A DNA stretch of 64,000 nt, taken from the NCBI GenBank assembly GCA_905182855.1, contig CAJJDA010000002.1, forward strand, positions 1 through 64,000, in the 5' to 3' direction. Both the position numbers and the translations under genes were made by a program. The notes below the pieces were generated by a model. That model did no database searches and had not been told where the DNA came from. It saw only the letters and a program-made list of their open reading frames with translations. Every line of letters starts with the position of its first letter. Positions within the stretch are counted from its first letter, which is position 1. This DNA is from a gamma proteobacterium HTCC2207. GTDB lineage: Bacteria > Pseudomonadota > Gammaproteobacteria > Pseudomonadales > Porticoccaceae. Positions 1 through 64,000 of this stretch are shown piece after piece.

Positions 1-25
1 AATATAATCGCTTAGGAGAAATATA

Positions 26-799
26 ATGAAAAGTATCGTACCAACTTTTGAAGAGTATCATGATAAATATAAGCATATTTCCATGCGCCGCGAAGATGGC
101 ATACTAGAGCTTACACTGCATACTGATGGCAATAGTTTGATATGGGGCGGTGAGCCGCACCAAGAACTGGGCTACTGTTTCTTAGACGTGGGGGCCGATC
201 GAGAAAATCATGTCATCATCATAACGGGGGCCGGTGATTCATTCTGCGATAAGTATGAAAAAGGTGACCTCCGTGAAATAACCCCTGGGATTTGGGACCA
301 TTTATATTACGATGCAAAACGCCTATTGATGAATTTATTGGATATTGAGGTTCCGATAATTGGTGCGGTCAACGGGCCAGCGATCATTCATGCTGAATTG
401 GCGGTGTTATCGGATATTGTCATCGCAAGTGAGAATGCCACATTTCAAGACGCACCCCATTTTCCTGCGGGGCTCGTTCCTGGCGATGGCGTCCACGTGC
501 TTTGGCCTCAGTTACTCGGTATGAACCGCGGTCGTTATTTCTTGTTGACAGGTCAGGAACTTGACGCGCAAACGGCGCTAAATTTGGGAGTTGTAAGTGA
601 GGTTTTGCCTTCTGATCAGCTCTTAACTCGCGCTTGGGAACTAGCCCGCATGATCACATCGCGCCCAACATTGACGCGTAGATATGCCCGAGTTGCGCTG
701 ACGCATGAGCTCAAGCGTCTTATGCACGATCATTTGGGTTATGGGATCGCTCTGGAAGGTCTTGCTGCTGTCGATCACTGGCCTGTAGATCCAGAATAA
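26..799 (+). CDS. 6-oxocamphor hydrolase-like crotonase (beta-diketone hydrolase)
   Basis: A 257-residue member of the crotonase (enoyl-CoA hydratase) superfamily. It resembles 6-oxocamphor hydrolase, which cleaves a C-C bond in a cyclic beta-diketone by a retro-Claisen reaction and does not use CoA esters. Residues that I recall as important in that enzyme occur at matching positions: W40, H45, H122, H145 and D154 (in PGDGVH), with a Glu at about 243 near the C-terminus; the length is also the same. A good ribosome site (AGGAGAA) precedes the ATG. The next gene, 36 bp downstream on the same strand, is a luciferase-like flavin oxidoreductase, so the two are probably co-transcribed and act on a cyclic ketone or terpenoid. 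The family call is firm; the true substrate is inference and may not be camphor itself. Confidence 0.82.
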
Positions 800-835
800 C
801 GGAACGTTGGCTCACACTTAAAAAAGGAGAACGTT

Positions 836-1855
836 ATGTCTCGCCAAGTAAATTTTGGCCTATGGTACGATCTGCGAAGTCCCGCCGCCTGGCCCATCGA
901 GTTCGAGCGTCTTTATGCTGAGTCGCTCGATCAGATCGTTTGGGCTGAAGATCTGGGCTTCGACTCTGTCTGGCTTACCGAGCATCACTTCCGCGAGGAC
1001 GGTTATTCGCCCTCTCCATTGATCATCGCCGGTGCAATTGCCGCGCGTACCAAAAAGATTCGCGTCGGAACAAATTTGTTACTGTTACCCCTATATGACC
1101 CTGTTCGCTTGGCCGAAGATGCGGCAGCGGTTTCGCTATTGGCTGGGGGGCGCTTTGATCTTGGTGTTGGTGGAGGTTTCGTTGAAAAAGAGTTCAAGAC
1201 CTTTGGCCGCAAACTAAAGAATCGTCCCAGCATACTGGAAGAAGGTATCGAAATTTTACGCCGAGCTTGGACCGGTAAAGCGGTCAATTTTAACGGCAAA
1301 CGATTCAAAGTTGACAATGTAACGATCTCGCCGTCGCCGCAAACTACACCACGGATTCTATTGGGCGGTATAACGGAACCAGCAATCGATCGGGCTGCCC
1401 GTGTAGCGGACGGATTTCTCTCATCGGGTAATATTGGGCATGAGATCTATATTGCATCCCTTGAGAAAGCAGGTAAGAGTCCCCAAGAAGGGCGTATTTA
1501 TGCCGGCTGCTGGGGAATCGTCACCGAAGATCCCGAGGCTGAATTCGAGGCAATTGGACCACACCTACAATACCAAATGAATGAATATATCAGGATGGGT
1601 GCAGACGCGTTCAATAGTACAGAAGAGACGCCTTTATTCGAAACCCCCCGTGATGCGGTTGATAATGGATTCTACGAATTTTGGACACCGGACGAAGCCG
1701 TTACAAAAATTCTCGCTCTTCTCGAAACGTATCCTCAAATTGTTGATTTACATTTCTGGGCACAGTTCCCTGGCGAATCCATAGAATCTGGATCACGTCG
1801 GATCGAACTCCTTGCGACCAAAGTCCTACCTGAGGTCAGAAGCAGACTCGGTTAG
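836..1855 (+). CDS. LLM-class flavin-dependent oxidoreductase
   Basis: A 339-residue bacterial-luciferase-like (LLM) TIM-barrel oxidoreductase. Typical family segments are visible: the N-terminal strand with FGLWYDLRSP, WAEDLGFDSVWLTEHHF at about residues 36-52, a conserved VGTNLLLLPLYDPVRLAED segment, and GGRFDLGVGGG near residue 110. Such proteins use reduced FMN or F420 for monooxygenation or hydride transfer. A clear AGGAG site precedes the ATG. It follows the beta-diketone hydrolase gene by 36 bp, which suggests it oxidises a precursor or product in the same catabolic route, as luciferase-like ketone monooxygenases do in camphor degradation. Specific reaction and cofactor cannot be read from the sequence. 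Confidence 0.8.
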   Translation: MSRQVNFGLWYDLRSPAAWPIEFERLYAESLDQIVWAEDLGFDSVWLTEHHFREDGYSPSPLIIAGAIAARTKKIRVGTNLLLLPLYDPVRLAEDAAAVSLLAGGRFDLGVGGGFVEKEFKTFGRKLKNRPSILEEGIEILRRAWTGKAVNFNGKRFKVDNVTISPSPQTTPRILLGGITEPAIDRAARVADGFLSSGNIGHEIYIASLEKAGKSPQEGRIYAGCWGIVTEDPEAEFEAIGPHLQYQMNEYIRMGADAFNSTEETPLFETPRDAVDNGFYEFWTPDEAVTKILALLETYPQIVDLHFWAQFPGESIESGSRRIELLATKVLPEVRSRLG

Positions 1856-1953
1856 GGGCTAAGCAGGCCTCTTGGGAAGCTAAAAGCGCAGCTAACTTGG
1901 CTTAATGTTGGAGTCAAGAATAATACAGTATGCAGGGCAGGGGTGTAGCTATT

Positions 1954-3072
1954 TTACTGACTGTCGTAGACGAACTTTTCGCGTAATCCCCGCTCTTCCA
2001 GCAGAGGCAATACGTTTTCGGCAAAGTAGGGGAATTCCGCCGCGTAGTCCACGAAGGCGAGTGTCGTGCCGGCAATCCCGGTAGCACTTAACTGTTCCAG
2101 TAGATCGGCAATATGTACAGGCGTGCCTACCAGTGGGAAGCCACCATGCCCTGCGGCAAATCGATCACGAAACATGCCAAGTGCCTCGGGTGTAAATGAC
2201 TGAGCATGCATACCTTGTAGCTTCATTAAATAGTCAACCGCCTCCCAATCGGCATTCTGATTAGCATAGTGATCGAGATAATCTTCAGCTTCTTTCATGG
2301 TGGGGCGACAGACTACGGTGCAAAAAGTAAACACACCGACCTCTCGATTATTGCCCGCTGCCGCTATTGATATCTCCGCTGCTGTGGCCTTGGCCTGATC
2401 AAAATCAAATACCGGCGTAAACAGATAGTCTGCATTGCGCATGGCAAATTCTCGGCCCTCTTTGGACGCTGCTGCATTCAGAATAGGTACGCTCGACTGA
2501 ACAGGCTTAGGGTTTCCGTAAACTCCTGTGCCCTGAAAGTAAGTGCCTTCCCAATCAAAAGGAGTGTCGGATGACCATATCTTTTGTACGTAATCAAACC
2601 ATTCCTGTGCGCGGGTATAGCGCTCACCATGATTACTGGGCAGATCGACACCAAAAGCGTCGTACTCGGGTTTATTCCAGCCTGCCACCACGTTCAATCC
2701 GAGTCGCCCCGAACTTAATTGATCTATGCTGGCTAATTGCTTGGCGCTGACAATAGGATGATTGAATGCGGTGTGAACCGTTGCAAATATTTGGATATAC
2801 TTTGTTGCGGCCATCAATCCCGCGGCCCAGGTTATCGGTTCGAGTACGCCACCATGGAAATCTGTCTCGCCGCCATAGCCGATCCATCGGGCAATTGGCA
2901 GCATAAACTCTATACCAGCAGCATCGCACATTTTGACCAAATTGAGATTGTTTTCCCAAGAGTTTTCCCACCGCTCTTCAACTTTAGTGACGGCCATACC
3001 GCTAGAACAGTTGGATGAGAAAATACCCAGTTTAAGTCGATTACTACTATTTAACCGGTTTGATGACGGCAT
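1954..3072 (-). CDS. LLM-class flavin-dependent monooxygenase (SfnG/RutA-like subgroup)
   Basis: A luciferase-like flavin monooxygenase of about 372 residues, encoded opposite to the first two genes. Signature stretches include LGIFSSNCSSG at the N-terminus, MCDAAGIEFMLPIARWIGYGG, then a GGVLEPITWAAGLMAATKYI segment and SSGRLGLNVVAGWNKPEYDAFG, as seen in the subgroup containing dimethylsulfone and pyrimidine (RutA) monooxygenases. The ORF track begins at a TTG (3096); the ATG at 3072 is preferred because AGGAG lies 8 bases before it. It probably belongs to the same catabolic block as the hydrolase and the other LLM protein. Substrate unknown; alkanesulfonate-, sulfone- or ketone-type chemistry are all possible. 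Confidence 0.75.
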   Translation of the reverse strand: MPSSNRLNSSNRLKLGIFSSNCSSGMAVTKVEERWENSWENNLNLVKMCDAAGIEFMLPIARWIGYGGETDFHGGVLEPITWAAGLMAATKYIQIFATVHTAFNHPIVSAKQLASIDQLSSGRLGLNVVAGWNKPEYDAFGVDLPSNHGERYTRAQEWFDYVQKIWSSDTPFDWEGTYFQGTGVYGNPKPVQSSVPILNAAASKEGREFAMRNADYLFTPVFDFDQAKATAAEISIAAAGNNREVGVFTFCTVVCRPTMKEAEDYLDHYANQNADWEAVDYLMKLQGMHAQSFTPEALGMFRDRFAAGHGGFPLVGTPVHIADLLEQLSATGIAGTTLAFVDYAAEFPYFAENVLPLLEERGLREKFVYDSQ

Positions 3073-3393
3073 GACTGTGGCTCCTTTTTTTGACAAAAAA
3101 CAACTTCAGGCCAGTCTAAATATCCCTAGCAAGGGGCTGGAATAGTTGTTACGGGAGAATCTAATTCCAACAAAATTACTTTAAGCCTAAACTAATGTCA
3201 AATTTTATTTGCTGAAGCGGTCTAACACTCTCCACTGGATAGCTCAGGAAACATATACCCCCACTGGAGCTAATAAAAGCTTCTCCATAGGAACCGTATC
3301 CTCTAGACTATTTATGGAATCCATGGGTAGTTTATTGAGCATTAGGCCTATTGTTTCTTTTAAGGAACCGGAGGCTTAGGCTGTCGAGGAAAT

Positions 3394-3753
3394 ATGTCAA
3401 AAAAAATTAATGATCTAATTAATTTCGCAGATAGCGGAGCTAAAGTTGAACGCTATCCAACCGAAACTGATCGCCTGGTGCAAGGTATGCCCGAACAAAA
3501 TAACACTTTGCACTTCGCCGTTGACGAAAAGTTTTTCGCTGGCGAATGGGGTGCCGAGGTGGGGTGCTGGAAAATCAGCTATACGGAGAATGAATATTTC
3601 CACATCTTAAGTGGTAAATCGATTTTACGTGATATTGACGGCAATGAGTTAACCGTGGTTACCGGAGATAAAATTTGTATACCCGCTGGCTTTGAAGGTG
3701 AATGGGAAGTTGTAGAGCCTACTCAAAAGATATATGTCATCTATGAAAACTAA
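3394..3753 (+). CDS. Small cupin-domain protein
   Basis: A 119-residue single-domain cupin. The C-terminal half has the cupin-3 (DUF861) pattern: a tryptophan-containing strand, YTENEYFHILSGKS, then a GDKICIPAGFEGEWEV strand. The sequence includes one of the usual metal-binding histidines (EYFHIL) but the motif is partly degenerate, so metal binding is uncertain. GAGGAAAT directly before the ATG is an acceptable ribosome site. It sits between the LLM monooxygenase and tRNA-Met. Function not known; the genomic setting suggests an accessory or detoxifying role in the catabolic block, but this is inference. Confidence 0.7.
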   Translation: MSKKINDLINFADSGAKVERYPTETDRLVQGMPEQNNTLHFAVDEKFFAGEWGAEVGCWKISYTENEYFHILSGKSILRDIDGNELTVVTGDKICIPAGFEGEWEVVEPTQKIYVIYEN

Positions 3754-3813
3754 TAAACTGCAGTGCAGTGTGTAGGAGAATGTCCGGAATACTATCTAAG
3801 TCATTGATTCTTA

Positions 3814-3890
3814 TGGTAGCTACGGGTGGACTTGAACCACCGACCCCAGCATTATGAATGCTGTGCTCTAACCAGCTGAGCTACGTAGCC
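3814..3890 (-). tRNA. tRNA-Met (CAT), elongator type
   Basis: Read on the minus strand the sequence folds as a complete cloverleaf. The acceptor stem begins GGCTACG and pairs with CGTAGCT (first pair G-U), the D-arm contains AGCTCAGCTGGTTAGAGC, the anticodon arm CAGCA-TTCATAA-TGCTG carries anticodon CAT, and the T-arm contains GGTTCAAGTCC. A 3' CCA is encoded. An initiator tRNA would carry an unpaired first base and three G-C pairs in the anticodon stem; these are absent, so this is the elongator form. It borders the catabolic block. Confidence 0.95.
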
Positions 3891-4069
3891 ATAAATTGTT
3901 GCAGGCCCTATCAATTGATCTGCTGACTGAATCAATAGGGGGGCGCATTTTCGCCAGACAGAGCGCCGTTGTCAAGAACTTCGAGGGTAGTTCCTGCCAT
4001 GGTAACTCCATGAGGATTAATGATCTATGCGCTATCAAATTCTTATTGATCACATTTCAGTGCTACGCG

Positions 4070-5266
4070 CTATTGCCCTCTGTACTGGACGCGATAAATA
4101 CGTCCAGCTAAGTCGTCGGTAATATAAAAACGTCCCTGCTGGTCCTGTGTAATGCCGACAGGTCTGCCGACAATGCCGTCATCAGCTAAAAACCCGGTGA
4201 CGAAGTCGCGACTTTGGATCTGTCCCTGCTCGTCCCAATGCAGTGAGACGACTTTGTAGCCGTCTAGTGTCGAACGATTCCAGGAGCCGTGCAAGGCCAC
4301 CAGCGCGGTGCGCTTAAACGCTTCAGGCAGACTGGAGTGTTCGGCAACAAAGTGAATGCCCAGTGGCGCGTTGTGCGGGCGGAATTTGTAGACTGGAGGA
4401 ATGGCGATGGCGGCTAATTCTGGGCGGCTGTTACCGAATTCAGGGTCTGGGATATTGTCAGAATGATAGTAGGGCCAGCCGTAAAAGCCGCCCTCAACCA
4501 CGAGATTAAGTTCGTCCGGTGGATAGTTATCGCCTAGCAGATCTCGGGCATTGACCGTGGCATAGAGCTCCTGTGACCAGGGCGTCCAGTCAAAGCCAAC
4601 AGAATTGCGCAGGCCTGTGGCAAATATTTCAAGATTGGTGCCGTCGAGCTCAGACCTGAGCATGGCGGCATATTGGGGGTCATCTGGCTCGCACACATTG
4701 CAAGGTGAGCCCACGTTAACATGCAGCTTACGATCCGGTGAGATGCCTATTGCTTTGGCTGTGTGTATGATGCCGTAGGGCAGCCCCTTGAGAACGGGTT
4801 TAACCTCGCCTGTCAGAGTTGCTGTGGTGCTATCAAAAGCCACTTTGCTGACACTGCCATTCTCACTGAAGTACAGCCAACTCCCGTCTAAGATAAGGCC
4901 CTGAGGTTGTTCTAGGCCACTCAGCAACTGCCGGCGCGTCTCTAACATGCCATCGCCATCTTTGTCTTGCAGCAGCTGTATCTGGCCTGTGTCGGGGCGG
5001 CTAACAATTAGGTCATTGTTGTCTGTGACGACAGCAAAGCGAACATAGCCGAGATCTGTCGCGATCAACTCGAGTTGAAAGCCATCGGCGGTGGTCAGCG
5101 TTGATTCGTTGGCCTCAATCTCAGAGGCATTAAGCCCGGCAATAGTGCTGACCATTAGCCAAAAGCCGCTGAGTCCTCCGGGAACGGTAAGCGCCAGATA
5201 ACTGCTTGTCCCAAGGATGAGGGCTGCAACTAGAGCGGAAATAGTGAGTGCGATTTTTTTGAACAA
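4070..5266 (-). CDS. PQQ-dependent sugar dehydrogenase family (sorbosone/aldose dehydrogenase-like) beta-propeller
   Basis: A 398-residue protein with an N-terminal hydrophobic segment (about residues 5-28) that acts as a signal or anchor, followed by a six-bladed beta-propeller of the soluble glucose/sorbosone dehydrogenase family. Supporting stretches are GLEQPQGLILDG, KLHVNVGSPCNVCEPDD with a probable disulfide CxxC, ATGLRNSVGFDW, GGFYGWPYY and HNAPLGIHF. Such periplasmic enzymes oxidise aldoses or related alcohols with PQQ, though many relatives lack a proven cofactor. No PQQ synthesis genes lie in this window. The start at ATG 5266 places the hydrophobic segment right at the N-terminus. 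The gene is followed by tRNA-Met and preceded by a transporter gene. Confidence 0.75.
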   Translation of the reverse strand: MFKKIALTISALVAALILGTSSYLALTVPGGLSGFWLMVSTIAGLNASEIEANESTLTTADGFQLELIATDLGYVRFAVVTDNNDLIVSRPDTGQIQLLQDKDGDGMLETRRQLLSGLEQPQGLILDGSWLYFSENGSVSKVAFDSTTATLTGEVKPVLKGLPYGIIHTAKAIGISPDRKLHVNVGSPCNVCEPDDPQYAAMLRSELDGTNLEIFATGLRNSVGFDWTPWSQELYATVNARDLLGDNYPPDELNLVVEGGFYGWPYYHSDNIPDPEFGNSRPELAAIAIPPVYKFRPHNAPLGIHFVAEHSSLPEAFKRTALVALHGSWNRSTLDGYKVVSLHWDEQGQIQSRDFVTGFLADDGIVGRPVGITQDQQGRFYITDDLAGRIYRVQYRGQ

Positions 5267-5301
5267 GGCTTGTACCCATGATCCTCAGAATAACGTTTAG
5301 T

Positions 5302-6216
5302 TTAGCTTACTTTCTTGGCGATGGCCGTTGTTATTGATCCTGCCACTAGCATTGCGGCACCGACGAGGGAAATAATACCAAGAGGTTCCGGGCTAACACC
5401 CGCGATGGGCACTAATTGAACAATAGTGACGGTCACTAGTGGACCAAGCGCAATGATGGCACTCACTCGCGAGGCCTCTAAGTGGACCATCGCTTCGGCA
5501 AAGGCACCGTAGGCAACCAGGGTGTTGAGTCCGCAAAAAGCGAGTAGTCCCCACTGGAGATTACTTAGTTGGTCGATGGTCGAGAAATCACAAAAAGGTA
5601 AAAAGGAGAGCGTACCGATCCAGTAAATCACCATCATGCATTCTTCTGAGCTAAATTCTTGTAGCAAAAATTTCTGCATGATTGCATAACCGGCCCATGA
5701 GAAGGCGGCGCCAACAACCAACAGCATTCCTATGCCATAATCATTAAACGACAGAAATAGGTCGCCTAGACGGTGATGGAAAAACACCAATAAGCCAGAC
5801 ACGAAGACTAAAAATCCAAGCCATTGGATCCTGGAGAAGGGTTCTCTAAATATCCATAGACCAGCCAGTAAGAGCAGCATGGGTGCGAGCTGAATAATAA
5901 CCTGTGCGGCTTCGACGCTGGTCTTATCCAGTCCAAAAATATAAAACCCATAGTTGGCTGATAACAAAAGTCCTGCAGCAATAAGCCATAGAGCAAACTT
6001 GGGCTTGCGTGCTTTGTGGGCATTGGGCAGTCTATTGCGAGCCAGCAGATAGGGGGTGATTAATAGGGCAGACAAAAAGAAGCGGAAAAACGATGTTGTC
6101 ACCGGGTCCAGTGTTACCAATATCCCTTTAAGCGCTATTGGCAGCACTGCCCACATGAGTATCGTTAATAGGGCAAGTAATATGCCCAGTTTCCAGCGTC
6201 CACTTAGGGTGCTCAA
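5302..6216 (-). CDS. EamA/DMT-superfamily permease
   Basis: A 304-residue integral membrane protein with about ten hydrophobic helices arranged as two EamA halves (roughly residues 12-145 and 160-298). Features are the MWAVLPIALKGIL start of helix 1, the long hydrophobic core, and KTSVEAAQVIIQLAPMLLLL, typical of drug/metabolite exporters. Members export amino acids, purines or other small metabolites across the inner membrane; substrate is not predictable. It lies 6 bp downstream of ychF and on the same strand, so it may be read from the same transcript. Confidence 0.82.
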   Translation of the reverse strand: MSTLSGRWKLGILLALLTILMWAVLPIALKGILVTLDPVTTSFFRFFLSALLITPYLLARNRLPNAHKARKPKFALWLIAAGLLLSANYGFYIFGLDKTSVEAAQVIIQLAPMLLLLAGLWIFREPFSRIQWLGFLVFVSGLLVFFHHRLGDLFLSFNDYGIGMLLVVGAAFSWAGYAIMQKFLLQEFSSEECMMVIYWIGTLSFLPFCDFSTIDQLSNLQWGLLAFCGLNTLVAYGAFAEAMVHLEASRVSAIIALGPLVTVTIVQLVPIAGVSPEPLGIISLVGAAMLVAGSITTAIAKKVS

Positions 6217-6222
6217 GAGGGC

Positions 6223-7314
6223 TTAGACATTAAACCGGAAGTGGATTATGTCACCGTCTTTTACGATATATTCTTTTCCCTCTAGACGCCATTTGCCAGC
6301 GTCTTTTGCACCCTGCTCGCCGTTACCTGCAATGTAATCGTCATAGCCAATAATTTCAGCGCGAATAAAACCTTTCTCAAAATCAGTGTGAATTTTACCC
6401 GCTGCATTAGGCGCGGTTGCGCCCACAGGGATTGTCCAGGCGCGCACTTCTTTAACCCCCGCGGTGAAGTAGGTCTGTAAGCCCAACAGGTTATAGCCAG
6501 CACGGATAACACGATTAAGGCCAGGCTCTTGCATTCCCATATCCGTAAGAAATTCAAGAATTTCATCCGCTTCAAGTTCGCTGATTTCTGCTTCTAATTT
6601 GTTACATATGGGAACCACCACTGATCCCTCGGCAGCCGCAATTGCCATAACCTGATCCAGATAGGGATTGTTTGCAAATCCCTCTTCATCGACATTGGCG
6701 ATATACATGGTTGGCTTTAGTGTCAGTAAACTTAGAGGTTTCAAAAGGTCCAGCTCATCGTCAGTCAGGGCAAAGGACCTTAGTGGCTTAGCTTCGTTGA
6801 GGTGGGGCAGTATTTTTTCCGCCAAAGCGGTGAGCTCTACAGCGTCTTGGTCTTTACCCTTGGCAGCCTTAGCGACCCGCAATAGGGCTTTTTCAACGCT
6901 TTCAAGATCGGCTAATGCCAGTTCGGTATTGATCACATCAATGTCGTCGGCGGGGCTAATTTTACCCTCAACATGGATAACATTCTCGTCCTCAAAACAA
7001 CGAACAACATGGGCGATAGCATCAGTTTCACGAATATTAGCGAGAAATTTATTGCCCAGACCTTCGCCTTTAGAGGCCCCGGCAACCAGTCCGGCAATGT
7101 CGACAAACTCCATCGCGGTCGGGACTATACGCTCAGGTTTGACAATAGCTGAAATGTTGTCTTGGCGAGGATCTGGAATTGGCACGATGCCGGTATTAGG
7201 CTCAATGGTACAGAAGGGGAAGTTCTCGGCACTGATCCCCGCCTTGGTCAGCGCATTGAATAGGGTTGATTTGCCAACATTAGGCAGGCCGACGATTGCG
7301 CAGTTAAAACCCAT
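6223..7314 (-). CDS. ychF: Redox-regulated ATPase YchF (Obg-family)
   Basis: A 363-residue Obg-like P-loop protein. It starts with [21 protein letters not shown] (Walker A GLPNVGKS at about 8-15), has FVDIAGLV for G3 at about residue 72, and the altered G4 that gives this family ATP rather than GTP preference. The C-terminal TGS domain ends with [14 protein letters not shown]. YchF binds ribosomes and modulates stress responses. It follows pth by 38 bp; pth-ychF is a standard gammaproteobacterial pair, here behind prs and rplY. Length is normal for the family (363). Confidence 0.97.
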
Positions 7315-7352
7315 TTTAAAATCCTTGTGCTAGTACTCTAGCGGTTGTAAAA

Positions 7353-7934
7353 CTAGTTGGAGTGCAGTGCCATCATCGCTTTTTCCCATTGCCCATCTAC
7401 GGCCAAGTCAAGGTGTTGCAGGGCGTCATCTATACTGTTTGCAATCAACTGGAAATCGTTGGGTGATGCTTTTTTAAGTACATAGTCGGTAACCAGATTT
7501 GCCTGCCCAGGATGACCAATACCTATCCGGATGCGGGCGAAGTCTCTACTATTACCTAAGCTTTGAATGGTGTCGCGCAGGCCGTTATGACCCCCGTGCC
7601 CGCCGCCTTTTTTGAATCGTGTAACACCGGGCGGCAGATCCAATTCGTCATGGGCCACCAATATACTTTGCGGCGCAATCTGATAAAACTTGCTAAGTGC
7701 GCCTATGGCTTTGCCGCTGAGATTCATAAAAGTGCTGGGTATTAGCAGACGTACGTCTCTACTGCCTATAGTGATCCTTGCGGTTTCACCAAAGAACTTG
7801 CTCTCGAATTTTAGTTCTGTATGCAGAGACTTTGCTAACGCCAAAACCAGATCAGCCCCAGCATTATGACGCGTCCGCTCGTAGTTAGGGCCGGGATTTC
7901 CCAGCCCTACGATTAGCTCAACGGGCGTGTCCAA
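7353..7934 (-). CDS. pth: Peptidyl-tRNA hydrolase
   Basis: A 193-residue Pth enzyme that cleaves the ester between peptide and tRNA after drop-off, recycling tRNA in the cytoplasm. Diagnostic motifs: IVGLGNPGPNYERTRHNAG at about residues 8-26, including the catalytic His of RHNAG, FMNLSG with the substrate-binding Asn, HDELDLP and GGGHGGHNGLRD. Length is typical. It lies 32 bp downstream of rplY and upstream of ychF on the same strand, forming a ribosome-related operon. Confidence 0.97.
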   Translation of the reverse strand: MDTPVELIVGLGNPGPNYERTRHNAGADLVLALAKSLHTELKFESKFFGETARITIGSRDVRLLIPSTFMNLSGKAIGALSKFYQIAPQSILVAHDELDLPPGVTRFKKGGGHGGHNGLRDTIQSLGNSRDFARIRIGIGHPGQANLVTDYVLKKASPNDFQLIANSIDDALQHLDLAVDGQWEKAMMALHSN

Positions 7935-7966
7935 TGTCAGGGGCTTTTAGAGGGCAGGGTTGAAGA

Positions 7967-8620
7967 TTACTCTTCGCCTGCTTCCTCGGTTGGTTCAGCA
8001 TCTGCAGCTTCATCGGTTTCTTCGCTGACTGATGCGCCTTTCGCCTTGTTCACTGCGGCAACCGGCAGATCATGGTCATCGCCATGGCTTAGAGCAACAC
8101 TCTCAACACCCTTGGGCAGTTGAATATCGGAGATATGCACAACCTGACCCAAAGCAACCTCAGCCATATCTATTTCAAGATACTCAGGCAGATCCGATGG
8201 TAAACAGGAGATTTCTAAGTCAGCCATGCTGTGTGTGATAACGCCACCTTCGACCTTAACGCCGACACAGAGTTCTTCGTTAGTAAAGTGTAACGGCACT
8301 CTAGTCGTCAGCTTAGTGTTCTTGTTAACACGCAAAAAATCCAAATGCATAATGAGATTTTTTGCCGGGTGACGCTGCATATCTTTAAGGATTACGTCCT
8401 CTGATTTGCCATCGATCTCAAGACTAATAATATGCGAATAAAACGCTTCGTTTTCCAAAGATTTCATAACGTCTTTATGGATTAGCTTGATTTGTGATGG
8501 GTCTTTCTTGCCACCGTAAACAATAGCAGGTACCTCACCAGCCAGACGACGCAGGCGGCGGCTCGCACCTTTCCCTGTATCTTCACGACCTGTTGCTTGT
8601 AACGTAAAATCAGTAGACAT
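7967..8620 (-). CDS. rplY: 50S ribosomal protein L25/general stress protein Ctc
   Basis: A long-form L25 (Ctc) protein of about 217 residues that binds 5S rRNA. It has the N-terminal L25 beta-barrel (TGREDTGKGASRRLR, VPAIVYGG) and the C-terminal TL5-type domain (SDLPEYLEIDMAEV...), ending in an acidic tail rich in Glu and Asp. The ORF track starts at a TTG four codons upstream; I use ATG 8620 because GGAG lies at the correct distance before it and would fall inside the longer reading. Gene order prs-rplY-pth-ychF matches Pseudomonas. Confidence 0.95.
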   Translation of the reverse strand: MSTDFTLQATGREDTGKGASRRLRRLAGEVPAIVYGGKKDPSQIKLIHKDVMKSLENEAFYSHIISLEIDGKSEDVILKDMQRHPAKNLIMHLDFLRVNKNTKLTTRVPLHFTNEELCVGVKVEGGVITHSMADLEISCLPSDLPEYLEIDMAEVALGQVVHISDIQLPKGVESVALSHGDDHDLPVAAVNKAKGASVSEETDEAADAEPTEEAGEE

Positions 8621-8725
8621 AATAGTCTCCAAAGTTATGCCAAAACTAGCCGCGACCAGACTAGTAATGGAGTTTTAATGCCCCCAAACGAGGCGTTTTT
8701 ACAGTGATTGTCCCCTAGCTAAGCG

Positions 8726-9667
8726 CTAGTCAAACATGGCACTGATGGATTCTTCATTGCTAATGCGACGAACCGACTCGCCGAGTAGTTTGCCGAGTTG
8801 CAAGGTGCGGATTCTTTTGCACTTCTTGGCTTCATCACTGAGTAGGATGCTGTTGGTAACAACCAGCTCATCTAGGTGTGATTTATTAATATTTTCAATG
8901 GCTCCGCCAGAGAGCACGGCGTGGGTAGAGTACGCGACAACCTTCAACGCACCATTTTTCTTTAGCGCTTCAGCGGCCTTACATAAAGTGCCTGCCGTAT
9001 CGACGATATCATCAACCAGAACACAGGTGCGGCCTTCAACTTCACCAATGATGTTCATGACTTCACTTTGGTTGGATGAGGGACGGCGTTTATCAATAAT
9101 GGCCAGATCACAGCCCAGCTGTTTTGCCACGGCTCGAGCGCGCACGACGCCGCCAACGTCTGGTGAAACCACCAATAGGTTCTTATAGTTTTGACGCTCA
9201 ATATCATCCAGCAACACTGGCGCGCCATAGACGTTATCAACCGTACAGTTGAAAAAGCCCTGAATTTGTTCTGCATGGAGGTCAACAGTGAGTACTCGGT
9301 CAACGCCCGCATTGGAGAGCATGTCGGCAACCACTTTAGCGCTAATAGGGACGCGCGCAGAGCGCACGCGTCGATCTTGGCGAGCATAACCAAAGTAGGG
9401 AACAACCGCGGTGATACGCGCGGCAGATGCGCGGCGTAATGCATCGATCATCAATACCAGTTCCATTAAATTTCGATTAGTGGGTGCGGAGGTCGGTTGG
9501 ACGACAAAAACATCGTGACCGCGGACATTCTCGCGAATCTCGATATTAATTTCACCATCTGAAAACAAAGAGACTAGAGCATCACCGAGCGGAATCCCGA
9601 GTGTCCTTGCGATCTCATTGCCAAGTTCTGGGTTTGCATTCCCAGTGAAGACCATTAATCTTGCCAC
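8726..9667 (-). CDS. prs: Ribose-phosphate pyrophosphokinase
   Basis: PRPP synthetase, which makes phosphoribosyl diphosphate from ribose-5-phosphate and ATP for purine, pyrimidine, histidine and NAD synthesis. Typical sequences are [13 protein letters not shown] at the N-terminus, [10 protein letters not shown] at about residue 95, [13 protein letters not shown] and the PRPP loop [12 protein letters not shown] at about 215. The track starts at ATG 9688, but that codon has no ribosome site and lies only 10 bases from the mature end of tRNA-Gln. GTG 9667 is preceded by CCGGGA, gives 313 residues and yields the family N-terminus MARLMVF, so I prefer it; the ATG remains possible. Confidence 0.96.
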
Positions 9668-9698
9668 GTCATTTTTCCCGGTATTCATAATAAAGATA

Positions 9699-9773
9699 TG
9701 GCTGGGGCGGGAGGATTCGAACCTCCGGTGCCGGGATCAAAACCCGGTGCCTTAACCACTTGGCCACGCCCCA
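9699..9773 (-). tRNA. tRNA-Gln (TTG)
   Basis: A full cloverleaf on the minus strand. Acceptor stem TGGGGCG pairs with CGCCCCA, D-arm contains GCCAAGTGGTTAAGGC, anticodon arm CCGGG-TTTTGAT-CCCGG has anticodon TTG, and the T-arm contains GGTTCGAATCC; G73 and CCA follow. The position between ispE and prs is the same as in Pseudomonas. The 5' end of this tRNA overlaps the last codons and stop of ispE, so RNase P cleavage would trim the ispE message. Confidence 0.96.
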
Positions 9774-10618
9774 GTAAAAAGTTTTCCGAATTGCCGATGC
9801 AATGAGGAGCGATTTGCGCCTCGCGCTACGAACGCATTCCAGTGTTTTGGTACCTTATCGAGCGCCTGTTGGGCCTCAGTTTGGTCTTCAAAGCAGCAAA
9901 ATACACTAGCACCGGTTCCAGTCATCAGCGGGCTGTTGTAATCTTTAAGCCAATCTAGCGCCTGCTTAACCGCTGGATAGAGCTTTTCAACTACAGACTG
10001 ACAGTCGTTCCTGTACTGTACCCCTGAGAGGGCGCGTATTTTGATCGGTGAGGAGTTCCTTGTCAATTGAGGATTGGAAAATATTTCGCCTGTTGCTACT
10101 TGGCATTCCGGTGTGATGACTAAATACCATTGTTCTGGTAACGTCATAGGCGTCAGAAGCTCGCCAATCCCTTCGGCAAAGGCGCTGTTTCCCTGCACAA
10201 AAACGGGGACATCAGCGCCCAAAATACAGCCAGCCTCAGCGAGAGAATTCAACGATAGGCCGCATTCCCACAGCCTATTGAGCCCAATAAGGGTTGTGGC
10301 AGCATTGCTGCTGCCGCCGCCTAGACCCGCGCCCATGGGCAGGACTTTGTCCAGCACAATATCGCAACCTTGGGTACAGCCAGTTTTTTCTTGTAACAGC
10401 CGCGCTGCGCGAATAATTAAGTTATCGTCGGGCAAAACATTGGCGATTTGGGGACTGAGGGTGATTTTGCCGCTGCTATTTGTTTTAAATGTCAGGGTAT
10501 CGCCAAAATCTAACAGCTGAAATAGCGTTTGCAGGTTGTGGTAGCCGTCATCTCGACGACCGGTAATATGTAAAAACAGATTTAGCTTTGCCGGTGATGG
10601 CAGTGTGGCTGAGGGCAT
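9752..10618 (-). CDS. ispE: 4-diphosphocytidyl-2-C-methyl-D-erythritol kinase
   Basis: A 288-residue GHMP kinase of the MEP isoprenoid pathway that phosphorylates CDP-methylerythritol. The N-terminal PSPAKLNLFLHITGRRDDGYHNL carries the substrate-binding Lys, and LPMGAGLGGGSSNAAT at about residues 90-105 is the ATP-binding glycine loop. It is 17 bp downstream of lolB. The final codons (GCG TGG CCA AGT GGT TAA) lie inside the tRNA-Gln gene, so the protein ends with a tRNA-encoded AWPSG tail. The rest of the domain is complete, so the enzyme should be active. Confidence 0.95.
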   Translation of the reverse strand: MPSATLPSPAKLNLFLHITGRRDDGYHNLQTLFQLLDFGDTLTFKTNSSGKITLSPQIANVLPDDNLIIRAARLLQEKTGCTQGCDIVLDKVLPMGAGLGGGSSNAATTLIGLNRLWECGLSLNSLAEAGCILGADVPVFVQGNSAFAEGIGELLTPMTLPEQWYLVITPECQVATGEIFSNPQLTRNSSPIKIRALSGVQYRNDCQSVVEKLYPAVKQALDWLKDYNSPLMTGTGASVFCCFEDQTEAQQALDKVPKHWNAFVARGANRSSLHRQFGKLFTGAWPSG

Positions 10619-10635
10619 GATGTCTAAGCTGCTCG

Positions 10636-11232
10636 CTAGTTGTCTGGAAAGCTCCAGCGCGATATTACCAGTTTAAAGGAGTGGCCCCCATGTTGGCCGA
10701 TAATTTTTCTCGGCAAGGTACCCTCAGGTGTCAGGCTATAACGTGAAAATGCCAGTTGCCATCCAGCCTGCGTAAAACTTGCCGCGGTGCCATTTGCTGT
10801 TGTGACTAAGTTATAGGATTCGCTTTTATGCGGAGAGGGCAACCCTCGTGCCCACCAGCTCAGGGCGTCTACGGGAATGGGAACACCGGTAAGCTGTATC
10901 GCCAGCTGATCGGGTAGGCCGGTGTAAAGCTGATTGTCCTGGCGAAGCTGAGCCATCGTGCTGTTGCCAATGAGAGTCGCGCTGCCGGCACCCAAGGGTC
11001 CTGTGAGGGACAGCTGATACTGCTGCTGATTTTGTGACCAACGCAGATTAGCGCTACCGCCCTGATTTGCCGATTTAAACCCGAGCTTTCCCTGCAACTG
11101 CCATTGATGCAGCTGACTCACTAGCCTACTGTGCCCTTGCCAGTCAACTACCTCTGGGGTAACTCTAGGCTGCACACTGCAGCCGGTAAGCAAAAGAATC
11201 GCCAACGCTGCGCTGCACAGAGCTAGTTTCAT
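10636..11232 (-). CDS. lolB: Outer-membrane lipoprotein insertion protein LolB
   Basis: A 198-residue lipoprotein with signal peptide and lipobox LLTGC (Cys at about 18). LolB accepts lipoproteins from LolA and inserts them into the outer membrane. The WQLQGKLGFKS stretch, LSLTGPLGAGSATLIGN and the ALSWWARGLPSP motif fit the LolB fold. It overlaps the upstream tetratricopeptide gene by four bases (ATGA), which implies translational coupling, and precedes ispE, the common lolB-ispE order. Confidence 0.92.
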   Translation of the reverse strand: MKLALCSAALAILLLTGCSVQPRVTPEVVDWQGHSRLVSQLHQWQLQGKLGFKSANQGGSANLRWSQNQQQYQLSLTGPLGAGSATLIGNSTMAQLRQDNQLYTGLPDQLAIQLTGVPIPVDALSWWARGLPSPHKSESYNLVTTANGTAASFTQAGWQLAFSRYSLTPEGTLPRKIIGQHGGHSFKLVISRWSFPDN

Positions 11233-12998
11233 GGCTGAGATTCCGTACCTATGATGTCAGCGCCAAGACGCTGCATGGTCGAGACAATCGTCTTATGACC
11301 CTGAGACTGCTGTAATCCTTTGGTCCAGGTTTCAAGGGCGTCAGCTTTTTCGCCCAGTGCCCAGAGTACCTCGCCTAGGTGCGCAGCAATTTCAGGATCG
11401 GGCATGATGCTAATGGCTTTTTTAAGATGCACCAGAGCCTGAGCCAACTCGCCCATCTGAAAGAGTACCCAGCCCATGCTATCAATCGTTGCAGGATCAC
11501 CGGGATTGAGGAGATAGGCACGCTTAATAAGAGTATGTGCCTCATCCAGCCGGTCGGTGTGCAAAATCATGGTGTAGCCCAACGCGTTCAGAGCGGTGGC
11601 ATTGTTTTGATCTTGAGCGATAAGTGCGCGCAGGTCCTGTTCTGCCAAAGCAAAGTTATTATCCTGTTCTGCAACCATTGAGCGGGCGTACAGCAATTGC
11701 GCATCGTTGGGGAACGCGTCGAGGCCGGCGGTGAGAATTGACAGCGCCAGATCTGTCTGCTGGGCGCTAATCAGTAAGTTTGATTCTACTTGAAACAGCT
11801 CCACAGCCAGATCTGGGCGCTCTTTACGCTGTCGCTGCAGATATTGCCGGGCGGCTGTCAGGCCATTGTGTTGAGCGAGAAGCGAGGTGAGGCGTGCCGC
11901 CGCCGAGAGATAATTGCGGCCAAAGCGAACCTCACGATAATGTCCTAATGCCGCGGCCATATTGCCTTTACGCTCGGCTATGCCGCCCAGATGAAACTGG
12001 GCGTCCGCTCTGAGGTTGGGTTTACTGGAGGCCTGGGTAAACAGCTCAACGGACTCTTCTATCTGCCCCTGATTAAGCAGCAACAGGGCCAGAAGGAAAT
12101 TATTTTCTTGATCAGCGGGGTCTTGCTTGTGCAGTATTTCAAACTGTTCGATTGCCATAGGGCGATCAGTCATAGTCAAAAATCGCGCATATTGGAGACG
12201 CAAACTTCTATTAGATGGCTTGCGGCTCAGAGTTTCTTCAACCAGCCGCAATGCGTCTTCGATACGGTCTTGCTGTTGCAGTAATTGGGCCAAAAGCAAT
12301 GTCGCGCGCTGGTCGTCGGGCATGATGTCTAAAAATGCTCTGGCAGTCTGTTCTGCGTCGGCAAGCTGCCCATTGTCGCGGTGAAGTATGGCGACGGCCA
12401 GCAGGATTGCCGGCTGCTTGTCACTCGGTAGTTCGAGCCGCTGATAGGCCGCAATTAGCGCCTGAATCTGCATACTTTGATCGTCGTTTAAGGGGCCTTT
12501 ATAGATCGAGGTAACGGCTAAAAAGGCGTCGAGGTCGCCTTCATTTCGATATAACCAATAGGCATGGGGCAGTGCGCCTAGCGCGTCATCGAGTATGCCG
12601 TAGGCCTGCAGCGCTGCATTTTGTGACTCTGGGTTGTTGGGTTCCACGTCTACCCAGAGCCGTGCCATTTCCAGGGCAGCGCCATGATCGCGCAAATGAC
12701 TGGCGACACGTCCGGCCATTTCTATCACGCCAGCGTCAAGAGTCTGACGGGCCTGCTTAAGATATGCTGGCAGAGCCACATCAAAGGCGCTACGCGTCAA
12801 TGCCACATCGCCAACCAACAGATCGTATAGCGTATCGCCAGTGAAGGAAGTTACCGCCATCTTCGCAGGCTCATTAGGGGCAGTTACGGTAATAACTTCA
12901 GTTGCGGGCGCTTTTTTACTTGCCAGCTGGGGGGTCGCAGTACAGGCGGCCAGGAGCAAAAAAGTCGTTAACAGTATGTAACGTTGCGGTGTATTCAT
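11229..12998 (-). CDS. Tetratricopeptide-repeat lipoprotein upstream of lolB
   Basis: A roughly 589-residue protein made of many TPR units (for example QIEESVELFTQASSKPN, FALAEQDLRALIAQDQNN, GELAQALVHLKKAISIMPD). The ATG at 12998 gives a lipoprotein signal MNTPQRYILLTTFLLLAAC; the longer ORF of the track adds 26 residues with no ribosome site and would bury it. Pseudomonas has a comparable TPR lipoprotein next to lolB and hemA. It probably works at the outer membrane as a scaffold for envelope assembly; exact partners are unknown. It is divergent from hemA and overlaps lolB by four bases. Confidence 0.85.
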   Translation of the reverse strand: MNTPQRYILLTTFLLLAACTATPQLASKKAPATEVITVTAPNEPAKMAVTSFTGDTLYDLLVGDVALTRSAFDVALPAYLKQARQTLDAGVIEMAGRVASHLRDHGAALEMARLWVDVEPNNPESQNAALQAYGILDDALGALPHAYWLYRNEGDLDAFLAVTSIYKGPLNDDQSMQIQALIAAYQRLELPSDKQPAILLAVAILHRDNGQLADAEQTARAFLDIMPDDQRATLLLAQLLQQQDRIEDALRLVEETLSRKPSNRSLRLQYARFLTMTDRPMAIEQFEILHKQDPADQENNFLLALLLLNQGQIEESVELFTQASSKPNLRADAQFHLGGIAERKGNMAAALGHYREVRFGRNYLSAAARLTSLLAQHNGLTAARQYLQRQRKERPDLAVELFQVESNLLISAQQTDLALSILTAGLDAFPNDAQLLYARSMVAEQDNNFALAEQDLRALIAQDQNNATALNALGYTMILHTDRLDEAHTLIKRAYLLNPGDPATIDSMGWVLFQMGELAQALVHLKKAISIMPDPEIAAHLGEVLWALGEKADALETWTKGLQQSQGHKTIVSTMQRLGADIIGTESQP

Positions 12999-13158
12999 AG
13001 AATCATTTTCAAGGATACTGAACATTAAGACAATGACAATTATTAAAGTTTTGGCCTTTGTGTCGATTTCGCCCAAATCATTTTCTTACGATGCCACATT
13101 CCAGCGGCAGAGTCGTGTAAAATCGCTAACTAACAATCATTAATACGTACCAACCAAA

Positions 13159-14412
13159 ATGGGCATTTTAGCATTCGGCATCAGTCACAAATCAGCCTCG
13201 GTAGATCTCCGTGGCCAGATCGCCTTTGCCCCGGAAATAGTGGTGCAGACCCTTAAGACTGCGCGGGTCAGTCTGGAAGTCGAAGAGATCGCCCTGCTGT
13301 CGACCTGCAATCGGACCGAGATTTATCTCCAGGGCGATGTTAGCGACCAGCAATTATTAGAGTGGTTAGCCAGCTCTAAAGGAATTGAGCTTACTCTATT
13401 GGAGTCTTGCTTTTACTGCCATCGTGGTGAGGACGCGATCAGACATATGATGCGTGTAGCCAGTGGCCTGGACTCATTAGTCTTGGGTGAGCCGCAAATC
13501 TTTGGCCAAATTAAATCGGCCTATGCAGTGGGGCGTGAGGCTGGAACCGTCGCCATCTATCTTAATCAGGCTTTTCAACAAGCCTTTTCAGCGGCTAAAA
13601 GAGTACGTTCTGAAACCGCTATTGGTCAAAATCCAGTCTCCGTGGCCTATGCGTCGGTAAGTTTGGCCGAACAGATCTTTACCGATCTTCATAGTGCCCA
13701 TGCCCTGTTAATTGGTGCGGGTGAAACAATTGAATTGGTCGCACGGCATCTTAAAGAAAAAAACATTGGTCAGATTACCGTGGCCAATCGAACATTGAAT
13801 CGGGCGCAGGAATTGGCGGCAAACTTTTCGGCTGAAGCTATATTGTTGTCTGATATTCCTGACGTTCTGCACCGGTCAGATATCGTAATATCTTCGACCG
13901 CCAGCCAGCTGCCTATCTTGGGTAAAGGCGCCGTGGAAGCGGCGCTTAAAAAACGTAAGCACAAGCCTATGTTTATGGTGGATATTGCCGTCCCCAGAGA
14001 TATCGAAGCGCAGGTGGAAGAGCTTGCCGATGTCTATTTGTATTCAGTCGATGATCTTGAAGAAGTCATTCAGGACAATATGCGCGCACGACAGGTAGCC
14101 GCGGATTTAGGGCAGACGATTATTGATCAGGAGGTGCGATCCTGGACTAAGCAGCAGCGTGCACTGGCTGCGGTCGATACGATTAAAGCCTTTCGTGACC
14201 ACGTAGAAATTATTCGAGATGGAGAGATTGAAAAAGCCCATAGCGCCTTGGAGCGCGGTCAGAATGCGGCTGAGGTGATTAACACCTTAGCGCGTAATCT
14301 CACCAATAAACTGCTGCATAAACCGACCACCAAATTAAAGCAAGCCGGCGAAGAGGGACGTGACGATACGATTCATGTCGCTCATGAGCTGTTTGATTTA
14401 AACAAAAAATAA
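13159..14412 (+). CDS. hemA: Glutamyl-tRNA reductase
   Basis: A 417-residue enzyme that reduces glutamyl-tRNA-Glu to glutamate-1-semialdehyde, the first step of heme synthesis. Visible signatures: GISHKSASVDLRGQIAF, STCNRTEIYL containing the catalytic Cys at about residue 50, GLDSLVLGEPQIFGQIK and GAGETIELVARHL in the NADPH-binding domain. The long C-terminal dimerisation helix is present. It is read divergently from the TPR lipoprotein gene and 12 bp ahead of prfA, as in many gammaproteobacteria. Confidence 0.97.
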   Translation: MGILAFGISHKSASVDLRGQIAFAPEIVVQTLKTARVSLEVEEIALLSTCNRTEIYLQGDVSDQQLLEWLASSKGIELTLLESCFYCHRGEDAIRHMMRVASGLDSLVLGEPQIFGQIKSAYAVGREAGTVAIYLNQAFQQAFSAAKRVRSETAIGQNPVSVAYASVSLAEQIFTDLHSAHALLIGAGETIELVARHLKEKNIGQITVANRTLNRAQELAANFSAEAILLSDIPDVLHRSDIVISSTASQLPILGKGAVEAALKKRKHKPMFMVDIAVPRDIEAQVEELADVYLYSVDDLEEVIQDNMRARQVAADLGQTIIDQEVRSWTKQQRALAAVDTIKAFRDHVEIIRDGEIEKAHSALERGQNAAEVINTLARNLTNKLLHKPTTKLKQAGEEGRDDTIHVAHELFDLNKK

Positions 14413-14424
14413 CCAAGGGTTCGA

Positions 14425-15507
14425 ATGAAAGCATCGATACTGAGCAAATTAGATAATCTGTCTGAGCGCTACGAGGAAGTTGGTGCGCTACTAAGTGATC
14501 CAGATATTATTGGCGATCAGAACAAATTTAGAGAACTGTCCAAGGAGTATGCCGAACTTGAACCATTGGTGAAGTGCTATCAAAGCTACCAGCAAGTGCT
14601 TGAGGGTATTTTCGATGCTAAACAGCTGCTGAAAGATCCAGACCCCGACATGCGTGCCATGGCCCAAGAGGAGCTAAAAGACGGTGAGGGACAGCAATCT
14701 GAGTTGGAGGTGGATCTTCAAACCCTGTTGTTACCTAAAGATCCCAATGATGATAAAAATGTATTTTTGGAAATCCGTGCCGGCACAGGGGGAGACGAGG
14801 CGGCCATTTTCTCTGGCGACCTGTTTCGCATGTACAGCAAGTTTGCCGAAACCCAGCGTTGGAAAATTGAAGTTATTAGCGAAAATCGCGGTGACCATGG
14901 TGGCTACAAAGAAATCATCGCGCGGGTAGTGGGGCGGGGTGTGTACTCAAAGCTCAAGTTCGAATCCGGCGCCCATCGTGTCCAGCGAGTTCCGGAAACG
15001 GAGTCTCAGGGCCGTGTCCATACCTCTGCCTGCACCGTTGCTATTATGGCTGAGGCGGATGAACAAGATGCCATCGAAATTAATAAGGGCGACCTGCGTG
15101 TCGATACCTTTCGTGCCTCTGGCTCTGGTGGTCAGCATGTCAACAAAACGGATTCTGCTATTCGTCTGACTCACCTTCCCACGGGGATGGTGGTGGAATG
15201 TCAGGACGAACGTTCACAGCATAAGAATCGCGCCAAGGCGATGTCTGTTTTGCAGGCCCGTTTAAATGCTATGCAGGACGATGCTGTTGCCAAAGAACAG
15301 TCAGACCAGCGCAAAAGTCTGGTCGGCAGCGGTGATCGCTCTGAGCGCATTCGAACCTATAATTTTCCTCAGGGGCGGCTGACAGACCATCGTATTAATC
15401 TCACTCTGTACAAACTGTCTGAGGTGATGGAGGGTTCGTTGACTGATGTGGTTCAGCCTCTGGTCAATGAGTTTCACGCTGAGCAGCTAGCGTCCCTGGC
15501 GGACTAG
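14425..15507 (+). CDS. prfA: Peptide chain release factor 1
   Basis: A 360-residue class I release factor that reads UAA and UAG. The tripeptide [17 protein letters not shown] region precedes the catalytic GGQ in [19 protein letters not shown] at about residue 235; the anticodon-mimic PxT motif (PETE here, about residue 189) follows the family context. Typical length for RF1. It sits between hemA and prmC, and PrmC methylates its GGQ glutamine, so the operon pairs enzyme and substrate. Confidence 0.97.
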
Positions 15508-15511
15508 CCCC

Positions 15512-16342
15512 GTGACTATATTTGCGCTGCTGCAGCGCAGCGCTGAGCTTGTCGCCAGCGACAGTGCGCTGCTCGATACAGAATTGCTGCTATGCCGTGC
15601 TTTGGGCGTCGACAGAGCCTACTTAAAAACCTGGCCAGATCGGTGGCCGAACACTGAGCAGTTAAACGCTTTTCATGGGTATTTTCAGCGCCGACTAAGG
15701 GGTGAGCCGATCGCTTATATTTTGGGTTGGCAGGGCTTTTGGAGTCTTGAGCTCAAAGTCTCAGCACACACTTTAATTCCCCGCCCGGAAACCGAACTAT
15801 TGGTCGAGACCGCTCTGGCCTTATTGCTACCACAACAGGCTTCTGTGTTGGATCTAGGTACAGGGACCGGTGCTATTGCGCTGGCGTTAGCCACCGAGCG
15901 CAGCACCTGGACGCTGACCGCCCTAGATGTTGAGCCCCTGGCGGTAGCCTTAGCGGAAGAGAATCGGGCTAATCACAGTTTGGATAATGTCAGAGTACTG
16001 CAGAGCAATTGGTTCAGCTCATTGCCGGCGGTCAAATTTGATCTCATTGTCAGTAATCCGCCATATATTGAAAACAACGATCCGCATCTATCCCAGGGCG
16101 ATGTCCGATTTGAGCCGGCCTCGGCACTAGTGTCTGGGTCTCAAGGATTGGATGATGTAATTCTGCTGGTGGCTCAAAGCGTCGGGTTTTTAGTGCTCAA
16201 TGGCTGGCTATTGGTTGAGCATGGCTGCGAACAGGGCGATGCCGTTAGAGCGCTATTTGCCAAGGCCGGATTTCACGCTATTGAAACGCGTCAGGACTAC
16301 AACAAGTTGGACCGGATTACCCTAGGGCAGTTGCAGGGTTAA
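15512..16342 (+). CDS. prmC: Peptide chain release factor N5-glutamine methyltransferase
   Basis: A 276-residue SAM-dependent methyltransferase that modifies the Gln of the release-factor GGQ motif. The SAM-binding VLDLGTGTGAIALALA lies at about residues 113-128 and the catalytic NPPY motif in VSNPPYIEN at about 184. It starts at GTG four bases after the prfA stop, consistent with coupling. Its 3' end overlaps the convergent MATE gene by 26 bp. Confidence 0.96.
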   Translation: MTIFALLQRSAELVASDSALLDTELLLCRALGVDRAYLKTWPDRWPNTEQLNAFHGYFQRRLRGEPIAYILGWQGFWSLELKVSAHTLIPRPETELLVETALALLLPQQASVLDLGTGTGAIALALATERSTWTLTALDVEPLAVALAEENRANHSLDNVRVLQSNWFSSLPAVKFDLIVSNPPYIENNDPHLSQGDVRFEPASALVSGSQGLDDVILLVAQSVGFLVLNGWLLVEHGCEQGDAVRALFAKAGFHAIETRQDYNKLDRITLGQLQG

Positions 16343-17723
16343 GCGACTCGTCGAGCGTTGCAATAGCTTTCTTTGAAACGAAATTCCATCGGTACAGCAT
16401 CATCAGGCTGGCTAGACTGGCGGCGATAACCAGTCCGGTCCAAAAACCATACACGCCTATAGGTTCGCCCCAAACATCTGTTAGAGCCAAACTATAGGCA
16501 ATGGGAAAGGCAATGACCCAAAAGGCGACTATTTGAATCAACAGTGGCACTCGAGCATCTTTGTAGCCACGCAATGCGCCACTAGTTGCTATTTGTAGCG
16601 AGTCGAAACAGCCCAGTGCTGCGGAGAAGAAGAATAGGCTGGCAGCGATTATCTGTACATCCGGTTCGGAGCTGAACATCTGCGCAAAATCATGACGCAA
16701 AACAATCTTTAGGCTACCCAATATTAGTGCCAGCGCAAAGACCAATTTAAAGCCGGTCAGGCAAATCTGCCTCGCCTCGCGCGGATCTTTGCGCCCCTGG
16801 GCGTGGGACACCTTAATCGTTAAGGCCTGACCCAGGCCTAGGGGAATCATATAGGCCAAGGAATCTAAGTTGTTTGTGATCGCATGAGCACCGAGCACAT
16901 TGGCTCCCAAATGGGCGATCATCATGGGAATGATGGCAAAGAAGCCGACTTCCGCCGCAATCATTAGGGCGATGGGTATCCCCAGTCGGAGAATGCCCGC
17001 AATTGCAGTGGCGCTTGGCCCCGAGAACTGCTGATAGAGTTTTAGACGTTTCATATTGCCGGCATAGCGCCCATAGGCCGCCATAGAGAGTAGTAAAAAG
17101 GTCATGACTACCGTGGTTGCCCAGGCCGCCCCTATGCCGCCCATTGTAGGAAAACCGAGTTTGCCGAATACTAGAATGTAGTCGAGGATGCCATTGAGAA
17201 TAAAGGCCATACCGTTAAAAATCATCACAGGTCTGATATCGCCGACGCCCTCAAAGGTGCTACGAAAGGCAAAAAAAGCCGGAAACATAAACCCAGTAAT
17301 AAGGTAGGGAAGCAGATACCCGCGCGCGATGCGATAGACCTCTGGAGAAATATCTAAGCTGCCCAAGAGCAAAACGCCTAGCAGTATTGCGCCACAGACA
17401 GCGATACTCATTGGGATCGAGAGCCACAGCGCCTGCTGAAATTGAAAGCGCACTTTTTCCGGCTGGCCGGCTCCCCAAAAGTTACCAATAATGGGGCTGT
17501 TGCCAATCATAATACCAATCACTAGCAGGCTGATCATAGCCCAGATACTGCCACCCAACTGCAGCGCCGCCAGTGTGTCGGCACTGACCTGGCCGGCCAT
17601 ATAAATATCGGTCACGGTCATACCAACCACGGCCAGCTGTCCAAGCATCAGTGGCCCGGCTAGGCGCAAGAGATCACCAACGTTTTGCGCAAACGTAGGC
17701 TTTTTTTGAGGGTTAGGAGTCAT
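16317..17723 (-). CDS. MATE-family efflux transporter (NorM-like)
   Basis: A multidrug and toxin extrusion protein with about twelve membrane helices in two MatE halves. Features are GPLMLGQLAVVGMTVTDIYMAG near the N-terminus and the LGIPIALMIAAEVGFFAI stretch in the second half. These inner-membrane pumps export cationic drugs against Na+ or H+. The track starts at TTG 17774; the ATG at 17723 (MTPNPQKKPT) is closer to family length, though neither start has a strong ribosome site. The gene is convergent with prmC and overlaps its end. Confidence 0.88.
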   Translation of the reverse strand: MTPNPQKKPTFAQNVGDLLRLAGPLMLGQLAVVGMTVTDIYMAGQVSADTLAALQLGGSIWAMISLLVIGIMIGNSPIIGNFWGAGQPEKVRFQFQQALWLSIPMSIAVCGAILLGVLLLGSLDISPEVYRIARGYLLPYLITGFMFPAFFAFRSTFEGVGDIRPVMIFNGMAFILNGILDYILVFGKLGFPTMGGIGAAWATTVVMTFLLLSMAAYGRYAGNMKRLKLYQQFSGPSATAIAGILRLGIPIALMIAAEVGFFAIIPMMIAHLGANVLGAHAITNNLDSLAYMIPLGLGQALTIKVSHAQGRKDPREARQICLTGFKLVFALALILGSLKIVLRHDFAQMFSSEPDVQIIAASLFFFSAALGCFDSLQIATSGALRGYKDARVPLLIQIVAFWVIAFPIAYSLALTDVWGEPIGVYGFWTGLVIAASLASLMMLYRWNFVSKKAIATLDESLNPATALG

Positions 17724-17884
17724 TACTTTGCTATATATTGGCGTAACTTCATTCTGGTCGAATGTCTGCGTCAAAGAAAGCTAAATTTCATTGGTGCCAC
17801 TTAGTTCCATTAAATAGGCATTTTCTCCAAGCGTTGCACTCAGATTCTCAAGCTGACACGGCGGTTAAGTAAGAAATAGTAACT

Positions 17885-18529
17885 ATGCAGCAACTTATCA
17901 GATGTTATCGTCTGTTGGTCGTAAGGCTAAAGTGTATTGATTAGTTGTGGCTATGGGCGTTTCAGCTCTATCTGGCGCCGATCTTTCTGGCCGTGGCGGT
18001 GACTAAATTTTCTAATTTTGACGATATGGTGGCCTGGTTTGGAAATGCAGATTCGGGCCTTGGCCTGCCCATGCCAGTATGGCCGCTAGTGCTGAGCTGT
18101 TGGGTGGCGCTGCACGTTACTTGGTTTGACGACCCGCTTGTTTGTTATTGCGCTAATTTTTACCATGCGGGTTGTCATGGGTACATCGCGCTGGGACAAA
18201 GGCTGGTTTGCAATAGCCCCGGAAGATCCCGTCACGTAACGTAGTTTGAAAAATAGCGAGAGAGTCCGTCAGCGTGTCAGTGCTGCAAAACGTATTTTAC
18301 GCCAACATGGAAACTATGACTGGCTAAGGGAGAAGGGCAATTTGCTTGTTCTCAATAATGGTATTGAATTTGCGGCTACCTATTTGATCATGTTGTTGAG
18401 CTTAATTTTTACTGGCGATGGCCGTTGAGTGAGTTTGGATTGCTGGCTAGGCCGAAGACTTGGCAAAGAGCTCTGTTAGATGAGGTATTTAGGCGCTATT
18501 GGGGAGGCTCTATTAATGTCAGCGAGTAA
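17885..18529 (+). pseudogene. Decayed DoxX-family (HvfX-like) membrane protein gene
   Basis: Not an intact ORF, but translated pieces line up in order with a DoxX-family protein. Frame 1 from ATG 17885 gives an N-terminal helix, a TAG at codon 20 (17942), then YLAPIFLAVAVTKFSNFDD and WFGNADSGLGLPMP. After about 18112 homology moves to another frame (FTMRVVMGTSRWDKGWFAIA), hits a TAA at 18237, and resumes as HGNYDWLREKG and LNNGIEFAATYLIMLLSLIF. A last shift near 18420 leads to a tail ending at 18529. At least one nonsense codon, two shifts and a second stop show real decay, not a single error. The 3' limit is uncertain. Confidence 0.75.
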
Positions 18530-18632
18530 TTAACAAGTCTGCTACACTCCGCGCCATTCGCGGGAAAACGAAGACCCGAATAAGGGCTGGTTTTCGCACA
18601 TAACCAATTGTTAACTACTGTGTAGACATGCT

Positions 18633-20078
18633 TTGACTGAAAATAACTCTGAATCTGCAATACTAGATACCAAGCCTATAAGTTCTGCTGACCAGCCGTC
18701 GTCCTCTAACGGGCGTGGCGCAAAGGCCTGGGATATCGCTCAATTTAAAGTGGAACCTCAAGCGGGCAAAGTCAGATTTCATGACTTCGATTTGCCGCTG
18801 CAGCTCATGCGTGGAATCCAAGATACGGGCTTTGAGTACTGTACACCTATTCAGGGAGCGTCGTTGCCGCACACCCTCAACGGCCATGATATTGTTGGCA
18901 AGGCGCAGACGGGCACAGGTAAAACAGCCGCGTTCCTAATCAATATCATTACTGATCTGATTCAACATCCTGTTGGCGGTGACCGCTTTATGGGCGAGGC
19001 TAGATCGTTGATTTTGGCGCCCACTCGTGAACTGGCGATGCAGATAGCAGATGACGCCACTCAGTTGTTAAAGCACACCGACCTCAAAGTGCACTGTTTG
19101 GTGGGGGGTATGGATTACGGAAAGCAGCTTCAGAGAATTCAAAAACATCATTGCGATATCCTCGTTGGCACTCCGGGCCGGTTATTGGATTTTGCCAACA
19201 ACCGAGACCTCTATCTGGATCAGGTAGAGGTTCTGGTGATTGATGAAGCTGATCGCATGTTGGATATGGGCTTTATTCCCCAGGTACGCCGCTTAGTTAA
19301 TTTGACGCCGAAACGGGAAGACCGCCAAACGCTATTGTTCTCGGCGACGTTCACGCCTGAAGTGTTGCGACTGTCGTCCACCTGGACAGATAAACCCGTC
19401 ACGGTGGAAATAGGTGCAGAGCGCGTTGCCACCGACACAGTGGATCAAAAAGTGTATATCACTACCTCCAGGGAGAAATTCGCGCTGCTGCACAACATCT
19501 TGGTCAGTGATGACGTCGACAGCGTGATGGTTTTTGCCAATCGCAGAGATATCTGCCGAACCCTGCAAGAGAAGCTGAATAAACGAGGGTTTAAAGCAGG
19601 CCTACTGTCGGGCGATGTTCCCCAAACACGTCGTATGAAAACTCTTGAATCCTTCAAGAGTGGCGCCGTTAAAATTATGGTTGCTACCGATGTCGCCGGC
19701 CGCGGCATTCATGTTGACGGCGTCAGTCATGTGATCAATTACACCTTGCCGGAAGAGCCTGAGGACTATGTCCATCGAATTGGCCGTACCGGCCGAGCAG
19801 GAAAAACAGGAACCTCTATTAGCTTTGCCTGCGAAGATGATGCGTTTCTACTTGAGCCGATCGAGAAACTTTTGGATATGAAATTGGCCTGCACCATGCC
19901 AGAGGAAAAGCTGTTACAGGAAATTGCAGCTAAGCCAAAACCAAAGGCTAGCCCAAAGCCTGCGTCCGCACCTGTAAAACCGAAGCCAGAAAATATAGAC
20001 TCGCGCGAGCAAAAGGTGGCTGAAAAAATATCTAGTCAAGATAAGTCTGTCGACGAGCCCACCGCTAGAGAAGACTAG
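18633..20078 (+). CDS. rhlB: ATP-dependent RNA helicase RhlB-like (DEAD-box)
   Basis: A 481-residue DEAD-box helicase. Motifs in order: Q motif around YCTPIQGASLP, Walker A AQTGTGKT, PTRELAMQIA, the DEAD box in VIDEADRMLDMGF, SATFTP, then the second RecA domain with VATDVAGRGIHV and HRIGRTGRAG. An N-terminal extension of about 60 residues and a basic, Pro/Lys-rich C-terminal tail (KPKASPKPASAPVKPKP) flank the core, as in RhlB, which joins the RNA degradosome. The start is TTG; no in-frame ATG lies nearby. The stop shares the CTAG tetranucleotide with the convergent next gene. Confidence 0.88.
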   Translation: MTENNSESAILDTKPISSADQPSSSNGRGAKAWDIAQFKVEPQAGKVRFHDFDLPLQLMRGIQDTGFEYCTPIQGASLPHTLNGHDIVGKAQTGTGKTAAFLINIITDLIQHPVGGDRFMGEARSLILAPTRELAMQIADDATQLLKHTDLKVHCLVGGMDYGKQLQRIQKHHCDILVGTPGRLLDFANNRDLYLDQVEVLVIDEADRMLDMGFIPQVRRLVNLTPKREDRQTLLFSATFTPEVLRLSSTWTDKPVTVEIGAERVATDTVDQKVYITTSREKFALLHNILVSDDVDSVMVFANRRDICRTLQEKLNKRGFKAGLLSGDVPQTRRMKTLESFKSGAVKIMVATDVAGRGIHVDGVSHVINYTLPEEPEDYVHRIGRTGRAGKTGTSISFACEDDAFLLEPIEKLLDMKLACTMPEEKLLQEIAAKPKPKASPKPASAPVKPKPENIDSREQKVAEKISSQDKSVDEPTARED

Positions 20079-20848
20079 CTGCTGGGTTCTAAGCTGTAGC
20101 GCCTGCACCAAAGTAGTGTGCCCCCAATCACCGTGGCTGGCAGTAAGATCAGGTTGAGTAGGGGTATTGCAGACGCTGCTAATGCCGACAACCCGAATCC
20201 CATGGTTTGTAATTTCTGATCGCCTGCACGTCCCCGCAGCTGTGTAAAGCTTACCTGTTGAGCATCTGCTGGATAGTCTAAATATTGTAGAGACAGTGAC
20301 CAGCCCGCCCAGCTTCCCATAATGATTGGTGCTGCAAAATTTAACAGTGGGATAAAGCTAATCAGAAAGCAAAGCAGGCCAATACCTAGTGTGCGCGGCA
20401 CAAGATAGGCCATTAACTGCAATTGGCGCACAAAGCTAGACCAGGCAATACTCATCAGCGATGGGCTCGACTGCGCCGTTTGGCCATGGTTATCTAGGGT
20501 CATCAATATCACTTTTTCGGCAATCAGACCATAAAAGGGTGAGCCGATTAGATTGGCGACAATGGTGAAGGTAAAGGCATAGATCATCAGGGCCAGTGAC
20601 GTAAACATTAACCAGATAACCCAAGCCAGCCAGTGAAGCCAGTCGGGCACTGAACTAAGCATATTATCTAGCCAATCTCCCAGCCACTGCGCAGCGAAAC
20701 CGGTTGCTGACGCAAAAAGCAGTAAGTTGATCAGCAAAGGTATCAGTACCAACCAGCGAATCTGTGGATGCCAGAGAAGCTTCAAGCCCTCAATTATTAG
20801 AGCGGGACCTGAGGCTGTGGCGGATAGGATTGAAGATTGTCTGGGCAT
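20075..20848 (-). CDS. cysZ: CysZ/EI24-family membrane protein (sulfate uptake)
   Basis: A 257-residue inner-membrane protein of the EI24 family. GPALIIEGLKLLWHPQIRWLVLIPLLINLLLF at the N-terminus and PRTLGIGLLCFLISFIPLLNF at about residue 165 match CysZ, which imports sulfate for cysteine synthesis. Around six hydrophobic segments are visible. It is a single convergent gene whose stop overlaps that of rhlB. Two serine acetyltransferase genes for the same pathway occur 20 kb away in this window. Confidence 0.82.
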   Translation of the reverse strand: MPRQSSILSATASGPALIIEGLKLLWHPQIRWLVLIPLLINLLLFASATGFAAQWLGDWLDNMLSSVPDWLHWLAWVIWLMFTSLALMIYAFTFTIVANLIGSPFYGLIAEKVILMTLDNHGQTAQSSPSLMSIAWSSFVRQLQLMAYLVPRTLGIGLLCFLISFIPLLNFAAPIIMGSWAGWSLSLQYLDYPADAQQVSFTQLRGRAGDQKLQTMGFGLSALAASAIPLLNLILLPATVIGGTLLWCRRYSLEPSS

Positions 20849-20938
20849 TAATTTTTAGTGCTTCCTGTGAGACTACTTTTAAAACCCTAAGAATAGCATC
20901 TATGCTTTTAGAACTAAGACTAATTTAAGGGCTAAATA

Positions 20939-21670
20939 ATGGGTAAGCTAATAAAAGTAACGTTGTCGTTGGTACTGGTGATTGCGGTCATAGTAATAAT
21001 GAATCTTGGCTCTGGTATCAAGGCCACTGTTGAGGCGCTGGGACCAAAGATCACTCAGTCAGATGTCAGTCTAGGCGCTGCCCAGATATCACTGATGTCT
21101 GGGCAGGGTGGTTTTAAGGGGTTGCATATCGGCAACCCTGAAGGCTTTAGCGCCGAGCCGGCCATGTCAATAGGTGAGATTAGTTTCGCTATGAATACAG
21201 CGTCCTTGGGCTCAGATGTCATTGTGATTGAGTCACTGCGGATTATGGCACCAGAAATCACGCTGGAATCTGGCCGTGGCGGCAGTAATCTAGATAAACT
21301 CCAAGAAAATATTCAGTCGTATATGGATGGTAGTGCCGAATCCTCTGGGGCTAAAAGTTCCGCGGATGCCAGCGTTATCATCAAAGACCTTTTGATTAAG
21401 GATGGCAAGCTTAGCTATAGGCTATCCGGCTCACCTACCCTAGATTTACCGCTGCCTGAGCTCCATCTGATGAATATTGGTGAGCCGGGTCAGGGGGTGT
21501 CAATAGCTCAGGCTAGTGCCAAAATTATCCATGCAATTTCCCTTAGCGCTACCAAGGAGGCATTTAAATTTGGATCCCCAAAAGATGTGGGATCTGCGCT
21601 GGAAGATCGGATCAAGGCTAAGAAGGATCGGCTGAAAGGGCTGTTTAAGGGTCTTAATGAGGACGGCTAG
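20939..21670 (+). CDS. AsmA-like/DUF748-type exported protein of unknown function
   Basis: A 243-residue protein not assigned to a named gene. It has an N-terminal signal or anchor helix (about residues 5-26), then a beta-rich segment with [20 protein letters not shown] and [19 protein letters not shown], the pattern of AsmA-like or DUF748 repeat domains that face the periplasm. A low-complexity Ser/Ala stretch (about 130-145) separates this from a second strand-rich part ending in a Lys-rich helix. It might assist envelope lipid or protein assembly; this is inference. It is convergent with smpB and shares its stop tetranucleotide CTAG. Confidence 0.65.
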
Positions 21671-22172
21671 CTGTGGCGCATAATGCGTTGTTTCTGGCGG
21701 TCCCAGTCACGCGCCTTGTCGTCAGAGCGTTTATCGTAGCTGGCCTTACCTTTAGCTAGCGCGATTTCGCACTTAATAAGGTGCCCCTTCCAGTACAGAG
21801 CCGTGCAGACGCAGGTGTGACCTTTTTGGTTTACCCCTTCCTCAAGCTTGCTCAGCTCACGGTGATTGAGGAGTAATTTTCTAGTGCGCCTGGCATCAGT
21901 GACATAATGAGTTGAGGCTGAGGGGAGCGGCGTGATGTTGGTGCCAATTAAAAAGGCTTCGCCGTTTTTAATGAAGACATATGTATCAGTGAGGTTGACC
22001 TTGCTTGCGCGAAGGCTCTTCACTTCCCAACCCAGAAGGGACAGGCCAGCTTCAAATTTTTCTTCAATAAAATAGTCGTGCTTGACCTTGCGGTTAAGGG
22101 CGATGGTCGTGGACTGCTGCTTGGGGTTTTCTCAGTCGCGAAGCCGGTGGCGTTGGCGGTGGAGATTGTCAT
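21667..22172 (-). pseudogene. smpB: smpB, trans-translation protein, broken by one missing base near the N-terminus
   Basis: SmpB binds tmRNA and brings it to stalled ribosomes. The track shows only a 118-residue ORF from MKSLRAS, but the frame is open upstream and encodes the expected [20 protein letters not shown] before it. No start codon exists in that frame before a TGA. An ATG at 22172 in another frame reads [15 protein letters not shown] and then needs one extra base in the run GAGAAAACCCCAAG to join the SmpB frame. With that base the product is about 168 residues, normal for SmpB. The gene is almost universal, so a sequencing error is the simplest explanation; true loss or -1 frameshifting are alternatives. 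Confidence 0.85.
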
Positions 22173-22254
22173 GGAATATTACCACTGCCAATTAGATACT
22201 GTATTCGCGCTGCGATATGGTTACACTTTGTACTAAAAAATTTGGGGATGAATT

Positions 22255-23628
22255 GTGGCAATACAACAAAAAGGAATGCACGGTACCTGGGATAGACGAT
22301 GGACCTTTATTATGGCGGCGACCGGATCAGCTGTAGGTTTGGGCAATATATGGAAGTTTCCTTATGTGGCGGGCAGTAATGGGGGTGGTGCCTTTGTACT
22401 GGTCTATCTGGTCTGTATCTTACTGATCGGCGTACCAGTGATGATGGCTGAGGTGCTGATTGGCCGCAGGGGTCGTCAAAGCCCGATTAACTCAGTGCGC
22501 GATGTGGTGCTTGAAAGTGGTGCTGATTCCCGTTGGCGCCATGTTGGCTGGGTAGGTGTTTCCGCGGGAATGCTGATTCTCTCTTTTTATGCCGTAATTG
22601 CAGGATGGGCGCTGTCCTATATTTTTGCAATGGCCTCTGGTGAGTTGGCCGGCGTTAATGGTGATTCAGCCGCTGCGGTATTTGCGGGGCTGTTGGCAGA
22701 CCCTGTCAGATTAATTTTTTGGCAATCGCTATTTATGCTGCTTTGTGTGTTGGTGGTCGTTGGCGGTGTCAAAAAAGGACTGGGTGTTGCGGTAGAAATT
22801 TTGATGCCGCTGTTGTTTTTCATGCTGCTGCTGCTCCTAGGGTTGAGCTATTTTCAGGGCAATTTTGCGGCGGCGTGGCATTTTCTATTTAGTTTTAATA
22901 TTGAGCTGCTGACATGGCGGGGAGTACTTGAGGCGATGGGTCAGGCCTTCTTTACGCTCAGTATAGGTATGGGTGCAATTATGGCCTACGGCGCCTACAT
23001 GCCACAGAAGGTAAATATAGGTAAGACTATTTTAATTGTGGCGTTCTTTGACAGCTTAGTGGCGATTGTTTCCGGATTGATCATCTTCTCGATTGTCTTC
23101 GGTACACAGGGTATTGAGCCCAGTGCCGGCCCCGGATTAATGTTTATTAGTCTTCCAGTGGCCTTCGCTAACATGTCTGGTGGATTACTGATTGGTTGCG
23201 CGTTCTTTGTGCTGGTATCAATCGCCGCCTGGAGTTCGGCTATCTCATTGCTCGAGCCCTGCGTGGCGTGGCTTATTGAGGCAAAAGATGTCGGTCGCAC
23301 GAATGCTAATCTACTGCTAGCCGGCTTTGCCTGGCTGCTGGGTATTGGCAGCGTCCTATCATTTAACGTCTGGTCTGACATCCAGCTGGCCGGCTTTACT
23401 TTCTTTGATTTTCTGGACTTTTTGACCACGAATATTATGCTGCCGCTGTCCGGGTTGCTGATTGCTTTGTTTGTGGGTTATGCGGTTAAGCCTGAATTTA
23501 TCAATTTGGAAATGGATGACATATCGCCTATCATGCTAAAGGTGTGGCGAGTGAGCCTAAGATATATTGCCCCGGTGGCTATTAGTGCCGTATTTGTCAT
23601 GGGTATTTATGATAAATTTTTCTCATAG
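22255..23628 (+). CDS. Sodium:neurotransmitter symporter family transporter (NSS/LeuT-like)
   Basis: A 457-residue Na+-coupled transporter with about eleven to twelve helices. The N-terminus WDRRWTFIMAATGSAVGLGNIWKFPY holds the unwound helix 1 region with the Na+ and substrate site typical of LeuT-fold NSS proteins, and GQAFFTLSIGMGAIMAYGAY matches helix 6. Such proteins import amino acids. The start is GTG. It is 2 bp before ratA, on the same strand, so co-transcription is likely although a functional link is not obvious. Confidence 0.9.
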   Translation: MAIQQKGMHGTWDRRWTFIMAATGSAVGLGNIWKFPYVAGSNGGGAFVLVYLVCILLIGVPVMMAEVLIGRRGRQSPINSVRDVVLESGADSRWRHVGWVGVSAGMLILSFYAVIAGWALSYIFAMASGELAGVNGDSAAAVFAGLLADPVRLIFWQSLFMLLCVLVVVGGVKKGLGVAVEILMPLLFFMLLLLLGLSYFQGNFAAAWHFLFSFNIELLTWRGVLEAMGQAFFTLSIGMGAIMAYGAYMPQKVNIGKTILIVAFFDSLVAIVSGLIIFSIVFGTQGIEPSAGPGLMFISLPVAFANMSGGLLIGCAFFVLVSIAAWSSAISLLEPCVAWLIEAKDVGRTNANLLLAGFAWLLGIGSVLSFNVWSDIQLAGFTFFDFLDFLTTNIMLPLSGLLIALFVGYAVKPEFINLEMDDISPIMLKVWRVSLRYIAPVAISAVFVMGIYDKFFS

Positions 23629-23636
23629 GATTGGTT

Positions 23637-24086
23637 TTGGCGACTATTAGACGTTCTGCACTAGTTATGCACTCAGATGAAGCTATGTTCTCTCTGGTGA
23701 ATGATGTTGCCAGCTACCCTCTGTTTATGGATGGCTGTCACGCCGTGGAGGTGTTTGAGCATACTGATCAGACGATGTTGGCGCGCCTAGACCTCAAGAA
23801 GGCCGGCGTGCAGATCAGTTTAATGACCAGAAACAATTTGACGGCGCCGTCGAAGATTGAAATGACCTTAGAAGATGGGCCATTTAAAACATTTCTCGGA
23901 GTTTGGACATTTAAGGCCTTAACCGATACTGCTTGCAAGGTATCGCTGGATTTAGACTTTGAATTTAAAAGTAGAGGATTAGGCTTGGCCGCCTCTAATC
24001 TGTTTTCTGGAGTCGCTAATAAGCTTGTCGACTCCCTATGTACCCGCGCCGATAAGGTGCTTTTGGAGCCAGTGAATGACCGATGA
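23637..24086 (+). CDS. ratA: RatA/Coq10-like START-domain protein
   Basis: A 149-residue SRPBCC-fold protein of the RatA (Coq10/YfjG) family. IRRSALVMHSDEAMFSLVNDVASYPLFMDGC is the conserved N-terminus. The family binds hydrophobic ligands; RatA of E. coli has been described as a ribosome-association toxin while Coq10 proteins bind quinone. TTG 23637 is preferred to TTG 23631 because the TAGGA site then lies six bases away and the protein begins MATIRRSA. It overlaps ratB by 11 bp, the standard pair; smpB lies nearby as in other gammaproteobacteria. Confidence 0.88.
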   Translation: MATIRRSALVMHSDEAMFSLVNDVASYPLFMDGCHAVEVFEHTDQTMLARLDLKKAGVQISLMTRNNLTAPSKIEMTLEDGPFKTFLGVWTFKALTDTACKVSLDLDFEFKSRGLGLAASNLFSGVANKLVDSLCTRADKVLLEPVNDR

Positions 24087-24411
24087 TAAGATGATTACCG
24101 TAGAGGTAGCCTATGCGCTGCCGGAAAAGCAGTCCCTAATACAGTTTTCTGTGCCTGAAGGCACTACCGCGCTTGCAGCTGTTGAAAAATCAGGGGTTTT
24201 AGTCTCTTATCCGGAGATCGATACAAATACCGACAAGATGGGACTTTTTTCTCAGGTGTTCGGCACAAAAGGGCTTAATGAGCCCGCGACCTATCTGCTC
24301 CAAGACCGCGATCGAGTTGAAATTTACCGGCCATTAATTGCTGATCCAAAAGAGGTTAGGCGCCGCCGTGCAGATGAGGCCAAAGCGAAAAAACAATTGG
24401 CCGAAGCCTAG
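24076..24411 (+). CDS. ratB: RnfH-family ubiquitin-like protein (RatB)
   Basis: A 111-residue small protein with beta-grasp (ubiquitin-like) fold. ITVEVAYALPEKQSLIQFSVPEGTTA and the end RVEIYRPLIADPKEVRRRRADEA match the RnfH/RatB family exactly in order; the C-terminal Arg/Lys-rich tail is usual. Its role is not established; it is always paired with ratA. It overlaps ratA by 11 bp and faces the bamE gene. Confidence 0.9.
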   Translation: MTDDKMITVEVAYALPEKQSLIQFSVPEGTTALAAVEKSGVLVSYPEIDTNTDKMGLFSQVFGTKGLNEPATYLLQDRDRVEIYRPLIADPKEVRRRRADEAKAKKQLAEA

Positions 24412-24427
24412 CGCTTGGGCGTAGGGC

Positions 24428-24790
24428 TTAATCGGAATCGTTTTCTTCTGATGCCGCTGAGCTGGGCAGGTAATCGCCAGTCATGCGTTCCAGATTGCCC
24501 TCTGCATCAAAATAAATAGTCATGCGCTCCTCAGTCTTTGCACCGTCGCGGGCGGTTTGGCTGTAGTAGTAATCCCAGCGTTTTCGATCGAACGTATCGG
24601 CAATCATGGGTGTCCCCAAGACAAACTGAACCTGAGACTGCGTCATGCCAGGGCGCAGCTTATCAATCATCTCTTGATCGAGGATGTTGCCCTGTTGAAT
24701 GGTAACTTTGCGGACGCTGGGGAATTCCACCCAGCTGCAGCCGCTGGTAAAGAGAGTCAAACTAATCAGTAACAAGAGAACATTTCGCAT
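24428..24790 (-). CDS. bamE: Outer membrane protein assembly factor BamE
   Basis: A 120-residue lipoprotein (SmpA/OmlA) of the BAM complex. The true start is ATG 24790, giving MRNVLLLLISLTLFTSGC with a lipobox Cys at 18; the 268-residue ORF in the track is only an open extension that runs across fur on the other strand. IDKLRPGMTQSQVQFVLGTPMI is the family signature. A polar Ser/Glu/Asp tail ends the protein. It is divergent from fur, 69 bp apart, the same arrangement as in Pseudomonas. Confidence 0.93.
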   Translation of the reverse strand: MRNVLLLLISLTLFTSGCSWVEFPSVRKVTIQQGNILDQEMIDKLRPGMTQSQVQFVLGTPMIADTFDRKRWDYYYSQTARDGAKTEERMTIYFDAEGNLERMTGDYLPSSAASEENDSD

Positions 24791-24859
24791 TGATGGCTTC
24801 CAGTTAGTTGCGCGAACGGGGATAATACAGATATCGGAGTCTATAGAGAAGAGGTATAC

Positions 24860-25267
24860 ATGCCTGTAGAAGATCAGGAACTGAAAAAAGCGGGTCTCAA
24901 GGTTACATTGCCCAGAGTCAAGATTCTTCAAATTCTTGAAAATGTGGTGGATAGGCACATGACGGCTGAGGATATTTATCAGGCGCTGCGTGACGCTGAG
25001 GAAGATGTCGGTATCGCGACGGTCTATCGGGTGCTGACACAATTCGAGGCGGCCGGGCTGATTGAGCGTCATAACTTTGATAATGGGCCAGCTGTTTATG
25101 AGCTTGATCGTGGCGAGCATCATGATCATATGGTCTGTACTGAGACGGGTAAAGTCATTGAATTCCACGATGCGGACATTGAAAAGATTCAAGAGCGAAT
25201 CGCCAAACAAAATGGCTATGACCTCGTCGGCCATAGTTTGGTTCTGTACGTCAAGCCTAAAAGCTAA
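24860..25267 (+). CDS. fur: Ferric uptake regulator Fur
   Basis: A 135-residue iron-responsive repressor. The winged helix occupies about residues 8-80 (LPRVKILQILE, MTAEDIYQALR, VGIATVYRVLTQFEAAGLI), followed by the metal-binding EHHDHMVCTETGKVIEFHD at about 88-106. Metal-site histidines are kept, but the second Cys of the CxxC pair of E. coli Fur is a Thr here, as in Pseudomonas-type Fur that lacks that structural zinc site. It is divergent from bamE; the short gap between them probably contains both promoters. Confidence 0.95.
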   Translation: MPVEDQELKKAGLKVTLPRVKILQILENVVDRHMTAEDIYQALRDAEEDVGIATVYRVLTQFEAAGLIERHNFDNGPAVYELDRGEHHDHMVCTETGKVIEFHDADIEKIQERIAKQNGYDLVGHSLVLYVKPKS

Positions 25268-25307
25268 AAACAGTTAACAAGTCTCCTCACAGTGAACGGC
25301 GCAAAAC

Positions 25308-26687
25308 ATGACTCTAAAGCAGATCGAAGGATTCCTTAATGCCTGGGCTGACCTTATGTGGAGTACGCCTCTGGTGGTGCTGCTGGTCGGTGGCGGTTTG
25401 TTTTTCATGGTTTATTCGCGCTTTCAGCCCTATCGCTATTTTGGTCACGGCGTCGATCTGCTGCGCGGCAAGTACAGCGATCCTGACGACCCGGGCTATA
25501 TTCCCCATTCTCAGGCTCTGGCCACAGCACTATCAGGTACCATTGGCCTTGGCAACATTGCCGGTGTTGCTATCGCCATTAGTATCGGTGGACCCGGTGC
25601 GGTCTTTTGGATGTGGGTCACCGCGATTGTTGGGGTGGCAACCAAGTTTTATACCGCATCCCTGGCGGTGATGTATCGAACGCAAGATGCTGACGGCAAG
25701 CTTCATGCGGGTCCTATGCATGTCATCATGGAGGGTATGGGTAAGCGCTGGTATCCGCTGGCGGCCCTTTTTGCCGCGGCCTGTCTGATTGGTGCGCTGC
25801 CGCTTTTCCAGGCTAATCAGTTTATTCAGTTACTCAGAGAGGTCGTAGCAATTCCTGCGGGCTGGGCGAGTCAGGAGCAGCATTTCACCTTTGATCTGGT
25901 CGCTAGCTCAATAGTGGCGATACTAGTGGGGGTGGTTGTGGCCGGTCGTATTGAGCGTATTGGACAGCTGACCGTGCGCCTAGTGCCAACCATGGTGGTT
26001 ATGTACTTAATGATGACTGCTACTGTTCTTTATACCTACGCCGCCGACATTCCTATGACACTTTGGTTGATCGTCACGGATGCCTTTACCGGTCAGGCTG
26101 CCGCTGGAGGTTCGATTGGAGCAGTTATTTTAATCGGGGTACGCCGCGGGGCTTTCTCTAATGAAGCGGGCATTGGTACGGAATCTATGGCCCATGGCAC
26201 GGCTAAAACTGCACAGCCTATTCGAGAAGGTACAGTAGCGATGATTGGGCCTGTGGTTGATACTCTGATTGTCTGCACCTGCACGGCACTAATCATTTTA
26301 CTGACAGGGGTATGGCAGACCGATGCCGGATATGAGGGGGTTACTATGACCGCTCGTGCGATCGAGCAGGTGTTTCCCACAACGGGCATCTACCTGTTGT
26401 TGCTCATGGTGGGTATGTTAAGTTTTAGTACGATGGTCACAATGTGGTTTTACGGCGTCAAGTGTATGGGTTTCTTATTTGGTGTGGAGCGCCAGTATTA
26501 TTATTCGCCGATCTATCTTGCCCTGCTAGTTGTAGGTGCGGTGGTGTCGATGGATGTAGTCAATGGGCTCATTCTGGCGTCTTATGCCACGATGGCTATT
26601 CCAACAATGATCTCTGCTCTATACCTGTCGCCCAAGGTCAATGAGGCCGCTAAGGCCTATTTTGCAACACTCAATAGCAAGAATTAG
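25308..26687 (+). CDS. Sodium:alanine symporter (AGCS family)
   Basis: A 459-residue AGCS transporter importing alanine or glycine with Na+. The signature SGTIGLGNIAGVAIAISIGGPGAVFWMW at about residues 70-98 and RRGAFSNEAGIGTESMAHGTAKT at about 280 are characteristic, with about ten to eleven helices. It is 40 bp after fur on the same strand. It shares the same family with the truncated gene at the end of the window but is clearly divergent from it. Confidence 0.93.
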   Translation: MTLKQIEGFLNAWADLMWSTPLVVLLVGGGLFFMVYSRFQPYRYFGHGVDLLRGKYSDPDDPGYIPHSQALATALSGTIGLGNIAGVAIAISIGGPGAVFWMWVTAIVGVATKFYTASLAVMYRTQDADGKLHAGPMHVIMEGMGKRWYPLAALFAAACLIGALPLFQANQFIQLLREVVAIPAGWASQEQHFTFDLVASSIVAILVGVVVAGRIERIGQLTVRLVPTMVVMYLMMTATVLYTYAADIPMTLWLIVTDAFTGQAAAGGSIGAVILIGVRRGAFSNEAGIGTESMAHGTAKTAQPIREGTVAMIGPVVDTLIVCTCTALIILLTGVWQTDAGYEGVTMTARAIEQVFPTTGIYLLLLMVGMLSFSTMVTMWFYGVKCMGFLFGVERQYYYSPIYLALLVVGAVVSMDVVNGLILASYATMAIPTMISALYLSPKVNEAAKAYFATLNSKN

Positions 26688-26723
26688 GCCGCTACAGATG
26701 CCGACTGAATTTGTTGGCACAGG

Positions 26724-27209
26724 TTATAACAGTTTCTCAATATGCGCTGCGATAGCCGCAGGCTTCTGAATGCTCGCAAAGCGATCCACTACCTGCCCGT
26801 CGCGATCGACTAAGAATTTGGTGAAATTCCACTTAATACTGTCGGTGATTAGGCCGCCCGCCTGCTGGGTTAAATAGCTATAGAGCGGATGTCGTTCAGC
26901 GCCATTAACATCAATTTTACCCATTACAGGGAAGCTTAAGCCGTAGTTGATCTGGCAAAATTCCTGCACCTCAGCATTGCTACCGGGTTCCTGCTTACCA
27001 AATTGATTGCAGGGCAAGGCTATAACCACTAGGCCGCGTTCGTGATATGTATCATGCAGCTCTTGAAGACCCTCATACTGCGGAGTAAAACCGCATTTGC
27101 TGGCGGTGTTAACAATGAGTAGCACCTTGCCCCGGTAGTCCTGCAGTGCTTTTTCATCGCCCGTACTTGTGGCGATCGTAAAATCATAGACGGAATGAGC
27201 TTTAGTCAT
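26724..27209 (-). CDS. Glutathione peroxidase family protein
   Basis: A 161-residue thioredoxin-fold peroxidase that reduces hydroperoxides. The active-site stretch VNTASKCGFTPQYEGLQELH contains the peroxidatic Cys at about 38, Gln is in LPCNQFGKQEPGS at about 72-84, and WNFTKFLVDRDG provides the Trp and Asn of the catalytic tetrad. It is the Cys form, probably thioredoxin-dependent. It lies just upstream of panB in the opposite part of the strand, with a 25 bp gap, and is convergent with the AGCS gene. Confidence 0.93.
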   Translation of the reverse strand: MTKAHSVYDFTIATSTGDEKALQDYRGKVLLIVNTASKCGFTPQYEGLQELHDTYHERGLVVIALPCNQFGKQEPGSNAEVQEFCQINYGLSFPVMGKIDVNGAERHPLYSYLTQQAGGLITDSIKWNFTKFLVDRDGQVVDRFASIQKPAAIAAHIEKLL

Positions 27210-27234
27210 AGTATTTCTTGTTCTCTTAAGTGAA

Positions 27235-28026
27235 TTATTTAAAGCAGTGCTCTGGTGCTGGAAATTGGCGGTTGCGGACAGCTGCGCCGTAGGCAGTGAT
27301 CGCCTCTTGAATACTTGATGCAGGCTCCAAGAAGTCTCTTGAGAATTTTGGTAGGCGTTGGGATATACCGATCATATCGTAAAGAACCAATACCTGAGCA
27401 TCTGTATCTGGGCCTGCGCCTATTCCAATAACCGGTATTGACAGTGCCTGTGATAGATCACGCCCAAGAGAGGATGGTACGCATTCAACAACGATCAAAT
27501 CGGCTCCGGCCTCTTCGAGTACCTTAGCTTCCATAATCATCTGTGCGGCCGCCTCGTCTTCTTTACCCTGGACTTTATAGCCGCCGAGTTTATGCACTGA
27601 CTGCGGCGTAAGACCAACATGGCCGCAGACTGGGATGCCACGTTCAGTGAGCATATAAATGCTATCAGCAAGCCATTCACCGCCCTCTAGTTTGACCATC
27701 TGTGCTCCGGCCCGCATCAGAATGGCCGCATTATCCAATGCTTGGGTCTCGGTGGCATAGGACATAAAGGGCATATCTGTCATGAGTAGTGAGCGGCTAT
27801 TGCCGCGCTTGACCGCTTCGGTATGGTAGGCCATTTCGTCAATAGTGACAGGAATTGTACTGTCTCTACCCTGAGTTACATTGCCGAGAGAATCGCCGAC
27901 CAGCGTGACTTCGATGTCAGCCGCTTCGATCAACTTAGCAAAGGTATAGTCATAGGCAGTGATGGCTGCAAACTTATCGCCGGCTGTTTTCATCGCCTGC
28001 AAGCTACTAATAGTGGTGGTTTTCAT
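27235..28026 (-). CDS. panB: 3-methyl-2-oxobutanoate hydroxymethyltransferase
   Basis: A 263-residue PanB enzyme that makes ketopantoate from ketoisovalerate and methylene-THF in pantothenate synthesis. MKTAGDKFAAITAYDYTFAKL, VGDSLGNVTQGRDSTIPV with the Mg-binding Asp and HVGLTPQSVHKLGGYKVQGK are diagnostic. Its usual partner panC is not in this window. It is the last gene in the pcnB-folK-kinase-panB run. Confidence 0.96.
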   Translation of the reverse strand: MKTTTISSLQAMKTAGDKFAAITAYDYTFAKLIEAADIEVTLVGDSLGNVTQGRDSTIPVTIDEMAYHTEAVKRGNSRSLLMTDMPFMSYATETQALDNAAILMRAGAQMVKLEGGEWLADSIYMLTERGIPVCGHVGLTPQSVHKLGGYKVQGKEDEAAAQMIMEAKVLEEAGADLIVVECVPSSLGRDLSQALSIPVIGIGAGPDTDAQVLVLYDMIGISQRLPKFSRDFLEPASSIQEAITAYGAAVRNRQFPAPEHCFK

Positions 28027-28086
28027 GGTACCTGAGCGACCTCAATAGTCTTTAGAGTTTGCCAAGTTACGGGTTTTCTCCCCGGA

Positions 28087-28809
28087 TCACAAGACGCAAC
28101 TAACGCTAACCTGACAGCAGTCTGCTGTAGTGGGTGTGGGTTGTAGTAATGACGTCCCGTTTTTGTCTGAAGTATATATTTGACCAGAGTTGTCATAGTC
28201 GAGATCACTTTCAGCCAGATTGATCTCGGCGGTGTTTACAATGAGTAATGGCGTGTCATCGTAATGGTAAAAAAACTGCGTGTAGGCATCATTTAACTGT
28301 TGTAGGTAAGACGGCTCTATATTTCTTTCAATGGCATTGCCGCGGCGCTGAACGCGTTCATAGAGCGTCTCAGTGGGGGCCTGTAAATAGATAACTAGAT
28401 CGGGCTTGGTTAGATCGCAGACAACATTGTCATAGACAGTTTGGTACAGACGATATTCGTCATCGTCCAGCGTGACCTTGGCAAATAATGGGTCCTTATC
28501 AATCAGAAAATCAGATATACGCACCGGCTGGAAAATGTCACCCTGCCGCAAGTCCTGCAGCTTACGCATTCGCTGGAACAAAAAATACAGCTGAGTAGGC
28601 AATGCATTGCTGCGAGGATCCTGATAAAAGCGCTCTAGAAACGGATTTTCTTCAGCTTTCTCTAAGAGCGTTTCATAATTGAAAGAGTGAGCCAGACGCT
28701 TGGCAAGTGTTGTTTTGCCTATGCCGATAGGACCTTCTATTGCAATATAACTGGGAATTGAGCAGCTAGATAGATCAAGGTTGCCTGCCCTTACTGTGCT
28801 CTTTTCCAT
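28087..28809 (-). CDS. Deoxynucleoside kinase (dNK/dGK-dAK family)
   Basis: A 240-residue P-loop kinase. EGPIGIGKTTLAKRLA is the Walker A at about 23-38, the ERF / RSNALPTQLYFLFQR stretch carries the substrate site, DRV/DFLIDKDPLFAKVTL follows, and the RVQRRGNAIE segment is the LID. The family phosphorylates deoxyadenosine, deoxyguanosine or deoxypyrimidines. The track begins 17 codons upstream; ATG 28809 is preferred because GGGAG lies six bases before it. Position between folK and panB is common in Pseudomonas-like genomes. Which nucleoside is used cannot be told. Confidence 0.88.
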   Translation of the reverse strand: MEKSTVRAGNLDLSSCSIPSYIAIEGPIGIGKTTLAKRLAHSFNYETLLEKAEENPFLERFYQDPRSNALPTQLYFLFQRMRKLQDLRQGDIFQPVRISDFLIDKDPLFAKVTLDDDEYRLYQTVYDNVVCDLTKPDLVIYLQAPTETLYERVQRRGNAIERNIEPSYLQQLNDAYTQFFYHYDDTPLLIVNTAEINLAESDLDYDNSGQIYTSDKNGTSLLQPTPTTADCCQVSVSCVL

Positions 28810-28861
28810 ATTGCGCTCCCATTTTTTGACGACTTCATGTCGCCAGTTGAAGGTGATCAAA

Positions 28862-29353
28862 CTACAATTTTACGATACCTTGATCAGAGCAATTTGCCAA
28901 GAGGCTGAGGAGATTTTCACCGCTGGGCAGCGAAATGTTAGCACCCAAATCGACCAATGGTGCCAGCACAAAGGCTCGTTCGCACATTCTGGGGTGAGGT
29001 ACAGTGAGTCGTTCAGTGTCGATCACCTGCAGATCGTACAGCAGAATATCTAGGTCTAGGGTTCTGGCGCCCCAGCGGATGGTGCGCACTCGGCCCTGAG
29101 CTCGCTCAATACCCTGCAAGCAGTCAAGTAGGCTTAAAGGGTTGAGTAGGGTGTCCAGCTTAACCGCTGCATTAATGTAGTCGGGCTGAAGACCTGGGCC
29201 AATCGCACGGGTCTTATAACGATGGGATGTGGCTACGACGGTGATATCTGGGTGCAGCGATAGACTGTCAATCGCATGGTCTAACTGCGTGGCAGGTTCT
29301 GTGCCTGCATCGTCAACCAAGTTGCTACCCAAACTGATATAAGCACATGCCAT
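28862..29353 (-). CDS. folK: 2-amino-4-hydroxy-6-hydroxymethyldihydropteridine diphosphokinase
   Basis: A 163-residue HPPK of folate synthesis. MACAYISLGSNLVDD begins the fold, then PDYINAAVKLDTLL, QGRVRTIRWGARTLDLDILLYD with Mg-binding aspartates and VPHPRMCERAFVLAPL. The ORF in the track reaches 46 codons further into pcnB with no family support; ATG 29353 is eight bases after the pcnB stop and gives the expected start and length. Confidence 0.95.
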   Translation of the reverse strand: MACAYISLGSNLVDDAGTEPATQLDHAIDSLSLHPDITVVATSHRYKTRAIGPGLQPDYINAAVKLDTLLNPLSLLDCLQGIERAQGRVRTIRWGARTLDLDILLYDLQVIDTERLTVPHPRMCERAFVLAPLVDLGANISLPSGENLLSLLANCSDQGIVKL

Positions 29354-29361
29354 CAGCAATC

Positions 29362-30729
29362 TTACTCGGAGGGTGCTGTTGGTTTTGACCTTCGGCGGTT
29401 GCGGGTACGGCTTTTTTTGTTGCTTGGCTCTCCTATGGTTGCCGCCATTCTTGCGCGTTTCTCGGTGTTGGCTTCTTGGTAGGCAGTCCACCAGTCTCCA
29501 AGACCACTCAATTCTTCGCCGGCCTGTTCTCGCAATAAAACAAAATCGTAGGCCGCTCTAAAGCGCGAATGCGCCACTAGACGTTCAGCACGCTGACCGC
29601 CGCGACGGGGGAGAAGTAACTGAAGATCCCATATCTCACGCATGGGCATAGTAAAGCGCTTGGGAATGGCGGTGATCGGTATCTGCTTGGCAATAACCTC
29701 TCCCGCAGCTTTACTCAATGCATAAGATGCTGAATTACCTCGATCTCGATATTGGGCTGCCAAGTGCTGCACCGCTGGCCATAGTAATGCCGCATAAATA
29801 AAGGCTGGTGTAACGCGCTTTTCGGCACGGATACGTATATCTGTATTGGTGAAGGCTTGGCCAATGAGTCGACAAGTGAGATTGTCCCTGTCTTTCATCA
29901 TGGTACCCAACTGGGGAACAATGCGTTCAAACAAGCCGTATTCATAAAGCAGCCAAAATGTCGCCAGCCCCTGGCCACTCATAAAAAGCTTGATGGTCTC
30001 GTCAAATAATCTTGGCGGCGATACATGCTCTAAATCGGCAGCTAATTTGTGCATTGGCTTGGCAGTTCTAGCGTCGATCGTAAAGCCCAATTTGGCGCAA
30101 AAGCGCACCACGCGCAGCATGCGCACCGGGTCCTCACGGAATCGAGTTGCGGGATCGCCCATAATTCGAATAACACGACTCTCAATGTCCTCGAGACCGC
30201 CGGCGAAATCATGAATACTGTTATCACTGGGATCGTAATAGAGGGCATTTATCGTCAGGTCTCGCCGGCTGGCATCATCAGTCACTGAACCAAAGACATT
30301 ATCTCGGGTGAGCATGCCGCTATTAGATTGCTGTCGCAAGCCTTTACCGCTTTTGTTGCCGTTCGGCTTGGTTTCGTTGGAGCGAAAGGTCGTAACCTCA
30401 ATGATCTCTCGGCTAAATTGGACGTGGACTATCTGAAATCTGCGGCCAATGATACGTGACCGCCTAAATAAGACCTTTACTTCAGCTGGCTTGGCACTGG
30501 TGGCGACATCAAAGTCTTTCGGTTTTAGCCCCAGCAGCAGGTCACGAATGGACCCGCCCACGACATAGGCTTCATGGCCGGCATCTTGCAGGACTTCGAC
30601 AACCTTTCTAGCATCGCGACTAATCATATTGGCGATTAGGGCATGTTGGCCAGATTTGACGATTAGCGGTGTCCCCGCGCCTTGCTTACGGTTACTTTTG
30701 TCGAAAAACTTAGTAATTATTTCCAGCAT
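29362..30729 (-). CDS. pcnB: Poly(A) polymerase I
   Basis: A 455-residue class II nucleotidyltransferase that adds poly(A) tails and promotes RNA decay. AYVVGGSIRDLLLGLKPKDFDVATSA at about 55-80 has the GGxxRD motif and catalytic DxD, RRDLTINALYYDP follows at about 150, and the C-terminal tail is basic (KKSRTRNRRRSKP), binding RNA. It is preceded by a terminator and candidate small RNA, and followed by folK, exactly the cbrB-(crcZ)-pcnB-folK order of Pseudomonas. Confidence 0.96.
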   Translation of the reverse strand: MLEIITKFFDKSNRKQGAGTPLIVKSGQHALIANMISRDARKVVEVLQDAGHEAYVVGGSIRDLLLGLKPKDFDVATSAKPAEVKVLFRRSRIIGRRFQIVHVQFSREIIEVTTFRSNETKPNGNKSGKGLRQQSNSGMLTRDNVFGSVTDDASRRDLTINALYYDPSDNSIHDFAGGLEDIESRVIRIMGDPATRFREDPVRMLRVVRFCAKLGFTIDARTAKPMHKLAADLEHVSPPRLFDETIKLFMSGQGLATFWLLYEYGLFERIVPQLGTMMKDRDNLTCRLIGQAFTNTDIRIRAEKRVTPAFIYAALLWPAVQHLAAQYRDRGNSASYALSKAAGEVIAKQIPITAIPKRFTMPMREIWDLQLLLPRRGGQRAERLVAHSRFRAAYDFVLLREQAGEELSGLGDWWTAYQEANTEKRARMAATIGEPSNKKSRTRNRRRSKPTAPSE

Positions 30730-30825
30730 GAAGCGAGTGCCGATAGACAGTGGATTGAGGTAAAGCAGTTTAGCAGAGGATCACAGCGAACGGGAGAACT
30801 GGATGGTATAAACCACCGCCAGAAA

Positions 30826-30855
30826 TTAAAAGGGGACTGCCTTTAGGCAATCCCC
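30826..30855 (-). terminator. Rho-independent terminator upstream of pcnB
   Basis: On the minus strand GGGGATTGCC-TAAA-GGCAGTCCCC forms a ten-pair stem (one T-G wobble), followed by TTTTAATTT. The opposite strand has no T-run, so it works in the direction of cbrB and pcnB. It ends transcription that starts between cbrB and itself, or cbrB read-through, about 250 bases after the cbrB stop, and 97 bases before pcnB. Confidence 0.85.
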
Positions 30856-31068
30856 GAAAAGGACCTTCAAGATTTGAGTCCTAGGACTTAAACTATCCAA
30901 CCCTGTCGCAATCCATCCATTTTTTATTGTTTTTTATAGTTATTGTTACTCAAGACCTAGATCTTGGTATCCTTATTCTAATCAGAAATCATAGCGGCAC
31001 AAGAGAAACATGACGGGTTAGCGAACTATTTTGCAACCACACAGAATTGGATATCAAGTGTTACCTAT
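30856..31068 (-). ncRNA. Candidate CrcZ-like small RNA (Hfq/Crc sponge)
   Basis: The 374-base gap between the cbrB-like gene and pcnB has no ORF. In Pseudomonas this same gap encodes CrcZ, a CbrB-activated RNA that titrates Hfq/Crc by repeated AAnAAnAA motifs. Here the minus strand has two exact AACAATAA copies (30940-30947 and 30924-30931) in an A-rich tract, a perfect palindrome AGTCCTAGGACT (near 30877-30888) and then the strong terminator. Just upstream, TGGCCAGTTTTTTTGTTT (31070-31088) loosely resembles a -24/-12 site. The transcript limits are guesses. The gap could instead be just a cbrB 3' UTR. Confidence 0.4.
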
Positions 31069-31103
31069 TGAAACAAAAAAACTGGCCAATCCTGTTGCGG
31101 GGG

Positions 31104-32381
31104 CTATTTAGCGTTTTTGCGTGAGATTCCCAGCTTACTTCGGCGTTCCCAAAGTGATTTTCGGCTTATTCCCAACTGCTTCGCTAGAGCTGTTTCACTC
31201 ATATTTACCTGATTTTCCAATACAAAGCTGGTGAAGTAATCGGAAAGAGAACAGCCGACAGGGGCATTGATGACAGTCTCCATTTGAACGACACCAGCCG
31301 GGGTGATGTCCTGAGACTGATCTGGGACCTCTTCCAAACCAAGCACCTTGGGGTTAATAGGTTCGCCGGGTTCTGACAAAAGGCTGCCTCGGTAGAGCAT
31401 ATTTTGTAGTTCGCGAACATTGCCAGGCCAATGATAGGAAGCCATCGACTCGATTGCCTGCGCAGACAGTGTCACCTTATAGCCGAGTTCTCTTCCATAC
31501 TGCTCCAAAAAATAGTCGCTTAAATGAGCGATATCCATGACTCGCTCCTGCAGTGTGGGAACTTGGATATTGACCACATTAAGCCTGTAAAAGAGGTCTT
31601 TTCGAAATTGCCCGTTCTGACTGAGTGCCGTCAGGTCCTGAGAGGATGACGCAATCAGCCGATAACGGTTTTTATGCTGTATTGCCGCGAGCGCTAATTG
31701 CTGCAGATTGGCGTCCAATTCGCAAACATTAGCCAGAAATAAAGTGCCAATGTCTTCCGTTTTTAGACGGTTCAGGTATTCAATAAGCTGGCTTTCGTTG
31801 GTCGAGGCACAGTTGATGGTCAGAAAGGGTCGCTCTGCATTGACGCTTGCGTTGTGGACCGCCTGAGCAATAATACGCTTGCCTGTTCCGCCTGCGCCCT
31901 GAATCAATATGGCTGCACTGGAGGGCGCGGCTCTGTGGATGGTGCGCAAAATGGCCAAAATATCTGGACTGCTGCCCATGAGCAGCTTATTTTCTTCGAT
32001 AGCTAGATCGATTTCTTCGCTAGATTCGTTGATGACACGTTTAACTGAATTAAGTATTTCATCATAGTCAAAGGGCTTTGATATATAGTCCACAGCTCCC
32101 TGACGCATAGTCTCCACTGCAGATCTTAGGCTGGCATAACTGGTCATGATAATAACCGGAACGCAGCCGGCAGGATTTATCAGATCAGTGCCCGGACCAC
32201 CGGGCAATCTAAGATCGCTGATGATAAGATCAAAACTATTAAGATTAAATGATTCGCGAGCGGCTTTGACGCTAACAGCCTCAGAAATGCTGTAATGATG
32301 ACGCTCTAGCAATTTGCGCAGTGAAGAGCGGATAATATCTTCGTCTTCAACAATGAGTATGTTTTTTGAGTTAGACATCAT
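31104..32381 (-). CDS. cbrB: CbrB-like NtrC-family response regulator with degenerate AAA+ domain
   Basis: A 425-residue regulator in NtrC architecture: receiver (ILIVEDEDIIRSS; phosphoacceptor Asp in LIISDLRLPGG; K in YISKPFD), AAA+ domain (about 140-360) and Fis-type HTH (ALAKQLGISRKSLWERRSKL). Walker A GAGGTGK and the YHWPGNVRELQN sensor motif are kept. The GAFTGA loop that contacts sigma-54 is missing: about 20 residues between FLTINCAS and GTLFLANV are shorter, and Walker B DE is replaced by AN. It may not activate sigma-54 promoters. ATG 32381 overlaps the kinase stop as ATGA, so the pair is coupled. Name is by synteny and kinase type. Confidence 0.85.
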   Translation of the reverse strand: MMSNSKNILIVEDEDIIRSSLRKLLERHHYSISEAVSVKAARESFNLNSFDLIISDLRLPGGPGTDLINPAGCVPVIIMTSYASLRSAVETMRQGAVDYISKPFDYDEILNSVKRVINESSEEIDLAIEENKLLMGSSPDILAILRTIHRAAPSSAAILIQGAGGTGKRIIAQAVHNASVNAERPFLTINCASTNESQLIEYLNRLKTEDIGTLFLANVCELDANLQQLALAAIQHKNRYRLIASSSQDLTALSQNGQFRKDLFYRLNVVNIQVPTLQERVMDIAHLSDYFLEQYGRELGYKVTLSAQAIESMASYHWPGNVRELQNMLYRGSLLSEPGEPINPKVLGLEEVPDQSQDITPAGVVQMETVINAPVGCSLSDYFTSFVLENQVNMSETALAKQLGISRKSLWERRSKLGISRKNAK

Positions 32382-35269
32382 GTTGTCGATGATAAAGGAA
32401 AACAAAGTGTCACAGTAGTCCCGCAGTCACTATTTTCTGCAGGGCTCGCAATGGCGATCTCAGCACCCATTTTCTTGACTAAATTAAATACTATCCACAG
32501 TCCCAATCCGGTTCCCTGCCCAGGCTCTTTCGACGTCACAAAAGGTTCAAAGAGCCGGCCTGCAATATTTTCTTCGACACCAGTACCTGAATCGCTAATA
32601 GTGACGCGAATTTGGGTTGGCTCAGTAATAGCTTTTACCACTACTAGGCTGTTAGTGGGTGACGCATCGCGACCATTACTGAGCAGGTTAAGTAATATCT
32701 GAATCAGCTGGTGGTAGTCGCCAAAAATAATGACCTGTTCGTCTATATCGCAGATAAACTGGACTTGTGGTTTGCTGGTGCTCAGTTTCAGTAGCTGAAT
32801 CGCTTCGTTAGCGGCCTTGTACAGGCTGACTTTCTGCACTGAAGTCCCTGCCGATTGTCCGCCCCTTGAGAAATCAATCAGTGACTGGACAATCCGGTTA
32901 ATACGATCGGTTTGAAGCAATATATGTTTTACCGAGTCGGCAATTTGCTCGGGTTCAGTTTCATGTTGCAGATTTTGCGCAAGACAGGCAATGCCGGTTA
33001 CTGGATTGCCTATTTCGTGGGCAACGCCAGCCGCGAGACGACCGACAGATGCCAGTCTTTCATTGTCGATAGAGTTTTGCGTCAAAGCCACTGAGTCGGT
33101 TTGGTCTTCAATCAGCAGAATAATATCACTATTAGAGCCCTCGAGGGTTTGCTCCACGGACTTTTGCATACTGTACCAGCGGACATTACCCGCTAACTCT
33201 AGGCGCCTGTGGTCAACGGAATTCTCACCACTATCGAGAAATTCAGCGATAGCTGTGCGCCAGGGTTCAGCAAGGTCACTGATATAGCTGCCAGTCGCTG
33301 ATTCGATGTCAATACCTGTGTAGCTGGCGATACTAGAGTTCCATTTGAGAATTTCACCGCCCTGATCGATGGATATAATACCAATCGGGAGTTTATCCAA
33401 AATCTCGCGGTGGTGGACGCGTAATTTATTCAGTTCACTGGCGATCCCCGTCAGTCGATTGCCATGAATTGCCAGCACTGATTCTATCAGGTAGATATCA
33501 TCGGGCTCTTTATTGAGGCTAGGTGCCAGAGGCAGTGATTGCTCCATAACCCGTGTCGCGGCAAGAACGCCATAACGCAGATTTAAAGAGGCGTTAATAT
33601 TATCTCTAAGTTGGCGCAGGGCTGCCGGTCTAATCTCGGAACGCTTAAAACTGAGGCTTTCTAGTGCCGCAGTTACTTCATCTTCGGCGGCATCACCCAG
33701 TGTTAGACGCAGACTGTCCACAAGCTGCGACACAGATTTTTGCTTGATTTCAACGCGAGCAGGGATATATACGTTGTCGGCGAGACAGATCGCCGCGAAT
33801 GATCTCTGTTCAGCGTCGGTTCTTGCGTATCGGGAAAATATTACACAGAGCGTAAGATTTAAAAGCAGCGCCTGTAACGCCCAGAGACTCCAGTTTTGCA
33901 TACCAATAACCAGAGGGCGATCCAGCCAGTATATCTGCCACGTCCAGTCGCCGAATAATGCAGGTATGGCGATAGTCAGCAACCAGATAGCCATACCTCC
34001 CGAAAGCCCAGCGATAAAGCCCTGACGGTTGACCGTGGGTAAATACATCACCGCCAATAGGCCGGGTGTTAATTGTGCTAGTCCACTGAAGCCAACCAGG
34101 TACAGATCTGTGATGCTGCGACCTTTAATAATGAGGCTCAGCAGAGCGCACATTAGAAGCAGGCCAATCACAATGAGCATATGCTGTTGATTAATCCAAT
34201 TCGAGAGGTTTGCCTGCTGTCCCAAATTTTTGGTCGGTAATAAAACACTATTTAAGGCGACTCGCGCCACAGCAATGGTCAGGCTGCAGGTCAGTGCGAC
34301 GGACAGAAGAATAATACTGGCTGCCCCTAGACTCGCTATAAAGGGTTGATTAATCGCAGCCGGCAGTGCAAACAGGTACTCCTGTAATGGCGATGAGGAT
34401 TGCAGGGCAATACCACTCCAGAGCATCGGAAATACAGGAATACAGGCCAATAAAACCAGCAGCGGATATGCCCAGGCCGTCATGCTGGCTTGGCGGTCTG
34501 TGATATTTTCTGAAACTAAAATACTAAAATTAATTGGGAGAGCAAAGCTGGCAGTCAAAAAGACCGCAAATAGACTGTAGGACGATTCCATACGGTGCAC
34601 TATTAGCCGTTGCCCGCTCTCAACTACCCAGATGTTCATAGCGCCAACAGTGCCAAAAACTGCCTGAATGGAGGCCCATGCCGCAAGTCCTAATGCGGGT
34701 ATTATAAGTAAACCAGCGGCGGCCATAACTAAAAACACATGGCGCCCATTGGACCAAATAGAATGACGACTGAGGAGAACTACGGCAAAAACCAGCAGAG
34801 GGAGGCTGAAAAGGCTGTTATCAAAGATGAAGCTGGCCACGGATTTGATTGCCAGAAATTGGGCTAAAATGAGTGGGATAGCAATTAAAATTAGGCTAAT
34901 ACAGGCGGTTACGGCGACGGCTTTACCGCGGTACCTAAAGGTTAGGAAATCTACCACCGTGGCAAATCGAATAATCTGGCTGAGGCGCCGAATGGGAAAG
35001 AAAATTAGTGGTGAAAAGATAAAAATTAAGGTGAATCCTATCAGCGCTAAAATAATACTATAGCCATAACGACCCGCCATCTCGATAGTGGCCATGGCCG
35101 TTAAGACGCCACTCCCAGAAAAAAGAGCCAAGACTAAAATGAGTGGATTGCTCGGTGCCTGGCTACCTGGTGCTGCGCTGTTTGATTCGCCTGTTTTAGA
35201 TAGGAATTGGGTTACTAAGACCACAAGAGCCAGAATGCAGCCTGTTGTTATGGCGAGATTAGGAATCAT
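32378..35269 (-). CDS. cbrA: CbrA-like sensor kinase with N-terminal SLC5 transporter domain
   Basis: A sensor kinase of about 963 residues. The first about 500 residues form a sodium/solute symporter (SLC5-like) domain with around 13 helices, then a linker with STAC-type features, a PAS domain (ILDKLPIGIISIDQGGEILKWNSS), the H-box GVAHEIGNPVTGIACLAQ, N-box LLNLLSNGRDA and G-boxes SDSGTGVEEN and GTGLGLWIV. CbrA of Pseudomonas has this layout and controls carbon and nitrogen use. The track extends to a TTG at 35389; ATG 35269, inside the end of the small upstream ORF, has no ribosome site, consistent with translational coupling. Confidence 0.92.
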   Translation of the reverse strand: MIPNLAITTGCILALVVLVTQFLSKTGESNSAAPGSQAPSNPLILVLALFSGSGVLTAMATIEMAGRYGYSIILALIGFTLIFIFSPLIFFPIRRLSQIIRFATVVDFLTFRYRGKAVAVTACISLILIAIPLILAQFLAIKSVASFIFDNSLFSLPLLVFAVVLLSRHSIWSNGRHVFLVMAAAGLLIIPALGLAAWASIQAVFGTVGAMNIWVVESGQRLIVHRMESSYSLFAVFLTASFALPINFSILVSENITDRQASMTAWAYPLLVLLACIPVFPMLWSGIALQSSSPLQEYLFALPAAINQPFIASLGAASIILLSVALTCSLTIAVARVALNSVLLPTKNLGQQANLSNWINQQHMLIVIGLLLMCALLSLIIKGRSITDLYLVGFSGLAQLTPGLLAVMYLPTVNRQGFIAGLSGGMAIWLLTIAIPALFGDWTWQIYWLDRPLVIGMQNWSLWALQALLLNLTLCVIFSRYARTDAEQRSFAAICLADNVYIPARVEIKQKSVSQLVDSLRLTLGDAAEDEVTAALESLSFKRSEIRPAALRQLRDNINASLNLRYGVLAATRVMEQSLPLAPSLNKEPDDIYLIESVLAIHGNRLTGIASELNKLRVHHREILDKLPIGIISIDQGGEILKWNSSIASYTGIDIESATGSYISDLAEPWRTAIAEFLDSGENSVDHRRLELAGNVRWYSMQKSVEQTLEGSNSDIILLIEDQTDSVALTQNSIDNERLASVGRLAAGVAHEIGNPVTGIACLAQNLQHETEPEQIADSVKHILLQTDRINRIVQSLIDFSRGGQSAGTSVQKVSLYKAANEAIQLLKLSTSKPQVQFICDIDEQVIIFGDYHQLIQILLNLLSNGRDASPTNSLVVVKAITEPTQIRVTISDSGTGVEENIAGRLFEPFVTSKEPGQGTGLGLWIVFNLVKKMGAEIAIASPAENSDCGTTVTLCFPLSSTT

Positions 35270-35435
35270 CGAATTGTTTGTTGCGCTGAACGATGTAGGA
35301 TGCGTAAACCAGCAATGACCAAACAGCAAAAGGTCTGAACCAGCCACCGGCTGGGTCAACAGCCCACTGAGTTGCCAGAGGGAAAACAACGGCGCAAAGG
35401 AGCAATAATGTGGCCACTAGCCGATAATTGAGCAT
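35259..35435 (-). CDS. CbrX-like small membrane protein upstream of cbrA
   Basis: A 58-residue ORF too short for the track. It begins MLNYRLVATLLLLCAVVFP and has two hydrophobic segments (about 6-22 and 36-49), ending KQFDDS. Its stop (TAA, 35259-35261) lies 11 bases inside cbrA, whose ATG has no ribosome site of its own. In Pseudomonas the small ORF cbrX precedes and overlaps cbrA in this way and couples its translation. The hydrophobic design and overlap support a real gene; sequence identity to CbrX was not tested. Confidence 0.72.
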   Translation of the reverse strand: MLNYRLVATLLLLCAVVFPLATQWAVDPAGGWFRPFAVWSLLVYASYIVQRNKQFDDS

Positions 35436-35517
35436 GGTCTTCTGTCAGTTCCTTCCGTTATCGATAGATTTACTGATGGTATGCAAGCTAGCAGTGTAAA
35501 GCAAACCACTTTCTGTA

Positions 35518-36411
35518 CTAATATCCCTCAGGCGCCGAGGCTGGCATACTCGGATAAATAGCCTGTGGTTGCCAGTGAGATCTAGCCCAGTTCAATATTT
35601 CACTGACATCGAGTCTTTGTAGAACCGGCGGCGGGCGTTGCTGCAGCCAAGCTAGAGCCATCCAAAGATTGACCGATTCACGGCCAGCAACGAGAGCGGC
35701 AGCATGGTGTTGTTTGCTGAGCTTTTGTCTGTCTTGGTTTAAGGCGACCGGCAGGTGTGCATACTCTGGCTTGCGATAGCCGAGGCACTGCTGAAGGAAT
35801 ATTTGCCTTGGCGTGGAATCGAGGAGATCTGATCCACGCATTATATGCGTGATACCCTGAAATTCGTCATCGACCACAACGGCCAGTTGGTATGAAAACA
35901 GACCGTCTCGGCGACGCACCGTAAAGTCGCCCACCTCGCCATTCAGGTGCTGCTCAAACCGCCCCATGATCTGATCATCAAACCACTGTGTCCCGGTATT
36001 ATCATCCAGACACAGGCGCAGTGTCGCATTGTCGTCCTGCAGCTGCAGATCACGGCACTGTCTATCGTAGACACCCCCAAGGCGGACAATGCGTTGGCGA
36101 TTGCATTGGCAGGAGTAGACTAGGCCTTTGTTTTTGAGTTGATTGAGGGCCTCAATGTAGCTGTCCTGACGATCACTTTGATAGAGGACAGTTTTATCCC
36201 ACAGCAGTCCGTGGGCTTCGAGTTGAGCCAGTATCTGGGAGGCTGCTCCGGGCATCTCACGCGGAGGGTCGATGTCCTCCATACGAAGTAACCACTGTCC
36301 GGCGTACTGTTTACTGTCTAAAAAACTTGCGACGGCACTCACCAGAGAACCGAAGTGAAGTGGCCCTGTCGGAGAGGGGGCAAAGCGACCAATACGGGTT
36401 ACGACTGACAT
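35518..36411 (-). CDS. gluQ: Glutamyl-Q tRNA(Asp) synthetase
   Basis: A 297-residue truncated glutamyl-tRNA synthetase paralog that attaches glutamate to queuosine of tRNA-Asp. The catalytic core is kept: RIGRFAPSPTGPLHFGSLVSA with the HIGH-like HFGS, Zn-ligand region YSCQCNRQRI, and KLSKQ as the KMSKS-like motif; the anticodon domain is absent. ATG 36411 is preferred to the longer ORF because it gives the family N-terminus. dksA lies upstream with a strong hairpin between the two. Confidence 0.93.
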   Translation of the reverse strand: MSVVTRIGRFAPSPTGPLHFGSLVSAVASFLDSKQYAGQWLLRMEDIDPPREMPGAASQILAQLEAHGLLWDKTVLYQSDRQDSYIEALNQLKNKGLVYSCQCNRQRIVRLGGVYDRQCRDLQLQDDNATLRLCLDDNTGTQWFDDQIMGRFEQHLNGEVGDFTVRRRDGLFSYQLAVVVDDEFQGITHIMRGSDLLDSTPRQIFLQQCLGYRKPEYAHLPVALNQDRQKLSKQHHAAALVAGRESVNLWMALAWLQQRPPPVLQRLDVSEILNWARSHWQPQAIYPSMPASAPEGY

Positions 36412-36419
36412 AAGTATGC

Positions 36420-36462
36420 CCAGCGATGCCTCAGACAAAGAATTTGCCTCAGGCATCGCTGG
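36420..36462 (-). promoter_or_regulatory. 12-bp inverted repeat hairpin between dksA and gluQ
   Basis: CCAGCGATGCCT and its exact reverse complement AGGCATCGCTGG are separated by 19 bases. It sits between the dksA stop and the gluQ start. There is no T-run in either direction, so it is a processing or attenuating structure for the dksA-gluQ transcript rather than a standard terminator. Confidence 0.6.
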
Positions 36463-36471
36463 CGGCTGTGA

Positions 36472-36954
36472 TTAGCCGCCGGTAATCTGTCGTTCTTTGA
36501 TTTCGTCAAGAGTCTTGCAGTCGACACAGAGGTCAGCGGTAGGGCGAGCTTCCAATCTGCGGATACCAATATCGACGCCACATTGGTCACAAAAGCCGTA
36601 GTCATCTTCCTCAACGCGCAATAGGGTCTTATCAATTTTTTTTATGAGCTTGCGTTCGCGGTCACGAGTTCGAAGCTCAAGACTGAACTCTTCTTCTTGC
36701 GTCGCGCGGTCAGCGGGATCTGGAAAATTTGCCGCTTCGTCTTTCATATGCGTCACAGTGCGGTCAACTTCTTCCATCAGCTCAAGCCGCCAAGCCTTAA
36801 GAATAGCTTTAAAGTGATCGCGCTGGTCATTGCACATGTACTCTTCCCTCTTCTTTTCCACGTAGGGAGCAAGACCATGAAGAGTAAGAGATTTAGCGGC
36901 AGTCTCAGCCGTTATCTTGGGCTTCTTTGCCGTCTGTGTTTTTGCTATTGGCAT
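36472..36954 (-). CDS. dksA: RNA polymerase-binding transcription factor DksA
   Basis: A 160-residue DksA that enters the secondary channel of RNA polymerase and acts with ppGpp. It has the coiled-coil tip region DEAANFPDPADRATQEEEF with the DxxDxA acidic tip residues, and a four-Cys zinc finger: CDQCG at about residue 121 and CVDC at about 142. Length is normal. It precedes gluQ as in most gammaproteobacteria. The N-terminal 40 residues are Lys/Thr-rich. Confidence 0.96.
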   Translation of the reverse strand: MPIAKTQTAKKPKITAETAAKSLTLHGLAPYVEKKREEYMCNDQRDHFKAILKAWRLELMEEVDRTVTHMKDEAANFPDPADRATQEEEFSLELRTRDRERKLIKKIDKTLLRVEEDDYGFCDQCGVDIGIRRLEARPTADLCVDCKTLDEIKERQITGG

Positions 36955-37191
36955 GAATAAAATCCGACGTTGATTTCAAGCTAAAAATTAGACCCGCCGT
37001 TATAGTTATTTTCGAGCAATATATCAAGGAATATTTCTCTTTTGGCGACATAAAGTTACACTATCCTAATTTTTAATGGCCGCGCATCAGGGCGTTATTA
37101 CATTTTTGATGGTTATCCGGTTTATCTACAGATCGTATCATTGCCTTGTGCGCGCGATTTAAGTTTCAGGAGCCTTAGCTAAAAAAAGCCT

Positions 37192-37920
37192 ATGAAAAAT
37201 AATCCCCCTTTGTTTTCTGGGACCTTTGTTAAGCGCTATAAGCGCTTTTTTGCAGATGTGGTTGACCAGCAAGGCAATACGATTACACTTCACTGCCCCA
37301 ACACTGGCTCAATGAAAAATTGCTTAGTGGAGGGTTCCTGCTGTTGGTATTCAATCTCCGAAAATCCGCAACGTAAACTGGCCGGTACGCTAGAAATCGT
37401 TACCACGAGCCATGGACAATTAGCCGGTGTTAACACATCGAGACCCAACCACCTCGTGCGTGAAGCGATAGAGGCTGGCCTCGTGCCTGAGCTCCGAGGT
37501 TATCAACAGATTCGCTCAGAGGTTCTCTATGGTAACGAAAAGAGTCGCGTTGATCTGTTACTTGAGGACCCAGTGCTGGGCCGCTGCTATATCGAGGTTA
37601 AAAATGTCACGTTAGATAAGGGTAATAATTTGGCCGAGTTTCCGGACTCGGTAACGAGCAGGGGCGCAAAGCATTTACGCGAGTTAATGATCATGGTTGC
37701 CGAGGGTCATCGAGCAGTATTATTTTTTTGTGTACAATTGACTGGCGCCGAGCGAGCGGAGGTTGCGAAGAATATTGATCCCGTCTACGCCGAGACTATG
37801 GTTCAGGCCGTCGCTGCGGGGGTGCAAGTTATCGCTTGGCGGGCAGCGCTCTCCCCCGAAGAAATTATTTTAGAGCGGGCCATCAGTTGTCTTCAAGATC
37901 TGCCAGAGCCTGTTCTCTGA
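37192..37920 (+). CDS. sfsA: Sugar fermentation stimulation protein SfsA
   Basis: A 242-residue SfsA protein. PLFSGTFVKRYKRFFADVV and HCPNTGSMKNCLVEGSCCWYS are the hallmark N-terminal motifs, and the nuclease-like core shows SRVDLLL and YIEVKNVTL. Suggested roles are nucleic acid binding or hydrolysis and effects on maltose metabolism; the true role is unsettled. Typically located near dksA and gluQ. It overlaps the convergent Rieske gene by 38 bp. Confidence 0.93.
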   Translation: MKNNPPLFSGTFVKRYKRFFADVVDQQGNTITLHCPNTGSMKNCLVEGSCCWYSISENPQRKLAGTLEIVTTSHGQLAGVNTSRPNHLVREAIEAGLVPELRGYQQIRSEVLYGNEKSRVDLLLEDPVLGRCYIEVKNVTLDKGNNLAEFPDSVTSRGAKHLRELMIMVAEGHRAVLFFCVQLTGAERAEVAKNIDPVYAETMVQAVAAGVQVIAWRAALSPEEIILERAISCLQDLPEPVL

Positions 37921-38293
37921 GGTTTATGGGCGCCGCGGGCATGGATTGGTTTGCAGCCACGTAAAACATTCGCTCTTCCCTGCGCAATACAACCGACATT
38001 AATCGATCGCCCGAGCAGGGTCCGGCAATACATTCGCCGTCATCGATTTGGAATAGTGCGCCATGGGATGAACACTGTATTAAGGTGCCTTCGAGGTCGA
38101 GAAATCTATCCGGCATCCAATTCAGGGGAATACCCAAATGGGGGCAGATGTTCCAGTAGGCATAAAGTTGGTCCTCTTGACGCACCGCAAATAGACGTCG
38201 CCCATTAATATCCAACTCAATGGCCTGTCGCTTCTCTAGGTCGTCGAGGTTGCAAAGGGGTATTTCGCGGTCAAGTATTGAGGAGTTATTCAT
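37883..38293 (-). CDS. Small Rieske [2Fe-2S] protein
   Basis: A 136-residue soluble Rieske-domain protein. Cluster ligands are in CPHLGIPLNW at about 51-60 and CSSHGALF at about 74-81. It lacks a membrane anchor, so it is a ferredoxin-like electron carrier or an oxygenase-like component, not a bc1 subunit. Possible partners are not adjacent. The 3' end overlaps sfsA by 38 bp on the other strand. Confidence 0.85.
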   Translation of the reverse strand: MNNSSILDREIPLCNLDDLEKRQAIELDINGRRLFAVRQEDQLYAYWNICPHLGIPLNWMPDRFLDLEGTLIQCSSHGALFQIDDGECIAGPCSGDRLMSVVLRREERMFYVAANQSMPAAPINLREQALADLEDN

Positions 38294-38738
38294 AGATTAG
38301 TGCCTTAACGTTATGGTCGCTTTTAGCTGCTGTTCTTCATAGAGAAATAATAGCGCGATCAAAAGCATCTAGGTTTAGGGCGAGATAGGCAGCGTTGCTG
38401 TACAGGGCATTCATCGACTCCATGCCATGAGTGTAAAGTCTTATTGTTGGCGTCGACAAGTAAAAATTTTACGCTTTCGCGAACCTATTCAGGATTTTGA
38501 TTCTAAGGGCGCTATCAAAGTATGGTCTAAAGCGATGGTGGGCTTTTAAGACTAGCGATATCTCGCTAGTATCCTCAGGTTATTCGCGCCATCTCCCAAG
38601 ACTTTGGCACTCCGTCGAGCGACATGGTCTAGTATGGTTGACGAGACATTTAATAATTTAGGCTATACTTATCGCCTATCACCTAACAAACTCCGAGACA
38701 TTATTGATGTTGACGATCCTTAGTACTGGGGCTGAATA
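38294..38738. other. 445-bp gene-poor interval
   Basis: No recognised gene. It contains a small ORF of 40 codons (ATG 38427 to TAA 38549, product with FREPIQDFDSKG) that I cannot assign, and a perfect hairpin ACTAGCGA-TATC-TCGCTAGT at 38551-38570 without a T-run. The D,D-peptidase gene starts at 38739, so promoter elements for it probably lie at the right end. Confidence 0.4.
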
Positions 38739-39425
38739 TTGACTGCGACTGATCACGATATATTAACGGGTACCACTGAGCGACATCTCGTCCCGCTTGA
38801 CGGTGCATCTTCGTTACTCGTGCATGCGCAGGTGGTAGAGCCTTTGGCGGAGCTTCAGACTTTGGCGGCGAGCCAGGGGTTTGATTTGCGAGTTTGTAGT
38901 GGCTTTCGATCCTTTGACCGGCAGATGATAATTTGGAATGAAAAGGTTAAAGGAATACGTTCAACTCTGGATCATGATGGTCGATCTCTCAGCCTTGACT
39001 CACTGAATGCCTGGCAAAAAATTCAGGCGATAATGCGGTGGTCAGCACTCCCAGGTGCGTCGAGACATCATTGGGGCACGGATATGGATATCTATGATGC
39101 CGCCGCCATGCCTGAGGGCTACCAAATTCAGCTGACGCCAGATGAAGTGCAGGGGGCGGGCATTTTTTCGCCTATGCATAACTGGCTGGATAGTGCATTA
39201 ATGGCGGATAATAGTGCCCTTGGCTTTTATAGGCCCTACGGCAAAGATCGCGGGGGCGTGGCCCCAGAGCGCTGGCATATTAGTTATGCGCCATTGGCTG
39301 ATATCTATGCTCAGAGGCTCAGTAGCGAGGTTATTGCTCAGCAGTTGCGTGGTACCGACCTGCTGCTGCTCGATGAGGTGGTAACGCGACTCAACGAGAT
39401 CGTCGAGCGCTTTGTGAGAGTCTGA
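38739..39425 (+). CDS. M15-family D-alanyl-D-alanine carboxypeptidase
   Basis: A 228-residue LAS-type (VanY-like) zinc peptidase. ASRHHWGTDMDIYD at about residues 105-118 supplies a His and an Asp zinc ligand, and PERWHISYAP at about 175 supplies the third His; the conserved SGFRSFDRQ is upstream. It cleaves D-Ala-D-Ala in peptidoglycan stem peptides or ligands. No clear signal peptide is seen at the N-terminus. The start is TTG with GGGG ten bases before it; an upstream ATG is not available. Confidence 0.85.
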   Translation: MTATDHDILTGTTERHLVPLDGASSLLVHAQVVEPLAELQTLAASQGFDLRVCSGFRSFDRQMIIWNEKVKGIRSTLDHDGRSLSLDSLNAWQKIQAIMRWSALPGASRHHWGTDMDIYDAAAMPEGYQIQLTPDEVQGAGIFSPMHNWLDSALMADNSALGFYRPYGKDRGGVAPERWHISYAPLADIYAQRLSSEVIAQQLRGTDLLLLDEVVTRLNEIVERFVRV

Positions 39426-39483
39426 TCTCACTAAACTACGTAGCGGGGTTACTTAATAACCTAACTCACAGGACGGTTACACC

Positions 39484-40269
39484 ATGAAGATAGATGACCC
39501 ACTTTGGAATATTATTGTCACTGATGCTCAGGAGGCCAGCGCCCATGAGCCGGTCATGGCACCTTTTTTTCAGGCAGCGATTCTCAACCATGATAGTTTA
39601 GAGGCGGCGTTAAGTTATCATTTAGCCGAACAGCTGGGCGACCCCATAGTGCCCGTCGAACCGCTGTCAATGGTGATCGCTGAGGCATTGCGTGCCGATC
39701 CTAGTATCGGTCGCTGTATTCGTCTGGATATTGAGGCGTATTTTGAGCGGGACGCTGCCTGTGAACGCCATATCACCCCCATTCTCTTTTTTAAAGGCTT
39801 TCAGGCGCTGCAATTACAGCGTATATCGCATTGGTTGTGGCACCGTGACCGGAGGGTCCTCGCGCTATTTTTCCAAAATAGAATTTCAGAGACCTTTGCA
39901 ATTGATATCCACCCTGGGGCGAAGATTGGCTCTGGCATTATGATCGATCACGGGACCGGTTTGGTGATTGGAGAGACCGCGATTATTGGCAATGATGTAT
40001 CAATTTTGCACTCGGTTACCCTCGGAGGCAGTGGCTGCGTCGGCGGCGATCGTCATCCTAAGATTGGCGATGGGGTGATGATTTCAGTGGGCGCTAAGAT
40101 CCTGGGAAATATTACTATCGGTGAGGGTAGCAAAGTGGGTGCTGGTAGTCTGGTCTTAGACGATGTTCCTGCGCATGTAACCGTGGCAGGTGTGCCAGCC
40201 AAGATCGTTGGCCGCCCTGATGGAGATGCACCAGCACTGGAAATGGACCAGTGCTTAGACGCCGTATAG
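39484..40269 (+). CDS. cysE: Serine O-acetyltransferase (copy 1)
   Basis: A 261-residue CysE catalysing acetyl-CoA-dependent O-acetylation of serine for cysteine synthesis. The helical N-terminal half is followed by the left-handed hexapeptide repeat: IDIHPGAKIGSGIMIDHGTGLVIGET, LGGSGCVGGDRHPKIGDG and VPAHVTVAGVPAKIVG. Active-site His and Asp residues of the DHGTG and GDRHP motifs are kept. A second, divergent copy is at 45863-46660. It is 58 bp after the peptidase gene. Confidence 0.95.
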   Translation: MKIDDPLWNIIVTDAQEASAHEPVMAPFFQAAILNHDSLEAALSYHLAEQLGDPIVPVEPLSMVIAEALRADPSIGRCIRLDIEAYFERDAACERHITPILFFKGFQALQLQRISHWLWHRDRRVLALFFQNRISETFAIDIHPGAKIGSGIMIDHGTGLVIGETAIIGNDVSILHSVTLGGSGCVGGDRHPKIGDGVMISVGAKILGNITIGEGSKVGAGSLVLDDVPAHVTVAGVPAKIVGRPDGDAPALEMDQCLDAV

Positions 40270-40497
40270 TTGTTACTGCGGACGCAGTTAGGAATCTTAA
40301 GCCGCGCCTCGGCCGCAATATTATCTCTGTGCTGGATGATAACCGGTATGAAAAAATTATTTTCTAAGGTAGATAAACCAACGAATCTTTAACATTGCAC
40401 GTGTTATTTCTTTGGCGTACTTTTCGCCGAATTTTAGGTTATCTTTTGATCAGTTTTTTATTGTATTTATGCAATTATTCTCTGCATTTCTCTATTT

Positions 40498-41333
40498 GCA
40501 GCTTCAGTGGATTATAATAATTTGGCACCCGCCTCGGTGATCTGGATTATGATCTGTCTCGCACTATTTGTTTCCATAATAGGCTGGGTGCTCGGTTTAG
40601 GTGTAATCTAGCAAGCTAAAGTACAAGCGAACAAGATTACAGAATATGATTTTAAAAGCCGCTATTCGCAGGAAGATGCAGCGGCACCAGGCTTTGATAA
40701 AGGTTTAACTTATTTTGAGACTGTATTTGCTTTTGAAACTGATCCTTGACTTAGGGGGTTGGTAACGCTTACCGAAGCCGGAAATGTGAAAGCTGCAAAG
40801 TATCTTGGGTTCATTTACGCTAATGGTTACCGGGTTTTTCAAGATGCTGCTGAAGCAGAAAAGTGTCTAAAAATATTGGATAAACTTTCAGAGGAGGTTG
40901 CGGTGTGAGGGGCTAATATTGAGACTTACGATGAGGGCGATATTGCATATAGTGAAGGTGATCTTCTCACGGCTTTTAAGAGTTGGAAAACGCTAGCAGA
41001 CGATGGATATATTCGCGCGCATTTTTCTGTAGGTAAGATGCGTAACTAGGGTGAAGGTGCTTCGTAAGATTATACAGAGGGCGTCAAGTGGTATCGACTT
41101 GCGGTAAAGCAGGGACATGATAATGCGCAAATCGGCCTAGGAATGAGTTATCTGAAAGGTTGGGGCGTTCCGGTAGATCTGCGAATGGCCCATATGTGGC
41201 TCTGCTGGCTGCTGTTTCACACGGAAACAGCAAAGTTGGAAGTGATCTCGGTCCAACATTTAAAAATAAAGTAGCCACGCGGATGACACTTGAAGACCAG
41301 CAAAAATCCGGTGTCATGGCTAAGACGTGTTGA
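40498..41333 (+). pseudogene. Decayed Sel1-repeat (TPR-like) protein gene
   Basis: No ORF over 100 codons survives, but one frame reads as a Sel1-repeat protein: a membrane helix (MICLALFVSIIGWVLGLG), then AAKYLGFIYANGYRV, GDLLTAFKSWKTLADDG and WYRLAVKQGHDNAQIGLG. Five in-frame stops cut it: TAG 40609, TGA 40747, TGA 40906, TAG 41047, TAA 41065. After about 41190 homology changes frame (LAAVSHGNSKVGSD, VATRMTLEDQQKSG) and ends at TGA 41331. Three stop types and one frameshift argue for nonsense decay and against recoding. The left end is not defined. Confidence 0.8.
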
Positions 41334-41562
41334 TTTAGTGAATGCAGTAAATGAGCGAAATTTGATCTGGCTGTTCTAAATCGCGATAATTCCGAAAGAT
41401 TCAGCGCCTCTGAGCCATACGATCTTAAGTCGGAGGGGACTGGTCTCAGCCATGCTATTTGAAGTGGAAGGGGAGCGAGTCTCGAACGCGCATCTTTCAG
41501 CCTGCCGAGGTATCGTCAAGCACACTAATGGGGTTCAAACATTTTGGCTCGCCAATGCAGGT

Positions 41563-42807
41563 TTATAGACAGATTCTAACCAGGTGTAGGATCTGTTTTT
41601 CCAATAATTTTTGCCGCTCCTCGGGAAAGCCCTGCAGGATAAAACAATTATCATCGAAGGATTGAAATCTCGCTATAGACGAAAGCTGGTCGATATCATA
41701 CTCCTTGGTATGCAGGCCAATCAGGCCCTCTTGCAGCTGGCCAGACAGGTCTCTGGACTGATGCTTGAGCGCAGCCAGGCCCTCATGGAAGCTAAATAGC
41801 GGCAAGCTGGGTAGGTCGTCACTGCATAGCGCCCAATTAATCTCCAGATCGACACCTAGCTCTCCACCGAGACGCTCAAGCAACTGTTGCAGAGAATAAA
41901 CCGCCATTAGGCAGACCAGTAGGTGCTGCTTGGAAGGCTGTGTTGAGCGAATATAAAAACAAATATCGCCGACTCCACCCTCGACTCGCTGCCCCCCATA
42001 TAGCTCTAATGCACGTTGAGTACAGTAGTCGATTTTGTCCAATAAGCGCTCGAGATTTTCGCGATTTAGTTGGGCGTTTAGACGCTGGCGATTCTTGACT
42101 GTGGCGCAGACCAGGCTGTAGTAATAGCCGGTACTCGAATTTTCATCCGCAGAACTCGACGAAGCTAGTAATGGCTGTATTCGAGCCTCAAGTGCACTAA
42201 TTTCATCAATCATAGGCTCGGCAGTACCTGGTAGCCGGCTCGTTAGGATGAGAATTCGACGGAAAAACTGTTCGGCAAACTGGTGGCATAGATAGGTGCA
42301 CAGCGCGGTAAAAAGCAGCCACAGAAGCAGCCAGCTAAAAAGGACATTACGATATTGCTGATAGATAGGTTGGCTATCGACCGCCACATAAATTGTACCA
42401 ATCTGAGTATCCTGTAACTCGATATCGCGACTGATGATCTCCAGAGTATCTGGCTTGTCGCCAGCGGTTTTACTCTGTGCGATTAACTGGTTGTCGTTGT
42501 CATAAACACTGGCGCTGAAGATGGCTTGATCTGCAGTTGCCCGACGCAATGCGACCTGAACACTGATTGTGTCCTCATTAAACAGGGAGCTGCGAATTAG
42601 TTCTACCAACTGGTTAACTGACAGTTCACTTTTTTCCATTACCACGTCATTCGATAGTTTGGACGTATAGCTAGATAGAAGGATAGTGCTGAGAAATCCT
42701 AGTATTAGGCAGGCAAAAAATACTGCGACAGGCAGCTTTATTGCCATCGAATATCGACGATACATTCTATGTGCCCTGAATTTAATTGCAGTTAATTTGC
42801 CTCGCAT
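41563..42807 (-). CDS. AhpA/YtjB-like membrane protein next to serB
   Basis: A 414-residue protein with two membrane helices (about 22-46 and 155-180) flanking a periplasmic loop, a layout typical of the family next to serB in Pseudomonas and E. coli (YtjB/Smp, AhpA). The C-terminal part is cytoplasmic and may relate to a cyclase-like fold, but I see no clear catalytic motif. AGGATAGA precedes ATG 42807. It is divergent from serB with 61 bp between. A proposed link to hemolysis or virulence in other bacteria is not something the sequence shows. Confidence 0.7.
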   Translation of the reverse strand: MRGKLTAIKFRAHRMYRRYSMAIKLPVAVFFACLILGFLSTILLSSYTSKLSNDVVMEKSELSVNQLVELIRSSLFNEDTISVQVALRRATADQAIFSASVYDNDNQLIAQSKTAGDKPDTLEIISRDIELQDTQIGTIYVAVDSQPIYQQYRNVLFSWLLLWLLFTALCTYLCHQFAEQFFRRILILTSRLPGTAEPMIDEISALEARIQPLLASSSSADENSSTGYYYSLVCATVKNRQRLNAQLNRENLERLLDKIDYCTQRALELYGGQRVEGGVGDICFYIRSTQPSKQHLLVCLMAVYSLQQLLERLGGELGVDLEINWALCSDDLPSLPLFSFHEGLAALKHQSRDLSGQLQEGLIGLHTKEYDIDQLSSIARFQSFDDNCFILQGFPEERQKLLEKQILHLVRICL

Positions 42808-42868
42808 TCTATCCTATTCCCACAGCTTTTATATAATGGCGGCATAATAATCACCTTGGCTGGAATCT

Positions 42869-44092
42869 GTGAAAGATATTTTGTTAATAACTGTGTCAGG
42901 TCAGGATAAACCTGGCGTCACCAGTGCCGTAGCCGACGTTCTATCGCGCTACGCTGTCACCATGCTCGATATAGGCCAGGCGGTGATTCACGATCAGTTG
43001 AATCTGGGTATTCTCGTCGCAATACCGCTGAGGACCCAGACCTCTTCAGTTACCGATGAGGTGTTGGCGTGTTTAAAAACCTTAGGTATGCAGGCAAGAT
43101 TTTCATCGATTTCTGAACAACGTTATCAGCGTTGGGTCGAACAGCAGGGTAAGCGGCGTCATATTGTGACCCTTTTGGCGCGTAAAATTGATGCATGCCA
43201 TCTGGCTGCAGTAACCAGAGTTACTAGCGAGCAGGGTCTTAATATAGACAAAATTGTGCGCATGTCCGGCAGAATTAAGCTTGATGAGTCCGATCGCCTA
43301 GGGCGTGCATGCGTTGAATTTTCAGCCCGTGGCACACCGCATAGTGCTACTCAATTGCGCAGCTCGCTGCTTGAGTTAGCGGGTCAACAGAATATAGACA
43401 TCGCCTATCAGGAAGATGACATCTACCGTCGCAATCGCAAACTGGTCGTGTTTGATATGGACTCTACCTTAATTGACGCGGAGGTGATTGACGAGCTGGC
43501 CAAGGAAGCCGGTGTTGGCAAGCAGGTTGCGGCCATCACCGAGGCAGCTATGCAGGGCGAAATCGACTTCAACGACAGCTTTGCTCAGCGGTTAGCGCTA
43601 CTCGAAGGGCTGAGTGAAGACGTTTTACAGTCGGTGGCAGAACGGCTCAGGTTAAATGAAGGTGCGGAGCATCTTATTAAAAGCTTAAAACAGCTCGGTT
43701 TTAAAACCGCTATTATTTCCGGTGGTTTTACCTTTTTTGGCCGCTACTTGCAGAGTATTTTGGATGTCGACTATGTCTATGCTAATGAGTTGGATGTTGT
43801 TAATGGTTTCGTCACTGGGCGAGTGCAGGGCGAGATTATCAATGGCATGCGCAAGGCGGAGCTGCTGTGCGAAATCGCTGCAAAAGAAGGCCTGCTCCTA
43901 GAGCAGGTTATTGCTGTGGGCGATGGTGCTAATGATTTGCCAATGTTGGCGATTGCCGGACTTGGTATTGCGTTTAGGGCGAAGCCATTGGTCAGGGCAT
44001 CAGCTAAACAGGCATTATCAAACGTTGGCCTAGATGGCATTCTTTACCTTTTGGGATACAGCGATAAAGATATTGCTACTCTAGGGGTTTAG
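42869..44092 (+). CDS. serB: Phosphoserine phosphatase
   Basis: A 407-residue SerB with two N-terminal ACT-like domains (about residues 1-170) and a HAD phosphatase domain. FDMDSTLIDAEVIDELA at about 195 holds the nucleophile DxDST, ISGGFTFFG the second motif, and GDGANDLPML the metal-binding aspartates near 350. It makes serine from phosphoserine in the cytoplasm. The start is GTG. A structured region 44108-44198 follows the stop. Confidence 0.96.
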   Translation: MKDILLITVSGQDKPGVTSAVADVLSRYAVTMLDIGQAVIHDQLNLGILVAIPLRTQTSSVTDEVLACLKTLGMQARFSSISEQRYQRWVEQQGKRRHIVTLLARKIDACHLAAVTRVTSEQGLNIDKIVRMSGRIKLDESDRLGRACVEFSARGTPHSATQLRSSLLELAGQQNIDIAYQEDDIYRRNRKLVVFDMDSTLIDAEVIDELAKEAGVGKQVAAITEAAMQGEIDFNDSFAQRLALLEGLSEDVLQSVAERLRLNEGAEHLIKSLKQLGFKTAIISGGFTFFGRYLQSILDVDYVYANELDVVNGFVTGRVQGEIINGMRKAELLCEIAAKEGLLLEQVIAVGDGANDLPMLAIAGLGIAFRAKPLVRASAKQALSNVGLDGILYLLGYSDKDIATLGV

Positions 44093-44107
44093 AGGTAGTT
44101 GCCAATC

Positions 44108-44198
44108 ATTAGCCATAAATTTACTGGATCACCTTGCGTAGGATTCTCTGTGAGTTCGCGTAGAGGTGCTGTGAAAGCACCTCTGTACTATGGCTAAT
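44108..44198 (+). promoter_or_regulatory. Nested inverted-repeat element between serB and efp
   Basis: ATTAGCCATA (44108-44117) is perfectly complementary to TATGGCTAAT (44189-44198), and inside them AGAGGTGCT-GTGAA-AGCACCTCT (44162-44184) makes a nine-pair hairpin. The whole 91 bases can fold into one structure. It has no T-run. It may be the serB 3' end, an efp leader or a small mobile repeat; all are inference. Confidence 0.5.
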
Positions 44199-44316
44199 TA
44201 AAGGTCGCGGCAGCCGCAATTGGTTCAGCTTTTCCGGGTATCAATATCCAAAACTGGCGAACATCGCCGGCACTTGGAGTATCATGTACCTTTATAATTT
44301 TCGAGACGAGACAATA

Positions 44317-44883
44317 ATGGCCAATTACTCTACTAATGAATTTCGTTCTGGGTTAAAACTCATGTTAGACGGTGATCCGTGCTCGATTCTAGAGAATGAG
44401 TTTGTTAAACCAGGCAAGGGTCAGGCGTTTAGTCGAGTAAAGCTGCGTAACCTTAAAACTGGCCGTGTAATTGAAAAGACGTTCAAATCAGGTGAGTCTC
44501 TTGAAGGCGCTGATGTGCTGGATATGGATATGCAGTATCTCTATGAAGACGGTGAATTTTGGTATTTTATGGAGCCGGACACCTTCGAACAGCATCAGGC
44601 CTCAGAAAATGCGCTCGGCGACGCGGTTAAATGGTTGAGTGAGCAGGATATTTGCGTGGTGACACTCTATAACGGCGCACCACTGTCCGTAGTTCCGCCC
44701 ATTCATGTAGAGTTGGCTATTGCCCAAACGGATCCGGGATTGCGTGGCGACACGGCACAGGGCGGCAGTAAGCCAGCTAAATTGGTAACGGGGGCTATCG
44801 TGAAGGTGCCGTTATTTTTGGAAGAAGGTGAAGTGATCAAGGTGGATACGCGGACCGGTGAGTATCAGGGGCGCGTCAAATAA
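44317..44883 (+). CDS. efp: Elongation factor P
   Basis: A 188-residue EF-P that relieves ribosome stalling at polyproline. The N-terminal KOW-like domain contains [17 protein letters not shown] with K34 in the loop that EpmA lysylates; the C-terminal OB domains end in [13 protein letters not shown]. The track starts 11 codons upstream at MYLYNF; ATG 44317 gives the family start MANYSTNEF. epmA follows three bases later, so modification enzyme and target are co-expressed. Confidence 0.97.
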
Positions 44884-44885
44884 TT

Positions 44886-45851
44886 GTGAGCGATAACTGG
44901 CAGTCTGGTATGAGTAATGAGTCGCTGCAATATCGCAGTGAGTTGTTACAAAGTCTGCGCAGTTTCTTTCAGCAGCGTCGGGCGATGGAAGTAGATGTTC
45001 CCGTTTTAGCCCGCTCAACCGTCACGGATATTAACATAGAAAGCATAAATGTTAAGGTATTTGGCGATAGTGGGTACTTACAGACCTCCCCTGAATATTT
45101 CATGAAGCGGCTACTTGCCTGCGGTGTGGGTGATATTTTCTGCCTGGGAAAAGCCTTTCGAGATAGCGAGGTAGGCCGTCGGCACAATCCTGAATTTACC
45201 ATGCTGGAATGGTACCGCCGTGGCTGGGACGAGCATCAGTTGATGACTGAGGTAACTGAGTTGGTTGGCGAGCTTGTTCAGCGCCACACTTCGTCTGATC
45301 TCGCCGTCAGCAAACTCAGCTACGCAGACTGTTTTATACAACACCTCGGTGTCGATCCCCATAGTGCACAACTACCAGTATTGAGGCAAATGGCGGTAGC
45401 TGCCAGCTCGGATAGTTGGGTCACAGAGACTCGGGCCAACTGTTTGGATCTGCTGTTTAGTTTGAATATCGAGCCGCAGTTACCTGGAGGCTTAGTATTT
45501 ATATATGATTATCCCGCCTGCCAGTCTGCTTTAGCCCAGATACATTTAAATGATCATGGCCAAGCCGTTAGTCGGCGCTTTGAAGTATTCTTCAATGGCA
45601 TGGAGCTGGCAAATGGTTACGCAGAACTGACTGACGCAAATGAGCAAAAATCCCGTTTTGAAAAAGATATCGGTCAGCGCCTTCGTGATAATAAATCGGC
45701 AGTTGCAGTGGATAATAAGTTTATTGAAGCATTGGAATCGGGTTTACCCCCCTGCGCTGGGGTGGCGCTGGGAGTAGACCGCTTACTTATGCAGCTCTTA
45801 GCTGTTGAGTCGATCGCACAGGTCATGCCCTTCAGTTGGGATCGCTGTTAG
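44886..45851 (+). CDS. epmA: EF-P--(R)-beta-lysine ligase EpmA (GenX/PoxA)
   Basis: A 321-residue class II lysyl-tRNA synthetase-like protein without the anticodon domain. The core segments YLQTSPEYFMKRLLA, IFCLGKAFRDSEVGRRHNPEFTMLEWYR (motif 2) and GVALGVDRLLMQL (motif 3) are present. It attaches (R)-beta-lysine to K34 of EF-P. GTG start, two bases after the efp stop. EpmB, the aminomutase that makes beta-lysine, is not in this window. Confidence 0.96.
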   Translation: MSDNWQSGMSNESLQYRSELLQSLRSFFQQRRAMEVDVPVLARSTVTDINIESINVKVFGDSGYLQTSPEYFMKRLLACGVGDIFCLGKAFRDSEVGRRHNPEFTMLEWYRRGWDEHQLMTEVTELVGELVQRHTSSDLAVSKLSYADCFIQHLGVDPHSAQLPVLRQMAVAASSDSWVTETRANCLDLLFSLNIEPQLPGGLVFIYDYPACQSALAQIHLNDHGQAVSRRFEVFFNGMELANGYAELTDANEQKSRFEKDIGQRLRDNKSAVAVDNKFIEALESGLPPCAGVALGVDRLLMQLLAVESIAQVMPFSWDRC

Positions 45852-45862
45852 TAACGCTCTCT

Positions 45863-46660
45863 CTAAGAGCCCTTAAAATAATGATTCATCGCTGTAGATG
45901 GCTCATCGATATCGACCTGACCCACCACTTTAGACGGCACGCCTGCCACCACGGTATGAGCTGCTACCGATTTAAGTACCACACTAGAAGCGGCTACCAT
46001 GGCGCCCTCCCCAATCTCAATATTACCAAGTATCTTGGCCCCTGGGCCGAGCAGCACGCCTTTGCGGATCTTAGGGTGACGATCACCACTGACTTTTCCC
46101 GTACCACCAAGAGTAACTGATTGCATGATGGAGACGCAGTCTTCAACAACCGCTGTTTCACCGATAACCAGGCCCGTGGCGTGATCAATCATCACACCGC
46201 AGCCTATTTGTGCCGCCGGATGTATGTCGACCGCCAACTTAACGGAAACGCGATGCTGGATTAGCAGAGCCAGTGAATGATTGCCCTGCAACCACAATTG
46301 ATGGGCAACACGATAAGCCTGTAGCGCTAAAAACCCTTTAAAATACAGAAATGGCGAGCTGTATAGTTCGCAAGCGGAATCTCGATCAACCGTTGCCCGG
46401 ATATCTTTTGCTACACAGTCAATAATCTCTGGGTCGGCGAAAATATTGTTCATAATGTTTCGAAGCATCGCCATGGGAACTGTGGCGCTTGCGAGTTTAT
46501 TGGCTAGCTGAAAGCTCAGGGCAGAGGCCAAATTAGGGTGATCAAGAATCGTCGCCATAAGATATTCCGCCAAGACCGGCTCAGTCAGGGCCGAATCAGC
46601 GGCCTCCTTGACGATAGATTGCCACACCTGCAGGGCTAATTTCCCGTTGTCTGTATTCAT
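45863..46660 (-). CDS. cysE: Serine O-acetyltransferase (copy 2, divergent)
   Basis: A 265-residue SAT paralog. The hexapeptide-repeat domain has VDIHPAAQIGCGVMIDHATGLVIGET, TLGGTGKVSGDRHPKIRKG and AHTVVAGVPSKVVG, and active-site motifs are kept. It differs from copy 1 at many positions, including DHATG instead of DHGTG. ATG 46660 gives the family N-terminus; the track extends into comF. The gene lies 15 bp after comF on the same strand. Paralogs may differ in feedback inhibition by cysteine. Confidence 0.93.
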   Translation of the reverse strand: MNTDNGKLALQVWQSIVKEAADSALTEPVLAEYLMATILDHPNLASALSFQLANKLASATVPMAMLRNIMNNIFADPEIIDCVAKDIRATVDRDSACELYSSPFLYFKGFLALQAYRVAHQLWLQGNHSLALLIQHRVSVKLAVDIHPAAQIGCGVMIDHATGLVIGETAVVEDCVSIMQSVTLGGTGKVSGDRHPKIRKGVLLGPGAKILGNIEIGEGAMVAASSVVLKSVAAHTVVAGVPSKVVGQVDIDEPSTAMNHYFKGS

Positions 46661-46674
46661 AAGGTCATTTTGAG

Positions 46675-47439
46675 TCAGGGCGTTGCAATATGCCAGCCCG
46701 TTCTCGCGATACACCATATATCGACACTTTTTGCGCCGGCTTCTAGCAGACTCAGGGTGGCCGCTTTTGCTGTCGCGCCGGTCGTAATGACATCATCGAC
46801 GAGGGCAACAGTCTGCCCCGGGATTTTTCTACGTGCATCAAATGCGCCGATCATACTGCGCAGTCGCTGTTGTTTGCCGACTAGGTGCTGAGCTTTACCG
46901 TGATGGATTCGATAGCAAACATCACTGCATAGTTGCGTATTGGGTAACTGCTGGTTCAGATATTTAGCGATATTGTAACTCTGATTGAAGCCTCTGTAAG
47001 CCAACTTTCGCCAGTGCAAAGGCACGGGTATGATGGTAGTTGGTATGCTGTTTGTATCATAGCGGGCGTAAATACTCGCGAGTAAAAGGCTTGATAGCTC
47101 TTGCAGTTCCGGCGCATGAGGATCGCTTTTTATGCGAGTGATTAGCCGGTCAACAGGGCTCATGTAGTGCAGTGCGGCGATGCATCGGGCAAACGGAGGC
47201 GGCTTTCTTTGGCACTCAGAACAGCTGATGTCTGGGCTAGTGATGCCATTGAGCATCGGCGTGCCGCAGCCAGAACATTGATTAGTTAACTGAGGCAAGG
47301 CTTCATTGCAGCCTTTACATAAGCAGTAGTTACTTTCACTTAGTCGATCTTTACACAGCACGCAATTACTGGGTAGCAGAAGGTTTAGCAGTGGCCTAAT
47401 GGCCAAAGATTGGGGAGAGTGGACACTGTACATGGACAC
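46675..47439 (-). CDS. comF: ComF-family phosphoribosyltransferase-like protein
   Basis: A 254-residue ComF/GntX protein. Four CxxC-type zinc-binding pairs occur in the first 75 residues (CVLCKDR, CLCKGC, CSGCG, CSECQ), then a phosphoribosyltransferase domain with VALVDDVITTGATAKAA near residue 215 as the PRPP-binding loop. ComF is needed for DNA uptake in competent bacteria and GntX for gluconate use; the exact role here is unknown. It is upstream of the second cysE. Confidence 0.93.
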   Translation of the reverse strand: MSMYSVHSPQSLAIRPLLNLLLPSNCVLCKDRLSESNYCLCKGCNEALPQLTNQCSGCGTPMLNGITSPDISCSECQRKPPPFARCIAALHYMSPVDRLITRIKSDPHAPELQELSSLLLASIYARYDTNSIPTTIIPVPLHWRKLAYRGFNQSYNIAKYLNQQLPNTQLCSDVCYRIHHGKAQHLVGKQQRLRSMIGAFDARRKIPGQTVALVDDVITTGATAKAATLSLLEAGAKSVDIWCIARTGWHIATP

Positions 47440-47462
47440 CCTCCCTCGCTTGGCCGATTTAG

Positions 47463-47993
47463 CTAGCTAACCTTGTGGGTAGGGTCGCTATCGTCTTCCT
47501 GTTCGTCCTCAGCACTATTGGCCGCGTTAGGGTGACCTTTGCTGAGATCATTATCATCCAAGCCGTATCCCTCGCTTAGAATGCCGCCGGGAACCTTAGG
47601 CGCGTAGTCTCTGGGCGGCTGAATGTCTTCCGCTTGGATGAGAGGCTTGCCCTCGGCATCTACAAGAGAGAGATCAGACCCTCCCGCTTTGAGGAATTGT
47701 CGACCGATCTCTGGGCTCGCGAGCCGAATGGCACTAGTGGCTAGATGCTCATGTATTTGATGATAGCTTTGGGCCATATTAGTGGTCAGCTGAGAAACCG
47801 TGACAAAGTGCTCCGTTACCTCTTGTTGGTAGCGCTTAAGTTTTTGCTCACTGTCTTTGAGCAGTTTCTCTAGGTCGCGACCTGGGGCACTGCCCTGTCT
47901 AGTTTTTCGCGCGTAGAGGTGCATTACCGCTGCGCCGCTTAAAAAGGCCGCTGCCATTAGCATCAGTGCCACAGTTAGAGTTACCAAGGTCAT
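47463..47993 (-). CDS. zapG: ZapG/YhcB (DUF1043) inner-membrane protein
   Basis: A 176-residue protein with one N-terminal helix (LTVALMLMAAAFLSGAAVM) and a coiled-coil region with KLLKDSEQKLKRYQQEVTEHFVTVSQLTTNMAQSYHQIHEHLATSA of the YhcB/DUF1043 family; the C-terminal tail is acidic (EDEQEDDSDP). It influences envelope growth and cell division. The ATG 47993 puts the helix at the start, as in relatives; the track's TTG start adds a hydrophilic stretch. zapE is divergent next to it, a usual arrangement. Confidence 0.85.
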   Translation of the reverse strand: MTLVTLTVALMLMAAAFLSGAAVMHLYARKTRQGSAPGRDLEKLLKDSEQKLKRYQQEVTEHFVTVSQLTTNMAQSYHQIHEHLATSAIRLASPEIGRQFLKAGGSDLSLVDAEGKPLIQAEDIQPPRDYAPKVPGGILSEGYGLDDNDLSKGHPNAANSAEDEQEDDSDPTHKVS

Positions 47994-48164
47994 ATCCCCA
48001 TTAATTAAATGCATCCCATCGGATTCAGATGCTGCTTTCAGTCGTTTAGTCAACCGCTCACAAACATTGTAACGCAGATTTTAGTTTAGAGCCTCCGAGA
48101 GTTTTGGTTGTAACCATTTAATTTGCTAGTTAAAGTTCCCCCTCTTGATTATCAGTCTTAACCC

Positions 48165-49274
48165 ATGCCAACCCCAAAGCAGCGCTACCTACTAGATCTA
48201 AATCGCGAAGGCTTCTTTAAAGATGACTCTCAGGCGCTTGCAGTGGACGCTTTAGAGGATTTATACGAACGCTTGGTAGTCAGGCATTGTCGGCAACCAG
48301 AAGGCTTTATAGGGGCGTTAATAAAGGTATTCGTTAGATCCTCGTTAAAGCCTGAAGCTGGGCTGTATTTTTGGGGTGGTGTGGGCCGGGGTAAAACTTA
48401 TCTGATGGATAATTTTTACGAGAGCCTGCCCTTTAAGCGTAAAATGCGTGTTCACTTCCATCGTTTTATGCGGCGGGTTCACCAAGATTTGACGCTATTA
48501 GAGGGTCAGGTTAATCCGCTGCAAAAGGTGGCGGATAAAATAGCCGATGAAACCTGCATTATTTGCTTCGATGAATTCTTTGTCAGTGATATTGGCGATG
48601 CGATGATATTGGGTGTGCTCTTAGAGGCGCTTTTTGCTCGGGGCGTCTGCCTCGTCGCGACGTCCAATATTATTCCCAATGACCTTTATCTCAATGGTTT
48701 GCAGCGCCAGCGGTTTTTGCCTGCCATTGCTTTGCTCAACAAGCACTGTGAGGTCATGAATGTCGATGGTGGCACGGATCACCGATTGCGGGCCTTGGAG
48801 CAGGCCGACCTGTATCATTGGCCGCTTGATGCGGTCGCCAAGCAAGCGATTAGTGATACTTTTGAACGGTTGGTTCCTGTTGGGGGTGAAATCAAGTCAG
48901 CGGTCGATCTAGACGTGGAGGGGCGCGCTATACCGGCGATCAAAGTGGGGGAGGATATTGTGTGGTTCGAATTCTCTGCGATCTGTGAAGGCCCGCGAAG
49001 CCAAAATGACTATATTGACATAGCTCGCGAGTTTCACGGGGTGATGATCAGTAATATTCCCCCGCTAGGACATATTAATGAGGATGCGGCGAGGCGATTC
49101 ATTAATCTGGTCGATGAGTTCTATGACCGCAATGTAAAACTTGCGATAACAGCCTCGGAACCCCTAAAAACGCTGTATTCTGGTGGCCGTTTGACGTTTG
49201 AGTTTAAGCGCACGGTAAGTCGAATACTGGAGATGCAGAGCCATGAATATCTGGCCCGACCCCATCGACCGTAA
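48165..49274 (+). CDS. zapE: Cell division AFG1-like ATPase ZapE
   Basis: A 369-residue AFG1/YhcM-type P-loop ATPase linked to Z-ring constriction. LYFWGGVGRGKTYLMDNFYE is the Walker A at about residue 70, IICFDEFFVSDIGDAMILG the Walker B at about 130, and VCLVATSNIIPNDLYLNGLQR follows. It is divergent from zapG. It is followed by rplM-rpsI; the zapE-rplM-rpsI order is common in gammaproteobacteria. Confidence 0.95.
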   Translation: MPTPKQRYLLDLNREGFFKDDSQALAVDALEDLYERLVVRHCRQPEGFIGALIKVFVRSSLKPEAGLYFWGGVGRGKTYLMDNFYESLPFKRKMRVHFHRFMRRVHQDLTLLEGQVNPLQKVADKIADETCIICFDEFFVSDIGDAMILGVLLEALFARGVCLVATSNIIPNDLYLNGLQRQRFLPAIALLNKHCEVMNVDGGTDHRLRALEQADLYHWPLDAVAKQAISDTFERLVPVGGEIKSAVDLDVEGRAIPAIKVGEDIVWFEFSAICEGPRSQNDYIDIAREFHGVMISNIPPLGHINEDAARRFINLVDEFYDRNVKLAITASEPLKTLYSGGRLTFEFKRTVSRILEMQSHEYLARPHRP

Positions 49275-49341
49275 AAAAGTTACGCTTTACTGCACACAGC
49301 CCTTGCGTAACGGCGCCATCGTAATTACAATTCGCACCCTT

Positions 49342-49359
49342 TTTTGGGATCCCCCAAAG
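49342..49359 (+). promoter_or_regulatory. Hairpin in the rplM leader
   Basis: TTTGGG-ATCC-CCCAAA forms a six-pair stem (extended by a T-G pair) 10 bases before the AGGATAAG ribosome site of rplM. L13 autoregulates its own mRNA in other bacteria. The stem is short and may be chance, so this is a low-confidence call. Confidence 0.35.
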
Positions 49360-49373
49360 CACGGCAGGATAAG

Positions 49374-49802
49374 ATGAAAACATACAGCGCAAAAGCAGAA
49401 ACAGTAGAACGTGATTGGTTTGTAGTCGACGCCGAGGGTAAAACCTTAGGTCGTTTGGCGACTGAGGTAGCTTCACGGCTACGCGGTAAGCACAAGCCAG
49501 AATACACGCCCCATGTCGATACAGGTGATTACATTGTCATCGTTAACGCCGAGAAAATTGGTGTGACGGGCAAAAAAGCCAAAGACAAAATTTATTATTC
49601 CCACACCGGTTATCCCGGTGGCATCAAAGACATCACTTTTGAAAAACTGATTGATAAAGCACCAGAGCGTGTCCTTCAGTCGGCGGTAAAAGGTATGTTG
49701 CCACGCGGTCCGCTCGGGCGGGAAATGTTTAGAAAGCTCAAGGTTTATGCTGGTATGGATCATCCCCATGCCGCGCAGCAACCTCAGACCCTCGACCTGT
49801 AA
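49374..49802 (+). CDS. rplM: 50S ribosomal protein L13
   Basis: A 142-residue L13, a large-subunit assembly protein. [48 protein letters not shown] and the [20 protein letters not shown] motif at about 105 are diagnostic. The track starts at [10 protein letters not shown], but ATG 49374 with AGGATAAG before it is right. rpsI follows after 11 bp. Confidence 0.97.
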
Positions 49803-49813
49803 CGGAAAATACC

Positions 49814-50206
49814 ATGGCAGATACTCAATTTTATGGCACTGGACGTCGCAAGACATCAGCTGCCCGCGTTTTCATGAAATCTGGAAACGGTAAGATCACT
49901 ATTAATAATCGCGCTATTGAGGTGTACTTCGGTAGAGAAGTAGCGCGAATGATTGTTCGTCAACCGTTCGAAATAGTTGACATGGTGGAAAAGTTTGACC
50001 TCCATATTACCGTCGCAGGCGGTGGTAACTTTGGTCAGGCGGGCGCAATCCGACACGGTATCTCCCGTGCGTTGCTAAGCTATGATGAAAATTTGCGTCC
50101 AGTACTGCGAAAAGCGGGCTTTTTGACTCGCGATGCACGTCAGGTTGAGCGCAAAAAGGTTGGTCTACACAAAGCCCGTAAGCGTCCGCAGTTCTCTAAG
50201 CGTTAA
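49814..50206 (+). CDS. rpsI: 30S ribosomal protein S9
   Basis: A 130-residue S9. [27 protein letters not shown] at the start, [19 protein letters not shown] in the middle and the end [17 protein letters not shown], whose C-terminal Arg contacts P-site tRNA, are all kept. Last gene of the rplM-rpsI operon, followed by a strong terminator. Confidence 0.97.
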
Positions 50207-50225
50207 TCGAAGCTTTAAAAGAATA

Positions 50226-50253
50226 GCCTGACCCGATGGTCGGGCTTTTTTTT
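50226..50253 (+). terminator. Rho-independent terminator of rplM-rpsI
   Basis: GCCTGACC-CGAT-GGTCGGGC makes an eight-pair stem with one T-G pair, followed directly by eight T residues. It lies 20 bases after the rpsI stop and separates the ribosomal operon from the cytochrome bc1 operon. Confidence 0.92.
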
Positions 50254-50410
50254 GTCTATTTTAATTGTTTAAGATCAACTGCTTAGCCTATCTTCTGGTA
50301 ATCGCGCTATTGCGTAAAATTCCGCTTTCCTTTATCATTCAGGGCCTTTTTTACTGACGCGCGACCCCGCGTGTTTTGAATTCCATTTTTTGAGATTTAG
50401 GGAGAACGTC

Positions 50411-51016
50411 ATGATTAGTGACGGTGTCAACCATAGTCGCCGCAAATTTTTGTTGGGTGCGACGTCTGTAGTCGGTGGTGCTGGAGTAGTAGGTGCAGCA
50501 ATACCGTTTGTTTCATCTTGGCAGCCCAGTGCAAAAGCAAAAGCTGCTGGTGCGCCAGTGAAAGTGAATATTTCTAAGCTGGAAGTTGGCGCCCGAATGG
50601 TTGTCGAATGGCGTGGAAAGCCAGTGTATATAATACGCCGGACAAACGAGACTCTCGCCGCCCTCAATGGGATTGGCGAGGATGTCCTTAAAGATGTCGC
50701 CTCTGAAAGCGCGTCTCAGCCGACTTATGTCGCCGGTACCGCACGTACATTGAAGGGTAAAGAAGAGTACTTGATCCTCGTTGGTCTTTGCACACACCTT
50801 GGCTGTGCGCCGATTTATCGTCCCGACGTAGGCGCTATGGATATGGGGGGCGATGCCTGGTTAGGGGGGTTCTTCTGTCCATGTCACGGCTCCAAATTTG
50901 ATTTATCCGGACGCGTTTATGCTGGTGTGCCAGCGCCGACTAACCTTGAAGTCCCGCCCCACAGTTACGAGACGGATGATGTTGTGATTATCGGTATAGA
51001 TACGGAGATTGCGTAA
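50411..51016 (+). CDS. petA: Ubiquinol-cytochrome c reductase iron-sulfur (Rieske) subunit
   Basis: A 201-residue bc1 Rieske protein. A twin-arginine type start (HSRRKFLLGATSVVGGAGVVG) gives the membrane anchor, and ligands are in CTHLGCAP at about 132 and CPCHGSKF at about 156. It receives electrons from ubiquinol and passes them to cytochrome c1. ATG 50411 follows AGGGAG at a good distance; the track start is seven codons earlier. The stop overlaps the next start (TAATG). Confidence 0.96.
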   Translation: MISDGVNHSRRKFLLGATSVVGGAGVVGAAIPFVSSWQPSAKAKAAGAPVKVNISKLEVGARMVVEWRGKPVYIIRRTNETLAALNGIGEDVLKDVASESASQPTYVAGTARTLKGKEEYLILVGLCTHLGCAPIYRPDVGAMDMGGDAWLGGFFCPCHGSKFDLSGRVYAGVPAPTNLEVPPHSYETDDVVIIGIDTEIA

Positions 51017-53052
51017 TGAGTAATGAAACCGGTTTTGCCGCATGGTTAGATTCACGTATGCCAACGCTCAAGCGCGAGTGGAACCGGCATATGGCAGAGT
51101 ACTACGCGCCGAAAAACTTTAATTTCTGGTATCTCTTTGGCGTATTGTCCTTGGTGGTACTGGTTATCCAGTTGATTACTGGTATCTGGCTGCTGATGAG
51201 CTATCAGGGTTCTGCTGAGCAGGCATTCGCATCAGTTGAGTACATTATGCGAGATGTGGAGCTCGGCTGGATCATCCGCTATGCCCATTCGACGGGGGCT
51301 TCGGCTTTCTTCGTCGTGGTTTACATGCATATGTTTCGCGGTCTTATGTACGGGTCTTACAAGGCCCCGCGCGAATTGGTTTGGATCTTTGGTATGACGA
51401 TCTATGTGGCGTTGATGGCAGAGGCCTTTATGGGTTACGTCCTGCCTTGGGGTCAGATGTCATATTGGGGCGCGCAAGTCATTATCAGTCTGTTCGGTGC
51501 TATTCCAGTAGTGGGCGAGGATATAGTTCAGTGGATTCGCGGTGACTATTTGATCTCGGGGATCACGCTTAATCGCTTCATGTCACTGCATGTTGTGGCT
51601 CTGCCGATTATTCTGATCGCCTTAGTAGTCATGCACATTATTGCCTTACATGACGTGGGTTCGAACAACCCAGATGGTGTCAGTATCAAGAATCACATGG
51701 ATGAGAATGGTAATCCAATTGATGGTCTCCCGTTCTTTCCCTACTTTGTGATTCACGATCTTACGCCTATCGTGGTGTTTCTCTTTGTATTCTGCGCAAT
51801 CCTCTTCTTCATGCCAGAGATGGGTGGCTACTTTCTCGAGTTTGCAAACTTTGAGATTGCTAACTCATTAAAGACTCCTGAGCACATCGCACCGGTTTGG
51901 TATTTCACACCTTACTATTCAATGCTTAGAGCCGTTCCGGATAAGCTCGGTGGCTTTATCACTATGGCTGCGGCCATTGCGATTCTGTTCGTGCTGCCCT
52001 GGCTAGACAGAAGTCCAGTGCGATCAATACGCTATAAAGGGATTGTCAGCCGTGCGGCGATTCTGATGTTACCAGCAGTGTTTATTATCCTCGGTTATCT
52101 GGGCGTTAAAGCACCCACACCCGAGCGGACCTTCCTAGCGCAGATTTGTACGGTGCTGTACTTTAGCTATTTTATTGGCATATACTTTTGGACGCGAATG
52201 GAGACCACTAAGCCCGAGCCTGAGCGCATTACAATGGACGGTGGAATTGGTTTCTGGAGAACCATAGCCGCCGTGCTGGTAGTTGCTTTTTTAGTTGTTC
52301 TGCCGTTGAAGGCGGTGGGCTCTGAGAGCAGCAAGGCCTGCGGTGCTATAGACTGCGACCCTTTTAAAGCGCAGCTGACTAATAATGCGTCGTTGCAAAA
52401 CGGCGCTAAGTTAGCTGTTAATTTCTGCATGGGCTGTCACTCGTTTAAGTATTCGCGCTGGGAACGTGTTGCCACTGATATTGGTATACCCCACCAGCTA
52501 ATGCTGGATAACATGATTTTCACCGGGCAGAAAATTGGTGGATTGATGGATATCGCCATGCCAGCTGACAAGGCCAAGGAATGGTTTGGAGCAACACCGC
52601 CTGACTTGACCCTAGTCGCTCGATCACGATCGCCAGAATGGGTGTACACCTACCTTAAAAACTTCTATGCGGACCCAACACGTCCACTGGGCGTCAATAA
52701 TAAAGTTTTTAAAGATGTGGGTATGCCCCACGCACTGTTAGACCTTCAAGGGCTGCCTGAATGCGCGCCTGGCCCCGTATTAGCTGCTAACGGTGGTATT
52801 AAACGCGACCTTATGACTGGTGCGGATATTCTTGATGATCCCTGTGGTACCTTCCAGATCAATCAATTGGGTACACTGTCTGTAGAAGAATATGACAGCG
52901 CGGTTTACGATTTAGTTAACTTTTTGACCTATATCTCAGAGCCAATGGCTGAGCAGCGTAAGCATATAGGCAAGATGGTATTACTGTTCTTGCTTTTATT
53001 AATGGTATTCACCGTGCTATTGAATCGTGAATATTGGAAGGGCCTGCACTAA
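51016..53052 (+). CDS. petB: Cytochrome b/c1 fusion of the bc1 complex
   Basis: A 678-residue polypeptide joining cytochrome b (about 1-420, with heme histidines in RYAHSTGASAFFVVVYMHMFRGL and SLHVVALPIILIALVVMHIIALH, and the PPWGQ-like YVLPWGQMSYWGAQV) to cytochrome c1 (about 440-678, with heme site CMGCHSFKYSRW). A segment FWRTIAAVLVVAFLVVLPLKAVGSES between them looks like a signal peptide, which fits the FbcH type where one precursor is cut into b and c1. No separate c1 gene follows. It starts at ATG overlapping petA. Confidence 0.94.
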   Translation: MSNETGFAAWLDSRMPTLKREWNRHMAEYYAPKNFNFWYLFGVLSLVVLVIQLITGIWLLMSYQGSAEQAFASVEYIMRDVELGWIIRYAHSTGASAFFVVVYMHMFRGLMYGSYKAPRELVWIFGMTIYVALMAEAFMGYVLPWGQMSYWGAQVIISLFGAIPVVGEDIVQWIRGDYLISGITLNRFMSLHVVALPIILIALVVMHIIALHDVGSNNPDGVSIKNHMDENGNPIDGLPFFPYFVIHDLTPIVVFLFVFCAILFFMPEMGGYFLEFANFEIANSLKTPEHIAPVWYFTPYYSMLRAVPDKLGGFITMAAAIAILFVLPWLDRSPVRSIRYKGIVSRAAILMLPAVFIILGYLGVKAPTPERTFLAQICTVLYFSYFIGIYFWTRMETTKPEPERITMDGGIGFWRTIAAVLVVAFLVVLPLKAVGSESSKACGAIDCDPFKAQLTNNASLQNGAKLAVNFCMGCHSFKYSRWERVATDIGIPHQLMLDNMIFTGQKIGGLMDIAMPADKAKEWFGATPPDLTLVARSRSPEWVYTYLKNFYADPTRPLGVNNKVFKDVGMPHALLDLQGLPECAPGPVLAANGGIKRDLMTGADILDDPCGTFQINQLGTLSVEEYDSAVYDLVNFLTYISEPMAEQRKHIGKMVLLFLLLLMVFTVLLNREYWKGLH

Positions 53053-53109
53053 GCGCATTAATGGAAGCTTAGATGCGGTGCAAAGTCAGACCAGCGGTTG
53101 TCTATATGG

Positions 53110-53134
53110 GGCGGAATAATCCGCCGCTTTTAAT
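53110..53134 (+). terminator. Likely terminator after the bc1 operon
   Basis: GGCGGA-ATAA-TCCGCC is a perfect six-pair stem followed by GCTTTTAATT. It ends 25 bases before sspA. The T-run is short, so partial read-through into sspA-sspB is likely. Confidence 0.55.
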
Positions 53135-53158
53135 TATTCTTAAAAATGTGAGGTTGTT

Positions 53159-53779
53159 GTGCGACGATCATCGATGACATTGTTTTCCGATCCTACCTGC
53201 CAGTATAGCCACAGAGTACGTATAGTACTTGCGGAAAAAGGCGTTACTGTTGATGTTGAAGATATAGCGCCGAACGGGGTAACCGAGGAGATTCTCGAAG
53301 CTAATCCCTATGGAACCCTTCCCACGCTAGTGGATCGTGATCTGGCTCTCTATGAGTCCAAGGTGGTTATGGAATATCTCGACGAGCGTTTTCCGCATCC
53401 GCCACTGTTGCCTGTCTATCCGGTAGCCCGTGCTCAGAGTCGGCTTTGGATTCATCGGGTTGAGCGCGACTGGTGCACCTTGATAGCCCAAATCCTGGCT
53501 AGTCCAGACAGTAAGAAAGCCGAAGCTGCCCGCAAAGAGTTTCGCGAGTCATTAATTGGTATTGCCGGTATTTTTACCGAAAAGGATTACTTTATGAGTG
53601 AGGAGTTTACGCTGGTTGACTGCTGTTTAGCACCCATGCTTTGGCGTTTGCCGCAGTTGGGGATTACTTTGCCAGATAACCGCCAGGTTAAGCCATTGCT
53701 TGACTATATGGAGCGTTTGTTTGAACGTCCTTCATTCGAAGAAAGTCTAACCGATCTCGAGCGTGAGATTCGTGACTAA
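53159..53779 (+). CDS. sspA: Stringent starvation protein A
   Basis: A 206-residue glutathione-S-transferase-like protein that binds RNA polymerase and helps survival in stationary phase and acid. [27 protein letters not shown] opens the thioredoxin domain, [32 protein letters not shown] follows. The catalytic GST Ser/Tyr is not used. GTG 53159 follows GAGG and yields MRRSSMT, close to relatives. Order petA-petB-sspA-sspB is conserved. Confidence 0.95.
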
Positions 53780-53780
53780 G

Positions 53781-54230
53781 ATGGTAATGGGGTCCAATCG
53801 GCCCTACCTGTTAAGGGCCTTCTATGACTGGATCGTAGACAATGATTGCACGCCATATATTGTCGTGAATGCCCATTATCCTGGGGTCGAGGTACCTCAG
53901 GATTTTGTCACCGGCGGAGAGATCGTTCTCAATATAGCGCCCCGGGCAGTGAGCAGTTTTGAAATGAATAATGAGTTTGTTCAGCTATCAACACGCTTTA
54001 GCGGTATGCCCATTGATCTATTTATTCCGGTCGGTGCGGTAACGGGTATTTATACTCAAGAAACGGGACAGGGTACGGTTTTTGAACCGGAAACTGAGGA
54101 CCAGACGCCTCCACCCGAGCCTCCTCAGGGCCCCAAGCCAGTGAAGACAGAAAAGAGCAAGTCGCCATCAGAGACGGTGACTAACATCCGTTCTGCTAAG
54201 CCGAAGCCGTCATTACGAGTGGTCAAGTAG
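53781..54230 (+). CDS. sspB: ClpXP protease specificity-enhancing factor
   Basis: An SspB of about 149 residues that delivers ssrA-tagged proteins to ClpXP. MGSNRPYLLRAFYDWIVDNDCTPYIVVNAHYP and VQLSTRFSGMPIDLFIPVGAVTGIYTQE are diagnostic; the long Pro/Lys-rich linker ends in SLRVVK, the ClpX-binding tail. ATG 53781 is just after the sspA stop; the track starts 6 codons upstream at a GTG. SmpB, which starts the ssrA route, is broken elsewhere in this window. Confidence 0.93.
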   Translation: MVMGSNRPYLLRAFYDWIVDNDCTPYIVVNAHYPGVEVPQDFVTGGEIVLNIAPRAVSSFEMNNEFVQLSTRFSGMPIDLFIPVGAVTGIYTQETGQGTVFEPETEDQTPPPEPPQGPKPVKTEKSKSPSETVTNIRSAKPKPSLRVVK

Positions 54231-54267
54231 TCAACTTTTAGCGCACTCTCAAAATAAGGAATTCCCC

Positions 54268-55448
54268 ATGTCCGAGGCTATCGCCATATTATCTGCAGCA
54301 CGAACCCCTATGGCAGGCATGATGGGCAGCCTTTCCTCAGTTACAGCCACAGAGCTGGGGGCCACGGCTATTAAGTCAGCTCTGCTTAAGGCGGGTCTAG
54401 ATGCCGATGGGGTTGACGAGGTAATCATGGGCTGTGTGCTGACCGCGGGAATGGGTCAGGCACCGGCACGTCAGGCGGCGCTGTCTGCAGGTATCAACCA
54501 GTCCACGCCCTGTACCACCTTAAATAAAGTGTGCGGTTCCGGCATGATGTCCGTCATGATGGCCGGAAACGCTCTGCGTTCTGGCCAGTCCAAGGCAATA
54601 GTCGCGGGTGGTATGGAAAGTATGAGCCGTGCTCCCTATTTGATTCCTCAGGGGCGTCAGGGCTACCGTTTCGGCAGCGCCGAGATGCTCGATCATATGC
54701 AGTATGACGGCCTGCAAGATGCCTACCAGAACGTGCCTATGGGCAACTTTGCCGAGACCTGTGCCACCCAGTATCAGTTTAGTCGCGACGACCAGGACGC
54801 CTACGCTATAGAATCTCTGCGCCGTGCTAATATCGCTATTGATCAGGGCCTGTTTGATGCTGAAATTGCTCCCGTTACCATTGTTGGGCGTCAAGTAGTG
54901 CCGTAATTGATACTGATGAACAGCCAGGCAAGGCGAGACCGGATAAAATTCCGCTGTTGCGTCCGGCCTTTCAAAAAGATGGCACGGTCACTGCAGCGAA
55001 CGCTAGTTCTATCTCAGACGGTGCAGCGGCGATTACTCTGATGATGGTCGATGAAGCCGAGGCTCGAGGACTCAAGCCCATCGCGGTGATACAGGGCTAT
55101 GATCAATCGGCACAGGAGCCAGAGTGGTTTACTACGGCGCCGATAACGGCGATCAAGAAAACGCTCGCACGCGTTGGTTGGTCTGTGGAAGACGTGGATC
55201 TTTGGGAGGTCAATGAAGCCTTTGCTGTGGTGGCTATGGCGGCCATGCGGGAGTTAGGCATTGATCACAATAAGTTAAACGTTAATGGTGGTGCTTGCGC
55301 CTTAGGTCATCCCATTGGTGCCAGCGGTTCAAGAATTATCGTCACGCTGATTCATGCGTTGCGTCAACAGGGAGCCAAAAAAGGTATCGCAAGTCTCTGT
55401 ATTGGTGGTGGTGAAGCCACCGCCATGGCCATCGAGATCGTCGATTAG
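54268..55448 (+). pseudogene. Acetyl-CoA C-acyltransferase (thiolase), split by one missing base
   Basis: Two in-line ORFs form one thiolase of about 393 residues. The first (54268-54906) has LNKVCGSGMMSVMMAGNALRSG with active-site Cys near residue 90; the second has GGACALGHPIGASGSRI with the His and Cys residues. They meet at about 54895: the frame passes from VTIVGRQ to SAVIDTDEQPGKARP with one base missing in CGTCAAGTAGTGCC. Restoring a G rejoins the frame. The function would be acetoacetyl-CoA synthesis or beta-oxidation. A single error or recent mutation is the likely cause; all other residues look healthy. Confidence 0.85.
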
Positions 55449-55572
55449 GCGTTTCCCCGGTCCCTAAATGTAAAGCGTCGTCGGCAGCTTTGCGCGCTTG
55501 CGACAAGCCTATCGATTTAATACTGTTTCGTGCCTCTAAGGGCACCACAGATATTAGTTTTGTCTGGGGGCA

Positions 55573-56139
55573 CTAATCAACATATTCGAACACTTTAACG
55601 ACTTTGCGTACCCCGCCACTGGCGCTGGCAATATTAGAGGCAACCTCCCCATTGGCTCTTAGAACCGTGCCCATTAGGTAGACGACACTGTCTTCGGTCG
55701 TTACTGAAATATCCGTTGCTTTAATCTGCTTTTCAAACACCAAGCCTGCTTTTATTTTACCAGTGATTAAGGCGTCATTGGTCCGCGACACAATAGACGT
55801 TTTACCACGAACCTGTAATTCGTTGTGCACCTGGCGAACGCCATGGAATGCGCGGGCGGTGTCTCCAGCTAGCGCCTTCATCTCAACATTCGGAACCTCT
55901 CCGGTTAATAGCACTAAGGCATTATAAACATTTACATTAATATGTGATCGCTTGAGATCAGGGTGTGCCTTTTTAAGATTAACACCAATGTACGTATCCA
56001 TTTGTATATCATTGAAATCAGTGCCAACACTGGGGTCGGATGGATCCGGTTGGATGGGCTTGCTAGTTACTGAATTAACCAGGGTGGTGCAACCTGTGAG
56101 TAAAAATACTAAGCCTAAAGCTAGTGTTAATTGGTGCAT
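55573..56139 (-). CDS. dolP: BON-domain outer-membrane lipoprotein (DolP/YraP-like)
   Basis: A 188-residue lipoprotein, signal MHQLTLALGLVFLLTGC with lipobox Cys 17, and two BON domains (about 45-110 and 120-185) with SHINVNVYNALVLLTGEVP and ISVTTEDSVVYLMGTVL. DolP supports outer-membrane integrity in E. coli. The ATG follows immediately after the diaA stop (TAG ATG), and its ribosome site GGAGG is inside the end of diaA. The gene order diaA-dolP matches the E. coli yraO-yraP pair. Confidence 0.88.
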   Translation of the reverse strand: MHQLTLALGLVFLLTGCTTLVNSVTSKPIQPDPSDPSVGTDFNDIQMDTYIGVNLKKAHPDLKRSHINVNVYNALVLLTGEVPNVEMKALAGDTARAFHGVRQVHNELQVRGKTSIVSRTNDALITGKIKAGLVFEKQIKATDISVTTEDSVVYLMGTVLRANGEVASNIASASGGVRKVVKVFEYVD

Positions 56140-56704
56140 CTATTCGCCTCCAAAAATTTGATGATCAACCAGTACGCAGATGCACTGGACTATTTGAAAC
56201 TGTGCCTGGGTTGTCAGTTGCCCAGAGAACTCCGCCGTAGATATAAGAACATCATTATAGCCCACAGTGGCCGCCAACAAGATCGTCTGTCGCGGCAGAA
56301 AGTAGCAGGACAGTCATATTTTTATCAATGGCTGTCTCGATAGCTCCTATAAGGGCCTGACTATTGCCGCCGGCACTCACCACCACCAGAACGTCTGCGC
56401 TATTGCCATGAACCTGCAGCGACTGTGCAAAGTGATTTTCAGTAGAGTTACTGTCAGATAGTTTGTTCAGATTCAGAGCCACAAACCCCGGGCGATCAAG
56501 TTCGAAACCATAGGCCAAATAATCATTGAAAAGCTGTGCCACCAATGCCCCTGACTTTTCTCCGCAGCTAAAAATGGTATTGCCAGCAAGCAGAGCGGCG
56601 GCGATTTTGTGCGAAGCATCGGCAATCGGCTTAGAAAACACGTCTCCGACTATCATCGTGGTTTCTATTACGTCCTGAAAATGCTTAAAAATCTGCTGGT
56701 CCAT
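56140..56704 (-). pseudogene. diaA: diaA-like SIS-domain gene, broken by one extra base
   Basis: SIS-domain protein that promotes DnaA assembly at oriC in E. coli. The track shows 149 residues ending GGHCGL, but the expected C-terminus continues in another frame as YNDVLISTAEFSGQLTTQAQFQIVQCI and ends at TAG 56140, just before the dolP ATG. The 565-base span is one base longer than a multiple of three. Removing one base in GGCCACTG restores a 187-residue protein. The SIS part (IFSCGEKSGAL, VVVSAGGNSQALIGAIETA) differs from standard DiaA. An extra base from sequencing or a recent mutation is equally possible. Confidence 0.8.
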
Positions 56705-56715
56705 AATATCCTAAT

Positions 56716-57138
56716 TCACCCTAAAATATGCCTAACCCAGTTAAGCGCAAAACCGGAGTCACTACTTGAGTCAGGCTTAATAGCTACTGCATCAAACCTT
56801 GCCACAGTATCATTATTATAGTGTTGCCGTTGCATATAGGCCAGACCTGCGGCGGTGAGGCGACCGCATTTCTGTGGTGTAATAGATTCTTCGGCACTAC
56901 CGAACCTCTCCGATCTGCGGAAACGAACCTCCACGAAAACCAACGTCTGTTGATCTTGCATAATCAAATCAATTTCGCCTCTGCGAGTGCGGAAATTGCG
57001 TTGTATCAGCTTTAAACCTTGGGTCTCAAGATAACTGCAGGCCAGGGCCTCAGCATCAGAGCCAGAGAGATGGGACCTGGTGTCTCTGCTGTTGGGTGTC
57101 GCTTTAAATTGTCTCCAGCTATCCATAGCGGTATCCAT
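56716..57138 (-). CDS. yraN: YraN-family (UPF0102) endonuclease-like protein
   Basis: A 140-residue UPF0102 protein with nuclease-like fold. GSDAEALACSYLETQGLKLIQRNFRTRRGEIDLIMQDQQTLVFVEVRFR carries the conserved E...RRGEIDLI...FVEVR motif resembling PD-(D/E)XK enzymes. Its biological role is not settled. It follows lpoA by 12 bp and precedes diaA, the standard lpoA-yraN-diaA-dolP order. Confidence 0.93.
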   Translation of the reverse strand: MDTAMDSWRQFKATPNSRDTRSHLSGSDAEALACSYLETQGLKLIQRNFRTRRGEIDLIMQDQQTLVFVEVRFRRSERFGSAEESITPQKCGRLTAAGLAYMQRQHYNNDTVARFDAVAIKPDSSSDSGFALNWVRHILG

Positions 57139-57150
57139 TGCAACTGTTCG

Positions 57151-59010
57151 TTAAGGTTGAATTTCACCAACCTTGCCGCGCCTAAACTGTGCCCATTTTC
57201 CCTGACGCCTGATAATACCCTCTGAAAGTGAGAGCATACCGGTTGCTCCAAATAGGGGTATAGACTGTTTATGACCTAGCTGTTCAATATTCCGATGCAA
57301 CAAAAAGGCGTCGTAACCCATGGCATAGAACTGTCGGTAGACAATGTGCAGGCGCTCATCAGGTTGCAGTTCTGTCGCTTGGCTACCAGGCAATGTCCAG
57401 GGCATTGCAACAAACTCCACACCAGATAAGTCTCGATTTGGACCCGCCTGCTCAACGCCATTGTAGATGTGAGAGGTGGAATATACTGGAATATCTGAGG
57501 CATAAAGGAAATCTAATGCGGGCTTAATCTGCCGGGCCTTCACTGGATAGCCGAGCATGACGACAAGATCGACATCTTGACGACGTCTTGCAGAAAATTC
57601 TATGCGACTATTGATAAAGCGCTTCAGCTGCACACCGCGATCCTCACTCAGGTCAATCTGTAAGGGTTTTTTAAGACGCGTAGTAAAGTCGTTCACGGAT
57701 GGTCCATAGGGTACGGTCGCCACAATAGTTCCGCCCTTATTTGTCCAATGCTGCCTGAAAAATTCAGTTGCACGACTACCCCAACCGCTGTCTGGCGCGA
57801 TTACCACCAACTTACGCATATCATGGCGCCATGCTCGATCAGCGATCTGAATCATCTCATCTGTCGGCGACAAGCCAAACTGGAATAGATTTTCAGGCTG
57901 CTGCTGCGAAGTCTTATCGCTGCGATTTAGGCTAATGGTGGGAACAGGCAGGGCCGACTGGGCTAACAGGGCGTCTACGGCCGATTGCCGCATGGGGCCA
58001 ATAACCATATCCGCGCCGTCAACAACCGCGGTATTATAAGCGCTCTCGACAGATTGCTGCGAAGTGTCGTAAATACGAAGACTAGGTAAGTCGCTGTTAG
58101 GGTCCGTAAAAAGGTCACCAAACTGATCTAGCAGTTCGTAGTAAGCCACCATAAAGCCGTCTATAAAACGGTGGCTGGGGACTTCGTACTCATTGAGTAG
58201 TGGTAACAGAAGCGCAACCTGCGAGGGGGTTTTGCCATTGCCTAGCTTTTTACTCAGCGGCAGGGGTGGCCAAAGGGCTGCCGGATGACTTTTCCAGCGC
58301 AGCCGCCAGGCCTCAAATTGTTCCCTTTTCGCGTTTTGATTTGTCTGATAATTACGCGCCAATGCTGCAAGCGAAAGCCAGCCAGCAAATGTTCTGTTTT
58401 CGTGATTAGGACTATTTTGCAGGAACGCATAGGGCTGCTGGTTAAGTTGTCGCCAGATGCTATTGTGAACTTGGAGGCGCTCCGCCTTCTCCGTGGTAAG
58501 TAGAGCAATATCCATCACTAAAATCAAACCCGACTCAACATTGCCCAATGCATAGTGAGCGGCTGACTGCAGCCTGAGGCTGCGAAGTATTGTAGGTTTA
58601 GCGAGGGCCAGGCTGAGATCTTGATAGCGTGGCTGTTTAAACCAACTCAGCGCCTCTAGCCATTGTCTCAGCATAACGTTCAATTCAGCGGCCAAGTGGC
58701 TGTACTCGACGAAAAGGTCGTCAGTCAGATTGTCTGGATTAATCAGTGACAACAACTCTGAGCTCTGCGATATCTCACCAGCGTTGGAAAATAAAATAGC
58801 CGCTTGCAGAATATTGCTATCAGATTGATCAGCTAATTGAGATTGACTGAGAATACTGATTGTTGCAGTGGTCGACGACGTATCTGTAGGATCGTCGTTA
58901 GGCGTGATGGGAAACCTGCCGTCTCCCATCGTTGCAGTTGGCGCACAGCCACTAAGAAAGGCTAAGATACACCCAGTGACAGTAATCATACATAGAGCTT
59001 TTATATTCAT
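57151..59010 (-). CDS. lpoA: Penicillin-binding protein activator LpoA
   Basis: A 619-residue outer-membrane lipoprotein that stimulates PBP1A. Signal [22 protein letters not shown] with lipobox Cys at 22; N-terminal TPR-like helices (about 40-250) and a C-terminal periplasmic-binding-like domain ([49 protein letters not shown]). Its ATG and the rsmI ATG on the other strand share bases in CATG. No strong ribosome site is visible for either gene. Confidence 0.93.
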
Positions 59011-59856
59011 GAATTCAAATCAATCCGGTACGTTGTATATCGTTGCCACACCCATTGGCAATCTGGGGGATATGGTACCCCGTGCAGTCGAGACTCTCCA
59101 GAACGTGAGTGTAATAGCCTGCGAAGATACTCGCCACAGCAAAAAGCTTCTCGAATTTTCAGTATAGACACACCTTGCATCGCTTATCATGATCATACGG
59201 ACAAAAAATCCAGTTACAACATACTTAAGCGACTTCGTGCAGGGGATGACGTTGCTTTAATATCTGATGCCGGAACGCCTTTAATTTCAGATCCGGGTTA
59301 TCGACTGGTATCTGAGGCACGTCATCAGGGTTATCGGGTCATGCCAATACCTGGAGCCTGCGCCGTGACTGCCGCACTCTGTATTTCAGGGCTACCCACT
59401 GACAGATTTAAGTTTATTGGATTCCTCCCAGCCAAAAGTAGTCAGCGCAAGGCGACCCTAGTAAATTATAAAGCCGATATAGAAACGATTGTCTGCTATG
59501 AGGCCCCCCACCGTATCGTTGAGACCCTCAGTGATATGGTGGACGTTTTAGGGACTGATCGACCGGCGTTTATGGCACGAGAAATCAGTAAAACCTTTGA
59601 AACACATTTGCACGGTAGCCTGCAGGAACTATTAGAACAGGTAAAGGCCGATAGCAATCAGCAGCGCGGCGAGATTGTCTTAGTGATTGCCGGTGATGCG
59701 GGTCTCGAAGACTCGGTATCGGTAGGCGCAGAGAAAGTGCTGAGATTACTTTTGCAAGAACTGCCCATCACTAAAGCTGCCTCTATCGCCGCCAAAATAA
59801 CCGGCGGCGACAAGAAGCAGCTTTATCAGTTGGCCCTAGCCCTGCAGGGAAAATAA
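59009..59856 (+). pseudogene. rsmI: rsmI, 16S rRNA 2'-O-ribose methyltransferase, broken by one missing base
   Basis: Methylates C1402 of 16S rRNA. From ATG 59009 the frame reads [16 protein letters not shown] and [14 protein letters not shown], then meets a TAG at about 59164. The family continues in the next frame with [34 protein letters not shown] and IPGACAVTAAL. The 848-base span lacks one base, most simply a T in the run GAATTTTCAG at 59153-59157. With it the protein is about 282 residues, normal for RsmI. The ORF track lists the remains as two pieces. Error or recent mutation is likely. Confidence 0.88.
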
Positions 59857-62127
59857 CTATTTGGCAGCCTGAATATCAGCAACGGTCAATGCCGTCATAT
59901 TGAATATACCTCTAGATGAGACTGAGGGGATGACGATATGTGCCGGTTTGCTGAAGCCATTGATAAAGGGCCCGATCAGAAGCGCATCGGTGAGGGAGCG
60001 TATCAGGCCCATGGCAATATTTGCAGCATCCAAATTGGGCAGCACCAGCACATTGGCGCGCCCCGAGATATTGGCTTCCGCATAAACCGTATCACGCAGC
60101 TTTGGGTTCAGTGCGCTTAAGACATGCATTTCACCGTCAATCTGCAGGTCTGGATATGTCTCGCGCAGCACCTCAGCGGCTTTGCGTACCTTTCTCGCTG
60201 AAGGGTTATTTGATGTGCCAAAGTTCGAGTGAGACAGCAGGGCAACCTTGGGCTCAATACCAAAACGCTTAACCAGTTCAATACTAGCCTCAGCAATCTT
60301 GGCCAATTCCTCCGCAGTTGGGTCCAAATTCATGGCGGTATCCGCTAGGAATAATGGACCCTCAGGTAATAACAGCATCGCCACAGACGACACCAATTGA
60401 GTTTTATCTTTAGGGCCTAGCAGTTGCATAATTTCTCGAAGATGGAAATCAAAGCGACCGACTTTGCCACAAATAAGTCCGTCAGCCTCGCCACGAGCAA
60501 CCATTACTGCGGCTACTGCCGTATTGTCGTCATGCATGATCTTACGTGCTGCAGCGACCGACACGCCATTGCGACCAACCAATTTGTGGTAAAAAGCCGC
60601 ATACTCTTCAAATTTCTCATTGCGGTCGGGATTGAGTATCTCCACATCTTTATCTAGGTTAATTCTCAACCCAAGGCGTTCAATTTTCATTTCGATACGG
60701 TCGCGACGGCCAATTAAAATAGGCGTCGCAATCTTTTCATCGAGTACGGCCTGAATGGCTATTAAAACATCGTCGTTATCGCCTTCGGCATAGACAATTT
60801 TAGCCGGTGCTTTTTTAGCCAGTTCAATAATCGGTTGCATAAAAAGACCGGCCTGATTAACGAACTCATGTAGAGTTTGGCGATAGGCTTCTAGATCTTC
60901 GATTGGGCGAGTTGCAACACCGCTTGCCATAGCAGCTTTCACCACGGCCATAGGAACCACTTCAATTAGGCGAGGGTCGAAGGCCTTAGGAATCAGATAA
61001 TCAGGGCCAAATCTAAGTTTCTCATCGGCGTAAGCCGCAGCGACCACATCAGAGGTTTCCATAGTGGCCAGATCGGCAATCGCCTTTACCGCGGCCATCT
61101 TCATTTCTTCATTGATAGTCGACGCGCCACAGTCCAGTGCCCCGCGAAAAATAAACGGAAAGCACAGAACATTATTGACCTGGTTAGGGTAATCAGAGCG
61201 CCCAGTGGCAATAATAGCGTCCGGGCGAGCCGCTATAGCTTCTTCAGGCATGATTTCTGGAATCGGATTGGACATGGCCAAAATGATCGGTTTCTCACCC
61301 ATCTTTTTCAGTAGTTCGCCAGACAGCACGCCGGGCCCAGATAGCCCCATAAATAGATCGGCGCCTTCAATAGCGTCTTCAATGGTACGATCACTGGTCT
61401 CAATGGCATAGCCTTCTTTCCATGGATTCATGCCGTCTTTGCGACCCGCATAAATAACCCCAGTGCGGTCGATCATACGCACATTTTTCTTTTGTAACCC
61501 CATGCTTACCAATAGGTCGACGCACGCAATACTAGCGGCTCCAGCACCGGAAACCACAAGTTTTACATCTTCAAATTTCTTATCGACGACCCGTAGACCG
61601 TTGTAAATGGCAGCGGCTGCAACAATCGCGGTACCGTGTTGATCATCATGAAATACCGGAATTTTCATACGTTTCCGAAGTTTCTCTTCCACCATAAAAC
61701 ATTCGGGTGCCTTGATGTCCTCTAGGTTAATACCGCCAAATGTGGGCTCTAATGAAGCGATAATATCGACTAACTTATCGACATCAGTTTCATCAATTTC
61801 AATATCGAACACATCAATATTGGCGAACTTTTTAAACAGCACTGCCTTGCCTTCCATAACCGGCTTGGAGGCCAGAGGACCGATATTACCCAGACCTAGA
61901 ACCGCCGTGCCATTAGTAATTACCGCCACTAAATTGCCCCTAGCAGTTACCGAAGCCACCTCGGTAGGGTTTTCTACAATCAGCTCGCAGGCATAAGCGA
62001 CACCGGGGGAGTAGGCTAAAGACAGATCTCTTTTATTAACTAGCGGTTTAGTGGGTCTGATTTCTAGCTTCCCAGGAACCGGGTGGGTATGGTATTTGAG
62101 AGCACTCTCTTTAAATGAATCGGTCAT
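59857..62127 (-). CDS. maeB: NADP-dependent malic enzyme with phosphotransacetylase-like domain
   Basis: A 756-residue MaeB. The malic enzyme part (about 1-430) has [25 protein letters not shown] and [16 protein letters not shown], and the C-terminal phosphotransacetylase domain (about 440-756) has [27 protein letters not shown] and ending [15 protein letters not shown]. It decarboxylates malate to pyruvate, giving NADPH; the PTA domain is mainly regulatory. It ends right after the rsmI stop on the opposite strand. The frame is intact. Confidence 0.95.
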
Positions 62128-62749
62128 GAACTTTTCTCTGTTAGATAAGGCGATTTCAAGGACGGAATTTTACGCTCCTAAGGGACAAATAGCTATGCGC
62201 CTAGAGTTTACTACGGCGACAACGGCCATTCGAAAAAGTACCAAAATGTCATCCGCCATAGCCCCGGACTAATAATGATTGTATAGCCCAAAATTGCTAC
62301 TGGCGCTGTCGTTCCGGCCACTTCAGAAATCGCTCATTCTACGGCGAATAACACAGATATTTTCCATCTAGGTCTAATCTCGGCAATACTTGCGGTTGCT
62401 GGTAGCACTTGGGTCAACTCTGGCCAAACCCTCTAGGCAAGTTTCTATGGCTCATGTGGCGGAGTAATTAGGGGCTATCAGTATCTGGTGTTCATCAATG
62501 GGTGCAAATCTGCCATTAGCGGCTAAGCTTTGTTGGGGAGTTCACTTTACTGCGGCGTGCCGCATGCACAGTCTTCTTTAGAATCAGTGGATTGGTGGAC
62601 GCTGGTTACACTGCCCCGACATATCGCCATTACCAAAGCATTCAAGTACACTCCGTCTCCCATACTGCCTGTAGTGACAGATAAAACCAGTTTAGTTGTC
62701 TGACCGAGACAGGGTACGACATGGCAAATTCAATGATAGGAGATGTATT
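62128..62749. other. 622-bp gap before AGCS gene, possibly a decayed gene
   Basis: No ORF that I recognise. One plus-strand frame from about 62285 to 62701 is open but for two stops, giving a hydrophobic segment (GLISAILAVAGSTWVNSGQTL) and LPRHIAITKAFKYTPSP. It looks like a worn coding sequence but I cannot name a family. The right end holds the promoter and AGGAG ribosome site of the AGCS gene. Confidence 0.4.
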
Positions 62750-64000
62750 GTGGAAGCATTTGTAGGGCAACTTAACGGTATTATTTGGAGTGATGCGCTA
62801 ATTTGTCTTTGCCTGGGTGCAGGACTGTATTTTTCGATACGTACGAGGTTTTTGCAGGTGCGACATTTTGGCCACATGATAAAGCTGATGTTTGAAGGCA
62901 CCAGTTCTCCGTCAGGGATCTCTTCGTTTCAGGCTTTGACTATGTCTCTCTCTGGACGGATTGGTACTGGCAACATCGCAGGTGTTGCCACCGCCATTGC
63001 GATGGGTGGGCCGGGGGCTGTTTTCTGGATGTGGATGGTTGCCTTTTTGGGCGCCTCTACCGCGTATATTGAAGCTACGTTGGCGCAGATATATAAAGAA
63101 AAAGATCAGAACGGCCTATATCGTGGTGGCCCAGCTTACTATATCGAAAAAGCTATGGGACAGAAGTGGTACGCCACATTATTCTCAGTGGCTACCATTA
63201 TTGCCATGGGCTTTTGCCTCCCGGGCATTCAAGCGAACAGTATTGTGGGCGCTATGGAAAACGCCTGGAGCATACCGCCAGTAGCCACTGTCGTATTTCT
63301 CTGTGTCAGTCTCGCCCTTATCGTTTTTGGGGGTGTTAAGCGGATTGCCCGCTTCGCTCAGGTGGCCGTACCGGGCATGGCGGTGGGCTATATCCTTATT
63401 GCGCTACTAGTGATTGTCGCCAATATAGACATGGTGCCTGCCATGGTTAAACTTATTTTTAATAGCGCCTTTGGTCTAGAGGCGGGTTACGGCGCGATTA
63501 TTGGTATGGCGGTGCAGTGGGGCGTTAAGCGTGGTGTTTACTCTAATGAAGCAGGGCAGGGAAGCTCACCCCATGCTGCGGCTGCGGCAGAAGTGTCGCA
63601 TCCAGCTAAGCAGGGTTTGGTGCAGGCATTTTCAGTTTATATAGACACATTGCTTATCTGTACCGCAACTGCATTTATGATTCTTCTGACCGGGCTTTAC
63701 AACGTACAGGGTGTTGACGGCGGCATGCTCTACATGGGACTCGCGGGTGTTGAAGCGGGCCCAGCTTATGTTCAGGCATCATTCGATACGGTTCTGCCGG
63801 GATATGGCAGTGGTATTTTGGCTATCTCATTATTGTTCTTTGCCTTTACTACGATTCTTGCCTACTACTATATTGCCGAAACCAACGTTATGTACATCAA
63901 CCGAAAAATGCATCGTGCCTGGTTGGTGTTCGCTCTTAAAGTGCTTGTGTTGTCATCGGTGGTCTACGGTGGGCTGAAAACGGCCGCGGTTGCATGGGCG
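62750..64000 (+). CDS. Sodium:alanine symporter, AGCS family (partial, cut by window end)
   Basis: A 417-residue N-terminal part of an AGCS transporter; the frame is open to the last base, and it is not in the ORF track because no stop occurs. GTG 62750 follows AGGAG. SGRIGTGNIAGVATAIAMGGPGAVFWMWM near 70 and KRGVYSNEAGQGSSPHAAAAAEVSHP near 265 are the family motifs; the C-terminus is missing. It differs strongly from the AGCS gene at 25308, so the genome has at least two such importers. Na+-coupled alanine or glycine uptake is the likely role. Confidence 0.92.
   Translation, partial: MEAFVGQLNGIIWSDALICLCLGAGLYFSIRTRFLQVRHFGHMIKLMFEGTSSPSGISSFQALTMSLSGRIGTGNIAGVATAIAMGGPGAVFWMWMVAFLGASTAYIEATLAQIYKEKDQNGLYRGGPAYYIEKAMGQKWYATLFSVATIIAMGFCLPGIQANSIVGAMENAWSIPPVATVVFLCVSLALIVFGGVKRIARFAQVAVPGMAVGYILIALLVIVANIDMVPAMVKLIFNSAFGLEAGYGAIIGMAVQWGVKRGVYSNEAGQGSSPHAAAAAEVSHPAKQGLVQAFSVYIDTLLICTATAFMILLTGLYNVQGVDGGMLYMGLAGVEAGPAYVQASFDTVLPGYGSGILAISLLFFAFTTILAYYYIAETNVMYINRKMHRAWLVFALKVLVLSSVVYGGLKTAAVAWA

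Follow-up and report, generated by a model that had tools for sequence, protein, structure and literature searches.

A CbrB ortholog without GAFTGA and a sigma-70-type promoter at the neighbouring crcZ-like RNA gene

CbrB and other regulators without GAFTGA

CbrB is a regulator of carbon use; the Pseudomonas protein carries the motifs GESGTGKE and ADGGTLFLDE, activates sigma-54 promoters and binds spaced F, R1 and R2 subsites built on TGTTAC/GTAACA (PMC8871633). The small-RNA gene crcZ adjoins cbrB in Pseudomonas, and its sigma-54 promoter is activated by CbrB (PMC8871633, PMC6296734). Contrary to a 2022 review, which describes CbrAB as exclusive to Pseudomonas and Azotobacter (PMC8871633), we find CbrB orthologs and a CrcZ-like RNA well outside these two genera. 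The CbrB encoded in the window (the whole 64-kb stretch of DNA analysed here) shares with the Pseudomonas and Azotobacter proteins its gene order, CbrA partner, receiver domain (REC), helix-turn-helix (HTH), adjoining crcZ and GTAACA/TGTTAC half-sites, but it departs from the Pseudomonas protein in the loss of loops L1 and L2 and of Walker B, in a putative operator that forms a compact dyad, and in the sigma-70-type promoter of its neighbour. The window RNA likewise resembles CrcZ in its location between cbrB and pcnB, its A-rich Hfq-type motifs and its intrinsic terminator, whereas its length of ~130–165 nt, its sigma-70-type promoter and the absence of an Rfam family match set it apart.

Several GAFTGA-less regulators, including Rhodobacter capsulatus NtrC, VpsR and Caulobacter NtrC, act at sigma-70 promoters (PMC10274813). 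The same paper reports R. capsulatus NtrC, an NtrC-type response regulator from which GAFTGA is deleted, as an activator of sigma-70 RNA polymerase; unlike the window CbrB, it needs ATP binding and is not a CbrB ortholog, and no AAA+-free relatives of it are described there. VpsR of Vibrio cholerae, a GAFTGA-less bacterial enhancer-binding protein, works with sigma-70 without ATP, but differs from the window CbrB in being regulated by c-di-GMP and in its DNA sites and targets. An AlphaFold2 model of the window CbrB (mean pLDDT 70.8, built from three sequences and used here for fold matches only) has VpsR (7v2b) among its close matches and NtrX of Brucella (5m7p) as its best; NtrX is likewise a REC-AAA-HTH protein and differs in pathway and orthology.

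The polymerases containing sigma-54 and sigma-70 open DNA differently, and regulators that cross from one to the other are known from scattered single cases only. We found no paper in the open-access literature on a GAFTGA-less CbrB or on a coupled promoter switch. What is new here is the loss of GAFTGA in CbrB together with an apparent promoter switch, and an unusually complete evolutionary series; GAFTGA-less activators were known singly. In more than 120 species the parts of the regulator can be followed alongside its promoter and operator, and at least three switches arose independently, one within a single genus, so that the evolution of sigma-factor dependence becomes directly testable with natural intermediates.

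The window CbrB and its missing parts

The cbrB gene occupies 31104..32381 on the minus strand, with its first ATG at 32381 and its stop codon at 31104–31106, and encodes 425 residues; the plus strand over this interval is riddled with stop codons. The local gene order is dksA-gluQ-cbrA-cbrB-crcZ-pcnB-folK-panB, with cbrA, gluQ and dksA upstream of cbrB and pcnB, folK and panB downstream. The partner histidine kinase gene cbrA (32378..35269, minus strand, its start set at the ATG of MIPNLAIT) encodes HisKA, HATPase_c and PAS domains, and its product is 30–34% identical to CbrA at the same locus in relatives whose CbrB is intact. From this gene order, the CbrA kinase and a CbrB-type receiver and HTH, the latter aligning with the pattern SETxLAxxLGISRKSLWERR, we judge that the window protein is a true CbrB ortholog, in line with the earlier note, which had matched the neighbouring genes and the kinase to the CbrAB system. 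CbrB-like matches (E ≤ 1e-60) also occur in 64 of the 81 sampled genera of the order.

Pfam domains and alignment place the protein in the conserved REC/AAA/HTH frame despite the missing GAFTGA, with the Sigma54_activat domain split into two pieces and followed by an AAA lid. All of the following features lie on the minus strand. The receiver domain (PF00072, residues 8–113; 32043..32360) has an intact phospho-acceptor Asp in SDLRLPG and an intact Lys in KPFD. Walker A, GAGGTGK (31878..31898), and the AAA+ lid with WPGNVREL (PF25601; 31338..31547) are retained, as the earlier note had read them. Alignment with relatives also bears out its two principal losses: ~16 residues of L1, the loop with which CbrB drives the sigma-54 polymerase, including GAFTGA, are absent at 31770..31775, and the Asp-Glu pair of Walker B is replaced by Ala-Asn at 31728..31733, where the window protein reads TLFLANVCE and intact orthologs read TLFLDEIGE. 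Beyond these, ~12 residues of L2, the pre-sensor-1 insertion and second sigma-54-contacting loop, are missing at 31665..31670. The C-terminal Fis-type HTH (31131..31247; alignment, dN/dS and model helices) is the most constrained part of the protein, with dN/dS of ~0–0.08. A displaced GAFTGA was sought and rejected, as the alignment finds none elsewhere in the protein.

The loss is not peculiar to this copy. Among 50 genomes of the genus, all 41 CbrB orthologs found lack both GAFTGA and the Asp-Glu pair. A sequencing or assembly error in this single draft genome (1.64 Mb, 76% complete) is refuted as an explanation, since the identical loss occurs in 41 separate genomes. A remnant of the AAA+ domain is kept in 36 of the 41 orthologs, six of which have Arg in place of the Walker A Lys. 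In the other five (G006, G017, G018, G020 and G050) the AAA+ domain is deleted altogether, leaving open frames of 193–199 codons in which REC is joined to the CbrB HTH, and a tree of four neighbouring genes resolves these deletions into two separate events. CbrB is intact in G126, from a different genus of the same family, and in nearly all other relatives in the order. The aligned orthologs show that L1 with GAFTGA, L2 and Walker B had been lost by the genus ancestor, with REC, HTH and CbrA kept. Within the genus, dN/dS is 0.02–0.14 for REC and 0–0.08 for the HTH, values that show strong purifying selection on both, and 0.09–0.36 for the AAA remnant; for the AAA domain of intact sister pairs it is 0.04–0.10. 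The earlier proposal that the protein can probably neither hydrolyse ATP nor remodel sigma-54 thus gains support from the genus-wide loss of Walker B, L1 and L2, and further from the Lys-to-Arg changes and the two complete deletions of the domain.

Loss of rpoN can be ruled out as the cause of the change in CbrB, as rpoN is present in the window genome, where the earlier note had suggested looking for it, and in all 30 near-complete genomes of the genus. Because three further activators of the window genome retain LDE and either GAFTGA or GSFTGA, the loss is specific to CbrB. Two genomes (G010 and G005; loci L059 and L060) have an orphan cbrB with no adjoining cbrA and a degenerate receiver, in which the acidic pair is gone together with the conserved Lys, KPFD reading AQPME or AQPVE, as if the receiver had decayed after loss of the kinase.

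The crcZ-like RNA, its promoter and a putative operator

A previously unannotated crcZ-like RNA lies in the gap between cbrB and pcnB (30824..30974, minus strand). It comprises a 5' hairpin, an Hfq-type A-rich tract with several AAYAAYAA motifs, a GGATGGATTGCG block and a predicted terminator (30855–30832, minus strand). Across 22 species, 9 of 14 consensus pairs, including pairs of the 5' hairpin, show compensatory change. A covariance model scores 104.5 bits in the window genome and finds one copy in each of 37 of the 50 genus genomes, whereas Rfam gives no crcZ match in the window. The window genome has an hfq gene. A search for Crc as an EEP-family protein found none in that genome and no Crc-like protein across the genus, despite the presence of Hfq and the crcZ-like RNA; all seven of the EEP-family matches tested in the genus were exodeoxyribonuclease III. 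In five genomes (G008, G014, G052, G053 and G040; L229–L233) cbrA and cbrB are cleanly gone from between gluQ and pcnB, and the RNA is still in place with a sigma-70-like promoter. In nine others (G001, G036, G037, G044, G046, G047, G048, G054 and G060) cbrB is present, no crcZ-like RNA was detected genome-wide and the gap before pcnB is ~90–170 nt.

Loss of GAFTGA goes together with loss of the sigma-54 site. Searching the cbrB-pcnB gap for TGGC[AT][CT]-N6-TGC, which matches by chance at ~0.004 per gap in shuffled gaps, we found a site in 51 of 57 relatives with GAFTGA and in none of 68 without it. The GAFTGA-less group consists of the window genus (0/41 with a site), all 25 sampled members of family f44, and G100 and G190 of genus g9, whose sisters G030, G160, G191 and G192 retain both GAFTGA and a sigma-54 site at gap position 130–131. 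Among the six exceptions with GAFTGA, the site is missed by one base in G026, a contig end truncates the gap in G023, and pcnB was not found nearby in G031, G029 and G085, which leaves G028. The three GAFTGA-less lineages belong to three families, of which the window's and that of g9 each have intact members, and the CbrB tree needs three losses, two of them forced by strongly supported branches. A phylogenetic sign test is not significant because there are only three independent events. The comparison shows, from gap and protein sequences, that GAFTGA loss is paired with sigma-54 site loss in the window genus and in two further lineages.

A different promoter precedes the RNA in the window genus. 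On the minus strand, conserved column blocks mark a -35 element TTGTGC (30997..31002) and, after a 16-nt spacer, a -10 element TAGAAT (30975..30980), and covariation in the 5' hairpin supports an RNA start just downstream of the latter. The pattern TTGnnn-N16-TAnAAT occurs before the RNA in 24 of 32 genus gaps (0.46 expected), and most of the other gaps can be aligned to it with minor departures, for example GAGAAT. In f44, TTGCnA-N17-CAnnAT is found in 19 of 25 gaps (0.09 expected); neither pattern occurs in any of the 57 intact relatives. These patterns were chosen after the alignments had been seen, and the expectations therefore rule out chance matches without demonstrating function. In G100 and G190, a possible TTGCnG-N17-TTnACT, read by eye, is only suggestive of a sigma-70-type promoter. 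The conserved crcZ promoter is not listed by a generic sigma-70 scan, as TTGTGC fits the -35 consensus only weakly; our call rests on conservation across species and not on consensus strength. The gaps show that the -24/-12 promoter of crcZ, the classical CbrB target, was replaced in the genus by one of -35/-10 type. Regulator and promoter thus appear to have switched polymerase together, with a sigma-70-type promoter clear in two of the three GAFTGA-loss lineages.

Upstream of this promoter in the window, a compact dyad, TGTTTC-N5-GTAACA (31059..31075, minus strand), resembles the known CbrB subsites TGTTAC/GTAACA (PMC8871633) and is a putative CbrB operator, centred at about -100 from the estimated crcZ +1. 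This is its single exact match in the 64 kb; a match with one mismatch lies at 41213–41229, outside the listed ORFs of at least 100 aa. The dyad is a feature of the window's clade; 13 of 41 genus members and 1 of 57 intact relatives carry it. Its centre lies at about -90 in most carriers, at -100 in the window and at -80 in G002, and these shifts by one helical turn suggest contact on a single face of the helix. Relative to the sigma-54 start, TGTTAC stands near -144 and GTAACA near both -122 and -100 in many intact relatives, which fits the F-R1-R2 pattern of PMC8871633, and f44 retains a spaced F-R pair in 20 of 25 gaps. No operator could be named in the gap of the AAA-deleted species or of two other clades.

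Probable regulation through the housekeeping polymerase

We consider it likely, with good though not full confidence, that CbrB in this genus has ceased to be a sigma-54-dependent AAA+ activator and now exerts its control by way of the housekeeping polymerase of sigma-70 type, its target promoter having switched as well. The earlier note had foreseen a circuit working through sigma-70 or by repression, and such rewiring is supported by the sigma-70-type crcZ promoter of the genus and by the absence of sigma-54 sites in both further lineages with an independent loss of GAFTGA. In a possible mechanism, CbrA would phosphorylate the CbrB receiver, and CbrB would dimerize and bind the compact dyad upstream of crcZ. 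Held on a fixed helix face at about -80, -90 or -100, the dyad-bound regulator could recruit sigma-70 RNA polymerase in a class I-like manner, and the AAYAAYAA tract of the resulting CrcZ could then titrate Hfq. At most, the AAA+ remnant would serve as a nucleotide-binding or oligomerization scaffold, and it would be dispensable.

The tie between CbrB and crcZ is not obligatory, because nine genomes of the genus keep cbrAB without a detectable crcZ and five keep crcZ without cbrAB. These same genomes lend weight to the main rival, in which crcZ is transcribed constitutively from its sigma-70 promoter, independently of CbrB, and the degenerate CbrB serves other genes through sigma-70. The five species retain a sigma-70-like promoter after losing cbrAB, and in several clades no dyad was found at all. 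We regard this reading as possible but rather unlikely, as in the window's clade a dyad of known half-sites stands at a fixed, helix-phased distance from crcZ and has its sole exact 64-kb match there.

Other readings fare less well. CbrB could repress transcription or form a roadblock, which regulators of the TyrR type are able to do. Every known activation part is lost, and the GAFTGA-less NtrC of Caulobacter represses some promoters (PMC10274813). The putative operator, however, does not cover the promoter but stands upstream of it, between about -80 and -100, and with most carriers near -90 activation is therefore favoured; we hold repression to be improbable. It is very improbable that cbrB is a functionless pseudogene decaying toward loss. 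The complete loss of cbrAB in five genomes and the orphan genes with degenerate receivers in G005 and G010 would fit such a course, but reading frames are intact in all orthologs, REC and HTH are under strong purifying selection, and the AAA+ deletions are clean, in-frame and preserve both domains.

More broadly, and with moderate confidence, we propose that joint switches from sigma-54 to sigma-70 have happened repeatedly in a global two-component regulator and its promoter, and that extant species still show the sequence in which the steps came. First, GAFTGA would be lost and Walker B kept, as in f9 and part of f44. Second, L1, L2 and Walker B would all go, as in the window genus. Third, the AAA+ domain would be deleted, as happened twice, to leave a REC-HTH regulator. 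Finally, the two-component system itself would be lost and its target RNA left under sigma-70. In all 25 CbrBs sampled from f44 (L157–L181), GAFTGA is degenerate or absent; several have an L1 of unchanged length that reads, for example, DALPGADD, and part of them also lack the Walker B acids. Regulators of the PrrA/RegA/ActR type consist of a receiver and a Fis-type HTH, and the five AAA-deleted CbrBs share this domain layout. The likeness is convergent, because these proteins arose from CbrB by deletion of the AAA+ domain.
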